Below are positions 1 through 64,000 of a stretch of DNA of 64,000 bases, one piece after another (position 1 is the stretch's first letter; each line of letters begins with the position of its first letter). A program made the position numbers and the translations under genes. This DNA is from Geomonas silvestris (GTDB lineage: Bacteria; Desulfobacterota; Desulfuromonadia; Geobacterales; Geobacteraceae). The notes below the pieces were generated by a model, which worked only from the letters and a program-made list of their open reading frames with translations, did no database searches and had not been told where the DNA came from. The DNA is taken from contig NZ_BLXX01000001.1 of assembly GCF_014193515.1 (NCBI RefSeq), forward strand, positions 744,001 through 808,000, written 5' to 3'.

Positions 1-1
1 C

Positions 2-1465
2 CTGGGGGCCCCCAACGCGAGCTTCACCGCGAAGGAGGTCGCCAAGGGGCAGGTGAAGGACCTGGTCTGGCACGAGAAGGCGCCCGAGGCGAAGGTGGAC
101 CTGGTGGTCGACTTGAACTTCCGGATGGACACCTCCACCCTCTACTCGGACATCGTACTGCCTGCCGCCACCTGGTACGAGAAGAGCGACCTCAACACGA
201 CCGACATGCACTCCTTCGTGAACTGCATGGACGCGGCGGCCCCCCCCTCCTGGGAATCGAGAAGCGACTGGAAGATCTTCTCCGCGGTGGCCAAAAAGGT
301 GAGCGAACTCGCCGAGAAGCACCTCCCCACCCCGGTGAAGGACGTGGTGGCCGCGCCGCTTCTGCACGACACCCCGGGCGAGATCGCCCAGCGCCGGGTG
401 GCGGACTGGAAGCTCGGCGAGTGCGAGGCGATCCCCGGCAAGACCATGCCCAACCTGGCCGTGGTGGAGCGCGACTACCCGAACATCTACCAGCGCTTCC
501 GCTCCCTCGGCCCCGACATCGGGCACCTGGGGTCGCACGGCAACTACTACGACGCCGACGACGAGGCGGAGAAGCTCCTCGACACCCTCCCGACCCGGGA
601 GTTCGCCGGGAAGCTGCGGGTCGACCTGGAGGAGGAGAAGACCGTCGCGGACGTCATCCTGACCCTCGCCTCCGAGACCAACGGGGAGCTGGCGCACCGC
701 GCCTTCCAGAAGCTGGAGAAGCGTGTCGGCAAGCCGCTAGCCTCGATCTCCGCAGGCAATCGCGACTTCCGCATGAAGTGGGAGGACGTGACCCAGAAAC
801 CGCGCCGGGTGATCAGCTCGCCGATCTGGAGCGGGCTCATGAACGACGGGCGCCCCTACTCCCCCTTCACCTTGAACGTGGAGCACCTGGTCCCCTGGCG
901 CACCCTCTCCGGGCGGCAGTCGCTCTACCTGGACCACCCCTACTACCGGGAGTTTTACGAGGGGCTCCCCACCTTCAAGGGGAAGCTCGACCCGCGGGTA
1001 CTGGACGAGACCGAGGGGGAGACCGGGCTGGTGCTCAACTTCCTCACCCCGCACGGCAAATGGGGGATCCACTCCACCTACAGCGACAACCTGAGGATGC
1101 TCACCCTGTCGCGCGGCGGGCAGGCGGTCTGGCTGAACCACAAGGACGCCGAGAGCGCCGGGATCGAGGACAACGAGACGGTGGAGATGTACAACGCCAA
1201 CGGCGTGGTGGTCTGCCGCACCATCGTCTCCGCCCGCATCCCGCAGGGGGCAGCCATCATGTACCACGCCCCGGAGCGGACCCTCAACATCAAGAAGTCC
1301 AAGAAAAGCGGCAGGAAAGGCGGGGTGCACAACAGCCTCTCGCGCATCCGCCTGAAGCCGACCCTGATGCTCGGAGGCTACGCCCAGTTCAGTTACTACT
1401 TCAACTACTGGGGCCCCACCGGGGTGAACCGCGACAGCTACGTGGTGGTCAGGAAGCTCAAGTAG
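2..1465 (+). CDS. narG: Respiratory nitrate reductase alpha subunit NarG, C-terminal part (5' end outside window)
   Basis: NarG is the molybdenum (bis-MGD) catalytic subunit that reduces nitrate to nitrite on the cytoplasmic face of the membrane. The reading frame is already open at base 2, so the gene runs in from the left. About 487 of the roughly 1,200 residues usual for the family are present. Typical NarG stretches are visible, including TLYSDIVLPAATWYEKSDL and the substrate-domain region around LNFLTPHGKWGIHSTY. The protein ends in VVVRKLK, as expected for a complete C-terminus. narH, narJ and narI follow on the same strand, which makes the assignment secure. Promoter and start are not visible. 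Confidence 0.95.
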   Translation: MGAPNASFTAKEVAKGQVKDLVWHEKAPEAKVDLVVDLNFRMDTSTLYSDIVLPAATWYEKSDLNTTDMHSFVNCMDAAAPPSWESRSDWKIFSAVAKKVSELAEKHLPTPVKDVVAAPLLHDTPGEIAQRRVADWKLGECEAIPGKTMPNLAVVERDYPNIYQRFRSLGPDIGHLGSHGNYYDADDEAEKLLDTLPTREFAGKLRVDLEEEKTVADVILTLASETNGELAHRAFQKLEKRVGKPLASISAGNRDFRMKWEDVTQKPRRVISSPIWSGLMNDGRPYSPFTLNVEHLVPWRTLSGRQSLYLDHPYYREFYEGLPTFKGKLDPRVLDETEGETGLVLNFLTPHGKWGIHSTYSDNLRMLTLSRGGQAVWLNHKDAESAGIEDNETVEMYNANGVVVCRTIVSARIPQGAAIMYHAPERTLNIKKSKKSGRKGGVHNSLSRIRLKPTLMLGGYAQFSYYFNYWGPTGVNRDSYVVVRKLK

Positions 1466-1494
1466 ACCGTCAGATACCTCCACCCACTCGTCGT

Positions 1495-1597
1495 CCCCTC
1501 TCCCCCTGCGGGAGGGACAGGGTGAGGGGGAAGGCGCCACCTCGGCGCAGCTGGCAGCTTCACCCACCCCCCGGCCCCCTCCCGTCAAGGGAGGGGG
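1495..1597. repeat. GC-rich intergenic palindromes between narG and narH
   Basis: Two C-rich/G-rich imperfect hairpins lie here. The second is clean: CCCCCTCCC at 1575-1583 pairs with GGGAGGGGG at 1589-1597 around a 5-nt loop. The first spans 1495-1530. Similar C-run/G-run elements occur at 11885-11935 and near 43035, also inside operons. They look like a dispersed intergenic element. A role in mRNA stability or partial termination within narGH is inference. Confidence 0.5.
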
Positions 1598-1688
1598 GAT
1601 GTGGTTCGCGGAATTTCCGGCTGAACCTTCGAAGGGCGGTAACGGCAGCACCGGAATAACTCAATTAGGTGGCGACAAGGAGCCGCAT

Positions 1689-3136
<1,448 letters not shown>

Positions 3137-3140
<4 letters not shown>

Positions 3141-3682
3141 GCATCCAAGAAAGCTACCAGGCGCTCGCCCGCCTGCTGGACTACCCCAAGGGGAAACAGG
3201 AACTGACGGAGAGCTACCGCTTGGTGGCTTCCTTCTTCTCCGAATACGGCATGGCCCCGCCCGCCGCCCCCTTCGGGGAGCTGCTGGAGGAGGCCAGCCT
3301 CGCCGAGCTGCAGGAGGAGTACGTCGCGCAGTTCGACTTCAACCCGGCCCAGGCCCCGTACCTGGGGCACCACCTCTACGGCGACAACCAGAAAAAGGGG
3401 GCCTACCTGATCCGGGTCAAGCAGCAGTACCGCAGCTTCGACTTCGCACCCCCCGAAAACGAGCTCCCGGACCACCTGCGGGTGCTGCTCGCCTTCCTGG
3501 GTCACCTGGCTGGGCTGGGCGAGGACACCCTGCGACGCCAGTTCATCGCGCACGAGGTGCAGCCCGGCCTGGACAAGCTGATCGAAGCGACCGGGGCGCG
3601 CGGGCTCTCCCCCTGGCTCACCCTGGTAGAGGCGGCGGGGCTCTTGGTAAGCCACGACTGCCGGGAGGTATCGACATGCTGA
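3137..3682 (+). CDS. narJ: Nitrate reductase assembly chaperone NarJ
   Basis: NarJ is a cytoplasmic TorD/DmsD-like chaperone that holds NarGH while the molybdenum cofactor is inserted and the complex docks to NarI. It is not part of the final enzyme. At 181 aa it is a little shorter than many NarJ proteins. The sequence is all-helical in character with the family pattern LARLLDYPKG near the N-terminus and AQAPYLGHHLYGD in the middle. Start and stop overlap narH (4 bases) and narI (7 bases), so translation is probably coupled. The order narG-H-J-I is diagnostic. Confidence 0.93.
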
Positions 3683-4341
3683 ACAACCTGATCTTCATAG
3701 CGCTCCCCTACGCCGCACTCGCCCTGGTCCTTTTGGTCACGCCCTACCGGTTCCTCTCCAACCGGCTCACCTGGAGCGCCTACTCGACCCAGTTCCTGGA
3801 GCGGAAGTTCCTCTTCTGGGGGATCAACCCCTGGCACTACGGGATCATACCGATCCTCACGGCGCACATCCTGGGGTTCGCCTTCCCGGGGCTCTTCAAG
3901 CCCTTTTTGGGGAACCAGCAGACCCTGCTCCTGGTGGAGAGCTTTGGGCTCGGGCTCGGGCTCTTCGCCCTCATGGGGTGCCTCATCCTCCTCTTGCGCC
4001 GGGTGAACTCCGGGATGCTGTCCCGGGTCACCTATGGCAGCGACTGGCTGGTGCTCCTCCTGCTGGTCTTCCAGGCCGGTACCGGGATCTACGTCAGCTA
4101 CTTCCTGCGCTGGGGGACCCAGTGGTACCTGCACTCCGCAGTCCCCTACCTCTGGTCGGTCGTCTCCTTCAACCCGCAGCTGGGGTACGTGGCGGAGCTG
4201 CCGCTCGCGGTCAAGCTGCACGCGGCCGGGGCCTTCCTGATCGTGGCGGTGCTCCCGTTCACCAAGCTGGTGCACCTGCTCTACCTCCCGGTTGACTTCC
4301 TGAAGGACCCGCCCATCCCCTACCGGTGGAGGACCAAGTAG
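3676..4341 (+). CDS. narI: Respiratory nitrate reductase gamma subunit NarI (cytochrome b)
   Basis: NarI is the membrane anchor that oxidises quinol and carries two b haems. The ATG at 3676 overlaps the narJ stop; a longer open frame upstream is only the antisense-like continuation of narJ sequence. Length is 221 aa, with about five hydrophobic helices. Histidines are placed as expected for haem ligation: WHYG after helix 1 (about residue 55), H in the ILTAHILGF segment, and two C-terminal histidines around VKLHAAGAF and KLVHLLYL. A short hairpin (4341-4361) follows the stop. Confidence 0.94.
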   Translation: MLNNLIFIALPYAALALVLLVTPYRFLSNRLTWSAYSTQFLERKFLFWGINPWHYGIIPILTAHILGFAFPGLFKPFLGNQQTLLLVESFGLGLGLFALMGCLILLLRRVNSGMLSRVTYGSDWLVLLLLVFQAGTGIYVSYFLRWGTQWYLHSAVPYLWSVVSFNPQLGYVAELPLAVKLHAAGAFLIVAVLPFTKLVHLLYLPVDFLKDPPIPYRWRTK

Positions 4342-4361
4342 CGCCGAGCCGGTCTCGGCGC
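4341..4361 (+). other. Hairpin at the 3' end of narI
   Basis: GCGCCGAG (4341-4348) pairs perfectly with CTCGGCGC (4354-4361) across a 5-nt loop, starting at the last base of narI. No T-run follows, so it is more likely an mRNA-stabilising or partial-termination hairpin between narGHJI and narK than a full terminator. Confidence 0.5.
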
Positions 4362-4490
4362 CGCCGCCGCTCGAACCAGCCGGGATGCGGCACAAGCTCG
4401 AGGGCGGCGAAGCGGCAAAGGAGCGGCTGATACTCCTTCCGCAAGCTGCACCACGAGACAACCACCCGCCCTGAGAAGGAGGAAAGCCCC

Positions 4491-5876
4491 ATGTCCGAAC
4501 GCGTACTGACAACCTGGATGCCGGAGGACGAGCGGTTCTGGCAGGAGAGCGGCAGCGCCATCGCCACCCGCAACCTCTGGATCTCCATCCCGTCGCTCTT
4601 TCTCTCCTTCGCGGTCTGGATGGTCTGGAGCGTCGTGGTGGTGAACCTGCAGTCGATCGGCTTCGGCTTCGACGCCGACAAACTCTTCTGGCTCGCCGCG
4701 CTTCCCGGCCTCTCCGGCGCCACCCTCAGGATCTTCTACTCCTTCATGGTCCCCATCTTCGGGGGGCGCACCTGGACCACCCTGAGCACCGCGTCGCTTT
4801 TGCTCCCGGCCATCGGCATCGGCTTCGCCGTGCGCGATCCCGGCACGAGCTACACGACCATGCTGATCCTGGCGCTCCTCTGCGGCCTGGGGGGCGGCAA
4901 CTTCGCCTCCAGCATGTCCAACATAAGCTTCTTCTACCCGAAGTCGCTCAAGGGGACCGCCCTGGGGCTCAACGCCGGGCTCGGAAACCTCGGGGTGAGC
5001 GCCATGCAGTTCCTGGTGCCGCTCGTTATCACCACCGGGATGTTCGGGGCGCTGTGCGGCGACCCGCAGATGTGCGTGGTGAAGGGACTGAGGACCTCGG
5101 TCTGGATGCAGAACGCCGGCTTCGTCTGGGTCCCCTTCATCGTCCTTGCCACCCTGGCCGCCTGGTTCGGCATGAACGACATCGCCGACGCCAAGGCCTC
5201 CTTCCGGGAGCAGTCGGTCATCTTCCGCCGCAAGCACAACTGGATCATGTGCTGGCTCTACCTGGGGACCTTCGGCTCCTTCATCGGCTATTCGGCGGGG
5301 CTGCCGCTGCTCATCAAGTCCCAGTTCCCCGGGGTGAACCCGACCCAGTACGCCTTCCTGGGCCCCCTGGTGGGTGCGCTCTGCCGGCCGCTGGGGGGGT
5401 GGATCGCTGACAAGCTCGGGGGGGCGCGGGTCACCTTCTGGAACTTCGCCGCCATGGCGCTCGCCGCCTTCGGGGTGCTGCACTTCCTCCCCCACGGCGG
5501 GACCGGGGGCAATTTCTGGGGTTTCCTCGCCATGTTCATCCTGATGTTCGTCAGCACCGGCATCGGCAACGGCTCCACCTTCCGGATGATCCCGATCATC
5601 TTCCTGACCGAGCGCCAGCGCGCGGCAGCCGGCAGGGGCCCCCAGGCCGAGAGCCAGGCGGGCGCCGAGGCGGCCAAGGAGGCCGCGGCGGTGCTCGGCT
5701 TCAGCTCCGCCTTCGCGGCCTACGGCGCCTTCTTCATCCCCAAGGCGTTCGGGAGCTCCATGACCCTCACCGGAGGTCCCCAGGCGGCGCTCTACGGGTT
5801 TATCGGCTTCTACCTCACCTGCCTCGCGCTCACCTGGTTGTGCTACTCGCGCAAGAACTCCGGGATGCCCTGCTAG
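4491..5876 (+). CDS. narK: Nitrate/nitrite transporter of the NarK family (MFS)
   Basis: This 461-aa polytopic inner-membrane protein moves nitrate and/or nitrite, feeding the nitrate reductase encoded just upstream. About 12 hydrophobic segments are visible. The GLGGGNFASSMSNISFFYP stretch resembles the nitrate signature region of NNP-family carriers. A second glycine-rich region, STGIGNGSTFRMIP, occupies the equivalent place in the C-terminal half. GAAGGAGG precedes the ATG at good spacing. Whether it acts as proton symporter or nitrate/nitrite antiporter cannot be decided from sequence. A bidirectional terminator ends the operon. Confidence 0.92.
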   Translation: MSERVLTTWMPEDERFWQESGSAIATRNLWISIPSLFLSFAVWMVWSVVVVNLQSIGFGFDADKLFWLAALPGLSGATLRIFYSFMVPIFGGRTWTTLSTASLLLPAIGIGFAVRDPGTSYTTMLILALLCGLGGGNFASSMSNISFFYPKSLKGTALGLNAGLGNLGVSAMQFLVPLVITTGMFGALCGDPQMCVVKGLRTSVWMQNAGFVWVPFIVLATLAAWFGMNDIADAKASFREQSVIFRRKHNWIMCWLYLGTFGSFIGYSAGLPLLIKSQFPGVNPTQYAFLGPLVGALCRPLGGWIADKLGGARVTFWNFAAMALAAFGVLHFLPHGGTGGNFWGFLAMFILMFVSTGIGNGSTFRMIPIIFLTERQRAAAGRGPQAESQAGAEAAKEAAAVLGFSSAFAAYGAFFIPKAFGSSMTLTGGPQAALYGFIGFYLTCLALTWLCYSRKNSGMPC

Positions 5877-5932
5877 AAAGCTGCTTCCCCTTAAGATCGC
5901 GGCAACGGGAAAGACCTGGGGGCCAAAACAAG

Positions 5933-5969
5933 AAAAGGGCCAAAACCGTGCGCCGGTTTTGGCCCTTTT
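5933..5969. terminator. Bidirectional rho-independent terminator between narK and hcp
   Basis: A perfect 16-bp inverted repeat is present: AAAAGGGCCAAAACCG (5933-5948) and its complement (5954-5969), with a 5-nt loop. A/T runs on both flanks let it terminate narK on the + strand and hcp on the - strand. Confidence 0.9.
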
Positions 5970-5991
5970 CTGCGTTACTGCCGGTTAACCC

Positions 5992-7644
5992 TTAGGCGGC
6001 GCCCAGTGCCACCTTCAGGTCGGCGTCGACGTCCCCCACCCGGCCGATGTTGAAGTTCTCCACCAGGAAGTTGAGGACGTTCGGGGAGAGGTAGGCCGGC
6101 AGCGCCGGTCCGAGCTTGATGTTCTTGATCCCCAGGTGCAAAAGCGACAGGAGGATGACGTGCGCCTTCTGCTCGTACCAGGAGAGGATGAAGGAGAGCG
6201 GCAGGTCGTTCACACCGCAGTTGAAGGCGCCGGCAAGCGCCAGCGCGATGCGCACCGCGGAGTAGGCGTCGTTGCACTGCCCGACGTCCAGAAGGCGCGG
6301 GATGCCGCCGATGTCGCCGAAGTCGAGCTTGTTGAAGCGGTACTTGCCGCAGGCGAGCGTCAGGATCACGGCGTCCTTGGGGACCTTCTCGGCGAACTCG
6401 GTGTAGTAGTTGCGCCCCGGCTTCGCGCCGTCGCAGCCGCCGATCAGGAAGAAGTGCTTGATGGCGCCCGACTTCACCGCCTCGATCACCTTGTCGGCCA
6501 CGCCCAGTACCGCGTCGTGACCGAAGCCGACCAGGATCTCCTTGCCGGGTGCCTCGGGGAGGTCCGGGCACTCCAGGGCCTTGTTGATCACCTCGCCGAA
6601 GTTCCAGCCGCTTAGGTGCTTCACGCCGGGCCACCCCACCTCGCCCCAGGTGAAGAGGCGGTCCTTGTAGCTCTCGGCCGGGCGCTGGATGCAGTTGGTG
6701 TTGAAGATGATGGCGCCGGGGAAGTTCGGGAACTCCTTGTGCTGGTCCTGCCAAGCGCCGCCGAAGTTGGCGTAGAGGTGGCCGTACTTCTTGAGCCCCG
6801 GATAGCCGTGGGCCGGGAGCATCTCGCCGTGGGTGTAGATGTCGATCCCCTTCCCCTCGGTCTGCTTCAAGAGCTCCTCGAGCATGCGCAGGTCGTGACC
6901 GGAAACCAGGATCCCCTTGTTCTTGCGGCTGCCGAGCTGCACCTTGGTCGGGGTCGGGCTGCCGTAGCGCTCGATGTGCCCTTCGTTGAGCATCGCCATG
7001 ACCTTGATGTTCAGCTTGCCGCACTCCATGGCGATCCCCACCAGGTCCATGAGCCCCTTCGAGGGGTCACAGGTCGCCGCGAGGGCGTGGTGGAAGAAGG
7101 CGAAGACCTCCTCGTCGGTCTTGCCGAGGATCATGGCGTGATCGGCGTAGGCGGCCATACCCTTAAGGCCGTAGATGATGATCTCGATGGCGGACAACAG
7201 GTCGGGATCCGCCTGCTGGCTCTTCACCCCGTGCTCGCGTCCCTGGGCCACCAGTGTTTCCAGGTCGTTTGCGATAACCCAGGCCGCCGGTCCTTCGCTT
7301 ATCTGCGGGGCGTGCCCGCCGTTTTTCTCGCGATAGGCCGTCTCGTAGAGCGCCTTCACCTTCTCCTTGAGATCGAAGCACTTGCGGAGCTTCCCTGCCA
7401 GCTGGACCGGGTCGAAGTCGACGTTGGTCACCGTGGTGAAGAGCCCCTCGATCAGGAACTTGTCTGCCACCTCGTAACGGGTGTCGAACTCGCGCGCCTT
7501 GTCGGCGTAGATGGCGAGCCCCTTGAGCCCGTAGAGCATCAGGTCCAACAGCGCCGCCACCTCCGGGTTCTTGCCGCACACCCCCATAACTTCGCAACCG
7601 GTCTCCTTGGCGGCCTGCTCGCACTGACGACAGAACATAGACAT
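5992..7644 (-). CDS. hcp: Hybrid cluster protein / hydroxylamine reductase (class I)
   Basis: Hcp carries one cubane Fe-S cluster and one Fe-S-O hybrid cluster. It has hydroxylamine reductase activity in vitro and is widely regarded as an anaerobic NO scavenger. The protein is 550 aa, the normal class I length. The N-terminal C5-x2-C8-x8-C17-x5-C23 motif binds the first cluster. The hybrid-cluster region includes NTNCIQRP, GCDGAKPGRNYY and TLACGKYRFN. AGGAGGGAGCTT precedes the ATG. Its position beside narGHJIK fits disposal of reactive nitrogen made during nitrate respiration. No hcr reductase gene is adjacent. Confidence 0.95.
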   Translation of the reverse strand: MSMFCRQCEQAAKETGCEVMGVCGKNPEVAALLDLMLYGLKGLAIYADKAREFDTRYEVADKFLIEGLFTTVTNVDFDPVQLAGKLRKCFDLKEKVKALYETAYREKNGGHAPQISEGPAAWVIANDLETLVAQGREHGVKSQQADPDLLSAIEIIIYGLKGMAAYADHAMILGKTDEEVFAFFHHALAATCDPSKGLMDLVGIAMECGKLNIKVMAMLNEGHIERYGSPTPTKVQLGSRKNKGILVSGHDLRMLEELLKQTEGKGIDIYTHGEMLPAHGYPGLKKYGHLYANFGGAWQDQHKEFPNFPGAIIFNTNCIQRPAESYKDRLFTWGEVGWPGVKHLSGWNFGEVINKALECPDLPEAPGKEILVGFGHDAVLGVADKVIEAVKSGAIKHFFLIGGCDGAKPGRNYYTEFAEKVPKDAVILTLACGKYRFNKLDFGDIGGIPRLLDVGQCNDAYSAVRIALALAGAFNCGVNDLPLSFILSWYEQKAHVILLSLLHLGIKNIKLGPALPAYLSPNVLNFLVENFNIGRVGDVDADLKVALGAA

Positions 7645-7666
7645 AAGCTCCCTCCTGTGAAATAAT

Positions 7667-7725
7667 TGATAAATAGCGCTTGATTCAAACGACGGCTAGT
7701 ATAGCGTGTCGCTTGCCAGTTTCAA
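7667..7725 (-). promoter_or_regulatory. Promoter of hcp with a TTGA/TCAA operator-like element
   Basis: On the - strand, TTGAAA (7725-7720) lies 16 bases from TATACT (7703-7698), a good sigma-70 match. Between the -10 box and the gene is TTGA-N15-TCAA (7692-7670), an interrupted dyad that could be bound by a CRP/FNR-type regulator. The match to a canonical FNR box (TTGAT-N4-ATCAA) is poor. Regulator identity is unknown. Confidence 0.45.
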
Positions 7726-7826
7726 GTATCCCGACACGGTTTTCTGTCACAAAAATAACGGTAGATACTGCGACGTCGGCAGGTTTCCGACATGAACCAG
7801 GACTAAAGAAGGAAAGGTGATGTGCT

Positions 7827-7988
7827 ATGGCTAAGGACAGCAAGACGCTCTGCAAGTGGGACAAGGATGAAATCAAGGACAACTTCAAGGAACTCAAGAA
7901 GATCGTCGCGGAACCGCGCTACGTTTGCCGCAAGTGTGCGCGAGCCGCCAAAAAGGAAGAAAACCTCTGCAAGCCGGAGGAGATCTAG
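7827..7988 (+). CDS. Small cysteine-containing protein (53 aa), unknown function
   Basis: An ATG at 7827 follows AGGAAAGGTGA and opens a 53-codon frame ending in TAG at 7988. The product starts MAKDSKTLCKWDKDEIKD and contains CRKC plus two further cysteines (C9 and one in NLCKP). It is highly charged. The spacing could form a small zinc or Fe-S knuckle, but that is inference. A terminator follows at 8042. RBS, terminator and codon usage support a real gene. I do not recognise the family. Confidence 0.7.
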   Translation: MAKDSKTLCKWDKDEIKDNFKELKKIVAEPRYVCRKCARAAKKEENLCKPEEI

Positions 7989-8041
7989 CGACGGGGAGGC
8001 CCCCGCAGGTACACCGGGTCGGCGACGGAAAAAACAGGACA

Positions 8042-8075
8042 AAAAAAGGCCGCATCCGAGGACGCGGCCTTTTTT
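8042..8075. terminator. Rho-independent terminator between the two small convergent genes
   Basis: GGCCGCATCC (8048-8057) and GGACGCGGCC (8060-8069) form a stem with one mismatch, preceded by an A-run and followed by a T-run. It can serve both the + strand gene ending at 7988 and the - strand gene ending at 8097. Confidence 0.8.
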
Positions 8076-8096
8076 CCTACTCTCGAAAGAGTGGAA

Positions 8097-8330
8097 TTAC
8101 TTTGCAGCCGGAGCGGCTTCTGCAGCCGGAGCAGCTTCTTTCTTCTCAGCTTTTTTTGCTTTCTTTGCTTTTTTTGCTTTCTTTGCTTTTTTAACCGGAG
8201 CTTTTTCTTCTTTTTTCACTTCAGCGGCCGGAGCGGCAGCCGGAGCCGGGGTAGCGTCAGCAGCGAAAACAACGCCAGCGAAAGCAACAGCAACGAGAGC
8301 AGCAACTACGGAGGACAGAACTTTCTTCAT
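8097..8330 (-). CDS. Secreted low-complexity Ala/Lys/Pro-rich small protein
   Basis: The 77-aa product begins with a clear Sec signal peptide (MKKVLSSVVAALVAVAFAGVVFAAD, cleavage probably after VFA; given here only as motif and position 1-25 in meaning). The mature part is Ala/Pro-rich with a block of repeated KKA units, so it is strongly basic and probably disordered in the periplasm or envelope. AAGGAG sits just upstream of the ATG. A sigma-54-like promoter lies at 8376-8392. Function is unknown; binding of polyanions such as DNA, LPS or peptidoglycan would fit its charge but is speculation. Confidence 0.75.
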   Translation of the reverse strand: MKKVLSSVVAALVAVAFAGVVFAADATPAPAAAPAAEVKKEEKAPVKKAKKAKKAKKAKKAEKKEAAPAAEAAPAAK

Positions 8331-8375
8331 GGTGAATCTCCTTAAAAAGGTGAATGGTTACTATGTCCTCTCTAT

Positions 8376-8392
8376 AGCATCACCCGTGCCAA
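8376..8392 (-). promoter_or_regulatory. Sigma-54-type promoter upstream of the Ala/Lys-rich protein
   Basis: TTGGCACGGGTGATGCT on the - strand has the invariant GG and GC dinucleotides at the required 10-base separation. It matches the TGGCACG-N4-TTGCW consensus at all but one position. It lies about 47 bases upstream of the start codon at 8330. Confidence 0.6.
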
Positions 8393-8518
8393 AACTTGAA
8401 ATACCCGAAAAGCCGGTTTCCACGCGGCTTTCCCGGCGCCCCAGCCGCCTCGCCACCCACGAAACATACCTCTAATGCGCCAGCCATACCCCAAATGAGG
8501 CAACTCGCGCCTCGGCTC

Positions 8519-9115
8519 TCATGTGCGACGCCCCCAAGACGGCGCCCGGGTCTCCCGCCCTCGGCGCGGCGCTTCATCCTCCCTCCGGCGCCGGTCCAGC
8601 AGGTTCAGGTGGTAGCGCACGTGCTGGGCCAGGAAGTAGAGCCACTGGTACATGTCCAGCCGACCAAGCCGGTGCACCGACATGCTGATGGTGCAAAGGC
8701 GCCCTTCCCCCTCCCGAATACTCTCCAACAGCTCCAGGCAGTGCCCCAGTTGGCTGTACAGCGCAGCGCGCAACTCCCAAAGGTCCCCCACCGGTCCCGG
8801 GAGCATGTGCTTAGGCGGCAGCCATTCGAAGGCGGCAGGGTCCGCGATCGGCGCGAGCGCCGTGAGGTCGCTCTCAAACTCGGGTATCGGCTGCCGGACC
8901 GCCCGTTTGAGCGCCTTTTGGCACCCCTTGCCGATGGTCAGCAGCAAAAAGTGGTTTACCAGGCGCAGGTGTTCCAGGTGCTCGGCGACGCTCCACCCCG
9001 CCGGGCAATCCGGCCGGGATCGCAGCCGGTCCGGCGACTCATCGAAGTAGCGGTCCGCCTCGGCAAAAACCTCTTTCAGGGCAGCGGCAACCTGTGCTGG
9101 CACTACTTGCGGCAT
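8519..9115 (-). CDS. DinB-fold protein (DinB/YfiT superfamily)
   Basis: The 198-aa protein has the pattern of a DinB-like four-helix metal-binding domain. GWSVAEHLEHL near residue 42 supplies the first histidine(s), and a C-terminal HVRYHLNLL supplies further ligands. Many members are thiol-dependent transferases or of unknown role; the E. coli DinB polymerase is unrelated. The last about 25 residues are Arg-rich and outside the domain. It stands alone, with no operon partner. The start is an ATG at 9115 with AAGGGAT upstream. The substrate cannot be inferred. Confidence 0.75.
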   Translation of the reverse strand: MPQVVPAQVAAALKEVFAEADRYFDESPDRLRSRPDCPAGWSVAEHLEHLRLVNHFLLLTIGKGCQKALKRAVRQPIPEFESDLTALAPIADPAAFEWLPPKHMLPGPVGDLWELRAALYSQLGHCLELLESIREGEGRLCTISMSVHRLGRLDMYQWLYFLAQHVRYHLNLLDRRRREDEAPRRGRETRAPSWGRRT

Positions 9116-9452
9116 GGCGATCCCTTTGTGGTAATCACTGAAAAATAATTGTCCGCGGCTTGATTAATATGAAATATACCATACACTCACAGGCGGTGCC
9201 GGCTGTAGGTGTAGTAGCAGGGGGGACTGTCGCTTAATCGACTGCGCTGTATAACGCCCTTCCCTTGACACCAACGCCGCCAGGCCTCCAGACAGAGTTT
9301 TTTTCAAAATGCAACAGTCCATTTTCCTCACCTTGAAGCCTAGCAAAAAGGTAAAGAAGTCAGCAGTTGAAATACTGCAAAGGGTGGCGATCCCATAGTA
9401 CTTGTCTGATGAATCATACAGTTTTTTGCTGCATCAACACCAGGAGGCCGTC
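9116..9452. other. Intergenic region upstream of the cbb3 operon
   Basis: This divergent spacer is more AT-rich than its surroundings and must hold the cco promoter. An inverted repeat, GCAGT-N6-ACTGC at 9363-9378, is the most operator-like element. No convincing FNR box (TTGAT-N4-ATCAA) or sigma-54 box was found. No coding region is supported. Confidence 0.4.
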
Positions 9453-10853
9453 ATGAATCAACCGGAAGGGTATGCAGACGACGTCGTCAAAGGGTTCCTG
9501 ATCTCCAGCATGGCCTGGGGGCTCGCCTCGGTCCTTCTCGGGGTGCTCATCTCGCTGCAGATCGCGTTCCCCGACCTGAACTTCCCCCCCTACTTCTCCT
9601 ACGGCCGGCTGCGCCCGATCCACACCAACGCCGGGATCTTCGGCTGGGGGATCGGCAGTTTCATGGCCTTCTTCATCTACATCACCCAACGGCTCACCAG
9701 GACGAGGCTCTGGAGTGAGGGGCTCGCCCGCTTCCAGCTCTGGCTTTTCAACATCGTGATCACCCTCGCCGCGGTGACGCTCCTTTTGGGGATGAACCGC
9801 TCCAAGGAGTACGCCGAACTCGAGTGGCCGGTGGCGCTCTTGGTGGTGGTGCTCTGGGTGGTCTTCGCGGTGAACATCATCATGACCATCGCGAAGAGGC
9901 GCGAGGAGCAGATGTACATCTCGCTTTGGTACGTCATGGCGGCGCTCGTAGGTGTCGCGATCCTCTACCTGGTGAACAACGCAGGGATTCCGGTCTCGCT
10001 CACCAAGAGCTACTCCGCCTACGCCGGCGCGAACGACGCCAACGTGCAGTGGTGGTACGGGCACAACGCGGTCGCCATGGTGCTCACAGCTCCCCCCCTG
10101 GCCATCTTCTACTACTTCCTCCCCAAAGCGACCGGCGTCCCCATCTACAGCCACCGCATGGGGGTGATCGCCTTTTGGAGCCTCATCTTCATGTACCTTT
10201 GGACCGGCGCGCACCACCTTTTGTGGACCCCGGTTCCCGACTGGGTCCAGACCCTCGCCATGGCCTTCTCGGTCATGCTGATCGCCCCCTCCTGGGCCGC
10301 GGTCTTCAACGGCTACTTCTCGATGAACGGCCAGTGGCACCAGATGCGCGAGAACTACCTCGCCAAGTTCCTCATCTTCGGGATCACCTTCTATGGCCTG
10401 CAGACCCTGCAGGGCCCCTCGCAGTCGGTGAGGACCTTCTCCGCCTTCATCCACTACACCGACTGGGTGCCCGGCCACGTGCACATGGGGACCCTCGGGT
10501 GGGTCTCCCTGGTGCTCTTCGCCGCCATCTACTACACGGTCCCCAAGCTCTACGGCCGGGAGATCTACAGCGTACCGCTCGCCAACCTGCACTTCTGGCT
10601 CGCGGTGATCGGCCAGCTCATCTTCTCCATCACCATGTGGATCGCCGGGGTGCAGCAGGCCACCATGCTGAACGCCTCCAACCCGGACGGCAGCCTGCAC
10701 TACAGCTTCATGGAGACCCTGATCGAGCTCTACCCGTACTGGTACGGCCGCGCCCTGGGCGGCATCATCTACCTGGTGAGCCTCTTGATCTTCCTCTACA
10801 ACATCGGGAAGACCATCGCCGGCGCGCCTAAAGCCGTGGCACAGAACGCCTAG
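9453..10853 (+). CDS. ccoN: cbb3-type cytochrome c oxidase subunit I CcoN
   Basis: CcoN is the catalytic subunit, with low-spin haem b and the haem b3-CuB oxygen site, that reduces O2 at very low concentrations. The ATG at 9453 is chosen for the CAGGAGG upstream; the frame is open a further 17 codons without a better signal. The length is 466 aa with about 12 helices. Ligand motifs are visible: RPIHTNAGIFGW (low-spin haem), WWYGHNAVAM (CuB), GAHHLLWTPVPDW (CuB His pair) and GHVHMGTLGWVSL (haem ligands). It is the first gene of a nine-gene operon. Confidence 0.95.
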   Translation: MNQPEGYADDVVKGFLISSMAWGLASVLLGVLISLQIAFPDLNFPPYFSYGRLRPIHTNAGIFGWGIGSFMAFFIYITQRLTRTRLWSEGLARFQLWLFNIVITLAAVTLLLGMNRSKEYAELEWPVALLVVVLWVVFAVNIIMTIAKRREEQMYISLWYVMAALVGVAILYLVNNAGIPVSLTKSYSAYAGANDANVQWWYGHNAVAMVLTAPPLAIFYYFLPKATGVPIYSHRMGVIAFWSLIFMYLWTGAHHLLWTPVPDWVQTLAMAFSVMLIAPSWAAVFNGYFSMNGQWHQMRENYLAKFLIFGITFYGLQTLQGPSQSVRTFSAFIHYTDWVPGHVHMGTLGWVSLVLFAAIYYTVPKLYGREIYSVPLANLHFWLAVIGQLIFSITMWIAGVQQATMLNASNPDGSLHYSFMETLIELYPYWYGRALGGIIYLVSLLIFLYNIGKTIAGAPKAVAQNA

Positions 10854-10864
10854 GGAGGAGACCC

Positions 10865-11728
10865 ATGTTCGAGAAAAACGTCCTCGTATTCCTCATTTCC
10901 GCCACGGTGGTCGTCCTCGTGGGCACCGTGGTCACCATGGTGGTCCCCTTCAAGTGGATCAACGACCCGAAACTCGCCATTGCGAGCGTGAAGCCCTACA
11001 CCCCGCTGCAGCTCGAGGGACGCGACATCTACATCCGCGAGGGGTGCAACAACTGCCACACCCAGACGGTGCGGCCGCTTCTCTCCGACACCGAGCGCTA
11101 CGGCGAGTACTCGAAGACCGGCGAGTTCGCCTACGACCAGCCCTTCTTGTGGGGCTCGCGGCGCACCGGACCGGATCTCGCCCGCATCGGCGGCAAGTAC
11201 CCGGACGCCTGGCACGTGAAACACATGAAGGACCCGCAGTCCATGGTGCCGCGCTCCAACATGCCCAAGTACGCCTTCCTGGACCGGCCGCTCGACACGA
11301 GCCTCACCGAGAAGAAGATGCAGGCGCTCAAGTTCCCCTACACCGCGGAGGACCTGGCCGAGGCCAAGGGGAAGACCGAGCTTGCGGCGCTGGTCGCCTA
11401 CATGCAGAAGCTCGGTAACGACATCCCCTGGCGCCAGGCCAAGAATGCCGCCGTCGTGGGCGAGCTGAAAAACCCGTTCCAGGACGACCTCTCGGTGCTC
11501 CCGGAGGGGAAGGCGCTCTACAAGGAACACTGCGCCCAGTGCCACGGCGACAAACTGCAGGGTGAGGTGGGGCCGAAGCTCTCCGACATGGACAAGCCCG
11601 ATGCCCAGGTCTTCACCACCATCTTCTCCGGCTCACCCAACGCCGGGATGCCCGCCTTCGGCGACACCCTGGGCAAGGAGCGCACCTGGAAGCTGGTCAC
11701 CTTCTTAAAGAACCAGCAAAGGCACTGA
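10865..11728 (+). CDS. ccoO: cbb3 oxidase subunit II CcoO with an extra C-terminal cytochrome c domain
   Basis: CcoO is the membrane-anchored c-type cytochrome that passes electrons to CcoN. One N-terminal helix (about residues 5-29) anchors it. The family signature GCNNCHTQTVRPL (C61-C64-H65) and the region SRRTGPDLARIGGKYPDAWH are intact, with the Met ligand plausibly in RSNMPKYAF. Unusually, at 287 aa it carries a second haem motif, CAQCH (C223-H227), with a cytochrome-c-like end (SGSPNAGMPAFGDTL). Usual CcoO has a single haem c. RBS GGAGG lies 5 bases upstream. The extra domain matches what CcoP lacks here. Confidence 0.93.
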   Translation: MFEKNVLVFLISATVVVLVGTVVTMVVPFKWINDPKLAIASVKPYTPLQLEGRDIYIREGCNNCHTQTVRPLLSDTERYGEYSKTGEFAYDQPFLWGSRRTGPDLARIGGKYPDAWHVKHMKDPQSMVPRSNMPKYAFLDRPLDTSLTEKKMQALKFPYTAEDLAEAKGKTELAALVAYMQKLGNDIPWRQAKNAAVVGELKNPFQDDLSVLPEGKALYKEHCAQCHGDKLQGEVGPKLSDMDKPDAQVFTTIFSGSPNAGMPAFGDTLGKERTWKLVTFLKNQQRH

Positions 11729-11729
11729 C

Positions 11730-11870
11730 ATGGACCTGGCCAGCATCTACTACCTCGGCGTCACCCTGGCACTCTTCGGCATCTTCGCGGCGATCGTGGT
11801 GCGCACCTACCGGAAAAGTGCCCGCGAGCGGGGTGAGGCCCCCAAGTACCGGATGCTGGACGAGGACTGA
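11730..11870 (+). CDS. ccoQ: CcoQ-like small subunit of cbb3 oxidase
   Basis: A 46-aa frame starts one base after the ccoO stop. The product has one transmembrane helix (about residues 5-24, YYLGVTLALFGIFAAIVV) followed by a charged tail ending PKYRMLDED. Size, topology and position between ccoO and ccoP are those of CcoQ/FixQ, which stabilises the complex. The tail closely resembles the end of the CcoS protein encoded at 16602 (PKHRMLDDEDEP). Confidence 0.8.
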   Translation: MDLASIYYLGVTLALFGIFAAIVVRTYRKSARERGEAPKYRMLDED

Positions 11871-11884
11871 CGGCTGCAGCACCC

Positions 11885-11935
11885 GGCTCCCCCGGCCCGA
11901 CACTCCCCTCCCCCGGCGGAAGCGGGTCGGGGGGG
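11885..11935. repeat. C-rich/G-rich intergenic palindrome inside the cco operon
   Basis: A C-run and G-run element similar to the one between narG and narH lies in the 113-base gap between ccoQ and ccoP. It can fold into a GC-rich hairpin. It may set subunit ratios by affecting mRNA ends, which is inference. Confidence 0.4.
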
Positions 11936-11983
11936 AGCGGGGACCGGACCACGAAAGGCACACCACCTACAGGAGGCTTCCTC

Positions 11984-12475
11984 ATGGCTTTGGAGCATAA
12001 GGATTACGACGGCATCAGCTACAACCCGCAGGACAAACCTCCCCTGGTCTTCAAGCTCCTCTTCACCGGCCTGATCATCTGGGGGATCGCCTTCATGGGG
12101 CACTTCCTCTTCGGGGGGTGGACCTCGCTCGGCGAGTACGCCCAGAAGAAATCGGCCAAAGAGGCGATGCTGAAGGCCCAGCAGCTGAAGGACGTAGCAC
12201 CTGAGGCCGCCGCCCCGATCCCCGAGGCGAAGAAGGTGGAGCTTATGGCCGCCGGCAAGAAGGAGTTTGCCGAGCGCTGCGCCGCCTGCCACGGCGCGTC
12301 GGCCAAGGGGGGGATCGGCCCCGACCTGACCCAGGTGAAGTACAAGTACGGCAGGACCCCCGATGCGATCGCGCAGAGCATCGCCGAGGGGCGCCCCGGC
12401 GGCATGCCGTCCTTTAAGAACGATCTCTCCAAGGAGAAGGTCGAGGGGCTGGTGCAGTACCTGCTGTCGCTTTGA
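11984..12475 (+). CDS. ccoP: cbb3 oxidase subunit III CcoP, mono-haem form
   Basis: CcoP normally receives electrons from soluble cytochromes. Here it is 163 aa, with an N-terminal cytoplasmic stretch, one helix (about residues 22-44), a charged Ala/Lys linker, and a single haem c site CAACH (C99-H103) in a compact cytochrome c domain ending PGGMPSFKNDL. Standard CcoP is about 300 aa with two haem c groups. The missing haem domain appears instead at the end of CcoO. AGGAGG precedes the ATG. The stop overlaps the start of ccoG. Confidence 0.9.
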   Translation: MALEHKDYDGISYNPQDKPPLVFKLLFTGLIIWGIAFMGHFLFGGWTSLGEYAQKKSAKEAMLKAQQLKDVAPEAAAPIPEAKKVELMAAGKKEFAERCAACHGASAKGGIGPDLTQVKYKYGRTPDAIAQSIAEGRPGGMPSFKNDLSKEKVEGLVQYLLSL

Positions 12476-13692
12476 TGCCGGCCCCCCCCAAGCGCATCGG
12501 GCCCAAAAGGAGGCTCGTCCAGTGGCTCGCCACCCTGGTCATCCTGGTGGTTCCCTTCATCAGGGTCGGTGGCGAGTCGCTCTTGCGCCTGGACGCCCAA
12601 AGCCGCAGCCTGCTCTTCTTCGGGGCGAGCCTGAGGATCGAGGAGTTCTACCTCTTCCTCATCGCGGTCCTCATCTTCGTCTTCGCCTTTTTGTTCGTCA
12701 CCATGCTCTTTGGCAGGGTCTGGTGCGGCTGGCTCTGCCCCCAGACCACCCTGGGGGACCTGGCCGACTGGATCGACCGGCGCCTGGGCCGGCTCGGGCT
12801 CCCGGTCCTGTCCCGGCTCTTGCGCCAGGTAAGCTACCTCGCCCTCTCCCTCCTGGTCGCCTCCAATCTCATCTGGTACTTCATCCCCCCCGGCGAGTTT
12901 GTCTCCCGGCTCGCCGCGGGGAGGCTCGGGCCCGTGGCCGGGATCTCCCTTGCCAGTGTCGCGCTGCTGGTATATCTTGACCTCGCCCTGGTCCGGCGCA
13001 GCTTCTGCAAGACGGTCTGCCCCTACGGAAGGATCCAGCTCCTCACCATGGAGCGCAGCACGCTCACCCTCGAGTTCGATCCCAGGCTCAAGGGGGAGTG
13101 CCTGCGTTGCGGCGCCTGCGTGCGGGCCTGCCCGACCGGGATCGACATCAGGGACGGGCTGCAGATCGAGTGCATCAACTGCGGCCGCTGCCTGGACGCC
13201 TGCCGGGGCGTCATGGAGAAGCGCGGCCGCGACGGGTTGATCCACTACACCTTCGGCAGTGCCGAGCAGGGGGGCGGGCGCCCCTGGAACCGGCGCAGCG
13301 CGCTCTTCGCGGCGGTCCTGGCGCTCTTGTGCGGGATCTTTGCCTGGGGGGTCGGCCACCGCAGCGAGGCGACCCTCAAGGTGCAGCGCTCGGCCGGCGG
13401 CGAGGTGAAGCGCCTTCCCGACGGAGCCGTGGTGAACTTCTACGCGGTCTACCTGGAGAACCGCGGTACCCGCGCCGCGCGCTACGACCTCGAGGCCGGC
13501 GCGCTCCCCGGGCACCGGGTGGAACTCATCGGCCCGGTGCGCGGCCTGGAGCTGGCGGCCAACGAAAACCGCAGGGTCGACCTGGTGCTGAAGCTCACCC
13601 CGGCGCCGGCAGCGGCGGCGCGGGTGCAGCTTAAGCTCTTGCGCGAGGGAAAACCGGTGGCCGAGGCGCACCTGCCGGTGCTCGCGCAGTAG
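12475..13692 (+). CDS. ccoG: CcoG, membrane ferredoxin-like cbb3 assembly factor
   Basis: CcoG/RdxA is a membrane Fe-S protein implicated in copper reduction for cbb3 assembly. The start is the ATG overlapping the ccoP stop (TGATG); a TTG one codon earlier is possible. The protein has 405 aa. It has several helices, the motif GRVWCGWLCPQTTLGD, then SFCKTVCPYGR, and two ferredoxin motifs, CLRCGACVRACP and CINCGRCLDAC. After another helix comes an Ig-like periplasmic C-terminal domain, as in the family. Its position directly after ccoNOQP is typical. Confidence 0.93.
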   Translation: MPAPPKRIGPKRRLVQWLATLVILVVPFIRVGGESLLRLDAQSRSLLFFGASLRIEEFYLFLIAVLIFVFAFLFVTMLFGRVWCGWLCPQTTLGDLADWIDRRLGRLGLPVLSRLLRQVSYLALSLLVASNLIWYFIPPGEFVSRLAAGRLGPVAGISLASVALLVYLDLALVRRSFCKTVCPYGRIQLLTMERSTLTLEFDPRLKGECLRCGACVRACPTGIDIRDGLQIECINCGRCLDACRGVMEKRGRDGLIHYTFGSAEQGGGRPWNRRSALFAAVLALLCGIFAWGVGHRSEATLKVQRSAGGEVKRLPDGAVVNFYAVYLENRGTRAARYDLEAGALPGHRVELIGPVRGLELAANENRRVDLVLKLTPAPAAAARVQLKLLREGKPVAEAHLPVLAQ

Positions 13693-13754
13693 TCAGTTTT
13701 TTCATCGGACCGATCCGAGCGATCGGACGATCACCAAAACAGGAGCCCCACGCG

Positions 13755-14192
13755 ATGTCCACCCCCCAAAAAACCGCAACCCGCTGGCAGTTGGCGCTCG
13801 CCTTTTTGGTGGGGCTCTTCGTCGTCGCCAGCATCGCCAGTTTCAGCATCGCGGCCCGCCGGGTCAGCCCCGTCGTCGACCCCGACTACTACAACCACGG
13901 CCTCAACTACGGTGCCGCCCAGGCGGCCAACCCCGGCCGCGACTGGACCATCACCCCGCACCTCGAGGCCGGCGCGCTGGTGGTTGCCGTCAAGGACCGC
14001 ACCGGAGCCCCGGTTGTCGGCGGCAAGCTCCTCCTGACCGCTCCCAACCTCCCCGTCCTCCCGCTTGCCGAGGGGGATCCGGGCCTCTACCGCGCACCGC
14101 GCCCGGCAGCCGCAGGCGGCCAACTGCGCGGCACCCTCAGCATCACCCGCGGCTCGGCCAGCGCCAGCCGCCCCGTGGTACTCATCGACTGA
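13755..14192 (+). CDS. ccoH: CcoH/FixH assembly protein of cbb3 oxidase
   Basis: CcoH is a small single-span membrane protein needed for stable cbb3 assembly. The 145-aa product has one N-terminal helix (about residues 13-34) and a periplasmic domain with the family-like PVVDPDYYNHGLNY stretch. The ATG at 13755 follows CAGGAG. Its last base is the first base of the ccoI start codon, so translation is coupled to the copper pump. Confidence 0.9.
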   Translation: MSTPQKTATRWQLALAFLVGLFVVASIASFSIAARRVSPVVDPDYYNHGLNYGAAQAANPGRDWTITPHLEAGALVVAVKDRTGAPVVGGKLLLTAPNLPVLPLAEGDPGLYRAPRPAAAGGQLRGTLSITRGSASASRPVVLID

Positions 14193-16609
14193 TGACCGAT
14201 CCCGGCACCTGCTTTCACTGCGGCTCACCGATCCTCCCCGGCCAGCTTGTCACCGAGACCGGCAGCGGGACCACCCTCTCCTTTTGCTGCCGCGGCTGCC
14301 ACGGAGCCTACCTGCTGATCAACGGCGCCGGGCTCGCCGAGTTCTACCGGCGCCGCGACTGGCAGGAGTCCGGCGTCGCCGCCTCCGACTTCCAAAGCAA
14401 CCTGAGCGCCGCCTACCTCGCCCGCTTCGTTCGCCAGCAGGCCGTCGGCGCCACGGTCGACATCATCATCGAGGGGATCCGCTGCGCCTCCTGCGTCTGG
14501 CTCAACGAGAAGATCCTGACCGGTCTCGAAGGGGTCCTGGAAGCCCGGGTCAACTACGCCACCGGCCGGGCCCGGGTCCGCTTCGCACCGGAGCGGATCG
14601 ACGCCGGCACCATCTTCTCGCGCATCGCCCAATTGGGCTACCGCCCGCGCCCCTACACCGCCTCGGCCGCGCAAGAGGCGGCGCAGCAGGAGCAGCGCGA
14701 CCTCTTGATCCGCTTCGGCACCGCCGTCTTTCTCACCATGCAGCTCATGGCCTACGCCTTCGGCCTCTATGCGGGTTACTTCCAGGGGATCGGGGCGGGG
14801 ATGAAGAACCTCTTGCAGCTCTTCTCCCTGGCCGTCACCACCCCGGTCATCTTCTACTGCGGCTGGCCCTTTTTTTCCGGCGCCTGGCGCGCCCTGAAAA
14901 ACCGCGCCGCCAACATGGAGGTGCTGATCGCCCTGGGGGCCCTCGCCTCCTACGGCTACAGCGCCTACGCAAGCTTTACCGGCGGCGAGGTCTACTTCGA
15001 GACCGCGGCGATGATCGTCACCCTCATCCTGGCCGGCCGGCTTCTGGAGAACGCCGCCAAGCGGCGCGCCTCGAGCTCGATCGAGCTCCTCCTGGGGCTT
15101 TCCGCCGGCGAGGCCCGGCGCCTTACCGGCGACACCCTCGAGACGGTCGAGGCTGCCGCGCTCGAGGTGGGGGACCGCATCGTGGTGGGCGCCGGCGAGC
15201 GCTTCCCCACCGACGGGCGGGTCGAATCCGGGATGAGCGAGGTCGACCAGTCGCCGGCCACCGGCGAGTCGCTGCCAGTCGCCAAGGGGCCGGGGGATCC
15301 CGTCATCGCCGGGAGCAGCAACCTGACCGGCACCCTCACGGTGCGCTGCGAAAAGGTGGCCGCCGAGAGCTTCATCGCCCGCATGGCTCACCTGGTTGAG
15401 GAGGCCCAGAGCCGTCGGGCCCCGATCCAGGGGGTGGCGGACCGGGTCTCGGCCCTCTTCGTCCCCCTGGTCTTGCTGGCCGCGCTCGGCACCCTCTTCT
15501 GGCAGGCCGCCCAGGGCCTTACCTGGGAAAGCGCCCTCTTAAACGCCCTGGCGGTCCTCCTGATCGCCTGCCCCTGCGCCCTGGGGCTCGCCACCCCAAC
15601 CGCCATCCTGGCCGGCACCGGTGCGGCCGCCGCGGCCGGGATCCTGTTTCGCGGCGGCGACATCCTGGAGCGCCTGAGCCGGGTGGACCACGCGGTGTTC
15701 GACAAGACCGGGACCCTCACCCAGGGGGTGCCGGAACTCGCAACCATCGAGGCGGAACCCGGCTGCGACCCCGCCCGGCTCATCGCGCTCGCTGCCGCGC
15801 TGGAGGCGGGTTCCCGGCACCCGGTGGGGCTCGCCATCTGCGCCGAGGCGGCCCGCCGGGGCCTGGTCGTCCCGCGTGCCGAAAGACTTCTCACCGTGGC
15901 CGGCGGCGGGGTGACCGGCCGCCTGGACGGCGAGCGCCTTTTGGTGGGGAGCGCCCGTTTCCTCGCAGAAAACGGCGTGCGCGAGCTCCCCCGGGACCGC
16001 GTCTACCCCTCCGGCGCCCTGGTGGTGCACCTTTCCTGCGGCGAGCGCCTCCTCGGCACCCTGCTCTTTAAGGACCGGCTGCGCGAGGATGCGGCCGAGG
16101 TGGTGCGCTACTTCAGCGAGCAGCAGATCGAGGGGTGGCTCTTAAGCGGCGACCGCCAGGAGGCCGCCCGCCAGGTGGCGCAGGCGGTCGGCCTCACCCG
16201 CGCCTTTGGCGAGCTCGCCCCGGCGCAGAAGGCCGAGCGCCTCGAGGAGCTGCGCCGCCAAGGGGGGGTGGTCCTCATGGTCGGCGACGGGATCAACGAC
16301 GCGCCGGCGCTCGGGACGGCGGACGTCGGCTGCGCCGTCGCCGGCGGGACCGACATCGCCATCGAGACCTCGGACCTGGTGCTGGTGAAGCCCGAACTGG
16401 GGCGCCTGGTGCTGGCCCACCGGCTGGCCCGGCGCACCATGGCCGTCGTGCGCCAGAACCTCGCCTGGGCCTTTCTCTACAACCTGATCGGGGTCCCCCT
16501 GGCCATGGCCGGCCGGCTCACCCCGATCTACGCCGCCTGCGCCATGGCCCTAAGCTCGTTGTGCGTGGTGGGAAACTCGCTGAGACTTCTGCGGAGGAAC
16601 GATGGATAG
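14192..16609 (+). CDS. ccoI: Copper-translocating P1B-type ATPase CcoI/FixI
   Basis: This 805-aa pump exports Cu(I) towards the periplasmic side so that CuB of CcoN can be loaded. An N-terminal extra Cys site (CFHCG) and the CCRGCHGAY segment precede a heavy-metal domain with IRCASCVW. P-type hallmarks follow in order: SPATGESLPV, the membrane metal site ACPCALGLATP, the phosphorylation motif FDKTGTLT, the SRHPVG nucleotide motif and GDGINDAPAL. About eight helices are visible. It overlaps ccoS by 8 bases. The cco context distinguishes it from a detoxifying CopA. Confidence 0.95.
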   Translation: MTDPGTCFHCGSPILPGQLVTETGSGTTLSFCCRGCHGAYLLINGAGLAEFYRRRDWQESGVAASDFQSNLSAAYLARFVRQQAVGATVDIIIEGIRCASCVWLNEKILTGLEGVLEARVNYATGRARVRFAPERIDAGTIFSRIAQLGYRPRPYTASAAQEAAQQEQRDLLIRFGTAVFLTMQLMAYAFGLYAGYFQGIGAGMKNLLQLFSLAVTTPVIFYCGWPFFSGAWRALKNRAANMEVLIALGALASYGYSAYASFTGGEVYFETAAMIVTLILAGRLLENAAKRRASSSIELLLGLSAGEARRLTGDTLETVEAAALEVGDRIVVGAGERFPTDGRVESGMSEVDQSPATGESLPVAKGPGDPVIAGSSNLTGTLTVRCEKVAAESFIARMAHLVEEAQSRRAPIQGVADRVSALFVPLVLLAALGTLFWQAAQGLTWESALLNALAVLLIACPCALGLATPTAILAGTGAAAAAGILFRGGDILERLSRVDHAVFDKTGTLTQGVPELATIEAEPGCDPARLIALAAALEAGSRHPVGLAICAEAARRGLVVPRAERLLTVAGGGVTGRLDGERLLVGSARFLAENGVRELPRDRVYPSGALVVHLSCGERLLGTLLFKDRLREDAAEVVRYFSEQQIEGWLLSGDRQEAARQVAQAVGLTRAFGELAPAQKAERLEELRRQGGVVLMVGDGINDAPALGTADVGCAVAGGTDIAIETSDLVLVKPELGRLVLAHRLARRTMAVVRQNLAWAFLYNLIGVPLAMAGRLTPIYAACAMALSSLCVVGNSLRLLRRNDG

Positions 16610-16751
16610 CTCGCTCATCGCACTCATCGTGCTGTCGCTCTGCCTGGGGTGCGGCTGTTGGCTGGTATTTCTCTGGGCGGTAAAAAAAGGCGAGTTCGAG
16701 GATATCGAGCGCCCCAAGCACCGGATGCTCGACGACGAGGATGAACCCTAG
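16602..16751 (+). CDS. ccoS: CcoS/FixS small assembly protein
   Basis: A 49-aa frame overlaps the end of ccoI. The product has one helix (LIALIVLSLCLGCGCWLVFL region, about residues 5-26) followed by KKGEFEDIERP and an acidic tail. The helix-then-GxFxDxExP arrangement is typical of CcoS, which is required for cofactor insertion into cbb3 oxidase. The terminal PKHRMLDDEDEP resembles the CcoQ tail in the same operon. A GGAGG just after its stop serves the next gene. Confidence 0.88.
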   Translation: MDSSLIALIVLSLCLGCGCWLVFLWAVKKGEFEDIERPKHRMLDDEDEP

Positions 16752-16760
16752 GAGGAGTGC

Positions 16761-17432
16761 GTGCTGACCATCTGGTTTGCCTTCCTGGCTGGCCTGGCCG
16801 GGAGTTTTCACTGCATCGGGATGTGCGGGGGGGTGGTGGCCGCCCTCTCGGTCACCCGCGGGGACCGGCCGCTCTCGGCACGGCTCGGGACGCAGCTATT
16901 TTACAACCTGGGGCGCATCACGACCTACGCGCTCCTGGGGGGAGTGGCGGGGTGGCTCGGCGCCGCGCTCGACCTCTCTGCCCTGCGCCCCTTCACCCGC
17001 TGGTTCCTCTTCGCCGCCCACGGTTTCGTCATCATGGTGGGGCTTGGCTCCCTCTTCGGAGTCGGCCCCTTCGGCATCGCCCTTCTGGACGGTCGCGGCG
17101 CGCGCTGGTTCGCCGCCCCGCTGCGCCTGGCCGCCGGTTCGGGCTCGGCCTGGGCCGCCTACCCCTTGGGGCTGGTCCTCGGCTTCATCCCCTGCGGGCT
17201 GGTCTACGCCCCGCTCATCAGCGCGGCCGCCGGCGCCGCTCCCCTTCAGGGCGCCCTGCAGCTCGCCGCCCTGGGGCTTGGCACCTTGCCGGTCCTCTTT
17301 CTCTTCGGCAGCGCGACCAGCGCCATCTCCGGCGGCCTTAAAGCCCTCATGCTGCGCCTGGCCGGCCTGTGCGTGGCGCTCATGGGAGCGGCCGGCCTCT
17401 GGCGCGCCCTCGCCGCGAGCTGCTGCGGCTAG
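16761..17432 (+). CDS. TauE/SafE-like (UreH-type) membrane protein of the cco operon
   Basis: This 223-aa protein has about six helices and begins with the motif GSFHCIGMCGG, which carries the paired cysteines and histidine found in the sulfite-exporter/UreH-like family often encoded after ccoS. A second half repeats the pattern as LGLVLGFIPCGLVYAPL. The conserved Cys and His suggest metal (copper) or thiol handling during oxidase assembly rather than sulfite export, but this is inference. The GTG start at 16761 follows GGAGGAG. It is the last gene of the operon. Confidence 0.85.
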   Translation: MLTIWFAFLAGLAGSFHCIGMCGGVVAALSVTRGDRPLSARLGTQLFYNLGRITTYALLGGVAGWLGAALDLSALRPFTRWFLFAAHGFVIMVGLGSLFGVGPFGIALLDGRGARWFAAPLRLAAGSGSAWAAYPLGLVLGFIPCGLVYAPLISAAAGAAPLQGALQLAALGLGTLPVLFLFGSATSAISGGLKALMLRLAGLCVALMGAAGLWRALAASCCG

Positions 17433-17514
17433 CACGGGTCTCGAGCCAAAAGGCAAAAAGGGAGCGGCACTTGTTCCCGATGCCGTCCCCCCTCTCCGTC
17501 GCCCGCCAAGTCGT

Positions 17515-17544
17515 CAATCGCCAAATCGCCAAATCGCCAAATCG

Positions 17545-17550
<6 letters not shown>
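17515..17550. repeat. Tandem 8-bp repeat (CAAATCGC) at the 3' end of the GGDEF gene
   Basis: Four near-identical units CAATCGC/CAAATCGC/CAAATCGC/CAAATCGT lie head to tail and end in CAATT. The repeat supplies the stop codon and last bases of the - strand gene at 17545. It belongs to a set of short AT-richer tandem repeats found in several intergenic gaps here. Confidence 0.7.
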
Positions 17551-18521
<971 letters not shown>

Positions 18522-18525
<4 letters not shown>

Positions 18526-21500
18526 AGCGCGACCTCCAGGTCGAGGGCGACCTCGTCGAGCACCTTACTCGCCAGCTGGAAATCGAGCGCCTCGAGGGGC
18601 CCCTCGAGCCGCGCGGCGTTTTCGGCCGGCAACTGCGGTTTGAGCTCCTCCCAGACCCCGAGCGCGTTCAGGTTGTCGGCCTTCAACAGGGAGGCGAGCC
18701 TGCGGCAGAGCTCCCCCAACTGTTCCAGGTCGAGCGCCCGGGGTGCCGGCGCGGGCTGCTGCGCCGGGTCCCCCGTACCGATGAGGAGCGCCGAGGCGAA
18801 GAGCTCCTCGAGCCGCGAGTGCAAAAGCTCGAGAGCTCCCGCGCGCTCGGCAGCGTCGCGCCCCAGTAACGGCTCCAGCTCCCGGGCCGCCCGGGCCAGT
18901 TCCAGGGCCCCCAGGTTCCCCGCCACCCCCTTGACGGTGTGCACCAGGCGCCGGGCCCGCGTAAGGTCCTGTTCGGCCAGGGCGGCAGCGATGTCGTCCA
19001 TAAGGCCGAGGTTCTCCTTCCTAAAGCTCTGCAAAAGCTTGCGCAAGAGCGCCGGACTCTCCAGGGTGGCAAGCGCGCGGCGCAGGTCGAGCCCCGGGAG
19101 CCGCTCCGGAAGCCCCCCCGCCGTCTCCTGCGTCCCCGCCCCCGGCAGCGCCGGCTCTGCCGGCAGCTGCGCCGCGGGAATCCAGCGCAAAAGGGTAGCC
19201 ACCAGCTCGTTGATGATGATCGGCTTGGTCACCTGGTCGTTCATCCCCGCCTCGCGGCAGAGCTCGCGCTCCCGCAAAAGCGCGCTCGCCGTCATGGCGA
19301 TCACCGGGAGCTCCGCCCAGGCCGGGTTCTCGCGGATCCGGCGGGTTGCCTCCAGGCCGTCCATGACCGGCATCTGCACGTCCATGAGGACGGCATGGAT
19401 GAGGCTCCCCGGCTCGCTCAGGCGCTCGAGCGCCTCGGCGCCGTTCCCCGCCACAACCACCCGCGCCCCCTGGCGCTCCAAGAGCTCGCAGGCGACCTCC
19501 TGGTTGATCGGGTTGTCCTCCACCAAAAGGATGCACATCCCCCGGCAACCGTCCACCACGGCAGCCCCCGGCGCGAGGCACCTGAGCTGCTCCGCCAGGG
19601 CCAGGCGCTCCTCCTCCGAGGGGGTGGCGAAGCTCGCCACGAAGCTGAAGGCGCTCCCCTGCCCCGCCTCGCTCCCCACCCGGATCACCCCCCCCATGAG
19701 CTCCACGAGCTGGGCGCTGATGCTGAGCCCGAGCCCGGTGCCGCCGTAGCGGCGGGTGGTGGAGGCGTCGGCCTGGCTGAAGGCGCTGAAAAGCCGCTCC
19801 TGCTGTTCGGGGGTCATCCCGATCCCGGTATCGGTCACCGTGAAGCGCAGGGTGCTCCGGCCGGAGCCGCTCGCTAAAAGATCCACGGCAAGCTCCACGA
19901 CCCCTTTCTCGGTAAACTTGATCGCGTTGCTCATGAGGTTCAAGAGGACCTGGCTCAACCTGAGCGAGTCCCCGGAAAGGAACTCCGGCACCTCGGGCCC
20001 GCAGGCGAGGCGCAGCTCGACCGGCTTCTCCTTCACGGTCGCGCTCGCCACCTGGCAGAGCTCCTGGAGCACCGAGGCGAGGCTGAAGGGGGCGCACTCC
20101 AATTCGAGCCTCCCCGCCTCGATCTTCGAGAAGTCGAGGATGTCGTTGATCACCCGCAACAGGAGGTTCGAGGCGCTCTTGGCCTTCTCCAGGTACCCTT
20201 TCTGCGCCGCGCTCAGCTCGGTCTGCTGCAAGAGGTAGAGCATCCCGATGGCGGCGTTGATCGGGGTGCGGATCTCGTGGCTCATGTTGGCGAGGAACTG
20301 GCTCTTCGCCCGGGTAGCGGCCTCCGCGGCCGCGGTCGCCTGACGCAACTGCTCCTCGGCGCGCCGGCGCTCGGTGACGTCCTCCTTCACCGCCACGAAA
20401 TACCGGATCTCGCCCTTTTCCCCCTTAAGCGGGGTGATCGAGGCGGCCTCCCAGTAGAGCTCGCCGTTCTTCTTCTTGTTGCGCAGCTCGCCGCGCCAGA
20501 CCCTGCCGGCGAGGATGGTCTGCCAGAGCTCCCTGAAGAAGTCGTTGTAGTGCCAGCTGCTGCGCACCAGGCTCGCGTTGCGCCCCACCACCTCTTCGGG
20601 GCGGTAGCCGGTCACGGCGGTGAAGTTCGGGTTCACGTACTCGATGACCCCGCGGGGATCGGTGATCATGACGGTAACCGGGATCTGCTCCACGGCGAGC
20701 GAGAGCTTCTGCAGCGACTCCTCGGCCTGTTTTCTCTCGGTGATGTCGCGCAGCGTCTCGATCACCGCAATGACCTCGCCGGCCGCGTTGTGGATGGGTG
20801 CCGCGTCGAAGCACAAGAAGCGCTCCCGGCCATTGAGCTCTCTGAACCACCCCTCGCCGTAGAGCCCCTCCGCGTTCAAAAGCGACCTCCCCCAGACCCC
20901 GTACAGCTCGTCCACCTCGCCCAAGGTCTCGTCCAGGATCAGGTTCGCGAGCACCGGGCGCGCCGCGGGGTAGAACGGGCGCCAGGGCTCGCGGGTCCCC
21001 AGCATCCGCTCGGCCGAGACTCCGGTCAGCTCCTCCAGGGCCCGGTTCCAGATGATGATGCGGTGCTCGCGGTCCAGGACGTAGGTGGCCACCGACGAGT
21101 TCTGGATCAGGTTTTCCCGGAAGGCCTCCTGCTCCAGGGCGGCCCGTTTCTGGCGGTGGACCTCGTGCACCATCCGGTTGAAGGCGGCGGCCAGGGTGCC
21201 GATCTCGTCGTCGCTCGCGATGCGCACCGGCTCGGGCTCCTGCTCCAGCCCGGTGATCGCCTCGACGTGCCGGGTGAAGCGGAAAAGGGGGGCGCTCAAC
21301 TGGCGCATGGCGAAGCGGGTCGCCAGGGCGGTGAAGCAGAGTGCCGAGACGAGCGCTGAGAACAGGTACCACTTCGCCTTGTTAAGCGGCGCGTAGGCCT
21401 CGACCTGGGGGGTGTTCCCCACCAGGATCCAGCCGTTGGTCTTGAGCCTCTTGCAGGAACTGATCAGGGGGACCCCGCGGGTGTTCACGGTCTCGGAGGT

Positions 21501-22223
21501 CCCCTCGAACCCGGCGAGCGCGGCGTCGACCAGCCGGTTTCCCCCCGGTGGCACGTCGTGCTTGAGGATCCGGCTGCGGTCCGGGTGCACCAAAAGGTCC
21601 CGGTTCTGGTTCATGAGGAAAAAGTAGCCGCGCTCCCCGAAGCGGGCCTCGGCCAGCTTCCCCAGGTAGTTGGCCTTCAAGAGGTCGAGCGAGCCGCAGA
21701 GCATCCCGACCAGGTGCCGGTCCTTGGTGTAGATCGGCGCGGTGATCACGATGATGGGGAGCTTGCGCCTAAGCGAGAGGAAGGGCTCGGATATCACCGA
21801 TTTGCGGATTTGAACCGTCTTTTGGAAGTACTCCCGGTAGGACATGTTGCCGCCGTTTATCTGCGGGCGGGGGGGATTGCTGGCGATCACCGTCCCCTGG
21901 GCGTCCAGAAGGAACAGGCCGTTATCAAAGGTCTCCAATTCGTCCGGCTGCAGCCTCAGGTAGCGCTCGGCCTGCACCGGGTCCTGGAAGAGTTCCGGGC
22001 GCACGGTGCCGGCCAGGGCGACCAGCTGGCGCTGGGTCAGCAACAGCTTGCTGTCGATCTCGTCGGCCACCAGGCTCACCAGGCTGTCCTGCTGGCGCGC
22101 CGTGGTGTTCATGAACTGCCGCTCCAGGTACAGGTAGGTGCAAAACACCATGACCGAGAGCACCCCGGCGACCAGGAGGGAGGTCATCACGCTTATTTTG
22201 GTAGTAAGGGTCAGCTTGGGCAT
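18522..22223 (-). CDS. Hybrid sensor histidine kinase: Cache-HAMP-PAS-PAS-HisKA-HATPase-REC-Hpt
   Basis: This protein of about 1,233 aa begins with a helix (residues 8-30), a periplasmic double-Cache-like sensor (about 35-285), a second helix (286-308) and HAMP (about 310-360). Two PAS domains (about 370-490 and 505-620) follow. HisKA has FLANMSHEIRTPINAA (His 649), then an ATPase domain (GTGLGLSIS), a receiver (VEDNPINQEV, MDVQMPVMDG) and an Hpt domain (HTVKGVAGNLGA). The ATG at 22223 places the first helix at the N-terminus; an upstream GTG at 22262 is possible. The downstream GGDEF regulator is coupled by ATGA overlap. Confidence 0.92.
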
Positions 22224-22428
22224 GAAGGACTCGCAGGGGTAGTCCCCCGCCGGCTGCCGCACGGGCGGCCTGGGCAGGGGGCGTTACTGCGGTCCTTATC
22301 GGTTCAGGCGGGAATGTCTTTAATGGGAGATGAGAAAAACGGGGTAAGGGGGAACCTGACAGCGCAGGTGGGCATCAAGCCGCAAGGGGAGCGGACCCAA
22401 GGCGTGGGACCGGGGGGAGCGCCTGCCG

Positions 22429-25400
22429 TCAGGAGGGCTCCCTGGCCCGGATCGCCTCCTTGACCTTGGCGCTCAAGGTCCTGGCGTCGAAGGGCTTCTG
22501 CACGAAGATCACCCCCTGGGAAAGCACCCCGTGGTGGGCGATCATGTCGGCGGTGTAGCCGGACATGTAGACCATGCCGACCGTGGGGCGCAGGGAGCGG
22601 ACCGCGTCGGTGAGCTCGACCCCGTTCATCCCGGGCATGATCACGTCGGTCAACAGGCAGTCGATGCGCTGCTCCGGGCGCCTGCAGAACTCGAGCGCCT
22701 CGGCCGGCGTGGCGGCCACCAGGACGGAGTAGCCGGCGCTCTCGAGCATGAGCCTCGCCATCTGGCGCACGCTCACCTCGTCCTCGACCAGGAGCACCAC
22801 CCCCTCGCCCGAGCTGAGCGCCTCGGCCGCCGGCACCTCGCAGCTCCCCTCGCCGCTCAGGCGCGGGAAGAACAGGGCGAAGGCCGCCCCGCGTCCCGGC
22901 TCGCTGAACACCTCGATGAAGCCGTCGTTTTGCCGCATGATGCCGTACACGGTGGCGAGCCCCAGGCCGGTCCCCTTCCCCACCCCCTTGGTGGTGAAAA
23001 ACGGCTCGAAGATGTGCCCCAGCATCTCGCGGCTCATCCCGACGCCGCAGTCGCTCACGGTGAGCTGCACCCAGTCGCCGGGGCGCGCCTCCGGGTTCGC
23101 CTGGCAGTAAGCGGCGTCCAGGGAGAGGTTGCGGGTCTCCAGGGAGAGGGTCCCGCCGCTGGGCATGGCGTCGCGGGCGTTCACCGCGAGGTTCACCACG
23201 ATCTGGTTGATCTGGGCGGGGTCGATGAGCAGCGGCCAGAGCCCCTCGGGGAGGGTGAGCTTGAGCCGGATGTCTTCTCCGATCAGGCGCAAGAGCGTCT
23301 TATGGGTGCTGCGGATCAGGTCGTTCAGGTCCACCCGGCGCGGCGCGATGATCTCGTTGCGCGAGAAGGCGAGCAGCTGCTGGGTGATGTCGCGCGAGTG
23401 TTCGGCCGCCTTGATGATCTCCCCCAGGTAGTCGTGGAAGGTCTCGCTGCCGATGGCCACCAGCCGGGAGAGTTCGGCGTATCCCAGGATGACGGTCAGG
23501 TTGTTGTTGAAATCGTGGGCCACCCCGCCCGCCAGCCGCCCCACCGCCTCCATCTTCTGGGCCTGGACCAACTGCGCCTCCAAAGAGCGCCTCTCGGTGA
23601 TGTCGCGGTTGAGGCCGATCATGCGCAGCGGGCGCCCCTGCGCGTCGCGCACCACCACCGCGTTCCCCTTGAGGCTCTTCACCTTGCCGTCGGGGTGCAC
23701 CACCCGGAACTCGGTGTCGAACTCGGCGCGCCCCTCGAGCGCTGCGTCCCCCGCAGCCAGGGTGCGCGGCAGGTCCTCGGGGTGCAGGCACTGCATCCAG
23801 GCGGTCCGGGTGCCCTCGAACCCCTCCGGGTCCACCCCGTAGAGCTCGAACATCCGCTCGCTCCAGACCAGGGCACCGCTTACCACATCCAGGTCCCAGA
23901 TCCCGAAGCCGCCGGCGCTGATGGCGAGTTCCATGCGCCGGGAGGCCTCGCGCAACAGTTCGTCGTGATGCTCGCGGTCGCTTATGTCGCGCACCAGCCC
24001 GAGCAGGACGGTCTCGGCGTCGCCCAGCAGGCGCCCCACGCGGATCTCCACCGGGAAGGTCGAGCCGTCCTTGCGCCGCTGCCGGCCGCGCACGGTGCGG
24101 AACTCGCCGGGCTCAAGCCGCCGCCAGTGCCCCAGCGCCTCCTGGTGGTCCAGCTCCATCTCCAGGTCGAAGACGCTCATCCGGAGCAGTTCCTCTCGGC
24201 TGTACCCCAGCGACTCGCAGGCGCGCCGGTTCAGATCGAGGAACCTGCCGTCCAGGGTGTGCAGGAAGAAGGCGTCGCCGGCCTGTTCCACGAGCGTCCT
24301 GAAACGCGCCTCGGAGCTGCGCAGCTCTTCCTCGACCAGCCTGCGGTCCGTGATGTCCCGCACCACCCCGATGACGCCGATCACCCGCCCCTGGGCGCTG
24401 CGCAAAGGCGAGAAGCTCTGCGAGACCCAGCAGGTCCTCCCCTTAAGCTCCGAGTGGAAGGCGAACTCCAGCGACCCGACCCGCTCCCCCTTGAGCACCC
24501 GCTCCAGGTGCCCCAGCACCTCCACGCTCCCCAGGAAGGAACCGACCTCGCGCGGATGCCGCCCCAGCACCTCGACGGCCGCAAGCCCGGTGAAGCGCTC
24601 CAGGTAGGGGTTCCAGACCTGGTAGCGCAGGTCCAGGCCGAACACCACGATCCCCTCTTCGGCGCAGTCGATGATCTGCCGCTGGAACTGGCTCGAGGCG
24701 CGCAGTGCCTCCTCGGAGAGGGTGCGGTGGGTAACGTCGTGCAGAAACCCGTGCCACAGGGTGCTGCCGTCCGGCTCGCGCTGGGGGACCGAGTGCCCCT
24801 CGACCCAGATCACGCCGCGCCGGGGGTGGTTGATGCGGAACTGCTCCTGCCAGGGGTTCAGGGTGCGGGCCGAAAGCGCGACGCTCCGCGTAACCCGGTC
24901 GGCGTCCTCGGAGTGGATCAGGGCGAGGACCGCCTGGGCATCGCGTGTCACCTCGGCGTGTGATACTCCGTAGAGCTTCTCGAGCGCCGGGCTCGCGTAG
25001 AGGAAGCACGAGGAGCCGTCCGGGCGCATCAGGTAGGAGTAGATCACCCCGGGGACGGTGGCCGCCACGCTCGCCAGCTGCTCGCGCAGCGCGAGGCGCT
25101 CGCCCAGGCTCTGGACCGCCTGCTTCTGCTCCGTGATGTCCTGGCAGTAGGCGATGGCGTGACCGTCGTCGAGCAGCACCGCGCGCAAAGAGACCCAGAC
25201 CGGGGAGCCGTCGGCGCGCAAAAGCCTCGTCTCCAGGTCGACCCTTCCCGCCTCGAGGAGCGTACCAAACGTCTCGAGCACCTGGAGCTGTTCCTCCACG
25301 AGGTGCAGCGCCGGAACCCGCATCCCCCTGAGCTCCTCAAGCGGGTAGCCGAGCAGGGCGACCGCGGCGGGGTTGCAATCCACGTAGTTCCCCTGCCGGT

Positions 25401-25875
25401 CCACCACGAAGACCGCGGCGGGGGAGTTCTCGAAGTAGGAGCGGAACTTAAGCTCGCTTTGCCGCAGGGCGAGACCCGCCTTTTCGCGCTCCACGGCGAG
25501 ACGGATCTGGGCCTCGGCCTCGCCGGCACGCAGCTGGGCGCGACGCGCCAGCTCGGTGAGCGCCGAGACCATCAAGCAGGTGACCAGGAACAGGGCCAGG
25601 CCGATCAGGTCGGCGCTGTCGCGAGCCGCGAAACTGCCCAGCGGTTCCATGCTGAAGTACAGGGAGAAGAGTGCGGAGAGGAGGGAGGTAACGAGGCCGC
25701 CGGTGACGCCGCCGTAGAGGACGGCGATCATCACCGCGGGGAAGAAGGTGACGTAGGGTGCCCGGGTGCCAAGCCCACCGAGAAAGGCAAAGCGCAGCAG
25801 CGCGGCCGCGACGAAACAGCCCAAGGCTATCAGGTAGGGGAGCCAGGAACGGCGGGGGATGCTGGGAAAGATCAT
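22429..25875 (-). CDS. Multi-PAS hybrid histidine kinase with N-terminal DUF4118-like membrane domain
   Basis: About 1,148 aa. Three or four closely spaced helices (about residues 8-105, with APYVTFFPAVMIAVLYGG) resemble the DUF4118/KdpD-type membrane module. A series of about five PAS/PAC domains follows, with no periplasmic sensor. HisKA has GGVAHDFNNNLTVILGY, the ATPase has GKGTGLGLATVYGI, and a C-terminal receiver has LLTDVIMPGMNG. Such kinases usually sense redox or small ligands in the cytoplasm. The ATG at 25875 follows AGGTG; TTG at 25887 is an alternative. It is not translationally coupled to its neighbour, and its output is unknown. Confidence 0.88.
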   Translation of the reverse strand: MIFPSIPRRSWLPYLIALGCFVAAALLRFAFLGGLGTRAPYVTFFPAVMIAVLYGGVTGGLVTSLLSALFSLYFSMEPLGSFAARDSADLIGLALFLVTCLMVSALTELARRAQLRAGEAEAQIRLAVEREKAGLALRQSELKFRSYFENSPAAVFVVDRQGNYVDCNPAAVALLGYPLEELRGMRVPALHLVEEQLQVLETFGTLLEAGRVDLETRLLRADGSPVWVSLRAVLLDDGHAIAYCQDITEQKQAVQSLGERLALREQLASVAATVPGVIYSYLMRPDGSSCFLYASPALEKLYGVSHAEVTRDAQAVLALIHSEDADRVTRSVALSARTLNPWQEQFRINHPRRGVIWVEGHSVPQREPDGSTLWHGFLHDVTHRTLSEEALRASSQFQRQIIDCAEEGIVVFGLDLRYQVWNPYLERFTGLAAVEVLGRHPREVGSFLGSVEVLGHLERVLKGERVGSLEFAFHSELKGRTCWVSQSFSPLRSAQGRVIGVIGVVRDITDRRLVEEELRSSEARFRTLVEQAGDAFFLHTLDGRFLDLNRRACESLGYSREELLRMSVFDLEMELDHQEALGHWRRLEPGEFRTVRGRQRRKDGSTFPVEIRVGRLLGDAETVLLGLVRDISDREHHDELLREASRRMELAISAGGFGIWDLDVVSGALVWSERMFELYGVDPEGFEGTRTAWMQCLHPEDLPRTLAAGDAALEGRAEFDTEFRVVHPDGKVKSLKGNAVVVRDAQGRPLRMIGLNRDITERRSLEAQLVQAQKMEAVGRLAGGVAHDFNNNLTVILGYAELSRLVAIGSETFHDYLGEIIKAAEHSRDITQQLLAFSRNEIIAPRRVDLNDLIRSTHKTLLRLIGEDIRLKLTLPEGLWPLLIDPAQINQIVVNLAVNARDAMPSGGTLSLETRNLSLDAAYCQANPEARPGDWVQLTVSDCGVGMSREMLGHIFEPFFTTKGVGKGTGLGLATVYGIMRQNDGFIEVFSEPGRGAAFALFFPRLSGEGSCEVPAAEALSSGEGVVLLVEDEVSVRQMARLMLESAGYSVLVAATPAEALEFCRRPEQRIDCLLTDVIMPGMNGVELTDAVRSLRPTVGMVYMSGYTADMIAHHGVLSQGVIFVQKPFDARTLSAKVKEAIRAREPS

Positions 25876-26620
25876 GGGCACCTGCAAGGGGTCGGCAAAT
25901 TTCTCATTATACTACCAGCCCTTGCAGGAAAGGGAAAGGGATTTCATCCGATAACTAGCTGAAAGCGGGGAGTATTCCCCGACCGACGGGTCGCGAGTCG
26001 GAGCTGTCCCTGCCGCAGCGCCGTGGTCCCCCCTGCGCTGCCGCCACTACCAGCCGGCGGGGCGCAGCGCTCCGCTGTGGGTTACCGCGTGGTGGCGCTG
26101 AGTCAGCTGGCGGCGCCGGTACAGGCTTTTAAGGCGCCTCCCCTGCAGAAAAAGGCCCGCCGCGGCGCCGTTTTCCGGCCCCTGCGCGCACGAGGTGGGG
26201 GAGCAGGGGACCGCGTCGCCCTGCGCAGGGGCTGCCTCCTTGGACTGGACCGGGAAGAGGTAAGGGTGCACGAACGGAAAGACCTTGCTGAAGTGAAACA
26301 GTGCAAACATGGCGTCGCTCCTGGAAAACCGTGCTGAGGATCTGCCAGCACTCTTTTCACGCCGCGTGCCAGCAGCCGGCCCGGGCTAAGGTGCGGAAAA
26401 TGCGTGACAAAGGTCCCTCCCGGCCCGACCGGCGCCCCGAAAACTGCGCAGGGTGCGCACAGAGCCGCTTCAAGGTTTGCACAGCGCGCCAAGGGGCGAC
26501 GTGGCAGCCGGATCGGGAGGTCCGGGTCCGACGGGCGCAGCGGCAAAAAAGAACGGCTCAAGTTTCCCGCGCTGCAACCGAGTCGTAAATTATCTGTTAT
26601 TAATTTACAAAGAGGTTGCC
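25876..26620. other. Long gap upstream of the kinase and the Fe-S protein
   Basis: About 740 bases separate the divergent kinase and ferredoxin genes. The only candidate coding region is a short - strand frame (26047-26310, listed separately). The end nearest 26621 is AT-rich (26585-26610) and probably holds the promoter of the Fe-S gene. No RNA gene is recognised. Confidence 0.4.
26047..26310 (-). CDS. Possible small protein (87 aa), unknown
   Basis: An ATG at 26310 has an excellent ribosome binding site, AGGAG with 7-base spacing. The product begins MFALFHFSKVFPFVHPYLFP, an aromatic-rich start, then becomes Pro/Gln/Arg-rich. A loose sigma-54-like GG-N10-GC element lies about 20 bases upstream (around 26333-26345). 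The second half has poor coding character, and open frames are common in such GC-rich DNA. It could equally be a chance frame. Confidence 0.35.
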   Translation of the reverse strand: MFALFHFSKVFPFVHPYLFPVQSKEAAPAQGDAVPCSPTSCAQGPENGAAAGLFLQGRRLKSLYRRRQLTQRHHAVTHSGALRPAGW

Positions 26621-27919
26621 ATGGACGAGCGGACCCGGACCGCATCCCGGTCCTACCAGCAGCTCATCGAGCGGATCAACCGCTTCCCGCAGGGTGCACC
26701 CGCCTGCGAACTCCTGGAGAGGATCCTGCGCATCCTGTTCAGCGAGCGCGAGGCCGCCCTGGTCGCCCAACTGCCGCTGCGCCCCTTTGCGCCGGCCAAA
26801 GCCGCAGCAGTCTGGCGGGTGAGCGAAACCGAGGCACGGCGCCAGCTCGAGGAACTGGCCGCCCGCGCCATCCTGGTCGATCTGGAGCACGACGGCGACA
26901 CCTGGTATTTCCTTCCCCCCCCGATGGCCGGGTTCTTCGAGTTCTCATTGATGCGGGTGCGCCCGGACCTGGACCAGGAGGCGCTCTCCCGGCTCTTCTT
27001 CGAGTACCTGAACGTGCGGCAGGAGTTCATCGAGGAGCTCTTCGCCCGCGGCGAGACCAAGCTGGGGCGGGTCTTCGTGAACGAGACGGCGCTGGCGCCG
27101 GAACTGACCGCACAGGTGCTTGACTACGAGCGTGCCAGCGAGGTGATCCGCGGCGCGAGCCACATCGCCGTGGGGCTTTGCTACTGCCGCAACAAGATGG
27201 CGCACCTGGGAAGGGGCTGCAGCGCCCCTTTGGACAACTGCATGACCTTCAACAAGGTGGCGCGCTCGCTCATCAAAAACGGCAGCGCGCGGCAGGTGGA
27301 GGCAGCCGAGGGGCTCGACCTATTGCAGCAGGCGCGGCAGCTGAACCTCGTGCAGTGCGGCGACAACGTGCAGCGGGAGGTGAACTTCATCTGCCACTGC
27401 TGCGGCTGCTGCTGCGAGGCGATGCTCGCGCTGCGCCGCCTCGCCATCCCGCACCAGCAGTACAGCACCAACTTCCAGGCCCGGATCGATCCGGCGCGCT
27501 GTAACGGCTGCGGCAACTGCCTTAAGTACTGCCCGGTCGAGGCGATCACGCTTGAAAAGGGGGAGGTTCAGACAGGGGGGAAGGCTGCGGCTCGGCTTTT
27601 TAAGGAGCTTTGCCTGGGGTGCGGGGTATGCGTGGGGAACTGTCCGCGCCGGGCCCTGAGCCTTGAGGCGCGGCCGGAGCGGATCGTGACGCCGGTGAAC
27701 GCGGCGCACCGGGTGGTGTTGATGGCCATCGAGCGCGGTACCTTGCAGCACCTCATCTTCGACAACCAGGCCCTTTTCAGCCACCGCGCCATGGCCGCCA
27801 TCTTCGGGGCGATCCTGAGGCTTGGGCCGGTGCAGCGCCTCATGGCCAGCCGGCAGCTCAAGTCGCGCTTTCTCGAGCGGATCATGCAGGACGTGGAGAT
27901 CACCGACTTTTCGAAATGA
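26621..27919 (+). CDS. 4Fe-4S dicluster protein with N-terminal winged-helix-like region
   Basis: The 432-aa product starts at the ATG with AAAGAGG upstream. Residues about 30-110 look like a winged-helix region (WRVSETEARRQLEELAARAIL). A middle section has GLCYCRNKMAHLGRGCSAP and FICHCCGCCCEAM cysteine groups. Two ferredoxin motifs follow: CNGCGNCLKYCP and CLGCGVCVGNCP. The C-terminus is helical. Related proteins in anaerobes are annotated as 4Fe-4S ferredoxins of unknown partner. The combination suggests a redox-responsive or electron-transfer role; neither is shown. Confidence 0.8.
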   Translation: MDERTRTASRSYQQLIERINRFPQGAPACELLERILRILFSEREAALVAQLPLRPFAPAKAAAVWRVSETEARRQLEELAARAILVDLEHDGDTWYFLPPPMAGFFEFSLMRVRPDLDQEALSRLFFEYLNVRQEFIEELFARGETKLGRVFVNETALAPELTAQVLDYERASEVIRGASHIAVGLCYCRNKMAHLGRGCSAPLDNCMTFNKVARSLIKNGSARQVEAAEGLDLLQQARQLNLVQCGDNVQREVNFICHCCGCCCEAMLALRRLAIPHQQYSTNFQARIDPARCNGCGNCLKYCPVEAITLEKGEVQTGGKAAARLFKELCLGCGVCVGNCPRRALSLEARPERIVTPVNAAHRVVLMAIERGTLQHLIFDNQALFSHRAMAAIFGAILRLGPVQRLMASRQLKSRFLERIMQDVEITDFSK

Positions 27920-27944
27920 GCCGCCAGCGCCGGGGGGCGCGATG

Positions 27945-29825
27945 CTAACTCTTCTTGCCCCGTGCCGTTTTCCGCGCCGGTCTCGCGGCGGTTTTCCCGG
28001 CAGCGGGTTTCTTCGGCTCAGGCTTCGCGGGGTTCTTCGCGGCGTCGATCCAGGCCGAGATCTCCCGGCCGCTTTTGAGGGCACTCTCCGGCAGTTCCAG
28101 CTTGAGCTTCTCGGCAAGCGCCCGGGCGTAGCGCAGCTGCCCCTCGCTCGGGCCGCCCCCCTCGCCCCGCTCCACCGGTTTCGCGTACCCCATCTTGGCG
28201 TGCACCCCTTTGCAGAAGCGCTGCCAGGTCTCCTTGTTCTCCACCACCAGGTCGAGAAACCCCTCCATGCGGCGGGTAAGATCGTAGTCGATCACCCAGG
28301 GGTGCTGCTCCCTGAGGTAGTCCACCAGCGTCTCCCCCGGCGGCAGCGGGACCACCTTCCCCTTCTCCTCGCGCACGTAGCCGCGGTCGGTGATGTTCTT
28401 GGTGATGGAGGCATAGGTCGAGGGTCGGCCGATCTCCAGCCGCTCCAGCTCCTTGACCAGCGAGCCGAAGGTGAAGCGCCCGGGGGGCTTGGTCTTCTTC
28501 TCGTCGAGCGTCTCCCCGAGCTTGGGCACCAGCTCGCCTACCGCCACCTCGGGGAGCGCCTGCAGCGGATCCTCCTCGCCGCGCGGTTCCTTCTCCTCCT
28601 CGGAGTCGCTGTAGACCTTCAGGAACCCGTCGAACTTGAGCACCCGGCCGTTCGCCTTGAACTTCTCCCCGGCCACGTCGAAGACGAGCGTCGTCGCGTC
28701 GTAGACCGCCTGCGCCATCTGGCTCGCCACCGCGCGCCGGAAGATCAGGTCGTAGAGCCGCGCGTGCTCGGGTGTGAGCCCCTCGCGGGAGATCAGGGTG
28801 GCGATCTCGGAAAGAGAATGCATGTGGGTGGGCCGGATCCCCTCGTGGGCCTCGGCCTGGCTGTTCTTCGAGGCGAAGCGGTTCGGTTTCTCCGGCAGGT
28901 ACCGGGCCCCCAGCGTCCCGGTCAGGAAGCTGCGCAGCTCGGCGATGAACTCGTCGGCCATCCTCACCGAGTCGGTGCGGTGGTAGGTGATGAGCCCCTG
29001 CTCGAAGAGCGCCTGGGCAAGCCGCATGGTCTGTTCGGGGGGGAGCTTCAGGCGGGCCGCGGCGGCAGCCTGCAGGTCGACCGTGGTGAACGGGGGCTTG
29101 GGCGATTGCCGGGTCTCCCGGCGCTGCACCTTCTCGGCAAGGGCGAAGCGCTCCCCCTTGATCGCCTCGACGATGGCCTGGGCCTCCTCTTGCACCTCGA
29201 ACTTGCCGCGCAGGTGGCGCGCGCTGAACCGCGTCCCCTCCTTATCCAAGAGAATCGAGAGAACCCAGTAGGGGGCCGGCACGAAGGCGCGGATCTCGCG
29301 TTCCCGGTCCACCACCAGGCGAACCGCTGGCGACTGAACCCGCCCCACGCTGAACTTGCCGCGCAGGTCCCGGCTCGCCTGCGGCGAGAGGAGGTAACCG
29401 ACCAGCCGGTCCCCCACCCTGCGACCTAAAAAGGCGTGGTAGAGCCCGGCGTTGGTCTTCTCGAAGGGGACCGCGCGCGCAAGCGCCTCCTTGAGCCCCT
29501 TCTCGGTCACCTCGAAGATCTCCAGGCGCAGGCAGGCCTTGGCGACCTCGTGCACCTCCTCGAAGACGTGGTTCGAGATCGCGTACCCTTCCCGGTCGGG
29601 GTCGCCCGCCAGCATCACGGTCTCCCCCTGCGCCGCCTTGCGCAGCTCGCGGGGGAGATCCTTCTTCCGGTCGTGGTAGACGAAGTTCGGCTGGTAGCTT
29701 GAGAGGTCGACCCCCAGGCTCGACTCCGGGAGATCCTTGAAGTGGCCGACCGTGGACATGGTCTTCGACTTCAGGATCGACTGTATCTTGCGCGCCTTGG
29801 TGGGCGACTCGACGATGATGAGCAT
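27945..29825 (-). CDS. Type IA DNA topoisomerase without C-terminal zinc ribbons
   Basis: The 626-aa protein has an N-terminal Toprim domain (VESPTKA; D75-x-D77 in AGDPDREG) and the catalytic tyrosine Y281 in GLITYHRTDSVRM. Further type IA motifs are FSVGRVQSPAV and EIGRPSTYASI. The residue after DREG is Tyr instead of the usual Glu. No CxxC zinc fingers follow. Instead there is a short helical segment (PSEGQLRYARALAEKLKLEL) and a basic Ala/Lys/Pro tail ending ARKTARGKKS. Length and missing fingers suggest an accessory topoisomerase rather than the housekeeping TopA. It should relax negative supercoils or decatenate. Confidence 0.9.
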   Translation of the reverse strand: MLIIVESPTKARKIQSILKSKTMSTVGHFKDLPESSLGVDLSSYQPNFVYHDRKKDLPRELRKAAQGETVMLAGDPDREGYAISNHVFEEVHEVAKACLRLEIFEVTEKGLKEALARAVPFEKTNAGLYHAFLGRRVGDRLVGYLLSPQASRDLRGKFSVGRVQSPAVRLVVDREREIRAFVPAPYWVLSILLDKEGTRFSARHLRGKFEVQEEAQAIVEAIKGERFALAEKVQRRETRQSPKPPFTTVDLQAAAAARLKLPPEQTMRLAQALFEQGLITYHRTDSVRMADEFIAELRSFLTGTLGARYLPEKPNRFASKNSQAEAHEGIRPTHMHSLSEIATLISREGLTPEHARLYDLIFRRAVASQMAQAVYDATTLVFDVAGEKFKANGRVLKFDGFLKVYSDSEEEKEPRGEEDPLQALPEVAVGELVPKLGETLDEKKTKPPGRFTFGSLVKELERLEIGRPSTYASITKNITDRGYVREEKGKVVPLPPGETLVDYLREQHPWVIDYDLTRRMEGFLDLVVENKETWQRFCKGVHAKMGYAKPVERGEGGGPSEGQLRYARALAEKLKLELPESALKSGREISAWIDAAKNPAKPEPKKPAAGKTAARPARKTARGKKS

Positions 29826-29884
29826 AGAAGGCTCCGCGGTGCACAGACCGTTCGGGGAAACTTAATCGGCTGAAGCTGGCTGTG

Positions 29885-29901
29885 GTACAGTGAGCTGTAC
29901 A
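29885..29901. promoter_or_regulatory. Palindromic TGTACA-type operator upstream of the antitoxin remnant
   Basis: GTACAG (29885-29890) and CTGTAC (29895-29900) form a perfect 6-bp dyad with 4-base spacing and include the hexamer TGTACA (29896-29901). Such TGTACA palindromes are the known operator core of yefM-yoeB loci. It lies about 21 bases before the remnant's ATG. Confidence 0.5.
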
Positions 29902-29921
29902 ACTGAACAACGAGGTATTAC

Positions 29922-29972
29922 ATGAATTCGATAACCTACACATCGGTGCGAAGCAATCTTGCCCAAACCACT
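29922..29972 (+). pseudogene. 5' remnant of a YefM/Phd-family antitoxin gene
   Basis: After CGAGG and an ATG, the first 16 codons read MNSITYTSVRSNLAQT, a textbook start for a YefM/Phd antitoxin, whose N-terminus binds DNA. The similarity stops there. The following sequence is Leu/Pro-rich, and the frame merely continues antisense to recD2. No toxin gene follows. A TGTACA operator upstream is preserved. The likely history is deletion or replacement of most of a toxin-antitoxin pair next to recD2. Confidence 0.45.
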
Positions 29973-30038
29973 TCGCTACCACTACTAAAGCCACTCACCC
30001 CACCGCAACGAAGCGGCCTGCCCTCCCGGATAACCGGT

Positions 30039-32219
30039 TCAAAGAGCCAGCCTCCCGGCGAGCTTGGTGAGCCGGCGCTGGGACTTGTGGTTTTGGACCG
30101 CCATGGCGAGCGCCTTCGGCTCGGCGATCAGCACCACGAGCTTCTTGCCGCGTGTGACGGCGGTGTAGATCAGGTTACGCTCCAGCATGGTGTAGTGCTG
30201 CAGGGCGAGCGGGATCACCACCGCGCCGTACTCGGAGCCCTGGCTCTTGTGGATGCTGGTGGCATAGGCCAGCGACAACTCGTCCAGCTCTCCGAAATCG
30301 TAGGGGACCAGGCGTTCCTCGAATTCCACCGCGAGATTCCCCTCTTCCAGGTCCACCGAAACGATCCTGCCGATGTCGCCGTTGAAAACTTCCTTGTCGT
30401 AGTTGTTCACCGTCTGCAGCACCTTGTCACCGGGGGCGAAGCTGGTGCCGAAGCGGGTCACCTTCGGCTCGGCGTTGCCGTTTAGGGCCTGCTGCAGTTC
30501 CGCGTTCAGCGAGCGCGCCCCGAGCCCGCCGCGGTTCATCGGGGTGAGCACCTGGATGTCCCGCACCGGGTCGAGGCCGAAACGCTTGGGTATCCGCTCG
30601 GTCACCACCTGCATGAGTTTCGCGTGCAGGTCTTCGGGGCCGTTGGCGGGGATCAGGTAGAAATCGGAGAGTTCCTGCGCCTCCCCCTTGAGCGGCAGTT
30701 CCCCCGAGTTGATCCGGTGCGCGTTCACGATGATCTTCGAGGTGGCTGCCTGCCGGAAGATCTCGGTGAGCCGCACGGTGGGGATGGCCTTGGAGGCGAT
30801 GACGTCGGAGAGCACGCACCCCGGCCCCACCGAGGGGAGCTGGTCCACGTCCCCCACCAAGAGGAGCGCGGCGCGGTCCGGGATCGCCGGCAAAAGCTTG
30901 TTCATCAGCACCACGTCGACCATCGAGGATTCGTCCAGCACCACCAGGTCGGCCTCCAGCGGATGCTCCCGGCCGCGCTTGAAATCGAAGCGCTGGGGGT
31001 CGAACTCCAACAGGCGATGAATGGTCTTCGCCTCGATTCCCGTCGATTCGCTGAGCCTCTTCGCGGCCCGACCGGTCGGCGCGCAGAGCGCTATGCGCAG
31101 CTGGCGTGCGGCGAGGATGCTCAGGATGCTGTTCACCAGGGTGGTCTTCCCCACCCCCGGCCCGCCGGTGATCACCAGGACCTTGCTCTTAAGGGCGAGC
31201 CGAACCGCCTCGCGCTGCGACCCGGAGAGGGTGAGCCCGGTCTCCTTTTCCACCCAGGGGAGCGCGCGCTCCGCGACGATCTCCCCCCAGGGGGGCGCGC
31301 CCGGGGCAAGGCGGGCAAGCCCGGCGGCGACCCCGACCTCGGCGCGGTAGAGCGGCGTCAGGAACAGGCAGTCGCACCCCGAGATAGGCTCCGCGACCAG
31401 GTTCTCCTCGGCCACCTCGGCATCGATGGCGGCATCGATCACCGCCCGCGGGATCTCCAAGAGCGTGGCCGCATGTTCGGCAAGCTCCTCCCGGACTGCG
31501 GCGCAGTGGCCGCTTCCGGAGAGCTCCTGCAGTACGTGCCGTACCCCAGCCCGGGCCCGCAAGGGCGAGTCCGAGGCGATCCCGAGTTTTTGCGCCAGGG
31601 TGTCGGCGGTCCGAAAGCCGACGCCGTGGATGTCCAGGGCGAGGCGATAGGGGTTCTCGGTCACCTTGACGATCGCCTCGTTGCCGTAGGTCTTGTAGAT
31701 GCGCACGGCGCGGGCGGTCCCCAGTCCGTGCGACTGCAAGAAGACCATGATCTCCCGCACCGCCTTCTGCTCGATAAAGGCCGCGGCCACCTTTTCGGTC
31801 CGCTTGGGGCCGATCCCCGGGAGCTCGAGGAGCCGCTGCGGGCTCGCCTCGATCACCTCGAAGACCTCGGCGCCGAAGGCCTGCACCAGTTTCTTGGCGA
31901 AGTGCGGCCCGATCCCCTTCACCATCCCCGAACCGAGGTACTTCTCGATCCCCTCCAGCGTCGTCGGCTGCACCGCCTTCAACTGGCTCGCCTTGAACTG
32001 AAGCCCGTGCGTCTTGTCGTTGTGCCAGCTGCCGGTGCATTCCAGGAACTCTCCCGGCGTCACCGAGACGGCCGATCCAATCACCGTCACCAGTTCCCGG
32101 CGCCCGGTCACCTTCACCCGCAGGACGCAAAAGCCGGTCTCCTCGCTGTGAAAGGTGACCCTTTCCAGGGAGCCGGCCAGGCGTTCCACGGGTGCGTCTG
32201 CAAAACTGGTCTGTTTCAT
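30039..32219 (-). CDS. recD2: RecD2-type ATP-dependent 5'-3' DNA helicase
   Basis: The 726-aa protein has the RecD2 plan: an OB-like N-terminal region, tandem helix-hairpin-helix motifs ([37 protein letters not shown]), then a superfamily 1B helicase. Walker A is GGPGVGKTT (residues 352-360), Walker B is [10 protein letters not shown], and motif III is [14 protein letters not shown]. The last motif, [13 protein letters not shown], is typical. It acts in DNA repair without RecBC. The ATG at 32219 has no Shine-Dalgarno, only a T-run before it, so the start or translation efficiency is uncertain. Confidence 0.94.
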
Positions 32220-32230
32220 AAAAAAATTGT

Positions 32231-32331
32231 TCTAGGTTCTATGTTCTAGGTTCTAGGTTCTATGTTCTAAGTTAGGCTCGTCCCAATATAAATCTAGGTT
32301 CTACGTTGCACACAAGAACGTAGAACCTAGA
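32231..32331. repeat. Heptamer tandem repeat (TCTAGGT/TCTATGT) and 15-bp inverted repeat
   Basis: From 32231 to about 32270 the 7-bp unit TCTAGGT or TCTATGT repeats six times. Further on, TCTAGGTTCTACGTT (32293-32307) and its exact complement (32317-32331) form a hairpin with a 9-base loop, built from the same heptamers. It sits between gabD and recD2 and could act as a weak terminator for gabD. A related array lies at 43963-43997. Confidence 0.75.
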
Positions 32332-32358
32332 ACGTAAAAACCTGGAACGCCTTCGCCT

Positions 32359-33813
32359 CTATATTCCGCCCATGCAGAGGTACTTGATCTCCAGGAAGTC
32401 GTCGATGCCGTACTTGGAACCTTCGCGCCCCACGCCGGACTCCTTCACCCCGCCAAACGGCGCGACCGTCGAGGAGATGAGCCCCGTGTTGATGCCGACG
32501 ATGCCGTACTCGAGCGCCTCGGAGACCCGCCAGATGCGCCCCATGTCCCGGCTGTAAAAGTACGAGGCGAGCCCGAACTCGGTGTCGTTGGCCATCTGGA
32601 CCGCCTCCGCCTCCGTCTTGAAGCGAAAGAGCGGCGAGAGCGGGCCGAAGGTCTCCTCCTTGGCCACCAGCATCTCGGAGGTGACCTCGGTTATAACGGT
32701 AGGCTGGAAGAAGGATCCCCCCAGTTCGTGGCGCTTCCCTCCCAGGACCACCTTGGCCCCCTTGGCCACCGCGTCCCTAATGTGCTCCTCCACCTTCTCC
32801 ACCGCGTTCATGTCGATGAGCGGCCCCTGCTGGGTCTCACCCTTGAGGCCGTCGCCGACCACCATCTTGGAGACCGCCTTGCAGAGCTTTTCGGTGAACG
32901 CGTCGTAGACGCCGTCTTGCACCAGGAAACGGTTGGTGCAGACGCAGGTCTGTCCGGTGTTGCGGTACTTCGAAGCGAGGGCACCCTCCACCGCGGCGTC
33001 GAGGTCGGCGTCGTCGAAGACGATGAAGGGGGCGTTGCCGCCCAGTTCCATGGCCACCTTCTTCACGGTCCCGGCGCACTGGGCCATGAGGAGCTTCCCG
33101 ATCTCGGTGGAGCCGGTGAAGGTCAGCTTGCGCACGAGGGGGTTCCCGGTGAGTTCGTTGCCGATGGCGCCCGAGGCGCCGCAGACCACGTTGAAGACGC
33201 CGGCCGGGATGCCGGCACGCTCGGCCAAGACCGCGAGCGCCAGCGCCGAGTACGGGGTCATGCTGGCCGGCTTCAACACCATGGTGCAGCCGACGGCAAG
33301 CGCCGGCCCCGCCTTCCTGGTGATCATCGCCGCCGGGAAGTTCCAGGGGGTGATGGCCGCGCAGACGCCGATCGGCTCTTTAAGCACCACGATCCTTTTA
33401 CCCTCTTGGAAGGTCGGTATGGTGTCGCCGTAGACCCGTTTCCCCTCCTCCGCGAACCACTCGATGAAGGAGGCGGCATAGGCCACCTCGCCGCGCGACT
33501 CCGCGAGAGGCTTTCCCTGCTCGGCGGTCATCAGGATGGCGAGGTCCTCCTGGTTCGCCATGATGAGTTCGAACCAGCGGCGCAAAAGCTGCGAGCGCTC
33601 CCCGGCGGTCCTGGCGCGCCAGGCGGGGAAGGCAGCGTTGGCGGCATCGATGGCGGAGCGGGTCTCCTGCGCCCCCATCTTGGGGACCGTGCCGATGATC
33701 TCGCCGGTAGCCGGGTTGTTAACCGGGATGGTGCCCCCTTCGAGGGCGTCGAGCCACTGGCCGTTGATGTAGCACTGTTGGCGGAAAAGAGAGGGATCGT
33801 TCAGCTTGAACAT
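32359..33813 (-). CDS. gabD: Succinate-semialdehyde dehydrogenase (GabD-like, NAD(P)+)
   Basis: This 484-aa aldehyde dehydrogenase would oxidise succinate semialdehyde to succinate. NAD(P)-binding and catalytic motifs are intact: TPWNFPAAM, FTGSTEIGKLL, the general base Glu in MELGGNAPF, and the catalytic Cys in NTGQTCVCTNRF. The CVC arrangement and the C-terminal GVKESGVGREGSKYG are typical of the GabD-I group. GGAGG precedes the ATG. No GABA transaminase is adjacent, so the physiological aldehyde is uncertain; other semialdehydes are possible. Confidence 0.85.
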   Translation of the reverse strand: MFKLNDPSLFRQQCYINGQWLDALEGGTIPVNNPATGEIIGTVPKMGAQETRSAIDAANAAFPAWRARTAGERSQLLRRWFELIMANQEDLAILMTAEQGKPLAESRGEVAYAASFIEWFAEEGKRVYGDTIPTFQEGKRIVVLKEPIGVCAAITPWNFPAAMITRKAGPALAVGCTMVLKPASMTPYSALALAVLAERAGIPAGVFNVVCGASGAIGNELTGNPLVRKLTFTGSTEIGKLLMAQCAGTVKKVAMELGGNAPFIVFDDADLDAAVEGALASKYRNTGQTCVCTNRFLVQDGVYDAFTEKLCKAVSKMVVGDGLKGETQQGPLIDMNAVEKVEEHIRDAVAKGAKVVLGGKRHELGGSFFQPTVITEVTSEMLVAKEETFGPLSPLFRFKTEAEAVQMANDTEFGLASYFYSRDMGRIWRVSEALEYGIVGINTGLISSTVAPFGGVKESGVGREGSKYGIDDFLEIKYLCMGGI

Positions 33814-33987
33814 GGCTTCCTCCGTGATGATCTCGTATCTGTCAGCAGGATCCTGTCATTGTCTTGATTTCTCCGTTACCTGTTCGAAAAACTGTCCAGG
33901 TCGTCGCAGCACTGTCACAGAAACCTGGAAAGCAACCGGGATGCAGTATCTCCGGCGCTCTTTGCGGCAGTTTGCTAGTGTACCGTA

Positions 33988-34458
33988 TCAGAGGATTTTG
34001 TCGTTGGACTGTTTGCCGGTGATGCTGTCGATGGCGAGCTTCCAGATTTTGATCCCTGCCAGCTGCTTTTCCGTGAACTGGCACTCTCCGTGACCGTACT
34101 GCAGCATGACCTTCACCAGCGCCTCGTTTCTCTCCTCCGGCTCGACCAGTTCCGTTATCGTCCCGGTTCCCATGACGCACTGGTAGGAAAAGGTCCACTC
34201 GCAGGGGGTGCTTGGATGGGTAACCAGGTTCACCGCGTGTTCCAGCTCGAAACAGGCCTGGGGATTTTCCGCGATGATCTCCACCTTCCGGCCGGTCAAG
34301 GCGGTGTGGAAATAAAAGGCCGCGCCGTCGTAGCCAAAGGAGAGCGGCACGATGTAGGCCTGGTCGTCCTGCGAGAGCCCCACCCTTAAAACCTGGCTGT
34401 CGGCGATGATCCGGTCGATGACCTCGCGGTCGGTGATCTCTTTGTCGCTGCGTCTCAA
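33988..34458 (-). CDS. Pyridoxamine 5'-phosphate oxidase-fold flavoprotein (NimA-like)
   Basis: The 156-aa product has the split-barrel flavin-binding pattern: LRVGLSQDDQAYIVPLSFGYDG, FYFHTALTGRKVE, and CEWTFSYQCVMGTGTI. Members of this NimA/PNPOx-like group bind FMN or related cofactors and are often annotated as nitroimidazole-resistance or general stress proteins. The start is a TTG at 34458 with a G-rich site (GGGGGAG) very close upstream, so the exact start is uncertain. It has no operon partner. The substrate is unknown. Confidence 0.75.
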   Translation of the reverse strand: MRRSDKEITDREVIDRIIADSQVLRVGLSQDDQAYIVPLSFGYDGAAFYFHTALTGRKVEIIAENPQACFELEHAVNLVTHPSTPCEWTFSYQCVMGTGTITELVEPEERNEALVKVMLQYGHGECQFTEKQLAGIKIWKLAIDSITGKQSNDKIL

Positions 34459-34541
34459 ACTCCCCCCTGTCGCGCCCGGTCATCAGCGCGAATACGTATC
34501 AATACGTGGCAGGAGGGCCGCCCTCCGCCAGGGCACCGAAA

Positions 34542-35255
34542 TCAGTGCGCCGCCGAGGAGAGCAGCACCTCGAAAAGCTGGCCGTTTCTGGAGAGCCGTA
34601 CCCGGTCCTCCTTGATTTCCACCACCCGGGCGCCGGCCACCTGGGCCCCCTCGCCCACCAAGGTCCCGTTCAATACGGCGCGGCGCAGGTTGCGCTCGTC
34701 CTGCCAGGCGATCCCGGAAACCGTGATATCTCCACTTCCCACCATAACCGGTTGCTGCGCCGGGGCCGCGGCAGGCGCCGGGCGCTCACGCCGGGCCGGT
34801 TGAACCGGGCGCTCCGGTTTACCAGGGCGCGGCTCCGGTACGGACTCCTTCGCTACAGCCGGTACTTCCTTGAGCCCGGCAGCAAGAGGAGGGCGCGCCG
34901 GCTCCGGTACAGTCCCGGCAGCGGCGCCCGGGGCGGGAGCCGCCTCGGGCGCCGCAGGCTGCGCGGCAGGAGCCGGGCTCGTTGGTACGGCAGCGGCCGG
35001 GGCCTCCCCGGCCGGCGCCTGAGATGCGGGGATGGCGACCTCTTTGCCACGGAGGCTTCCCAGCGTGAGGAAACCGGCGCCGAGCGCCACCACGACCAAT
35101 AGGACTGCGAGGCTTATCCAGCGCAGCGGGAGCCGGCGCTCGGCAACGGGCGCCCGCCGGTAGCGCAGCACCTCGGGACGCAGGTCCTGGGCCGAACCGC
35201 GCCGGCTGCTTCTGTCCTGTTCCATCTTGCGCAGGGCATCGAGGATGAGGCTCAT
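34542..35255 (-). CDS. gspB: GspB/ExeB-like type II secretion assembly protein
   Basis: The 237-aa protein begins MSLILDALRKMEQDR, the signature N-terminus of GspB-type proteins. It has one helix (about residues 46-66), a long Ala/Pro-rich periplasmic linker, and a C-terminal GspB domain with VSGIAWQDERNLRRAVLNG and VVEIKEDRVRLSRNG. GspA/GspB complexes help assemble the secretin of type II secretion across peptidoglycan. It follows gspA by 3 bases; no other gsp genes are in the window. Confidence 0.88.
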   Translation of the reverse strand: MSLILDALRKMEQDRSSRRGSAQDLRPEVLRYRRAPVAERRLPLRWISLAVLLVVVALGAGFLTLGSLRGKEVAIPASQAPAGEAPAAAVPTSPAPAAQPAAPEAAPAPGAAAGTVPEPARPPLAAGLKEVPAVAKESVPEPRPGKPERPVQPARRERPAPAAAPAQQPVMVGSGDITVSGIAWQDERNLRRAVLNGTLVGEGAQVAGARVVEIKEDRVRLSRNGQLFEVLLSSAAH

Positions 35256-35258
35256 GGC

Positions 35259-37028
35259 TTAGGCCCCCCCTTTGCCGCGCGGAGCGGCCGATGATTCCCC
35301 CGCCCCGCCTCTTTGCAGCGTGGGGGGGAAGAATCCGCCGGCTCTGCGGTACAACAGCATGAGCGTAAGCCCCTTCGCCTTGCCATCCTCCGCCAACCCC
35401 TCGCGGCGCTGGAACGCGTTGACCGCCTCGGTCAGCTTGCTCCCGGCGACTCCGTCGAGCGCGCCGCGGTAGACTCCGGCCCCCTGCAAAAGACCCTGCA
35501 GACTCTTAAGGCGCGCCGCCTGATCCGCCGGCTTCTTGCCGGCCGCGATGCCGTGGAAATCTTTCCAGAAGAGGTAGGCCGTGCCGTTCCAAACCTGCCC
35601 CAGTTCGGCGCGGCTCAGGGTCGCCTGGCCGTCGAGCGCCGGCGCAACCTGGACGGTACCCGGTCCCAGCCCCGTCAAGGCCACCACGCGGCTGCCCCCC
35701 GGCACGCTCACCTGCAAAAGCGCCGGGGCATCCAGCCTGGCCAGGGCCTCCAGGTTTCCGGTCACCCGCGTGGCGTTCATGCCGCGGGTCTTGGCCAAAA
35801 CTGCGAAGTTCACCCCTTTGAGCGGTTCCGAATCGAATCCCGGAACCCGCCAGATCTTCAGGAGAGCGTTGAGCGCCTCGCGCAGGTTCTCTTCCTCGGG
35901 TACCGCCGCCAGCGCTCGCAGCGCCCGATCCTTGGAGAAGTTCCCCTGCTGCGGCGCAGCGGAAGGCGCGCTCGCTCCGGCCGCTGCCGGGGCTTGGGCC
36001 TCGGGAAGGGCGGCGATCCGGTCGCCGGCATTCCCCGGCTGCCGGGTCGCGAGGTCGTCCGGTTTTCCCGGCCCGGACCAGGTGCCCTTTTTCAGTCCCC
36101 ATGCGCCTTGTCCGGCAGGGTAGCCATCCGAGAAGAACGACCATCCTGCAGCCGCGAGAAGCGCCACGAGTGCCAGGGCTGCGCCTGCCTTTCCCCAGGG
36201 AGACGGCCGGCGCGGCAGGTCCCGACCCAGGTCGCTCAGCGAGGCGGCGGCCATGGCGGGGGTCACCTCGCGGGACTCGCTCGTGTAGGCAAGCAACAGG
36301 GCGCGGTCGCAGGCGACGTTTACCAGGCGGGGCAGCCCTCCGGAAAAGGCGAAGATCTTGCGGACGGCGCCGGCCGAGAAGCTCAGGGGCTCGCTCCCTC
36401 CCGCCGCAAAGCGGATCCGGTGCCTTATGTAGTCGCAGGTATCGGCGAAGCCCATCGGCTTCAGGTGGTAGCGCACCGTGATGCGCTGGTCCAGCTGGCG
36501 CAGTTCCGGCCGCGCCAAAAGCGCCCGCAGTTCGGGCTGCCCCACCATGACGATCTGGATCAGTTTGGAGCGGTCGGTCTCCAGGTTCGAGATGAGGCGC
36601 AGCTGTTCCAGCACCTCCACCGAGAGGTTCTGGGCCTCGTCGATCACCAGCACCACGGTCCGCCCCGAGCGGTTTTCCTCGAGCAGAAAAGCGTTGAGCG
36701 CCTGGTGCAACTCCTGGAGGTCGTTCGAGGTAGCCGGAAGCCCGAACTCCGTGTTGATCTCGCGGGAAAGCCCCAGCGGCGAAAGCGTCGGGTTGAAGAT
36801 GAGGGCGCTGCGGTGCGTCTCGTGCTCCAGCTGGTTCAAGAGCGTACGGATGATGGTGGTCTTGCCGGTGCCGACCTCGCCGGAGAGCTCGATGAACCCG
36901 GCGCGGCTTTCGATGGCGAAGAGCAGGTGGGCGAACGCCTCCTGGTGCGGGGTGCTGAGGAAGAGAAACGCGGGATTCGGGGTGAGTGCGAAAGGCGGCT
37001 CCTTGAAGCCGAAATATTCCCAGTACAT
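35259..37028 (-). CDS. gspA: GspA/ExeA-like AAA ATPase with peptidoglycan-binding C-terminus
   Basis: The 589-aa product is started at the ATG of MYWEYFGFKEPPFALTPN, the family's usual N-terminus, 14 codons inside a longer frame. An AAA domain (about residues 5-270) has SGEVGTGKTTIIR (Walker A) and VVLVIDEAQNLS (Walker B). A helix at about 280-300 crosses the membrane. The periplasmic part ends in a peptidoglycan-binding-like repeat (LQGLLQGAGVYRGALDGVAG). ExeA binds peptidoglycan and, with ExeB, drives secretin assembly. Its separation from a full gsp operon is notable. Confidence 0.9.
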   Translation of the reverse strand: MYWEYFGFKEPPFALTPNPAFLFLSTPHQEAFAHLLFAIESRAGFIELSGEVGTGKTTIIRTLLNQLEHETHRSALIFNPTLSPLGLSREINTEFGLPATSNDLQELHQALNAFLLEENRSGRTVVLVIDEAQNLSVEVLEQLRLISNLETDRSKLIQIVMVGQPELRALLARPELRQLDQRITVRYHLKPMGFADTCDYIRHRIRFAAGGSEPLSFSAGAVRKIFAFSGGLPRLVNVACDRALLLAYTSESREVTPAMAAASLSDLGRDLPRRPSPWGKAGAALALVALLAAAGWSFFSDGYPAGQGAWGLKKGTWSGPGKPDDLATRQPGNAGDRIAALPEAQAPAAAGASAPSAAPQQGNFSKDRALRALAAVPEEENLREALNALLKIWRVPGFDSEPLKGVNFAVLAKTRGMNATRVTGNLEALARLDAPALLQVSVPGGSRVVALTGLGPGTVQVAPALDGQATLSRAELGQVWNGTAYLFWKDFHGIAAGKKPADQAARLKSLQGLLQGAGVYRGALDGVAGSKLTEAVNAFQRREGLAEDGKAKGLTLMLLYRRAGGFFPPTLQRGGAGESSAAPRGKGGA

Positions 37029-37202
37029 GTTCTCAGAACCAATGGATAATTGACGGTGGACACGTGACAATTAACTACAAAAGCCAGACCTCTTCAGCAA
37101 ACCTGGACGGTTCTTCTCTCTCTTAGCGGTTGCGCCTCGCAAGAACTAAGGACAACACCATAGATGAGAGCAGCGGAATACAGAGTTACGGCAACCGGGG
37201 AT

Positions 37203-37234
37203 AATTGTCAATTGTCAATTGTCAATTATCAATT
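37203..37234. repeat. Heptamer tandem repeat (TGTCAAT) next to the SCP gene
   Basis: The 7-bp unit TGTCAAT occurs three to four times (AATTGTCAATTGTCAATTG...) and ends two bases before the stop of the - strand gene at 37237. Related AATTGACA units occur at 38350-38372 and 43863-43893, and degenerate copies near 37046-37066. Confidence 0.7.
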
Positions 37235-37236
37235 CT

Positions 37237-37878
37237 TCACCTGCTTTTGGTGAATCCGACGGCGAATTCCATGGCGCACATGGTGCGGTACACCGCGTGC
37301 GCTCCGCAGGCCGCGCCGGCCACCTTGAAGGCGGAGGTGAAGATGTTCTTGCGGTGTCCCCGCTCCGGAACGCCGTCGTCGATGATGAGCTGCATCACCA
37401 TCTGCCGCGCGGTGTCGGGTCCGTAGCCGATGTTTTCCGCGATCCGGCCCTGCCAGGTGCCGTAGCGCTCGATGCGCTCGCGCATGTCGCCGCTGCGGTT
37501 GCCTGTATGCCCGATCTCACCGCTGGGTCCCTGGTCCCGCACCAGGTCCGCGGCACCCAGGGCGAGCCCCGGCGACCAGGCAAGCGGCGGCAGCGGTTTT
37601 TGTCTCTCGAGAAACCGGACCGCCTCGTCGAGGGCTGCGCCCCCCTCGGTGGTCAGCACCAGGGCCGGCGCCCCCGGCACCAGGTAGCCCCTCCCCACGA
37701 AGTGACCGCGCAACTCCTTGAGGTAGCCCAGGTAACGCTGCGGCGAACTGCGCGCCACGTTGGTCTCTGCGAGCATCTGCCGCGCCATCTCCTCCCGGGC
37801 TGCCCTGCTCTGGGCCAGGGCATCCGTCGCGGTAAAAAGCATCAGCACCAAAAGCAGCAACCTCGCCAGACGTTTCAT
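37237..37878 (-). CDS. Secreted CAP/SCP-domain protein
   Basis: The 213-aa product is started at the ATG of MKRLARLLLLVLMLFTATD, 15 codons inside a longer frame, because it opens a clean signal peptide (cleavage near ALA-QS) and has GAGGGGGAAG upstream. A CAP (SCP/PR1) domain follows: LAETNVARSSPQRYLGYL, then LAWSPGLALGAADLVRDQG with GEIGHTG, ENIGYG, and VPERGHRKNIFTSAF. These match the bacterial YkwD-like family, extracellular and of mostly unknown function. The two cysteines in GAACGAHAVYRTMCAM may form a disulfide. Confidence 0.86.
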   Translation of the reverse strand: MKRLARLLLLVLMLFTATDALAQSRAAREEMARQMLAETNVARSSPQRYLGYLKELRGHFVGRGYLVPGAPALVLTTEGGAALDEAVRFLERQKPLPPLAWSPGLALGAADLVRDQGPSGEIGHTGNRSGDMRERIERYGTWQGRIAENIGYGPDTARQMVMQLIIDDGVPERGHRKNIFTSAFKVAGAACGAHAVYRTMCAMEFAVGFTKSR

Positions 37879-37926
37879 ACCTTCCCCCTCGGGCTGCGGG
37901 ATTGCAGCAGTCTCGGGCCACAAAAA

Positions 37927-37960
37927 GACCTCGCTCCAAAGGAGGGAAAAGAGCGAGGTC
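37927..37960 (-). terminator. Rho-independent terminator of the 87-aa protein gene
   Basis: GACCTCGCTC (37927-37936) and GAGCGAGGTC (37951-37960) form a perfect 10-bp stem. On the - strand the stem is followed by TTTTTG, so it terminates transcription coming from 38282-38019. Confidence 0.85.
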
Positions 37961-38018
37961 GACTACACATCCCCATGGATGCCAGTATAGATCAACGGCG
38001 GCAAAAGGTGAACGGTTC

Positions 38019-38282
38019 CTAGGGCTTCCCCAGCCGTACTTCGAAGACCTTCAGGGCCTCGGCAAGCGTCCCTTCGATGTCGTCGCCGTACACGGTGAAG
38101 TACAGGTAAGGGCCTGCGTAGTGGTGCCAGTTCAGGTCCTCCACCTGCAGCGTCCCAAGGTAGCGCTCCATCTTCTCGTACGGGTAGAAGGGGTCGCCGT
38201 TGGGCCAGGTCCGTCTGAGTTTCTGAACCTGCGCCTCGCTCAGCTCAATGCGGTAGCGTACCGAAACCACCTCGGCGTTCAT
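38019..38282 (-). CDS. Small conserved-looking hypothetical protein (87 aa)
   Basis: The gene has a clear RBS (GGGGGAC) before its ATG and its own terminator. The product is a compact alpha/beta protein rich in aromatics, including RRTWPNGDPFYPYEKMERYLG and NWHHYAGPYLYFTVYGDD. There is no signal peptide or membrane helix, so it is cytoplasmic. I do not recognise the family. The acidic GDDIEGTLAEAL and the W/H/Y cluster would be the place to look for a binding site. Confidence 0.7.
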   Translation of the reverse strand: MNAEVVSVRYRIELSEAQVQKLRRTWPNGDPFYPYEKMERYLGTLQVEDLNWHHYAGPYLYFTVYGDDIEGTLAEALKVFEVRLGKP

Positions 38283-38617
38283 GGTGTCCCCCTTCTCGCG
38301 TTATACGGCAACCGTTCCTCATGACAGCACGTTTCTCATTGTCGATGGTAAATTGTCAATTGTCCATTATTTACGTCCATTGCTCGACCAGCTCCGCGGT
38401 GTAACGACCTGTCGCGGCCGGCCAGCAGATTTCCCTTTATCGGAAACCGAGTAGTTCCGATAGGTAACAAGGGGGTCGCAAAAGATCCCTCGAGCTCTGT
38501 AAGAGCGACAACGACAGCATTAACTTGACAGAACTCGTGAAAATAGGAGAATCTGATTCATTAGATCCGGAAACCGACGGGGCCGGATGGAAACGAATAC
38601 CCACCAGGAGCACCGCC
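38283..38617. other. Intergenic region with heptamer repeat and a candidate promoter
   Basis: AATTGTCAATTGTCCATT at 38351-38368 belongs to the TTGACAAT repeat family. At 38525 a perfect TTGACA -35 box is followed, about 17 bases later, by a weak -10 region (AGAATC). It would drive the + strand genes at 38618 and 39102. No coding sequence is supported. Confidence 0.45.
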
Positions 38618-39109
38618 ATGACCAGGCTGTACCTCGCCTCGCCGCTGGGCTTTTCCCCGGAACATCGGGACTATCTCACCCGCATCAAGGAGCGGCTGGA
38701 CGAACAGGGGATAACCGTATTCGATCCCTGGGCACAGACCCAGTTCTCCCAGGAGCTCGAGAGGGCCTTCCAGGAAAAAGACCACGGAGCGCGTGTTGCC
38801 GCCTTTGCCGTTTTGGCCCGTCGCATCGGCGCCGTAAACGAGCAGGGGATCCGGGATGCCGACTGCCTTTTGGCCGTGGTAGACGGGGCCGAAGTCGATT
38901 CAGGAACCGCAGCCGAGGTCGGCTTTGCCTGCGGCCTGGGCAAGAGGTGCTACGCCCTGCGCACCGACCTGCGCGACAGCGGCGACTTCGTGGGCATTCC
39001 GGTAAACCTGCAGCTGCTCCACTTCGTGGAGACCAGCGGCGGCAAGCTCTTTCGCAACATCGCCGAAATCCTGATTCCCCCGAAACGTTCCGAGGCAAGC
39101 CATGCCTGA
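38618..39109 (+). CDS. Nucleoside 2-deoxyribosyltransferase-like protein
   Basis: The 163-aa product is started at the ATG with CAGGAG upstream; the longer frame overlaps the -35 box. Family features are MTRLYLASPLGFSPE at the N-terminus, IRDADCLLAVVDG, and DSGTAAEVGFACGLGK, where the Glu in GTAAE aligns with the catalytic nucleophile. Enzymes of this fold exchange bases between deoxynucleosides or hydrolyse nucleotides (for example in salvage). It overlaps the following histidine kinase gene by 8 bases, an unexpected partner. The substrate is not predictable. Confidence 0.82.
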   Translation: MTRLYLASPLGFSPEHRDYLTRIKERLDEQGITVFDPWAQTQFSQELERAFQEKDHGARVAAFAVLARRIGAVNEQGIRDADCLLAVVDGAEVDSGTAAEVGFACGLGKRCYALRTDLRDSGDFVGIPVNLQLLHFVETSGGKLFRNIAEILIPPKRSEASHA

Positions 39110-40145
39110 GCACCGCACGCCGGAAAAGATCGTCTTGCTGTACGCCGTGGTCGGCTGTCTCTGGATCCTCTTCTCGGACCGGGTGGTCATCACGCTGTTC
39201 AGGGACCCGGAAACCGTGCTCTGGGTCTCCCAGCTCAAGGGGTGGGGCTTCGTCCTGGTCACCTCGCTGCTGCTCTACTGGCTCATCAGGGGCTCGACCC
39301 AGCGACTGATGGATTCCGAGGCGCTACTCAGGCAGCAGGCAGAGGAGTTGGAGATCCGGGTCCAGGAGCGGACCCACGCGCTCTCCCAGGCGCTGGCGGA
39401 GTTGCAGGTGCAGACCGACGAGCGGCTGCGCGTCGTGGAGGAGTTGCGGGAGAAAGAGCGTCTTTTGGCCCAGCAAAGCCGCCAGGCCGCCATGGGGGAG
39501 ATGATCGGCAACATCGCGCACCAGTGGCGCCAGCCGCTCAACGCTCTCGCGCTCACCATCCAGCAGCTCCCCCTGCTGCACAAGCTGGGGGAGTTAAACG
39601 AAAAGGTGCTGGAGGAGAGCATCAGGAAGGCGATGAAGCTCATCAAGCACATGTCGCGCACCATCGACGATTTCCGGGACTTCTTCAGTCCGGACAAGGA
39701 GATCACCGAGTTCCGGATCGACAAGGCGGTGCACAAGGCGCTCGAGTTGCTGCGGGACAGCCTGGTGGAGCGCTCCATCGCCATCGAGGTGAGCGGTGCC
39801 CGCGAGCTTACGGCCAGAGGTTACCCCAACGAGTACGCCCAGGTCTTGTTGAACATCCTGGTGAACGCCCGCGACGCCTTCGACAGCAACCCGGTGCCGG
39901 AGCCGCGGATCAGCATCCAGATGGAGTACCACGCGGCCAAGGCCGTGGTCACCGTCACCGACAATGCCGGGGGGGTTCCCGCCGGCATCCTCGACAGCAT
40001 CTTCGAGCCGTACTTCTCCACCAAGGGGTTGCAGGGGACCGGCATCGGTCTCTACATGTCGAAGACCATCATCGAGCGCAACATGCGCGGCACCTTGAGC
40101 GTGCGCAACACCGGCAGCGGCGCGCAGTTCAGGATCGAGATCTAA
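39102..40145 (+). CDS. Membrane sensor histidine kinase (HQWRQPL type)
   Basis: The 347-aa kinase has two helices (about residues 8-30 and 45-65) with only a short loop between them, so it has no classical sensor domain. A coiled coil (about 70-125) leads to the phosphoacceptor motif NIAHQWRQPLNALAL, then an ATPase domain (LLNILVNARDAF, GTGIGLYMSKTII). No cognate response regulator is adjacent. The upstream deoxyribosyltransferase-like gene overlaps it, which hints at a functional pairing. Confidence 0.88.
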   Translation: MPEHRTPEKIVLLYAVVGCLWILFSDRVVITLFRDPETVLWVSQLKGWGFVLVTSLLLYWLIRGSTQRLMDSEALLRQQAEELEIRVQERTHALSQALAELQVQTDERLRVVEELREKERLLAQQSRQAAMGEMIGNIAHQWRQPLNALALTIQQLPLLHKLGELNEKVLEESIRKAMKLIKHMSRTIDDFRDFFSPDKEITEFRIDKAVHKALELLRDSLVERSIAIEVSGARELTARGYPNEYAQVLLNILVNARDAFDSNPVPEPRISIQMEYHAAKAVVTVTDNAGGVPAGILDSIFEPYFSTKGLQGTGIGLYMSKTIIERNMRGTLSVRNTGSGAQFRIEI

Positions 40146-40202
40146 AAAAACGTTTGCCGCAAAAAGGCATAAAAGACACAAAAAAACCTCTGACCATAAT
40201 CC

Positions 40203-40246
40203 AACAGGTCCGGCCTCCTGCGTTGTCGTAGGAGGCCGGACCTGTT
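40203..40246. terminator. Bidirectional terminator between histidine kinase and chemoreceptor
   Basis: AACAGGTCCGGCCTCC (40203-40218) and its exact complement (40231-40246) form a 16-bp stem extended by further near-pairing, followed by TTTAAAG. It separates the convergent genes ending at 40145 and 40301. Confidence 0.85.
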
Positions 40247-40300
40247 TAAAGAAGGCTTTCTTTTTGTGAATTTCGTGCCTTTTTGCGGCTGAACGGTTCC

Positions 40301-42010
40301 CTAAACCGCCAAACCCGCCATCTTTTGCTGCAGAAGCTTGACCTGCTCGGAGAGGCCGGTCACCGCGCCGTCCATGATCCGGTTCACCTCAACGGTGGTG
40401 AGCGACGACTCCCGGATGCTCTCCATCGCCCGCACGATCTGCTTGGTGCTCTCCGCCTCCTCCTCGCAGGCCCGACGCACGTTCCTGATCATCTGGGTGA
40501 TGTCCTCGGTGGCATGCACGATGTGGCTGCTGGTGGCGGTCTGGGAGCGCGTTGTGCTGCGCACCTGCGCGGTGAAGTCCTTCATGCGCTCCACGGCTGA
40601 GACGATCTGCTCGCTGCCGCGCCCCTGCTCCCGGGTCGCCCGCACGATCTGCCCCACCATTTCAGCCACCCTGTCCATCGCCTGGCGCATGTTCTCGCTG
40701 AGCTTTGCCTGCTCTTCGGTCGTCTGCGCGATCTCGTTGACCCGCGGAGCCGAGTCCTGCACGCCGTCCACGATCTTGCGCAGGGCCTCACCGGAGCGCT
40801 GGGAAAGCAGCTCCCCCTCGGCGATCCTCTCCTCGGAAGCCTTGATCGCCTGGACCACCGAGGTGGTCTCCTCCTTTACCCCCTCGATGATCTCGGAGAT
40901 CTCGCGGGTGGAACTGCTGGTGCGCCGCGCCAGCTCCTTGATCTCGTGCGCCACGACCGCGAACCCTTTCCCCTGCTCGCCGGCCTGGGCCGCGATGATC
41001 GAGGCGTTCAGCGCCAAGAGGTTGGTCTGTTCGGCAACCTCGTCGATCACCAGGAGGATCTTCCCGATGTCCGCCGCGCGCAGCGAGAGGTTCTGCATCG
41101 CCTTAACCGTGGAGCGCGAGGAACTGCGGATTTCGCCGATGCCCGAGATGGTCGCCTCGACCGCCTGCGCGCCGTTTTGGGCATCCTGCCTGACGACGTC
41201 GGAGATCTTCGCGGCGTGCAGGGCGTTCTCCCCCACCTGCTTGATCGAGACGTCCAGTTCCGCCACCAGCGCCGACGCGGTAGTCGCCTCACCGAGGAGG
41301 CTTTGGGCACTGGCACCGATCTGTTTCTCCGCAGCGGTCATCTCGATGATCGAGGAGCTCACCTCCTCCGCCGCCAGGGAGAGGGTGTCCACGTGCTGGT
41401 TCACCTGCTCGATGCTCGCCGACATCTCGAGGATGGCCGAGGCGTTGTCGGTGGCCGACCCGGAGAGATCGTCCACCCATTTGGCGATCTGCTGCACCGA
41501 CTGGTTGATCTCGCCGACCGCCTGCGATGCCTCGGCAACCCCCTCGGACTGCAGCTCGGCGGAGGTGAGCCCCTTCTTGGAAACCTGGTCGATGTCCGAG
41601 GCGATCTTCTGCAGTTCGCTGATCGACTGGGCGACCCGGCTCACCACCCCCGCCAGCTGTTCCATCATCACGTTGAAGTTGCGGTGCAGCTTGCCGAACT
41701 CGTCGTCGGAGCCGGTATCGAGCCGGCAGGTGAGATCGCCGTCGGCACCGTGGTTCAGGGCGTCCGCCAGGACCTTCACCCGCTTGGCGAGGTTGCGCGC
41801 GGCAAAAACCGCGAAGACCGCGATGAAAAGCGCGGCTTCGAGGCCCAGTGCCCACAACGTCCCCAAGGCATACCCGGCAGGCACCGGCCCTTCCGGCACG
41901 GCATGCACCACCTGGTAGGCGCAGTAGCTCCCCGCCAGCCCGACCGCACACCCCGCCGCGAGAGAATAGCGGATGAAGTGATACCCGAAACGCAGATTGT
42001 TTTTTGCCAT
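40301..42010 (-). CDS. Methyl-accepting chemotaxis protein without periplasmic ligand domain
   Basis: The 569-aa product is started at the ATG of [12 protein letters not shown], after GAGGA. Two helices (about residues 12-32 and 47-68) are joined by only about 14 residues, so there is no periplasmic sensor. A HAMP-like segment ([19 protein letters not shown]) and a long signalling coiled coil follow, with the hairpin tip [34 protein letters not shown] region (given here by its position, about residues 330-360). The Ala-rich tip reads NASIIAA rather than NAAIEAA. No CheR pentapeptide is present at the C-terminus. Confidence 0.9.
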
Positions 42011-42217
42011 GCTGAGTCCTCGGAGAACGACGTTATTGGCAACGGGACAACAGGGGCTCAAAGCACCGTCATAGCCCGCTCAGCGGAATTTACCTAATGA
42101 GAGGAAAAAAGCAAGGATAATCGAATGGTGTTCTACTGATTCCTACAAGGGAAAGCCGAGGCCGGAATTTCTTTAGCCCCTGAGGTCCCTTGGCAATTGC
42201 AGCCTTCCCCAAAAAAA

Positions 42218-42247
42218 CGCGCCGCCCCCTTAAAAGGTGGCGGCGCG
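42218..42247 (-). terminator. Terminator of the ABC importer operon
   Basis: CGCGCCGCC (42218-42226) and GGCGGCGCG (42239-42247) form a 9-bp stem. On the - strand it is followed by a run of seven T, directly after the second permease gene. Confidence 0.88.
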
Positions 42248-42274
42248 CAGGTGCATCGGTCGGGGCGGTCTTCT

Positions 42275-42970
42275 CTAGATCGACTTGCGCCAGGCCAGAC
42301 GCTGTTCGAGCCAGCGCGAGAAGCTCGTGAAGGCGAAGCAGAGCACGAAGTACACCGCCGCGATGAAGATGAAGATCTCCGTCGGGTAGGACATGGTCCG
42401 GTTGTTGACCTGGGTGCCGACATGGGTAAGTTCGGAGACGCCGACGATGAAGGCCAGCGAGGTGTCCTTGATGAGCGAAACGAACTGGTTCACGAAGGAC
42501 GGGATCATGTTGCGCATACCCTGGGGGAGGATGATGTAGAGCATGGTCTGCCACCCCTTGAGGCCGGTGGAGATCGCCGCCTCGGTCTGTCCCTTGGGGA
42601 CCCCCATGATGCCGGCACGCACGATCTGGGACATGTAGGCCGAGGTGAACACGGTGAGCCCCATGATGACGGTCTGGCTTTCCGGCACGGTCTTCCCCAT
42701 GAGCGCCGGCAAAAGGAAGTACATCCAGAAGATGACCATCAAAAGCGGCAGTCCGCGGATCGTGTTGATGAACAGGTTCACCGGGTAGCGGATCACCGGG
42801 TAGCGGGAGAGGCTCAAAAGCCCCAGGATCAGGCCGCCGAAGAAAGAAAGGATGCAGGAGACCACCGCGAGGTACATGGTGAGCCCGAGCCCGCCCAAAG
42901 GACCGTTCGGGTAGCGCCCGATCATGAAGTAGGTGAAGTTGTCGATTATGACCTGAAAGTCGAGATCCAT
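42275..42970 (-). CDS. gltK: Polar amino acid ABC transporter permease (GltK/GlnP-like)
   Basis: The 231-aa inner-membrane permease has about five helices and the EAA-type loop QTEAAISTGLKGWQTMLYIILPQGMRNMIPSF that docks to the ATPase (residues about 130-160). The start at 42970 has GGAGAATCTC ahead of it; an ATG four codons earlier is possible. It is the last gene of an operon with the GltJ-like permease and GlnQ-like ATPase. His/Glu/Gln-type substrates are typical of the family; the actual substrate is unknown. Confidence 0.9.
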   Translation of the reverse strand: MDLDFQVIIDNFTYFMIGRYPNGPLGGLGLTMYLAVVSCILSFFGGLILGLLSLSRYPVIRYPVNLFINTIRGLPLLMVIFWMYFLLPALMGKTVPESQTVIMGLTVFTSAYMSQIVRAGIMGVPKGQTEAAISTGLKGWQTMLYIILPQGMRNMIPSFVNQFVSLIKDTSLAFIVGVSELTHVGTQVNNRTMSYPTEIFIFIAAVYFVLCFAFTSFSRWLEQRLAWRKSI

Positions 42971-43090
42971 GAGATTCTCCATTCGCCCGAGGCGAAGTTA
43001 CGAATTAACGTTTCATCCTGCGCTGGCGCGTCCCGTTCCCCAAGGGGGAGGGACCGACCACCCTGCCACTCAACGCCTTTTCCCCGCCGG

Positions 43091-43795
43091 TTAGCTTCTC
43101 TGCGGGTTCAGCACCCTCTTGTTGTAGAGGTCCATGATGAAGGTGATGGAGACCGAAAGTGCGAGGTAGACCACGGTAGCCGCGGTGAAGGCCTCGAACC
43201 CCTTGAACGAGTAGCTCTCCACCTGCCGGGCCTGGTAGGTGAGTTCCATGACGCCGATGGTCATGGCGAGCGACGAGTTCTTGGCGAGGTTCAGGAACTG
43301 GTTCACCAGCGGCGGGATGGTGATGCGCACCGCCTGCGGCAGGATGATGTACTGCATCGAGCGCAGGAAGGAGAATCCGGCGCTGCGTGCGGCTTCCATC
43401 TGCTCCTTCGGGATGGAGAGGATGCCGCTGCGGATGTCCTCGGCGATGAAGGCCGAGGTGTAGATGATGAGCGCGATGGCGGCAGCGGCGAACTCGAAGT
43501 TGGTGTTGTTGAGCCACTCGTTGACCGCGGTCGGCAGCACCTTGTACGAGCCGAAGTACCAGAAGAAGATCTGGATCAAAAGCGGCGTGTTCCTGAAGAA
43601 CTCGAGGTACACCGATGCCAGCCAGCGCAGCGGCTTGAAATTGCTCATCTTAAGGACGGCGATCACCAGGCCCAGCACGAAGGCGCCGACGATGCCGACG
43701 GCGGAGAGCTCCAGGGTGACCTTCAGGCCGGAGACCAGCCACTCGAAATACTTGCCTGAGGTGATAATGGACCAATCGAAATGATACTTGAGCAC
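43091..43795 (-). CDS. gltJ: Polar amino acid ABC transporter permease (GltJ-like)
   Basis: The 234-aa permease pairs with the one downstream to form a heterodimeric channel. About five helices are visible, with FRNTPLLIQIFFWYF near the middle and the ATPase-docking loop KEQMEAARSAGFSFLRSMQYIILPQAVRITI (about residues 130-160; listed by position). The start is a GTG at 43795 with GAGG five bases upstream. About 110 bases containing a C-rich palindrome separate it from the next permease. Confidence 0.9.
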   Translation of the reverse strand: MLKYHFDWSIITSGKYFEWLVSGLKVTLELSAVGIVGAFVLGLVIAVLKMSNFKPLRWLASVYLEFFRNTPLLIQIFFWYFGSYKVLPTAVNEWLNNTNFEFAAAAIALIIYTSAFIAEDIRSGILSIPKEQMEAARSAGFSFLRSMQYIILPQAVRITIPPLVNQFLNLAKNSSLAMTIGVMELTYQARQVESYSFKGFEAFTAATVVYLALSVSITFIMDLYNKRVLNPQRS

Positions 43796-43862
43796 ACGAG
43801 CCTCACTGTGGTCGGATACCGCACGCTACGGGCTGCGGTCCAGCAAAGGTTGATCTACACAC

Positions 43863-43997
43863 GAATTGACAATTGACGATTGACAATTGACAACGAGAAC
43901 CTGGAGTGCCGTAGTAAAGTCACACCCACCAGGTACAGCCGCTCACCGCTCCCGCCCACCGTTTCTATAACATAGAACATAGAACGTAGAACCTTGA
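43863..43997. repeat. Two heptamer arrays between permease and ATPase genes
   Basis: At 43863-43893 the unit ATTGACA repeats four times with one variant. At 43963-43997 the unit CATAGAA/CGTAGAA repeats, the complement of the TTCTATG array near recD2. The two repeat families thus occur within 70 bases of each other inside one operon gap of 217 bases. Confidence 0.75.
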
Positions 43998-44012
43998 ACA
44001 GCCGTTCGCCTT

Positions 44013-44747
44013 TTAGTGCATCGGCGACAGAAGCTGTTTCAGGAACTGCTTGGCGCGGTCGTGCTGCGGGTTGCGGAAAAACTCTTCCGGCTGTGCCTCT
44101 TCGAGAATCACCCCGTGGTCCATGAACACCACCCGGTCTGCCACCTCGCGGGCAAAGCCCATCTCGTGGGTGACCACCACCATGGTCATGCCGCTCTTGG
44201 CCAGGTCCTGCATGACCGCGAGTACCTCGCCGATCATCTCCGGGTCCAGGGCCGAGGTCGGCTCGTCGAAGAGCATGATGCGCGGCTTCATGGCGAGCGC
44301 CCGGGCGATGGCGACGCGCTGCTGCTGGCCGCCGGAGAGCTGGGTCGGGTAGGCGTCGCGCTTCATGGCGAGACCGACGCGCTCGAGAAGCTGCATCGCC
44401 TGCTCCTCGGCCTCCTTCTTCGGCGTGTTGCGGATCTTGATGGGAGCCAGGGTGATGTTGGAAAGCACCGAGAGGTGCGGGTAGAGATTGAACTGCTGGA
44501 ACACGAAGCCCACCTCGGCGCGCAGCCGGTTCAGGTCGGTCTTCTTGCTCAAGAGATCCATGCCGTCCACGGTAAGACGCCCTTCGTTGATCGGTTCCAG
44601 CTTGTTGATGGTCCTGATCAGGGTGGATTTGCCGGAACCGGACGGGCCGCAGACCACCACAACCTCACCTTGCTTGACGTGCAGGTTGACGTCGTTCAGC
44701 ACGTGGAGGGTCTTGAACCATTTGTGGACGTTTTGGAACTGAATCAT
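44013..44747 (-). CDS. glnQ: Polar amino acid ABC transporter ATP-binding protein (GlnQ-like)
   Basis: The 244-aa ATPase powers the two permeases downstream. Walker A is [12 protein letters not shown], the signature is [15 protein letters not shown], Walker B is [14 protein letters not shown], and the switch His is in [10 protein letters not shown]. It matches GlnQ/GltL length. AAGGAGTAGCAG precedes the ATG. It is the first gene of the operon and lies about 200 bases downstream of a consensus sigma-54 promoter. No periplasmic binding-protein gene accompanies it. Confidence 0.95.
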
Positions 44748-44953
44748 CTGCTACTCCTTTTCCATAGAAGACTCTTTGGGTGATTGATCGCGTGGGTGCT
44801 ACCAACGGGCTGCGCCGAGGGCCGATTCCGAGCGAGGGGCAGCCTGAAGGGACGGGCGCCCGGTACTGGGGGGAGATGCTGACAGGCAAAGGGAGGTGGT
44901 TCAGCAATTCCGTGGCAACCGGCGTGGAGCGCGGCGGAAGAAGTCTTCCTAAG

Positions 44954-44970
44954 AGCAAGGCGGGTGCCAA
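44954..44970 (-). promoter_or_regulatory. Consensus sigma-54 promoter of the ABC importer operon
   Basis: TTGGCACCCGCCTTGCT on the - strand matches the -24/-12 consensus TGGCAC-N5-TTGCW exactly, with GG and GC 10 bases apart. Transcription would start near 44942 and run into glnQ at 44747. An NtrC-family activator is encoded immediately upstream. Confidence 0.85.
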
Positions 44971-45033
44971 CGGGACAGAAGTGTTACAACTATGCTAACC
45001 GGTGGTGATTGCAGGAAATGCCCGGGGCGGAAA

Positions 45034-45165
45034 GGGTTATAACTTTTGGAAAGCGGGGCGCGGCAAGGCGGGGTAACTACCGGAAAATCCGAGAAGTTTC
45101 TACCGGTATAACAATTGTTATAGAGTTGCCAAAAGTTATACCCCCTCGGCCAACCCCTATAACCT
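45034..45165. promoter_or_regulatory. Enhancer-like cluster of TATAAC palindromes (candidate activator sites)
   Basis: Four elements share GTTATA/TATAAC. GGGTTATAACTTTTGG is at 45034-45049. The perfect 16-bp palindrome TATAACAATTGTTATA is at 45107-45122. CCAAAAGTTATACCCC at 45129-45144 is an inverted, nearly identical copy of the first. CCCCTATAACCTGGG is at about 45154-45168. They lie roughly 65-195 bases upstream of the -24 element, the usual range for sigma-54 enhancers. Confidence 0.65.
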
Positions 45166-45218
45166 GGGAGAGAGCTGGCGTTCCGGCAGTCGGACCGAAG
45201 GGGGATGGGAAGTTCAAG

Positions 45219-46637
45219 CTACTCCTTGCGCAAGAGCTTGAGCCTCTTGCTGAGCGCGGGCTGCGAGATCCCCAGGAGTCGGGACGCGATGCTCTGGTTG
45301 TGCTCCGAGCGGCGCATCGCTTCGTTTACCAGCTGTTCCACCGCCTCGCCGAGCGTAGGCAACTCGTCGCAGCCGTAGAAGACGTTTTCCCCGCTTCCCG
45401 CGGCACTGGGGGCGGGACGCTCGCCCTGCTCCTCCATGGCGCTGAGAAAGGTGTTCATGGAGAGCATGCGCGAGTTGTGCACGCTCATGGCGTCGAACAC
45501 CATGGAGCGCATCTCGCGCAGGTTCCCGGGAAAGCTGTAGGTGGAAAGCAGCGTGACCAGTTCCTTGGGATACGAGGGGACCTTCTTGTCGAACAGGCGC
45601 GCCGCCTCTTCGAGGAAATGATCCAGCAACAGGGGGATGTCGTCCTTGCGCTCTCTAAGGGGCGGGATGTGGACGTGGTGGGCACGCAGCCGGTAGTAGA
45701 GGTCCTTGCGGAAGCTTCCCGCCGCCCGCTTCTGGGCCAGGTCCTGGTGGGTCGCCACCACGATGCGGGCCTTCATCTGCTTGGGGAGGTCGCTCCCCAG
45801 CGGGTAGAACTCCCCCTCCTGCAACAGGCGCAGAAGTTTTACCTGGCAGGAAAGCGAGAGGTCGCCGATCTCGTCCAAGAAGAGCGTCCCCTCCGCTGCC
45901 TGCTCCACCATCCCGCTGCGGGTTTCGTCCGCCCCGGTGAAGGCCCCCTTGCGGTGGCCGAACAGGGTATCGGCGAAGACGCTGTCGTCGAGTCCCGCCA
46001 CGTTCACGGGAACGAGGGGGCCGTCGCTGCGGCTTAGGTTGTGTACCGCCCGCGCTACCAGCTCCTTCCCTACCCCGCTCTCCCCGGTGATCAGGATCGG
46101 CTGGGTGCTCTTGGCGACCGCCTCGATGTACTGGAAGATGGAGCGCATCGCCTTGTTCTGGGTGACGATCTGCGCGAAGGCCTGCGGGCATTCCAGCCGG
46201 TCGTTCAGGAAACGGCGGCGCATCTCCTTGTTCTCGCGCTGCAGCTCCTGCATCCGGATGGCACGGCGCACCGCGTCGATGATCCGGTCCTCGTCGTCGG
46301 TCTTCACCAGGTAGTCGAAGGCGCCAAGGCGCATGCAGCGTACCGCGGTCTCGACCTGGTTCAGTCCCGACATGACCAGCACCGAGAGGTCGGGATGCTC
46401 CTCGGCAAGCTTCGAGAGGAGTTCCTCGCCGGAGAGAAACGGCATGGTGAGGTCCAAGAGGACCAGGCCGAAATCCTGCTGTTCTAAAAGGGCCAGTACC
46501 TGGCGGCTATCGCTTAGCTGGGTGATGTTGGTGATCCCCCCCGGTCCCTCAAGCGACATGGAGAGGCTGCGCAGCCAGGGCGGTTCGTCGTCCACCAAAA
46601 GCACCCCGAACGCGGGATAGAGAGCTTCCTTCATCAT
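45219..46637 (-). CDS. NtrC-family sigma-54-dependent response regulator
   Basis: The 472-aa activator has an N-terminal receiver (about residues 8-125; DDE, phosphoacceptor LVLLDLTMPFLSGEE, Lys in YLVKTDDE). A central AAA+ domain (about 150-385) has GESGVGKELVARAVH and the sigma-54-contacting loop GAFTGA. A Fis-type helix-turn-helix ends the protein (NQSIASRLLGISQPALSKRL). GAGGAG lies upstream of the ATG pair. It follows the kinase gene at 48633-46795 and precedes the sigma-54 promoter, so it most likely activates the importer. Confidence 0.94.
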   Translation of the reverse strand: MMKEALYPAFGVLLVDDEPPWLRSLSMSLEGPGGITNITQLSDSRQVLALLEQQDFGLVLLDLTMPFLSGEELLSKLAEEHPDLSVLVMSGLNQVETAVRCMRLGAFDYLVKTDDEDRIIDAVRRAIRMQELQRENKEMRRRFLNDRLECPQAFAQIVTQNKAMRSIFQYIEAVAKSTQPILITGESGVGKELVARAVHNLSRSDGPLVPVNVAGLDDSVFADTLFGHRKGAFTGADETRSGMVEQAAEGTLFLDEIGDLSLSCQVKLLRLLQEGEFYPLGSDLPKQMKARIVVATHQDLAQKRAAGSFRKDLYYRLRAHHVHIPPLRERKDDIPLLLDHFLEEAARLFDKKVPSYPKELVTLLSTYSFPGNLREMRSMVFDAMSVHNSRMLSMNTFLSAMEEQGERPAPSAAGSGENVFYGCDELPTLGEAVEQLVNEAMRRSEHNQSIASRLLGISQPALSKRLKLLRKE

Positions 46638-46671
46638 TTAAAAAACTCCTCGAGTTCTTGTACCGCGCAGG

Positions 46672-46780
46672 CACGGAGGCACGGAGCACCCGATATCGGA
46701 GTCCGCGCCTTCGTCGTAAAAACTGTTCCGCTTCAGGCAAGGAATTTAGGGTCTTTCTCCGTGAACTCCGTGCCTCCGTG
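46672..46780. repeat. 15-bp inverted repeat CACGGAGGCACGGAG between kinase and regulator
   Basis: CACGGAGGCACGGAG (46672-46686) and its exact complement CTCCGTGCCTCCGTG (46766-46780) flank about 79 bases. An extra CTCCGTG lies at 46757-46763. Internally the unit CACGGAG is itself repeated. It fills most of the 157-base gap between two functionally linked genes. Confidence 0.7.
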
Positions 46781-46794
46781 AACAATGATCCTTA

Positions 46795-48633
46795 TCACCC
46801 GGTAGGCAGCGCAAGGGTAACCGTGGTCCCCTCTCCCGGCACCGAAGCGAACTCCAGGGTGCCGCCGTGCTCCTTGACGATGCCGGCAGAGACCGACAAC
46901 CCCAGTCCCGTGCCACCGACCTCGCGCTTGGTGGTGAAGAACGGGTCGGTAAGACGCGGCAGATCCTCCGCGGCGATCCCCCTCCCCTCATCCTGCACCG
47001 CCAAAAGCACCACGTGGTTTGCCGCGTCGAATGACGTGGTGACCACGATCCGCTTCCCCTGCCCTTCCAGTGCCTGGCTCGCGTTCACCAAGAGGTTGAC
47101 CACGACCTGTTCCACCCGCTGGCGGTTGCCGCGCACCCGCGGCAGGTACTCCGCGTAACAGAGTTCCAACTGGTGGGTACTCTTCACGATCGACTTGTCG
47201 ACCAGGCGCACCGCCGCCTGCACCACCGCGTTCAGATCGAAGAACTCGGACATGTCGGCCGTGTCGGGGCGGGCGAAGTCTTTCAGTTCCGAGACGATCC
47301 GCTTGATGCGCCGGGCCGCGTCCTGGGTCTCGGTCAACATGTGCGGCAACTCTTCGCGCAGCCTCGAGTAGCTGTGGCGCCCCAGGCTGAAGTCGCCGTT
47401 GTCCCGGTAGTACTCCTCCAGGATGGGGAGCGAGCGCCGCAGCGTCTCCTCGAAGCGCTGCAGGTTGAGGAGGATGAGTCCGTTTGGGTTGTTGATCTCG
47501 TGGGCCACCCCCGCCACCAGGATCCCCAGCGAGGCGAGCTTGTCGGCCTGCACCAGCTTGTCCTGGTGCCTGCGCAATTCCCGCAGTGCCTGCTCTTTCT
47601 CCGCGACCTCGCGCGCCAGTTCCCGGGTCCGTTCGGCCACCTGTTTCTGCAGGGCACGGGACCAGGCCACCGTCCCCACCAGGATGAGCACCAGGGGGAG
47701 CGCCACCAGGGCCACGTAACGGAAGACCCGCTGCCAGGAGACCGGCTGCGGTTCGAGGACCCCCAGCCAGCGCCCGCGGATCTCCTGGTACTGCCCCGAG
47801 CGCTTCAAGACCGCAAGCCCTTCGTTGAACTTGTCCAGAAGTTCCAGGTTCCCCTTGCGGACCGCATAGCCGTAGGACTGGGTGATGATCGGCTGGGCCA
47901 CCGGGATGATCCGTTTGAGCCCCAGCTCCTTTTCCAGGTACTTGCCGGTCAGCTTGGACACGAGCGCGCAGTCGTGGCGCCCGTCGTTGAGAAGCTTCAG
48001 CGCGTCCGCCAGCGTATCGGTCAGGACGAGCTTCGCGCTCGGGTCGAACTTCGCCATGAAGTCCTGCATGATCGAGTTGCGCATGACGATGACCGTCTTG
48101 CCGTGCAGATCCTCCAGGGAACGGATGCGGCGGTCGTCGCGCCTGATCCAGATGGACTGGTACAAAAGTGCATGCGGCGTGGAGAAATCCACCTCCTGGG
48201 TCCGCTCCGAGGAGTAGGCCATCCCCTGGACGATATCGATCTTGCCGTTATCCAGTCCCTCGCGCATCTCGCTCCAGGGTCCCAGGCGGATATCCACATC
48301 GAGCCCCATCACCTCCGCGATGGCGCGGGTAAGTTCCACGTTGAAACCGGCGGGATTACCCTGCTTGTCCAGGAACTCGTAGGGGGGGTAGTTGAAGTCC
48401 CCGCCCACCGTGACCCGCGGCTTGCGGTTGCGCTCGGCAGACGCGGAACCGCGGTCCGCCATGAGAACGAAGACCGCCACCAGCACCAGCCACAGGGCTG
48501 CAGCTCGTAACGAGAAACAACCCAAGCGGCAGGATCCGGCGGAAGATTTTCGGACCGGGACAGCGACAGGAACGGGAAAGGGGGCAAAAGCCACGTGCAA
48601 GGCACCTGTAACGTGAGAGTGGAAAGTCGCCAT
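46795..48633 (-). CDS. Sensor histidine kinase with periplasmic SBP_bac_3-type solute-binding domain
   Basis: About 612 aa. A helix at about residues 44-62 exports a family 3 solute-binding domain (about 73-295: VTVGGDFNYPPYEFLDKQGN, GFNVELTRAIAEVMG, GKIDIVQGMAYSSERTQEVDF). A second helix lies at about 305-328. A coiled coil leads to HisKA (GVAHEINNPNGLILL) and an ATPase domain (LVNASQAL, GGTGLGLSVSAGI). The SSER Arg that binds an alpha-carboxylate is kept. The start at 48633 lacks an RBS; a TTG or GTG about 13-15 codons in follows CAGGTG. It is the predicted partner of the NtrC-type regulator. Confidence 0.92.
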   Translation of the reverse strand: MATFHSHVTGALHVAFAPFPVPVAVPVRKSSAGSCRLGCFSLRAAALWLVLVAVFVLMADRGSASAERNRKPRVTVGGDFNYPPYEFLDKQGNPAGFNVELTRAIAEVMGLDVDIRLGPWSEMREGLDNGKIDIVQGMAYSSERTQEVDFSTPHALLYQSIWIRRDDRRIRSLEDLHGKTVIVMRNSIMQDFMAKFDPSAKLVLTDTLADALKLLNDGRHDCALVSKLTGKYLEKELGLKRIIPVAQPIITQSYGYAVRKGNLELLDKFNEGLAVLKRSGQYQEIRGRWLGVLEPQPVSWQRVFRYVALVALPLVLILVGTVAWSRALQKQVAERTRELAREVAEKEQALRELRRHQDKLVQADKLASLGILVAGVAHEINNPNGLILLNLQRFEETLRRSLPILEEYYRDNGDFSLGRHSYSRLREELPHMLTETQDAARRIKRIVSELKDFARPDTADMSEFFDLNAVVQAAVRLVDKSIVKSTHQLELCYAEYLPRVRGNRQRVEQVVVNLLVNASQALEGQGKRIVVTTSFDAANHVVLLAVQDEGRGIAAEDLPRLTDPFFTTKREVGGTGLGLSVSAGIVKEHGGTLEFASVPGEGTTVTLALPTG

Positions 48634-48741
48634 GTAGCGAAGTCGTGTGAATTTAATGGCATAGAACGCTTGACAAAGTCAACAGAAGTTACCGCAGTGT
48701 CGCCATAACACGCCCCGTCCGGACCGTGAAGGGCGCTCAAC

Positions 48742-48771
48742 ACTAAAACATTTTAGTTGTTGGCGCCTAAG
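48742..48771 (+). promoter_or_regulatory. Palindrome plus GTTGTTGGCGCCTAAG element upstream of the TPR gene
   Basis: ACTAAAA (48742-48748) and TTTTAGT (48751-48757) form a dyad, and the 16-mer GTTGTTGGCGCCTAAG follows at 48756-48771. The same 16-mer recurs at 52265-52280 upstream of another + strand gene. A loose sigma-54 reading (GG-N10-GC) is possible at this copy only. Confidence 0.4.
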
Positions 48772-48841
48772 CTGCGTGATATCTTTTTGCGAACTGTCAG
48801 CACATATCCCACGGAGTATGAGCTTGCCAAGGAGATACGAG

Positions 48842-49831
48842 ATGAAGCGTTTCTTTGCCGCCGGTTTTGGTTTGGTTCTCGTAACCGCAGCCGCAGCCTC
48901 GGCCGCCCCGGTTCTCTACACCGGTGAGATCGGCGTGATGCGGGTCTCAGGAAAGTTCTGCGCATCCGATGTCTACGAAAGGTTGCCGCAGATCGACCTG
49001 GCGCTGGACCGCAAGGGGGACGGTGAGTTTAGCGGCTACTACTCGATCGAAGGGGTAAAGATAGGGAAGCTGAGCGGCGCTTCCGCCGCGCAGTTGTCGG
49101 TCGAGTACCCGATCGCGGATAAGGTCCTCTCGCAGGGGCACACGCTGTCGTTGGACCTTGGCAAGGATCCGGTAGCTGGGATTTTGCAGGAGAAGGGACT
49201 GGTGGAAAACGCCGAGGGGTGCGCCATCGAGGTCGGCGAGGTCCGTCTGTCGCCTCTTCCCGATGAAGACGCGGCGCAGTGGCTTACGCGTACCGAGAAG
49301 AGCTACCAGGCGCAAGCCCTCAGCAGCGAAGCTTTGAGCTTTATGAAGAAAGAGCAGCCCGGGAAGGCTATCCCGTTGTACCAAAAGGCTCTCTCCCTCG
49401 AAGAAGCCGCACAGAGTTCCGGGTCACCGCTCACCATCCTTTACGTCGACCAGTTGGCCCAGGCCTACGGCAAGAACCACCAGGTGGACCAGGGGATTGC
49501 GGTGCTCGAACCGCGGGTGGCGCAGTCCGAAGACCCGGAGAAGCGCTTTTACTCGGAAGGGCTCGCCCGGCTGCTGCAAGTAAAAGCCGCCGCCTACTAC
49601 CGGGACGGAAAGTTTAGCGAAGCGCTCCCCGTCTTCCGGCGGGCAATGACCTTGGATCCCTCGGAAAGCGCTTACCCGGTGGGGCTTGCCCGGACGCTTA
49701 TAAAACTGCAGCGAACCGATGAAGCCGCGGCCCTGATCAAGGAGGTTACGCCTCTTTTCGGCGACGAGAGCGACCGCGATGAGCTGAACCGGGTCAGTCA
49801 GGAGCTGCAAACACTTAAAAAGAAACAGTAG
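48842..49831 (+). CDS. Secreted tetratricopeptide-repeat protein
   Basis: The 329-aa product is started at the ATG with AAGGAG upstream, which opens a signal peptide (MKRFFAAGFGLVLVTAAAASA). Residues about 20-130 form a beta-rich domain of unknown type. From about 150 on there are TPR-like helices: SFMKKEQPGKAIPLYQKALS, LYVDQLAQAYGKNHQVDQGI, AAYYRDGKFSEALPVFRRAM. It is probably a periplasmic scaffold. No partner gene is adjacent. Confidence 0.82.
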   Translation: MKRFFAAGFGLVLVTAAAASAAPVLYTGEIGVMRVSGKFCASDVYERLPQIDLALDRKGDGEFSGYYSIEGVKIGKLSGASAAQLSVEYPIADKVLSQGHTLSLDLGKDPVAGILQEKGLVENAEGCAIEVGEVRLSPLPDEDAAQWLTRTEKSYQAQALSSEALSFMKKEQPGKAIPLYQKALSLEEAAQSSGSPLTILYVDQLAQAYGKNHQVDQGIAVLEPRVAQSEDPEKRFYSEGLARLLQVKAAAYYRDGKFSEALPVFRRAMTLDPSESAYPVGLARTLIKLQRTDEAAALIKEVTPLFGDESDRDELNRVSQELQTLKKKQ

Positions 49832-50003
49832 CATCCCGTTTGGACCTCTGGCAGCAGCGCCTGCGGGCACCTTTTTCCCAGCCCGATGACCTGGTTCCTT
49901 CCGAGGACGAGAGGCGTACCGGGATCTTTAAATCGAGGGCGGGTGTTTACGGCCCCCCCGGCCGATCGATGTAATCCGGCGTCTTTTTATTCGATTGGCC
50001 GAC

Positions 50004-50394
50004 GTTTTGATACAAAAGCGGTCCGTTTTTTTCAAACGGGTGGATTTCTGATTCAAAAGTCCGCCGTTTTTTTCAAACTGATCGATTTTTGATTCAAAAA
50101 ACGTCGGGCTTTATCAAACGGATCGATTTTTGATTTAAAAAACGTCCAACTTTTTCAAACGGATCGTTTTTTGATTTAAAAAACGTCCAACTTTTTCAAA
50201 CGGATCGTTTTTTGGTTTAAATGGATCGATTTTTCATTCAAAAAATCCTCCGTTTGTTCAAATCGACCATTTTCTGATTCAAAAAATCTCGAACTTTTTC
50301 AAATCGATCTATTTTTGATTTAAAAATCGAAAGATTTGTTCAAAGGGGCCATTTTTTGATTCAAAATCTTCAGTACTTTTTCAAACGAACGATC
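50004..50394. repeat. Diverged tandem array with exact 41-bp period (one 21-bp step)
   Basis: The anchor GATTCAAAA (variants GATTTAAAA, GATACAAAA, GGTTTAAA, CATTCAAAA) begins at 50009, 50050, 50091, 50132, 50173, 50214, 50235, 50276, 50317 and 50358. Every step is 41 bases except one of 21. Each unit has the near-palindrome TTTTTGATTCAAAAA, then a variable segment of 6-10 bases, then CTTTTTCAAACGGATCG. The array is far more AT-rich than its surroundings. Sequence has drifted but spacing has not. It is not CRISPR: the variable parts are too short. Confidence 0.9.
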
Positions 50395-50511
50395 TCGTGA
50401 CGAAAGTCGGGGAGGGGGAGTTGCAAACCGAGAGGTATGGCCGGAGCGGTTACTCCGTCTGGGGGGGAAGGGAGCAGATCGATCCTGTGGCGGGTGGATT
50501 TTGATAAATGA

Positions 50512-50544
50512 AAAGGCGGCGTATCGAATGATACTGCCGCCTTT
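50512..50544 (-). terminator. Terminator of the hypothetical gene at 50583-51230
   Basis: AAAGGCGGCGTATC (50512-50525) pairs with GATACTGCCGCCTTT (50530-50544) with one bulge. On the - strand it ends in CCGCCTTTTCATT. It lies 39 bases past the gene's stop codon. Confidence 0.75.
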
Positions 50545-50582
50545 CTTGATGGTGGAAAAGTCTCGCTGAACTGACGTGCAGT

Positions 50583-51230
50583 TCAGGTGACCACGATCGG
50601 TATCGGTGCGGTCCATTTGCCGGCATGTCCATCTTCGTGGTATCGCGCAAAGATATAGATCCGTTTGGCTGATTGAAGTTTCTTTAACTGGATACGGGAC
50701 CTCTGGTAGAGACCGGCACTGGCACCCGCCTCCACTTTCGGCTCATCGCTTATCCAGAGTTCGACAACTGCGCTCGCACGGTCCCGCTTGATGATAACAT
50801 CGATCGTTTCCTCTCCTGCGTTTTTGGCGCTGACAACCGGAAGTAGGTCGATGAGGCTGGGCGCCACTTTTACCTGCGGTTTTGCCTTCAACTCAAGGCC
50901 GCAGTCGTCGGCGTAGCTTGGGTCGTTGTGATACGTGACCATCATGTTCACGTGATGGGCGTTCATGGCGAGTGCCTGCTTCCCGGCCAGGACCATCGGG
51001 TGATTGTCGATCTTCTTGTTTCCCTCGCGCTCCGCCGCGTCAAGGGCGGCGACAACGGCATCGCAGATCTCCCGCAATTTACCTGAGTTTGAGACGTACG
51101 GCCCGAACTGTCCCTGGAAAGCTCGATGGTGGTCCACCTTGTCTGCATGGAGGCGCAGGCGGACAACGACCTCGACCGGCGCCAGACCGGCCATGTTCGT
51201 CTCAACCGTTTCAACAATGATTTGTGACAT
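50583..51230 (-). CDS. Hypothetical cytoplasmic protein (215 aa)
   Basis: The ATG at 51230 follows GGAGGG at good spacing; ten codons of open frame upstream lack a signal. The product begins MSQIIVETVETNMAGLAPVE. The first 110 residues are helical with many His and Asn (NHPMVLAGKQALAMNAHHVN). The C-terminal half looks beta-rich and fibronectin-III-like (RASAVVELWISDEPKVEAGA, IYIFARYHEDGHAGKWTAPI). There is no signal peptide. I do not recognise the family. The FnIII-like reading is inference. Confidence 0.75.
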   Translation of the reverse strand: MSQIIVETVETNMAGLAPVEVVVRLRLHADKVDHHRAFQGQFGPYVSNSGKLREICDAVVAALDAAEREGNKKIDNHPMVLAGKQALAMNAHHVNMMVTYHNDPSYADDCGLELKAKPQVKVAPSLIDLLPVVSAKNAGEETIDVIIKRDRASAVVELWISDEPKVEAGASAGLYQRSRIQLKKLQSAKRIYIFARYHEDGHAGKWTAPIPIVVT

Positions 51231-51418
51231 GATGTCCCTCCGCAAGATCGTGCTATGCAATATGCAGAGGAGTTTAATTTGTGTTTTTTAAGTTTCAAGT
51301 GCCGAGCACCATTTTTTTGCGAACGCGCGATTTTTTTTGGGGGGCGGGGACAGACTTGGGGACGGCAGTGTGCTATGCTGCGCCGTCGCCATTGCCACAA
51401 ACTGGATGAGGGGGAACC

Positions 51419-52141
51419 ATGGCCGCGAGCAACGGACCCAGCGCAGAGCTCCTTGAGTTGGTCAAAGAACAGCAGGCATTCCTGGAGATGTTGGCCCGCT
51501 CCTGGGTGAGCGACTACCGTGCCAGCGGCGGCTCGATCTTCTGCTCCAAGGGGTGCCGCAACTGCTGCAGCCTGGCGGTACACACCGGTTTCGCCGAGGC
51601 GCTGGCAATTGCCAGTTACCTCGATGACAATCTGAGGCAGGCGGTCAGCGCCTACGCTAGCAAACTCAAAGCTCTGGTCGGCGGAGTCTCGGCACTTCCC
51701 GAGTATCTGCGTCTGCACCGCAGGGAAATGGGCTACTGTCCGCTCCTCGACGCCTCGGGGTCCTGCAGCGTCTACCCGGTCCGTCCCCTTACCTGCCGCG
51801 CACTCATCTCCACCAAGGAAAGTTGCTGGTGCGCCACCGATTTTGCCACCGTTTCCGCATCGGATCGCGACGGGTATCTAGCCAGCCTGGATCGCCAGGT
51901 TGTCAATTATCCCAGCCACTACGTCGCCGTACTCCAGGAAAGCGCCCAGGAACTCGAGGACGTGGAAAACCGGAGGATGCACGAGCTCTTCGGGTTCTCG
52001 CTCTACGGCAACCTGGGGGTGCTGCTCGAACTCATCTGCCAGCACCGACTTGCCGAGGCGTGCCTGGAAGGGAGGGCGACCGTCGAGGCCGTCATCGCAG
52101 CAGCAGGTTTCGAGCACCCCTTGCTGCTGACCGTCGGCTAA
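51419..52141 (+). CDS. YkgJ-type cysteine cluster protein (first of two)
   Basis: The 240-aa product carries the YkgJ/CxxCxxCC-family pattern: CSKGCRNCCSLAV near residue 42-52, GYCPLLDASGSCSVYPVRPLTCRAL around 105-130, and a further CWC. These eight or so cysteines probably hold an Fe-S cluster or zinc. Function in the family is unproven. The ATG at 51419 follows GAGGGGGAA. A second, divergent member is encoded at 53640. The cysteine spacing is conserved between them. Confidence 0.85.
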   Translation: MAASNGPSAELLELVKEQQAFLEMLARSWVSDYRASGGSIFCSKGCRNCCSLAVHTGFAEALAIASYLDDNLRQAVSAYASKLKALVGGVSALPEYLRLHRREMGYCPLLDASGSCSVYPVRPLTCRALISTKESCWCATDFATVSASDRDGYLASLDRQVVNYPSHYVAVLQESAQELEDVENRRMHELFGFSLYGNLGVLLELICQHRLAEACLEGRATVEAVIAAAGFEHPLLLTVG

Positions 52142-52264
52142 GCTCGCGAAGCGCATCCCCCTCAGGACCGAGCCCCGAGCCGCAGGGGGCTCCCCGATCA
52201 TGCGACCCTGCCCCGTAAAGTCTCCCCTTTCACAGGCCGCCGTCCCAAAAGTGACACATTTTTC

Positions 52265-52302
52265 GTTGTTGGCGCCTAAGACACATGCTATGCTGCGTGG
52301 GG
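52265..52302 (+). promoter_or_regulatory. Promoter with the second GTTGTTGGCGCCTAAG element
   Basis: TTGTTG (52266-52271) lies 17 bases from TATGCT (52289-52294), a plausible sigma-70 promoter for the gene at 52362. The -35 region is the 16-mer also found at 48756. The -10 region TGCTATGCTGCG also occurs at about 51370, upstream of the first YkgJ gene. Confidence 0.45.
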
Positions 52303-52361
52303 CGCAACTGCGCGATATCAAGCTGCCTTCCCTCGAACCAACTCCTTCTCAAGGAGGAACC

Positions 52362-52838
52362 ATGCTGGACTTGGTACAGACCCCCGTCACCGGCCGAGAG
52401 AACCCCACCCACCTCACCCCTCAACTTGCGGCACTCTCCGCGTTTTACCGCGCCCTTAACAGCCGCGACCTCGAGCTTATGTCGCAGAACTGGCTCCAAA
52501 GCGACCAGGCAGCGATGGACAATCCTCTCGGCGGCATCAAGCGCGGCTGGGAAGAGATCCAAACCGTGTACCAGCGGTTGTTCGCCAGCCCCTCGCAGTA
52601 CTGGTTCGAGTTCTACGACTACAGCCTGCACGAGCGGGACGCCATCTTCTACGTGGTGGGGCGCGAGCGCGGCGAGTTCACGGTAGCCGGTGCCACGCTT
52701 GCCATGGCGATCAGGACGACCAGGATCTTCACCCTGTCCCAGGGAGAGTGGCGCCAGGTGCACCACCACGGCTCGATCGAGGACCCGGATCTCCTCATGC
52801 GCTACCAGCAAGCGGTCCGGGGAGGCAACACCCGGTGA
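52362..52838 (+). CDS. SnoaL-like/NTF2-fold protein
   Basis: The 158-aa product is started at the ATG with AAGGAGG upstream. It has the cone-shaped NTF2/SnoaL pattern: ALSAFYRALNSRDLELMSQNW, then WEEIQTVYQRLFASP, then beta strands ending WRQVHHHGSIEDP. Proteins of this group (including DUF4440 and calcium/calmodulin-type association domains) are small-ligand binders or isomerases. The His triad near the end may line the pocket. No partner identifies the substrate. Confidence 0.78.
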   Translation: MLDLVQTPVTGRENPTHLTPQLAALSAFYRALNSRDLELMSQNWLQSDQAAMDNPLGGIKRGWEEIQTVYQRLFASPSQYWFEFYDYSLHERDAIFYVVGRERGEFTVAGATLAMAIRTTRIFTLSQGEWRQVHHHGSIEDPDLLMRYQQAVRGGNTR

Positions 52839-52892
52839 AACCCGGCGGGAGTTTTAAAAAAAAGGTGAACCGGCTGCCGTTTCGGGGTGAAC

Positions 52893-53573
52893 ATGACGGC
52901 TAACGGCACTTCCGGCACGCGGGACCCGGTGTCCCCTCGCATGCACTCGCGTTGGCCTGCGCTCTTCGCACTTTTGGCCTTGGGGGGACTCTACGCTGCC
53001 CTCCCTCCGTCCCTGGTTCTTGGGGGCGCGCGCTGGCTCCTTTTGCTGCTCATCTCGCTTTTGCTGGTTCCGATGCTGATCTCGCACTTTCGCGGGGCCC
53101 ACACCACGAACCAGGTCCTCGGCTACATCCTCAACGCCCTGGTGACCCTGGCGATGGTCATCTCGCTGGCCCTCTTGATCCTCGCCCTCCCCGCCCATCT
53201 CGAAAAACCGCAGGAGCTGCTGAAATCCGCCGCGTCCTTGTGGTTCTCCAACATCCTGGTCTTCGCCTCGTGGTACTGGAGGCTCGACGCCGGCGGTCCG
53301 CACAAGCGGGCACAGCGCGGGGACCACGCAAGCGGCGCCTTCTTGTTCCCCCAGATGACGCTCCCCCCGGAGAGGAAACACGCCGCGGGGATCAAGGAGT
53401 GGAGCCCGAACTTCGTCGACTACCTCTTTTTGGCATTCAATACCTCGACCGCCTTCTCCCCCACCGACGTCCCGGTGCTCTCGCGCTGGGCGAAGCTTCT
53501 CATGATGCTGCAATCGATCATCTCGCTTCTGGTCATCGCCCTGCTCGCCGCGCGGGCAGTCAACATCCTGTAG
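52893..53573 (+). CDS. DUF1345-like membrane protein
   Basis: The 226-aa protein has about five helices: residues about 20-40, 45-63, 78-105, 115-135, and 190-222. The C-terminal part, PNFVDYLFLAFNTSTAFSPTDV followed by LMMLQSIISLLVIALLAARA, matches the DUF1345 arrangement, in which a pore-like loop precedes the last helix. It is an inner-membrane protein of unknown function. The ATG at 52893 or the GTG two codons earlier could be the start. It is weakly linked to the next gene (66-base gap). Confidence 0.75.
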   Translation: MTANGTSGTRDPVSPRMHSRWPALFALLALGGLYAALPPSLVLGGARWLLLLLISLLLVPMLISHFRGAHTTNQVLGYILNALVTLAMVISLALLILALPAHLEKPQELLKSAASLWFSNILVFASWYWRLDAGGPHKRAQRGDHASGAFLFPQMTLPPERKHAAGIKEWSPNFVDYLFLAFNTSTAFSPTDVPVLSRWAKLLMMLQSIISLLVIALLAARAVNIL

Positions 53574-53639
53574 CGAACTGCTGCTCCGGGTGGCGGCCGG
53601 GCGGTTAGAGGTTCCCTCGAAGATACCTAAGGAGCTGAC

Positions 53640-54320
53640 ATGGACGCTACCGGATGGAACCCCGATGCTTTTGCCGCGCAGCTCAAGGAACGTCTGGAGC
53701 CGCTCCTTTCCGGCGGGCCGCGCCAGGCTCACCTGGGTAAGGCCCTCCAAACGTGCTGCGAGGCGGCGGAGTCGCTTTGCCACGGTCGGATCATGGCCTG
53801 CGGCGCAGGGTGCCCGCACTGTTGCGTCCTTAACGTAGCCGTTTTGCTCCCCGAGGCGATAATCATCGCAGATTGGCTGCACAATGCCTTGCTCCCCGCC
53901 GAACTCGCCGTATTGAAGAAAACACTCGCCCTGCACCGCTGCTGGGGGCGCTGGATGGATGATGAAGAGCGCATCGCCAAGAAGGTCACCTGCCCCTTTC
54001 TGGACCTCGCCGGCAGCTGTCTGATCCACCCCGTGCGGCCGCTGGCCTGCCGTGGGGTGAGTTCCCTCGACCGTGCCTCATGTCGGGAGGCGCTCGCCCC
54101 GGTGCTGACCGACGAGCCGCAGCTGGTGGTAACCGACCTCCTGCGCAGGGCGGCCTACGACGAAAGTTTCCGGGCCCTGGCGGAACTGCTCAAGGTGTAC
54201 TGGCTGGATGCGCGCAGCATCGAACTGGGGAGCGGCGTCCTCGCCTTTTTGGAGGAACCGGCCCTGGTGGACCACTTCCTGGGCGCCCGCAGACTTCCCG
54301 ACGAACTCTGGAGGGCGTAG
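53640..54320 (+). CDS. YkgJ-type cysteine cluster protein (second of two)
   Basis: The 226-aa product starts at an ATG with AAGGAG upstream. The cysteine pattern parallels the protein at 51419: CGAGCPHCCVLNV (about residues 54-66), TCPFLDLAGSCLIHPVRPLACRGV (about 117-140), and an extra CREAL. Sequence outside the cysteine motifs differs greatly, so this is an old duplication or separate acquisition. Metal-cluster binding is likely; the role is unknown. Confidence 0.83.
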   Translation: MDATGWNPDAFAAQLKERLEPLLSGGPRQAHLGKALQTCCEAAESLCHGRIMACGAGCPHCCVLNVAVLLPEAIIIADWLHNALLPAELAVLKKTLALHRCWGRWMDDEERIAKKVTCPFLDLAGSCLIHPVRPLACRGVSSLDRASCREALAPVLTDEPQLVVTDLLRRAAYDESFRALAELLKVYWLDARSIELGSGVLAFLEEPALVDHFLGARRLPDELWRA

Positions 54321-54731
54321 AGCCCTTTCCCCCGCTTTTCCCCCGTTATCCCCATCTCAAGCCGCCGCTCTTCCGCGCTTGGCATCTCCCCGTTCGCCCA
54401 GAAGTTCCCAGTGCCATCTGCCTCCCGGCACTTGGCGGTTCCGCTCGCTCCGATCTCCTCAGCTTTCGTCTTTTGGGCCATCGTTTCCACAGCCGCGACT
54501 CTCAAAATGGCAGCATGAAACCCTCCTGAAGGATTAAATCATGAGACGCTGCGGTACTTTGTCATTTAAATGGTACAATTAATATGGTATACACAATACC
54601 GCCAGCGGCAGATACCGGCTGACCAGCATCCCCCTACCCCCCTATGAGGAAAAGGAAGAGCCACCATGTAATCACGTGAGTGAAAGCAGCCCGAGGGAAT
54701 CGTTTCCTGCCCCCCTCGAAAGGAGACTAGA
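54321..54731. other. 411-base gap with a sigma-70-like promoter
   Basis: The left half is C-rich and featureless. At 54559 TTGTCA is followed after 18 bases by TATGGT (54583-54588) in an AT-rich patch, giving a plausible promoter for the gene at 54732. The roughly 140-base leader between them has no recognised riboswitch. No gene is supported. Confidence 0.45.
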
Positions 54732-55070
54732 GTGATCTGGAAAATTTATTCCTGGATTTTCACCGGCATCCTCAGCCTGTCCTATGCCTCCATGCCGCCC
54801 GAAGCGGTCTCTTCACGCGAACTCATCGACATCCCCATCTCGACCATCTCCCTCATAGGCCTCTTCGGTTTTGCCTTCAAGCGACGCATCGGAGCACGTA
54901 CCTTCTGGCAGTTCTGGCTCTTCACCGCGATATCCTGGGACCTCATCTACAATTTCCTGCTGACGACTCATGCTGCGGTCACCGTAACCAAAGTGGCTCT
55001 GGGTGCACTGATTTTCATTCCGGAATACGTGGCGCTCTACAAGTACTCCTTTCAGCCGCAGCCAGAGTAG
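54732..55070 (+). CDS. Small integral membrane protein (112 aa), unknown
   Basis: The GTG start at 54732 has AAAGGAGACTAGA directly ahead. Three to four hydrophobic helices are visible (about residues 1-18, 36-50, 58-80, 83-105). Aromatic residues are abundant (TFWQFWLFTAISWDLIYNF). No enzymatic motif is seen and I do not recognise the family. The order of helices resembles small uncharacterised inner-membrane proteins. Confidence 0.65.
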   Translation: MIWKIYSWIFTGILSLSYASMPPEAVSSRELIDIPISTISLIGLFGFAFKRRIGARTFWQFWLFTAISWDLIYNFLLTTHAAVTVTKVALGALIFIPEYVALYKYSFQPQPE

Positions 55071-55386
55071 CGCCTAAAGGTAAGAACCCCTCCGAGTACC
55101 CCGCACACATCGTCCCGTCTGCACGATGTGCTCTGCTCTCCTGCGCACGGGATTCCGCCATTCCGACAAAACGCACCGCCTCGCCCCTCCTTGATCCGCT
55201 TCCCTCCACAAGTTCCTCTCACAGCGTAATCTAATAGTACAACTCATCCTGTGCCGAGCTTGTGTAGTTATAGAAAGCTCTGTATAATCTGAAGCCAATG
55301 TGTCACTCAGTAAGAAAGATACGCTCAGAGCCTCACAGGAGCTTCTTTCTGTTTCATTACATCCTGTCCTCTCCAAGAGGAACCAT
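55071..55386. other. 316-base gap with a strong sigma-70 promoter
   Basis: TTGTGT (55260-55265) and a perfect TATAAT (55283-55288) are separated by 17 bases. They would drive the kinase-like gene at 55387 with a leader of about 90 bases. The rest shows no coding potential. Confidence 0.55.
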
Positions 55387-56097
55387 ATGCCTGATAGTCT
55401 GTTCATACCTTCAGTGGACCTGAGAATCGGATCTTTGGAGGAGTACAACCGGAAGCAAAAAGAGAAAGCGGCCCAGCACTTCAAACGGCCCAAGGCACGC
55501 CCCTGCATCACGATTTCCCGAGAGTACGGCTGTACCGGTTATCCCGTCGCCGAGGCGCTGCTGGAGATCATGACGCGCCAGACGGGAGAGCCGTGGGTCA
55601 TGATCGACAAGGCCATCCTCGACGAGGTTGCCAGCCGCCACAACCTCTCCACCGACATCCTGCAAACCCTTGGGGAGGAGGACCGAATCCTGGACGAGTT
55701 TCTGGCCACCTTCTCGCCGCGCTGGAAAAGCAACTACGACTACTTCAAACCGCTGGCAAGCCATATCCTCGCCCTGGCCGAGCAGGGGAACGTGATCATC
55801 GTGGAGATGGGAGGCGCAGTCATCACCCGGCACATCGAGGACTCCTTCCATTTCCGGCTCTACGGCTCGGAAGCCTTCCGCATCAACTCGATAGCGACGC
55901 GGCTTAAGATCGACAAGGAAGAGGCCGAGAAGTTGATGCGGCACCGCCAGAAGGTGCGCGACAATTTCAGCAGGGACTTCCTGAACCACGACAACCGCGA
56001 CCCGCAACTCTACGACCTGCAGTTCAACAATAACCGCTGCACGCCGGAGGTCATCGCCGCGACCATCGCCGAATTCGTGCTGCGCAAGATCCGCTGA
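55387..56097 (+). CDS. Cytidylate-kinase-like family protein
   Basis: The 236-aa product is started at the ATG after AAGAGGA; a longer frame upstream overlaps the leader. ITISREYGCTGYPVAEALLE is the modified P-loop of the cytidylate kinase-like (Cmk2) family, with GxGxxGK replaced by REYGCTGYP. NVIIVEMGGAVITRH and FRLYGSEAFRINSI follow, with RQKVRDNF as a lid-like region. Substrate phosphorylation is plausible but the standard GK of the P-loop is absent, so activity is uncertain. It is probably cytoplasmic and monocistronic. Confidence 0.8.
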   Translation: MPDSLFIPSVDLRIGSLEEYNRKQKEKAAQHFKRPKARPCITISREYGCTGYPVAEALLEIMTRQTGEPWVMIDKAILDEVASRHNLSTDILQTLGEEDRILDEFLATFSPRWKSNYDYFKPLASHILALAEQGNVIIVEMGGAVITRHIEDSFHFRLYGSEAFRINSIATRLKIDKEEAEKLMRHRQKVRDNFSRDFLNHDNRDPQLYDLQFNNNRCTPEVIAATIAEFVLRKIR

Positions 56098-56169
56098 GGG
56101 GTGCAGTTCCCCGGTCTACCCTTACCCGTAACCAATCGCCGACGAAGGCGCCAGAAGAGAGAGCCCCAC

Positions 56170-56646
56170 ATGACACTTTGCCCCCCCTCCAAATTTTTGG
56201 CCGCAGGGTTGCTCCTGCTTCTTACCGCCACCTTTAACGGCTGTGGCAGCGGCAGCACCGAGCCCACCACGGATCAGGTCGTCTTCAGTAACGGCGCAGC
56301 TTTAAGCCTGGTCGGCTCGAAGGGGAACTACCAGATCCAGGGGAGCGCGTTCCAGAAGATCTCTGCGGTAGACATCACCGTGTACTACGATCCTGCTGCG
56401 CTATCCTCACCTGGCGTCGTCAAGGGACCACTGATAACCGGTGCCCAAATGATCACCAACCTGTCCGTCCCCGGCACCATCACGGTAGCGCAGATCGGAG
56501 CTAACGGGGTCACGGGAAGCGGAAACCTCGCCACCGTTTCCTTTGCCACCGACAACGGGACCCGCGGTCCCAGCTTCGGAAAGGTCCGCATCATCGACGA
56601 TCTGTTTCACGTGTACAGCTCCAACGGACGGGGACCGCAGCCTTAG
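56170..56646 (+). CDS. Lipoprotein with cohesin-like domain
   Basis: The 158-aa product starts with a lipoprotein signal peptide; the lipobox TFNGC places the lipidated Cys near residue 25. The mature part, KISAVDITVYYDPAALSSPG and NLATVSFATDNG, resembles a cohesin-type beta-sandwich, common in surface proteins of Geobacterales. No dockerin partner is adjacent. The chosen ATG has AGAGAG upstream; 23 open codons before it are Arg-rich and unlikely to be translated. Confidence 0.75.
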   Translation: MTLCPPSKFLAAGLLLLLTATFNGCGSGSTEPTTDQVVFSNGAALSLVGSKGNYQIQGSAFQKISAVDITVYYDPAALSSPGVVKGPLITGAQMITNLSVPGTITVAQIGANGVTGSGNLATVSFATDNGTRGPSFGKVRIIDDLFHVYSSNGRGPQP

Positions 56647-56818
56647 CTGCACCGGTTCGGACCTTTCGCCACGCGGCGCAAAGCCCGTTGCGACACCCAG
56701 CAAGTTGAAAAGCGAAGCTCTTATGGTACAACTGCCAAACGTGTTAGCCAGCCCGGACCCGAGTGCCCGCCAGCCAGCACCAACCATGGAATGAATTTCC
56801 GAAAAGGAGGAAGAGACT

Positions 56819-57322
56819 GTGGGATCTAAGGGACGTGAAATCATCGGTATGGACGTCGAGGAGTTGCTGGCCCTATTGAACAAGGCGTTTTGCGACGAGT
56901 GGCTGGCTTACTACCAGTACTGGCTGGGCGCCAAGGTGGTCAAAGGCCCGATGAAGGACGCGGTCGGCGCCGAACTCTTGCAGCACGCCACCGAGGAGCT
57001 GGCCCATGCGGACATGGTCGCCCTGCGCATCATCCAGTTGGGCGGCACCCCGGTCACCAAGCCCGCCGAGTGGTACCAGTACAGCAACTGCGGCTACGAC
57101 GCGCCGGACGACCCGTTCGTGAAGACCCTCCTGGAGCAGAACATCAAGGGGGAGCAGTGCGCCATCGGGGTCTACAAGCGGCTCATGGACATCACCCGCG
57201 AGAAGGACCCCATCACCTACAACATGGTGCTCACCATCCTGCAGCAGGAGGTGGAGCATGAGGAGGACCTGCAGGCCCTTCTGGAAGATTACGAGCTGAT
57301 GGTAAAGATGATGAAAGAGTAG
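56819..57322 (+). CDS. Ferritin-like/bacterioferritin-family protein
   Basis: The 167-aa product begins at a GTG with AAAAGGAGG upstream. It has a four-helix di-iron pattern: NKAFCDEWLAYYQYWLGAKV, EELLQHATEELAHADMVAL, NIKGEQCAIGVYKRLMD and LQQEVEHEEDLQALLEDY. The Glu and ExxH residues fit a ferroxidase centre. Iron storage, oxidative protection or a rubrerythrin-like role are all possible. A haem-ligating Met as in true bacterioferritin cannot be assigned with confidence. A terminator follows. Confidence 0.82.
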   Translation: MGSKGREIIGMDVEELLALLNKAFCDEWLAYYQYWLGAKVVKGPMKDAVGAELLQHATEELAHADMVALRIIQLGGTPVTKPAEWYQYSNCGYDAPDDPFVKTLLEQNIKGEQCAIGVYKRLMDITREKDPITYNMVLTILQQEVEHEEDLQALLEDYELMVKMMKE

Positions 57323-57359
57323 GCCGCGCACGCGGTAACCACCCGCCCGTAACGACCTG

Positions 57360-57402
57360 GGGGCGGCTGGAGCAGGGACACTCTTCCCGCCCCGGCCGCC
57401 CC
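57360..57402 (+). terminator. Terminator of the ferritin-like gene
   Basis: GGGGCGGCTGG (57360-57370) pairs with CCGGCCGCCCC (57392-57402) including one G-T pair. The stem is followed by TTTG. The loop is long and the T-run short, so termination may be partial. Confidence 0.55.
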
Positions 57403-57864
57403 TTTGCCGTTCAATTAGCCTCGCCTTATCAAACCGCAAGAGAATTCCTCTCTTAACGCGCATTAAACATAAAAAGAGTGATTCAAAAACGATTTCGTGC
57501 TAGTTTCCCCGCGTCAAAAGGTCGTTTGGTGATCGTATACGCCGAAAGTGTGTCGCAACCAGCAAAAGGCACACTCGATGGCGGCATTGCAGAGCTTGTT
57601 ATGAGAGTGCCTTTGGATGCAGGGTCGATCGCTTCATCCTCCCCCCGGTCACGCAAGCTGCCGCACCGAGTTCCTTACGCCTTCAGGCAATCCCAAGCTA
57701 AATCAACCAGCCCTTTTCGAGTGCCAGACACGGAAACCGTATTTTCCGCGGGAGTACCTGTTCGCCTTGCGGCTGCAGCGTCACGCAGCGAGGTTCTCGG
57801 GACGGCTGCGGCCGGCGAGTTTTCCTACCACCAGGTAGTCAGCTTGATTCAAAGGAGAGTACCG
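57403..57864 (+). other. Long untranslated stretch upstream of the Tsx-like channel gene
   Basis: About 460 bases precede the start codon. The frame of the channel gene is open from 57478, but the extension has poor composition and would bury the signal peptide. AGAGAATTCCTCTCT near 57439 can form a small hairpin. If transcription starts in the AT-rich patch around 57460-57500, the leader is over 300 bases, long enough for regulation. No known riboswitch consensus is recognised. Confidence 0.4.
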
Positions 57865-58695
57865 ATGAAGAGATTCACCCGCAGCACTCTGTCCCGCAGC
57901 CTGAGCTTCCTCACCCTGGCAGCTTCCCTGCTGCTGCCGCTTGCCGTGGCCGAAAATGCCCACGCAGGCGCCGCCCTCTGGCAGTCCACCAACTTCCAGT
58001 ACATCTGGGGCAGCGGCTACCGGAACCCCAGCTTCGTACCCGACGCAAACGGTCACATGGCATCAACCAAGGACTCCAACCGCTCGACCATCACCGTGGA
58101 GCATGCTGACGCCTGGAAGTACGGCGACAACTTCGTCTTCTTCGACATCACCAACGGCGAGGTGAACCGCAAGGGGACCGACAAGAAGACCTCCATCTAC
58201 GGCGAACTCTCCCCGCGCCTGAGCCTGGGCAAGATCAGCGGCCAGGACCTCTCCTTCCTCTTCGTAAAAGACGTCTTGTTGGCGGGCACCCTCGAAGTTG
58301 ACGGCGGCGGCGGTGGCGGCTTCCACAACTACCTCTACGGTTTGGGCTTCAGCCTCAACCTGCCGAAGTTCAACTTCGCCGACCTCAACGTCTACGTGCG
58401 TAACGACACCAACCAGTCCGGCGTGACCTACCAGATCACCCCCTGCTGGCAGCTCCCCTTCGCCGTAGGCAAGGCTGACTTCGTCTTCGAAGGCTTCGCA
58501 GACATCGCCGGCCCGGAAGGGGATCTCTCCTTCAACGTCGACGTCCAGCCGCGCCTGCTGCTCGACCTGGGCAAGGTGTGGGACAAGCCGGGCAACCTGT
58601 ACTTCGGTACCGAGGTAATGATCTGGCACAACAAGTACGGCTTCAAAGGCGTGAACGAGTTCGTGCCGCAGGCCATGGTGAAGTGGGTGCTCTAG
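57865..58695 (+). CDS. Tsx-like nucleoside-specific outer membrane channel
   Basis: The 276-aa product is started at the ATG with AAAGGAGAG upstream and has a signal peptide ending AENAHAGA. The mature protein is beta-barrel-like, with alternating strands and features of the Tsx/OmpK/DUF5020 group: LWQSTNFQYIWGSGYRN, WKYGDNFVFFDITNGE, EISPRLSLG-type turns, and a C-terminal strand ending VPQAMVKWVL. Tsx-family barrels pass nucleosides in enterics; the cargo here is unknown. A strong terminator follows. Confidence 0.83.
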   Translation: MKRFTRSTLSRSLSFLTLAASLLLPLAVAENAHAGAALWQSTNFQYIWGSGYRNPSFVPDANGHMASTKDSNRSTITVEHADAWKYGDNFVFFDITNGEVNRKGTDKKTSIYGELSPRLSLGKISGQDLSFLFVKDVLLAGTLEVDGGGGGGFHNYLYGLGFSLNLPKFNFADLNVYVRNDTNQSGVTYQITPCWQLPFAVGKADFVFEGFADIAGPEGDLSFNVDVQPRLLLDLGKVWDKPGNLYFGTEVMIWHNKYGFKGVNEFVPQAMVKWVL

Positions 58696-58733
58696 CCTGA
58701 GCACCCCGGCCGGCGCAGGCCGGCCTGCAAGGT

Positions 58734-58770
58734 AAAAGCCCCCGGATGCCACCGCATCCGGGGGCTTTTT
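58734..58770 (+). terminator. Strong rho-independent terminator after the Tsx-like gene
   Basis: AAAAGCCCCCGGATGC (58734-58749) and its exact complement (58754-58769) form a 16-bp stem with a 4-base loop and a T-run. Confidence 0.92.
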
Positions 58771-58871
58771 GCGTTTCCGCCTCTCTTTCCTCGGCATCTG
58801 GAAACATGGTAAGCTAGGAGCGTGTCCAACAGAGGCCGGCCTGCCTTAATACCGGCAAAGGAGGCACCTCA

Positions 58872-59186
58872 ATGAAAGGTCTTTGCAGCAGAATCCCGCT
58901 CCTTTTCGCGGCGGCCGGCATGCTCGCCGGCTGCGTGGTCGGCCCGGGGCCCGACCCCTACTACGGCGAAGAGGCTCCGCCTCCCCTCCCCTCGGTGGTC
59001 GAACTGGACAGCGGCCCTTACTACCACTACCGCGATTATCACTACCGCTACGAAAACGACCGCTGGCATTACGCGCGCCACCGCGAGGGGCCCTGGCATG
59101 AACTCCCGCGCTCGCACTGGCCGCACGAGGTGCGGCAACGTGGCGAAGCAGGACGGGGTCCGGCATACGAACACGAGCGTCGCTAA
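58872..59186 (+). CDS. Small His/Tyr-rich lipoprotein
   Basis: AAAGGAGG precedes the ATG. The 104-aa product has a lipoprotein signal with lipobox LAGC (Cys about residue 20). The mature part is rich in Tyr, His, Arg and acidic residues, for example YYHYRDYHYRYENDRWHYARH and HWPHEVRQRG. The His/Tyr clusters could bind metal or haem, which is speculation. No homologous family is recognised. The next gene downstream is broken. Confidence 0.75.
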   Translation: MKGLCSRIPLLFAAAGMLAGCVVGPGPDPYYGEEAPPPLPSVVELDSGPYYHYRDYHYRYENDRWHYARHREGPWHELPRSHWPHEVRQRGEAGRGPAYEHERR

Positions 59187-59228
59187 CCGTTTCTGCCGGC
59201 GCGCCACCGGTGCTGCCGAGGGGGGACC

Positions 59229-59678
59229 GTGCTCGATCACCACGATCTGCTGCGCGCGGAGCTCGGCGAGCTGAACAGCTAGGTGCGCCGCCACTTCCAG
59301 CTCTTCTTGGGCTGGTACACCTTCTTTCTCACCGTGAACTTCGGCGCCATCGGCTGGTTCACCAGCGTCATGCTGACCGGCGCCCTCGAGGTGAGCCTCC
59401 CCGTCCTCTTCATCGCGCTGTTCTTCGTCGTCCAGCTGATTTTTCCCTACCTGGCGAGCCGCGCGGTACGCGACTACCTCGTCGATACCGACCGGCGCAT
59501 GGCCGAGATCGTCCGCGAACTGCTGCCGAACTGGCAGGAGGCCGCGCTGCTCCCCCGCCCCCCCTTCCCCCTGAAGGTCTAGGTGAAGATCATCGGGCCC
59601 ATCTGCAGCACGCTCATCTCCTTCATCGTTTTTTGGATCACGCTTTCGATTGTGGCGCTGTACCTGGTTCCGCTGTAG
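59229..59678 (+). pseudogene. Membrane-protein gene interrupted by two in-frame TAG codons
   Basis: A single frame of 150 codons runs from a GTG at 59229 to TAG at 59678, interrupted by TAG at 59280-59282 and 59580-59582. Read through, it gives a soluble N-terminus (LDHHDLLRAELGELN), two helices (about residues 25-45 and 55-75), a charged loop and a final helix. Both internal TAGs sit in CTAGG followed by TG. A CAG codon in CCAGG would restore Gln at each place. No frameshift is present. It is either a recent pseudogene or, less likely, three tiny coupled genes or amber readthrough. Confidence 0.65.
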
Positions 59679-59861
59679 GGCAAGCCGCACTATGCTGACC
59701 GATAGCACTCATCGGACCGGTCTAAAGGTCTCGCAGGCGAGGACGGTTCGTCTTGCCGGGTGCAAGCTGGTATAATGAAAGCCGAAACAGGCTCAGGCTC
59801 GTTGCCCGGTTTGCGCCCCTTTGGCCCCGGTCGCCGCACATGAAAGTCCAGGTGAGTCGCC

Positions 59862-62800
59862 ATGAAAGCTGACCTCAAAGCCCGACCTTACCGCATTCTC
59901 ACCGCCGTTGCCGCCTACGATGGCCACGACGCCTCGATCCTCGCCCTGAACCGTGCCCTGCTCTCGGGTGCGGTCCCCGTGGAGGTGATCTACCTCGGCT
60001 TCAACATGACCGGTGCGCAGATCGCCGGGGCGGCCCTTCAGGAAGGGGTTCACGCCATCGCGATCAGCTCCTATAACGGCGGACACCTCCAGTTCTTCCC
60101 GCACCTGGTGCGACGCCTCGCCGAACTGGGGATCGCGGAGACCCTGGTGGTCGGAGGCGGCGGCGGGACCATCCTCCCCGCCGACGCGGAGATCCTGGAG
60201 CGGGCCGGGGTGGAGAAGATCTACGGGCCCGGATGGGCGCTCGACGCGGTAGCCGCAGACCTCTGCAACCGAATCGCCGCACGAAACAACCACGATTGTC
60301 CCAGCCCCCCCCTGCCCGACCCCGCTGCCCAGGGGATCGACCCGGTGACCCTCGCCCGCCTGCTGACCCTGGCCGAGTCCCCCGAGCTCCCGCCCCAGGT
60401 CGCCGAGTGGTTAGCCGGCACTCCCGCGGGAAGCGCCAAGGTGGTGGCGGTAGCCGGAGACGGCGGCGCCGGGAAGAGCACCACGATCGACGAACTGATC
60501 CGCCGCCTGCTGGAAAACCTCCCGGACCTGCGCATCGCCATCCTGGCCAACGACCCGACCACCGCTCGCCACGGAACCCCCAGCGCCTTCCTGGCCGACC
60601 GGGTGCGCATGAACCAGATCTACCACGATCGGGTCTGGCTGCGCAGCGTGGCCACCGGCAGCCCCTACGCGCCGCTCAGCCCGGCGCTCCCTACGCTTCT
60701 CAAGGTGCTGCGCCGCGCCGACTTCGGCCTGATCCTCGTGGAGACGCCAGGGACCGGGCAGACCGGCCTCGACCTCGCTGCGCTCGATGCCGATCTTCTT
60801 ATCTACCTGAAGACCCGCGAGTACGGCAGCGGACTGCAGCTCGAAAAGGACCAGCTTCTGCGCGACGCCGACCTGGTGGTGCTCAACAAGGCGGACCTGG
60901 AGGGTGCCGAGGCGGCCTTCGGCGAGATGCAGGGGGTGCTCTCCGGCTTCGGGAAGGGACCGGCGCTTTTTGCGACCACCGCCAAGGCGGCGCGCGATCC
61001 CGGTCTGGACCTGCTGGCGGCCGGACTCTGCAGGCGCCTGGGATGGGAATTCCCGCAGGCGCCTGCCGCGAGCGACATCTTCAGCTACGCAAAGCAGCGC
61101 GTCCTGGTGCCGCACCGGCGCCGGGCCTACCTGGCCGAGATCGCCGAACGGGTGCGCGCCTACGACCGCTGGACGAAAGAGCAACTGCGCCTGGTGCGGG
61201 AAAACCCGGCCGACCTCTCCCGGCTGGCCCCGGAGTGCGGCCGGCTGCTTAACGAGTGGCCGCAACAGTGGCAGGAGCTTTCGCTCCAGGCTGCCAGGGC
61301 GCAGGGGGTCGAGCCCTACGTCGAGTCGTTGAACGGGCTCAAGCTCCCCCGGGTGGCGCTCCCCGACCCGGAAGACCGCGCCGAGTCGCTGCGTTTCCTG
61401 CTCGAGGAGGGACTTCCCGGATCGTTTCCCTTTGCGACCGGGTGTTTCCCCTACCGCACCGCGAGCGCCGGGGAGACTACCCGCCAGTTCGCCGGGCTGC
61501 GCGGTCCCGAAGAGACCAACCGGCGCCTGCACTTCCTGGCCCGGGGCGTCGCCCGCCCGCGCCTCTCCATAGCCTTCGACGGCATCACGCTCTACGGAGC
61601 GGACAGCGACGAAGACCCCGGCAGCATCGGCAAGATCGGCGAAGGCGGGGTGGCCATCGACAGCTGGGAGGACTTAAAGCTCGTGCTCGAGGGGTTCAGT
61701 ATCCCCGAGATCAGCACCTCGATGACCATCAACGGCCCGGCGCCGATCCTGCTCGCCATGTACTTCGTGGCGGCCCAGGAGCTGGAACTGGAACGCGCCG
61801 AGCGCGAGGGGGGACGCCCGCTTGCCGAGGCGGAGCGCGAGGAGCTGAAGCGGCGCACCCTTAAGGAGCTGCGCGGCACGCTGCAGGCCGACATCCTGAA
61901 GGAGGTGCAGGCCCAAAACGAGAACATCTTCCAGCCCGATTTCGCCATCAAGCTTTTGGGCGACATCCAGGAGTGGTTCATCGCGAACGGGGTGCGCAAG
62001 TTCTACTCGCTCTCCATCTCGGGGTACCACATCGGGGAGGCGGGGGCGAGCCCGGTGCAGGAGATCGCCTTCACCCTCGCCAACGGCTTCACCTACCTGG
62101 AGAACTTCCTGGCCCGCGGCATGGCGGTGGACGCCTTCGCCCCGAGCTTTTCCTTCTTCTTCCGGGTCTCCCACGAGGCGGAGTGGCTCGCCTACGGCGC
62201 GGTCTGCCGCAAGATCTGGGCGATTGCGCTGCGCGACGTCTACGGGGCCCAGGCGCGCTCGCAGCTCTTCAAGTTCCACACCCAGACCTCGGGGCGCGCC
62301 CTGCAGGCCGAGGAGTGGGACACCCTGAACCCGCTGCGCATGGGCTACCACGCGCTGCTCGGGCTCTTGGCCAACACGAACTCGCTGCACGTGGACTCGG
62401 CCGACGAACCGATGACGACGCCGGGGGAGAAGTGGGTGCGCCAGGCGACCATGGTCCCCAACTTCCTGCGCGAGGAGGCCGAGGGGTTCCTGGTCCAGAA
62501 CCTGCTCTCCGGTTCCTACGCCTTCAGGGCCCTGATGGCTGAGGTGCAGGCCCGGGTCCTCCAGGAGTTCGACCGGTTAGACCAGCTGGGGGGGGTGCTG
62601 CCGGCCACGGAGCTTGGCTACCAGCGCCGGATGATCGCCGAACAGAGCACGCGCTACGAGGAACAGCGCCGGCGGCCGACCCCCGACCACCCGGACGCCC
62701 CACGGCGCCGCATCATCGGCTACAACGCCTTCGAACTGCCGACGGGGGACCCGGGGAAATACCCTCCGGTAGCCGAGCTGGCCCGTCCGGGGGCCGAGGA

Positions 62801-63005
62801 CGCCGAGCGCCAGCTGAAACGGCTTGCCGCTTTCAAGGAGCGGCACCGCGAGGACGCCCCGCGCTACCTGGCCCGCCTGAGGGAGGTGGCGCTTAACGAG
62901 GGGAACGTCTTCGGGGAACTGCTCGAGACGGTGAAGCACGCAAGCCTCGGACAGATCACCCAGACCCTGGCTCAGGTGGGGGGGCGCTACCGGAAGATGG
63001 TGTAG
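59862..63005 (+). CDS. icmF: Fused isobutyryl-CoA mutase IcmF (B12-dependent mutase with G-protein chaperone)
   Basis: The 1,047-aa protein joins three modules. Residues about 10-145 form the B12-binding domain with the base-off motif YDGHDAS (His 22) and ISSYNGGH. Residues about 190-400 form a MeaB-type GTPase with GDGGAGKST (199-207), ETPGTGQTG and LNKADL. Residues about 480-1047 form the acyl-CoA mutase barrel with FPYRTASAGETTRQFAGLRG and TSMTINGPAPILLAMY. It interconverts isobutyryl-CoA and butyryl-CoA. An adenosyltransferase gene follows, fitting cofactor supply. AGGTGAGTCGCC precedes the ATG. Confidence 0.94.
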   Translation: MKADLKARPYRILTAVAAYDGHDASILALNRALLSGAVPVEVIYLGFNMTGAQIAGAALQEGVHAIAISSYNGGHLQFFPHLVRRLAELGIAETLVVGGGGGTILPADAEILERAGVEKIYGPGWALDAVAADLCNRIAARNNHDCPSPPLPDPAAQGIDPVTLARLLTLAESPELPPQVAEWLAGTPAGSAKVVAVAGDGGAGKSTTIDELIRRLLENLPDLRIAILANDPTTARHGTPSAFLADRVRMNQIYHDRVWLRSVATGSPYAPLSPALPTLLKVLRRADFGLILVETPGTGQTGLDLAALDADLLIYLKTREYGSGLQLEKDQLLRDADLVVLNKADLEGAEAAFGEMQGVLSGFGKGPALFATTAKAARDPGLDLLAAGLCRRLGWEFPQAPAASDIFSYAKQRVLVPHRRRAYLAEIAERVRAYDRWTKEQLRLVRENPADLSRLAPECGRLLNEWPQQWQELSLQAARAQGVEPYVESLNGLKLPRVALPDPEDRAESLRFLLEEGLPGSFPFATGCFPYRTASAGETTRQFAGLRGPEETNRRLHFLARGVARPRLSIAFDGITLYGADSDEDPGSIGKIGEGGVAIDSWEDLKLVLEGFSIPEISTSMTINGPAPILLAMYFVAAQELELERAEREGGRPLAEAEREELKRRTLKELRGTLQADILKEVQAQNENIFQPDFAIKLLGDIQEWFIANGVRKFYSLSISGYHIGEAGASPVQEIAFTLANGFTYLENFLARGMAVDAFAPSFSFFFRVSHEAEWLAYGAVCRKIWAIALRDVYGAQARSQLFKFHTQTSGRALQAEEWDTLNPLRMGYHALLGLLANTNSLHVDSADEPMTTPGEKWVRQATMVPNFLREEAEGFLVQNLLSGSYAFRALMAEVQARVLQEFDRLDQLGGVLPATELGYQRRMIAEQSTRYEEQRRRPTPDHPDAPRRRIIGYNAFELPTGDPGKYPPVAELARPGAEDAERQLKRLAAFKERHREDAPRYLARLREVALNEGNVFGELLETVKHASLGQITQTLAQVGGRYRKMV

Positions 63006-63190
63006 GGAGAAGAGGCAGATGGCAAGAGGTGAAGGCTGGTAGCTTGAGTGGGGAAAATCCCCAAGCACCCGGATTTTGGACCGCCAGGCCGGATGAACCT
63101 TCGCAGAGAGTAGGGAGGTTGGAACGCGGGTCAAGCGGCGTGCGGTGCGGCGACAGCATCCCTTGGGATGTTTTTTTGAGGAGAATCGAG
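63006..63190 (+). promoter_or_regulatory. Leader with intrinsic terminator directly before the adenosyltransferase gene
   Basis: CATCCC (63157-63162) and GGGATG (63165-63170) form a tight hairpin followed by seven T (63171-63177). The RBS GAGGAG begins at the next base. Such a terminator between promoter and RBS is the layout of an attenuator. A second small hairpin, GGGGAAAATCCCC, lies at about 63045-63057. A canonical B12 box was searched for by eye and not found. Confidence 0.45.
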
Positions 63191-63835
63191 ATGACAACGG
63201 TGGGCGAAGATTTGGTAGGAGAGGCGGCGGTTGTCGACGAGAAAATCCCCTGCATCAGGGTGAAGCGCGGCACGCTGCCGGACAAGATCGACAGGCTGGA
63301 ACCCAAGGAGCGCCGTGGGCTTACGGTAGTGATCACCGGCAACGGCAAGGGGAAGACGACTTCGGCCCTGGGGATGGCGGTCCGGGCCTGCGGTCACGGG
63401 ATGAAAGTCTGCATCATCCAGTTCATGAAGGGGGACCTCTACGCCGGGGAGTGGGACGGGGTGCGGCAGCTCCCCGGGGTGGAGCTGCACACTACCGGAA
63501 AGGGGTTCTGCGGCATCCAGGGGAACCCCTACCCTTTCAGCGAGCACCGCGACAACGCCCACGACGCCCTGGACCTCGCCCGAGAGAAGCTGGAGTCGGG
63601 GCAGTTCGATCTCCTCATCCTCGACGAGATCAACAACGCTCTGAAACTGAAGCTGGTGGACCTGGAGCCGGTTTTGGAACTGCTGCGCAGCAAACCGGCG
63701 CTGGTGCACCTGGTGCTGACCGGCCGCGACGCCCATCCCGAGGTCGTGGAGTTAGCCGATACGGTGAGCGAGGTCCACGAGGTCAAGCACGCCTACCGCA
63801 AGGGAATCGAGCCGCAACCCGGCGTCGATTACTGA
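63191..63835 (+). CDS. cobO: Cob(I)yrinic acid a,c-diamide / cob(I)alamin adenosyltransferase (CobO/BtuR type)
   Basis: The 214-aa enzyme transfers the adenosyl group of ATP to cob(I)alamin, making the coenzyme needed by IcmF. The P-loop is TGNGKGKTTSALGMAVRA, followed by VCIIQFMKG, LLILDEINNALKL (Walker B) and LVLTGRDAHPEV, all typical of the CobA/CobO/BtuR family. A 40-residue N-terminal extension precedes the P-loop. The ATG at 63191 follows GAGGAG. It is 185 bases downstream of icmF, separated by an attenuator-like terminator. Confidence 0.92.
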   Translation: MTTVGEDLVGEAAVVDEKIPCIRVKRGTLPDKIDRLEPKERRGLTVVITGNGKGKTTSALGMAVRACGHGMKVCIIQFMKGDLYAGEWDGVRQLPGVELHTTGKGFCGIQGNPYPFSEHRDNAHDALDLAREKLESGQFDLLILDEINNALKLKLVDLEPVLELLRSKPALVHLVLTGRDAHPEVVELADTVSEVHEVKHAYRKGIEPQPGVDY

Positions 63836-64000
63836 AGAAGCGGCGCTTTTTGCGCGTCACGCGATCGCTTCCGCGCGCCGCTGCTGGTACCGTTGGTAGC
63901 GGCGCGCCCCCTCCCTGTACCGGATAACACCCCTCCCTCTTCAGAAGTCCGGCAACCGCTGTACCGGGCAAGCCCCGGCCGAAAGCGCCCTCATCCTGCG

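Follow-up and report, generated by a model that had tools for sequence, protein, structure and literature searches.

The locus studied here raises the question of how a tandem repeat can keep its spacing while its letters change, and what such a spacing might serve. In the window (the whole stretch of 64,000 nt that was analysed), an earlier note had described an AT-rich array of diverged units spaced 41 bp apart, with a single 21-bp half step, and had suggested selection for geometry. A tandem array was confirmed at 50005-50394: TRF called a period of 41 at 50005-50221 and 50229-50366, and the self-match of 50004-50394 peaked at 0.717 at lag 41, compared with a maximum of 0.404 at any lag from 6 to 63 among 1000 dinucleotide-preserving shuffles of the array. 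Its main features are as follows.

50004..50394, no strand: helically phased tandem array of about 19 half-units of 20/21 bp, types A and B alternating, period 41
50216..50237, no strand: half step of 21 bp between two successive B half-units, the A half-unit between them missing without loss of phase

Ten GATTCAAAA-type anchors lie at 50011, 50052, 50093, 50134, 50175, 50216, 50237, 50278, 50319 and 50360, the one at 50011 reading GATACAAAA (by eye), and they are separated by eight steps of 41 bp and one of 21 bp (the first step by eye). The 41-bp spacing thus stands, but 41 bp is not the unit: midway between these anchors lies a second anchor type, CTTTTTCAAAC, so that the true repeat is a half-unit of about 20.5 bp with alternating steps of 20 and 21 that sum to 41. 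Eighteen TTCAAA-type anchors, from 50031 to 50380, follow one another in steps of 21,20,21,20,21,20,21,20,21,21,20,21,20,21,20,21,20. Two half-unit types occur, A (CTTTTTCAAAC) and B (TTTTTGATTCAAAAA), with steps of 21 bp from A to B, 20 bp from B to A and 21 bp from B to B, and each half-unit corresponds to two helical turns. The half step of the earlier note is likewise real, but it amounts to one missing A half-unit. The self-complementary TTTTTGATTCAAAAA and the A/T tracts that the note had pointed out are both present in the array, and the T-tracts, which are expected slippage sites, left the phase undisturbed. Since the half-units are diverged and contiguous, without spacers, the array lacks the near-identical repeats and unique spacers of a CRISPR.

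The array lies behind a minus-strand gene, and both are set between two plus-strand genes.

48842..49831, plus strand: TPR-repeat protein gene, 77% identical in genome G008, convergent with the linked gene
49832..51348, no strand: segment with array and linked gene, absent at the syntenic site of G008
50511..50546, minus strand: terminator-like hairpin, strong, with a short T-run, just past the stop of the linked gene and between gene and array (by eye)
50583..51230, minus strand: linked gene, helical-plus-Fn3 family, with ATG at 51230 after GGAGG (by eye); the mechanical ORF runs from TTG 51260
51419..52141, plus strand: CxxCxxCC-domain gene, matched in 17/19 genus genomes

In an AF2 model, the linked protein consists of helices at 19-33, 50-70 and 79-102 and a C-terminal Fn3 sandwich. 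It has no Pfam match, no recognised DNA-binding fold and, by eye, no obvious signal peptide. The Pfam matches of 16 family members were mostly weak and of Fn3 type, with no Rep family among them, and the family had no NCBIfam assignment. Family genes were found in 19/19 genus genomes examined, at 7-14 copies per genome; these numbers are lower bounds, since a further search adds one copy per genome in four genomes. The analyses below use 127 distinct family genes out of 212 matches counted, namely the listed, mostly higher-scoring ones after removal of duplicates. The family protein has a median pI of 8.6 and is under purifying selection, with dN lower than dS in all pairs for which dS is defined and dN/dS mostly at 0.1-0.4.

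Arrays were scored by a self-match (autocorrelation) of at least 0.5 in 160 nt at any lag from 6 to 63, so that the choice of arrays is neutral with respect to any particular period. By this measure, and with 5 of the 127 genes excluded for having less than 600 nt of downstream sequence, 84 of the remaining 122 family genes carry an array in the 1 kb 3' to the stop, or 42/71 when counted by flank cluster. The best periods of all 84 fall in the set 20, 21, 40, 41, 42, 43, 60, 61, 62 and 63. Lowering the threshold to 0.45 raised the count to 93/122, with three arrays off this grid (39, 39 and 54). Control ORFs of the own genome had an array in 19/532 cases (Fisher p 1e-56 against the family genes), a conservative figure because ORFs next to family arrays and repeats inside coding sequence also enter the count. 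A downstream array was found behind 5/13 family genes examined in the sister-genus genome G039. These results make it very likely that an array class linked to this gene family exists. Upstream arrays were found in 12/124 family genes (8 on grid), and 28/122 had an array on neither side at 0.5. Nine loci have an array only in the upstream 1 kb, with none downstream at 0.5: L077 (period 41), L174 (63), L179 (63), L181 (21), L204 (42), L214 (21), L217 (21), L219 (63) and L220 (21).

The gene-linked arrays have a median length of 452 nt (mostly 200-660 bp) and a GC content of 36-62% (5th-95th percentile), and they begin at a median of 162 nt from the stop. Their unit sequences are mostly unrelated between paralogs, and among paralogs within one genome protein similarity bears almost no relation to array similarity. 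In 84% of the 122 family genes (8% in shuffles), the 80 nt that follow the stop have a folding energy below -25 kcal/mol, suggesting that most arrays lie outside the transcript of the gene. Promoter autoregulation, service as the promoter of the next gene and a replication-strand bias were each tested and found no support.

The spacing of the class was then considered apart from its letters. The mean autocorrelation of the 84 arrays showed repeat peaks at 20/21, 40-42 and 60-63 and was negative at 10/11. When anchor spacings were pooled, 90% of 878 fell on a 20.5-bp grid that covers 16% of the integers; spacings inside one array are non-independent, and the array extents, which also underlie the length, dyad and A-tract figures, were drawn with grid lags and lean slightly to the grid. 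Of these spacings, taken between recurrent 11-mers, 216 were of 20 and 202 of 21, but only 9 of 19 and 7 of 22, and around 41 the counts for 40/41/42 were 45/225/44 with 2 each for 39 and 43. Counted by cluster, steps of 21 occurred in 26, of 20 in 23, of 19 in 5 and of 22 in 4. Indels do occur in the arrays, at 0.14 per mismatch, indicating that the phase is kept for a reason other than a lack of indels. That 20 and 21 exchange freely while 19 and 22 stay rare looks like a helical constraint rather than mere inheritance.

Comparison of orthologs (protein identity at least 60%, TRF consensus 38-44, which keeps very different periods out) gave an equal period in 45/45 pairs, derived from 4 flank clusters, and a copy number differing by more than 0.5 in 34/45. 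Unit identity in these pairs ranged from 41/41 down to 19/41, where random units at their best rotation would share about 17; four pairs, all involving L159 or L167, stood near background at 19-20 of 41, and some units were nearly fixed (38/41) at dS above 1. This range indicates that some lineages keep their unit sequence for a time and others replace it. The unfiltered comparison also gave consensus calls of 20, 60, 120 and 164 bp and several arrays without a consensus, and some flank clusters, which were built by single linkage on flank matches and in part mix paralogs, combine periods of 21/42/62 or have no array. Across the class, spacing is more strongly constrained than sequence. The claim of conserved geometry with drifting sequence holds well beyond the window, with 84/84 arrays on the grid, 45/45 equal periods and few steps of 19 or 22, and selection on a two-turn helical phase is likely from these sequence comparisons.

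Between the TPR and CxxCxxCC genes, the two blastn homology blocks are 1,517 bp apart at the window locus, compared with 45 bp in G008, and the array and linked gene fill the difference. In the 16 further genomes where the CxxCxxCC gene was matched, neither an array (self-match at least 0.5) nor a family gene was found in its flanks of up to 1.5 kb, one of these loci being cut by a contig end. This joint absence indicates that array and gene were either gained together at the window locus or lost together elsewhere. The earlier note had held that absence from all close relatives would speak against its reading; the array is indeed absent from this locus in 16 genomes, but the family is present in 19/19 genus genomes and the same geometry recurs beside it.

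Related units were also looked for in other genomes, as the note had proposed. A DNA search of 39 genomes detected a second array in the own genome, C4:172024-172368, an orphan without a family gene, which shares 76% identity with the window array over 174 nt and has different linkers and the same 20/21 rule. A short array in G006 (C9) has the order A-B-B-A-B with steps of 21,21,20,21, and G015 has a corresponding array with two further half-units (flanks compared by eye). The pattern TCAAA every 20-21 bp, which matched 14/48 family genomes with many different linkers, is non-specific, since the reversed control also matched often; this was taken as an initial sign of genus-wide two-turn arrays. 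In 824 kb of the own genome, 7 phased arrays were judged noncoding, of which 2 adjoin family genes and 5 do not (one of the latter sits at a contig end, where its neighbour may be missing), together with 3 noncoding arrays with off-grid periods. "Noncoding" is a judgement here: C1:311041 and C1:382061 carry through open frames, as periods of 42 and 21 allow, and an array at C4:27741 (period 40, 0.53), being covered by a frame of 345 codons, was left out of the count. The orphan at G000 C1:311041 matches a non-syntenic gene-linked array of G008 at 80% identity over 295 nt, with no flanks in common, and none of the own-genome family proteins compared exceeds 30% identity to the protein linked to that array. 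Such orphans may be relics or independent sites.

Several further repeats and elements were recorded along the way. The orphan at G000:C1:382061-382581 (L266 about 2061-2581) is a 21-bp CAGGTCGACGTACCTGAAGCT array with apparent sensor kinase/response-regulator neighbours (by eye). A GTTCTAG-type heptad array, regular at 21 bp and belonging to a different dispersed family, is found at 32229-32273 of the window and at C4:58681-58861 of the own genome, and short heptad arrays with the related units AATTGTC and AATTGAC lie at 37203-37234 and 43864-43893. The window also contains a short GCTTTCTTT array of period 9/18 at 8149-8192 and a short CGCCAAAT array of period 8/16 at 17504-17548. The sequence TCAAATGCGC recurs at an exact 10-bp spacing, as a one-turn relative of the phased arrays, in G014:C26:3334-3448 (L041) and G009:C1:3126838-3126892 (L045). 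Two tandem c-di-GMP-I riboswitch matches lie near a G006 orphan array (L007 5520-5596 and 5706-5782), and another (Rfam RF01051) lies near a family locus (L162 865-940, minus strand).

An array period might simply be inherited. Under a neutral minisatellite model, an ancestral array of about 41 bp rode with the ancestral gene, and drift together with unequal exchange of whole units passed the period on unselected. The copy-number changes in 34/45 ortholog pairs, the whole-unit homogenisation (self-match up to 0.98) and the co-inheritance of gene and array in several clusters all agree with this model, and inheritance could partly account for 45 equal-period pairs that come from only 4 flank clusters. 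However, a period drifting between 20 and 21 should reach 19 and 22 too, whereas 20 and 21 are equally frequent and their outer neighbours rare; indels exist; and the grid is common to arrays with unrelated units and holds for 7 arrays against 3 off-grid among those judged noncoding in 824 kb. We consider neutral inheritance unlikely. A further rival is mobility: in a mobile or selfish cassette resembling RAYT/REP systems, the protein would move or keep the array, and the orphans would be left-over or dispersed copies. The joint absence of gene and array in G008 and beside the CxxCxxCC gene in all 16 other genomes, and the resemblance of the C1:311041 and C4 orphans to gene-linked arrays elsewhere, are in line with this. 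Nevertheless, Pfam and NCBIfam show neither a transposase nor a nuclease signature in the linked family, the family members tried have no match in viral, plasmid and phage collections, and the one empty site read by eye has no terminal repeats or target duplication. Furthermore, the 16 multi-member flank clusters suggest much vertical inheritance, and mobility by itself leaves the two-turn phasing unexplained, making a cassette of this kind distinctly unlikely.

Two physical readings start from the nucleic acid itself. The earlier note had named curved DNA as one possible purpose of the geometry, in the form of an intrinsically bent, A-tract-phased or nucleoid element without specific binding. 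The window array itself may well be curved, its A-tract phasing (10.25 bp) having been equalled by only 1 of 1000 shuffles; among arrays of at most 50% GC, 25/46 beat their shuffles as well. As a purpose shared by the class, however, curvature fails: 18/84 arrays have under one A-tract per 82 bp, phasing better than 60 shuffles was found in 30/84 arrays and in only 5/38 above 50% GC, and a 10-bp sub-period is absent from the mean autocorrelation. With a GC range of 36-62% among the arrays, we regard bending alone as highly improbable. Alternatively, a transcribed array could act as a structured RNA or as a source of RNAs of about 20 or 41 nt, and the arrays do form more stable folds than their column-permuted versions (median z -1.7, with 40% of them under -2). 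DNA dyads also give foldability, however, and the 20/21 alternation fits a helix and has no obvious RNA meaning. In addition, a strong hairpin stands between stop and array in most loci, and Rfam gave no family at the gathering cut-off for the arrays of 8 loci, the window having sub-threshold matches only (E 0.2-0.7). An RNA element is very unlikely.

Symmetry within the units was examined in 70 of 89 arrays (84 gene-linked and 5 orphans) with a TRF consensus of 19-64 bp. The best dyad score exceeded the shuffled mean in 35/38 cluster representatives, orphans included (Wilcoxon 7e-7), although individually significant dyads (p<0.05) were found in 6/38 and the window unit gave p=0.19; by a separate dyad measure, 63/84 arrays exceeded the control mean. 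Examples noted by eye are AACTTATATAAGTT, AATAGCGCTATT and, from the window, TTTTTGATTCAAAAA. This modest enrichment fits the sites of symmetric binders without proving them.

We favour a same-face DNA platform of protein-binding sites, because the phase is constrained, the letters are little constrained in the long term, GC-rich units are tolerated, dyads are modestly enriched and copy number changes by whole units. The phased protein-binding platform that the earlier note had listed among its options would fit the 84/84 on-grid periods, the 45/45 equal periods and the 20/21 steps. Putative binding sites every two helical turns (20-21 bp) would align bound molecules on one face of the duplex, where they could touch one another, and we infer that protein binding to duplex DNA is what constrains the spacing. 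Array and adjoining gene would form a cis-linked module in which the gene codes for a small protein with a novel helical domain and Fn3; because of the linkage, this protein is the first candidate for the binder, alone or in a complex. A platform bound by the linked protein or its complex has, in our judgement, an even chance of being correct. The arrays would grow and shrink by unequal exchange, and units out of phase would be lost. Our best guess at a role is a filament or tether of the iteron or centromere kind, in which the unit sequence would be a switchable address. More tentatively, and as a possibility that we would not yet call probable, the system may be a new kind of bacterial chromosomal module in which each protein of a helical-Fn3 multigene family typically has its own satellite-like array, only the two-turn geometry is long-lived, and concerted evolution replaces the recognition sequence again and again. 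Each array would then join with its protein in a nucleoprotein filament specific to one address, as the bacterial equivalent of centromeric satellites that evolve fast, and the orphans would be further docking sites at other places in the chromosome.

A DNA element is usually defined by its sequence, whereas this class seems to be defined by its spacing and by its place behind a gene family, repeated many times in each genome. Binding of the arrays by the linked proteins, if it occurs, would make this a new system for organising or marking DNA, one whose specificity can be replaced, and would offer a natural experiment in the co-evolution of satellite-like DNA and protein in bacteria.

The class, of which the window array is one member, is apparently undescribed: in the openly accessible texts covered, and among the titles that the literature searches listed, no report ties such arrays to a gene family or to a helical phase. 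The closest prior mention comes from the same bacterial family. Direct repeats of 6-42 nt, unexplained, run throughout the intergenic regions of the Geobacter bemidjiensis genome (PMC2996986), class 1-4 multicopy elements are described for G. metallireducens (PMC2700814), and P. carbinolicus has other multicopy repeat families (PMC3543383). The first two share with our arrays short, direct, intergenic repeats, while the text covered has no gene-family link, two-turn phasing or fixed-spacing turnover, and individual arrays may be in their supplements. The present class is a candidate context for some of these unexplained intergenic direct repeats of Geobacter genomes reported since 2009-2010.

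Among known systems, several combine repeats with a gene. In type III toxin-antitoxin loci, an RNA array lies 5' of a ToxN-like gene in one transcript; here the array is 3' of the gene in 84/122 cases, a hairpin stands between them in most, and 16 family members gave no ToxN match in Pfam or PADLOC. RAYTs are Y1 transposases, and their REP/BIME repeats are intergenic and include dispersed copies without a gene. The present arrays are likewise intergenic repeats tied to a gene family with some gene-less copies dispersed, but they are head-to-tail and helically phased, and the linked gene has no Y1-transposase match in Pfam or NCBIfam, nor any nuclease match. Partition centromeres, such as the 20-bp repeats of pSK41 parC, the 43-bp repeats of F sopC and tubC, are phased sites carrying a nucleoprotein filament and work with ParR/ParM, SopB/SopA and TubR/TubZ. 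The present arrays resemble them in their periods near 20 and 41-43 and their phased tandem units, the binding sites here being putative. They differ in that the linked protein has no ParR, ParB or TubR match in Pfam, that the window copy is flanked by TPR and CxxCxxCC genes rather than a motor ATPase/GTPase, and that the arrays are scattered through chromosomes, the members tried giving no plasmid match. Iteron arrays at the plasmid origins of R6K, F, P1 and pSC101 consist of direct repeats of about 17-22 bp that recur every two turns on the same helical face, next to the gene of their binder. The linked family differs from theirs in its lack of a Rep/winged-helix match and in its 7-14 copies per genome, and the arrays differ in their length, mostly 200-660 bp, and in units mostly unrelated between paralogs. 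The likeness lies in the geometry: the window half-units are direct repeats of 20/21 bp, and 90% of the 878 spacings of the class keep to the 20.5-bp grid.
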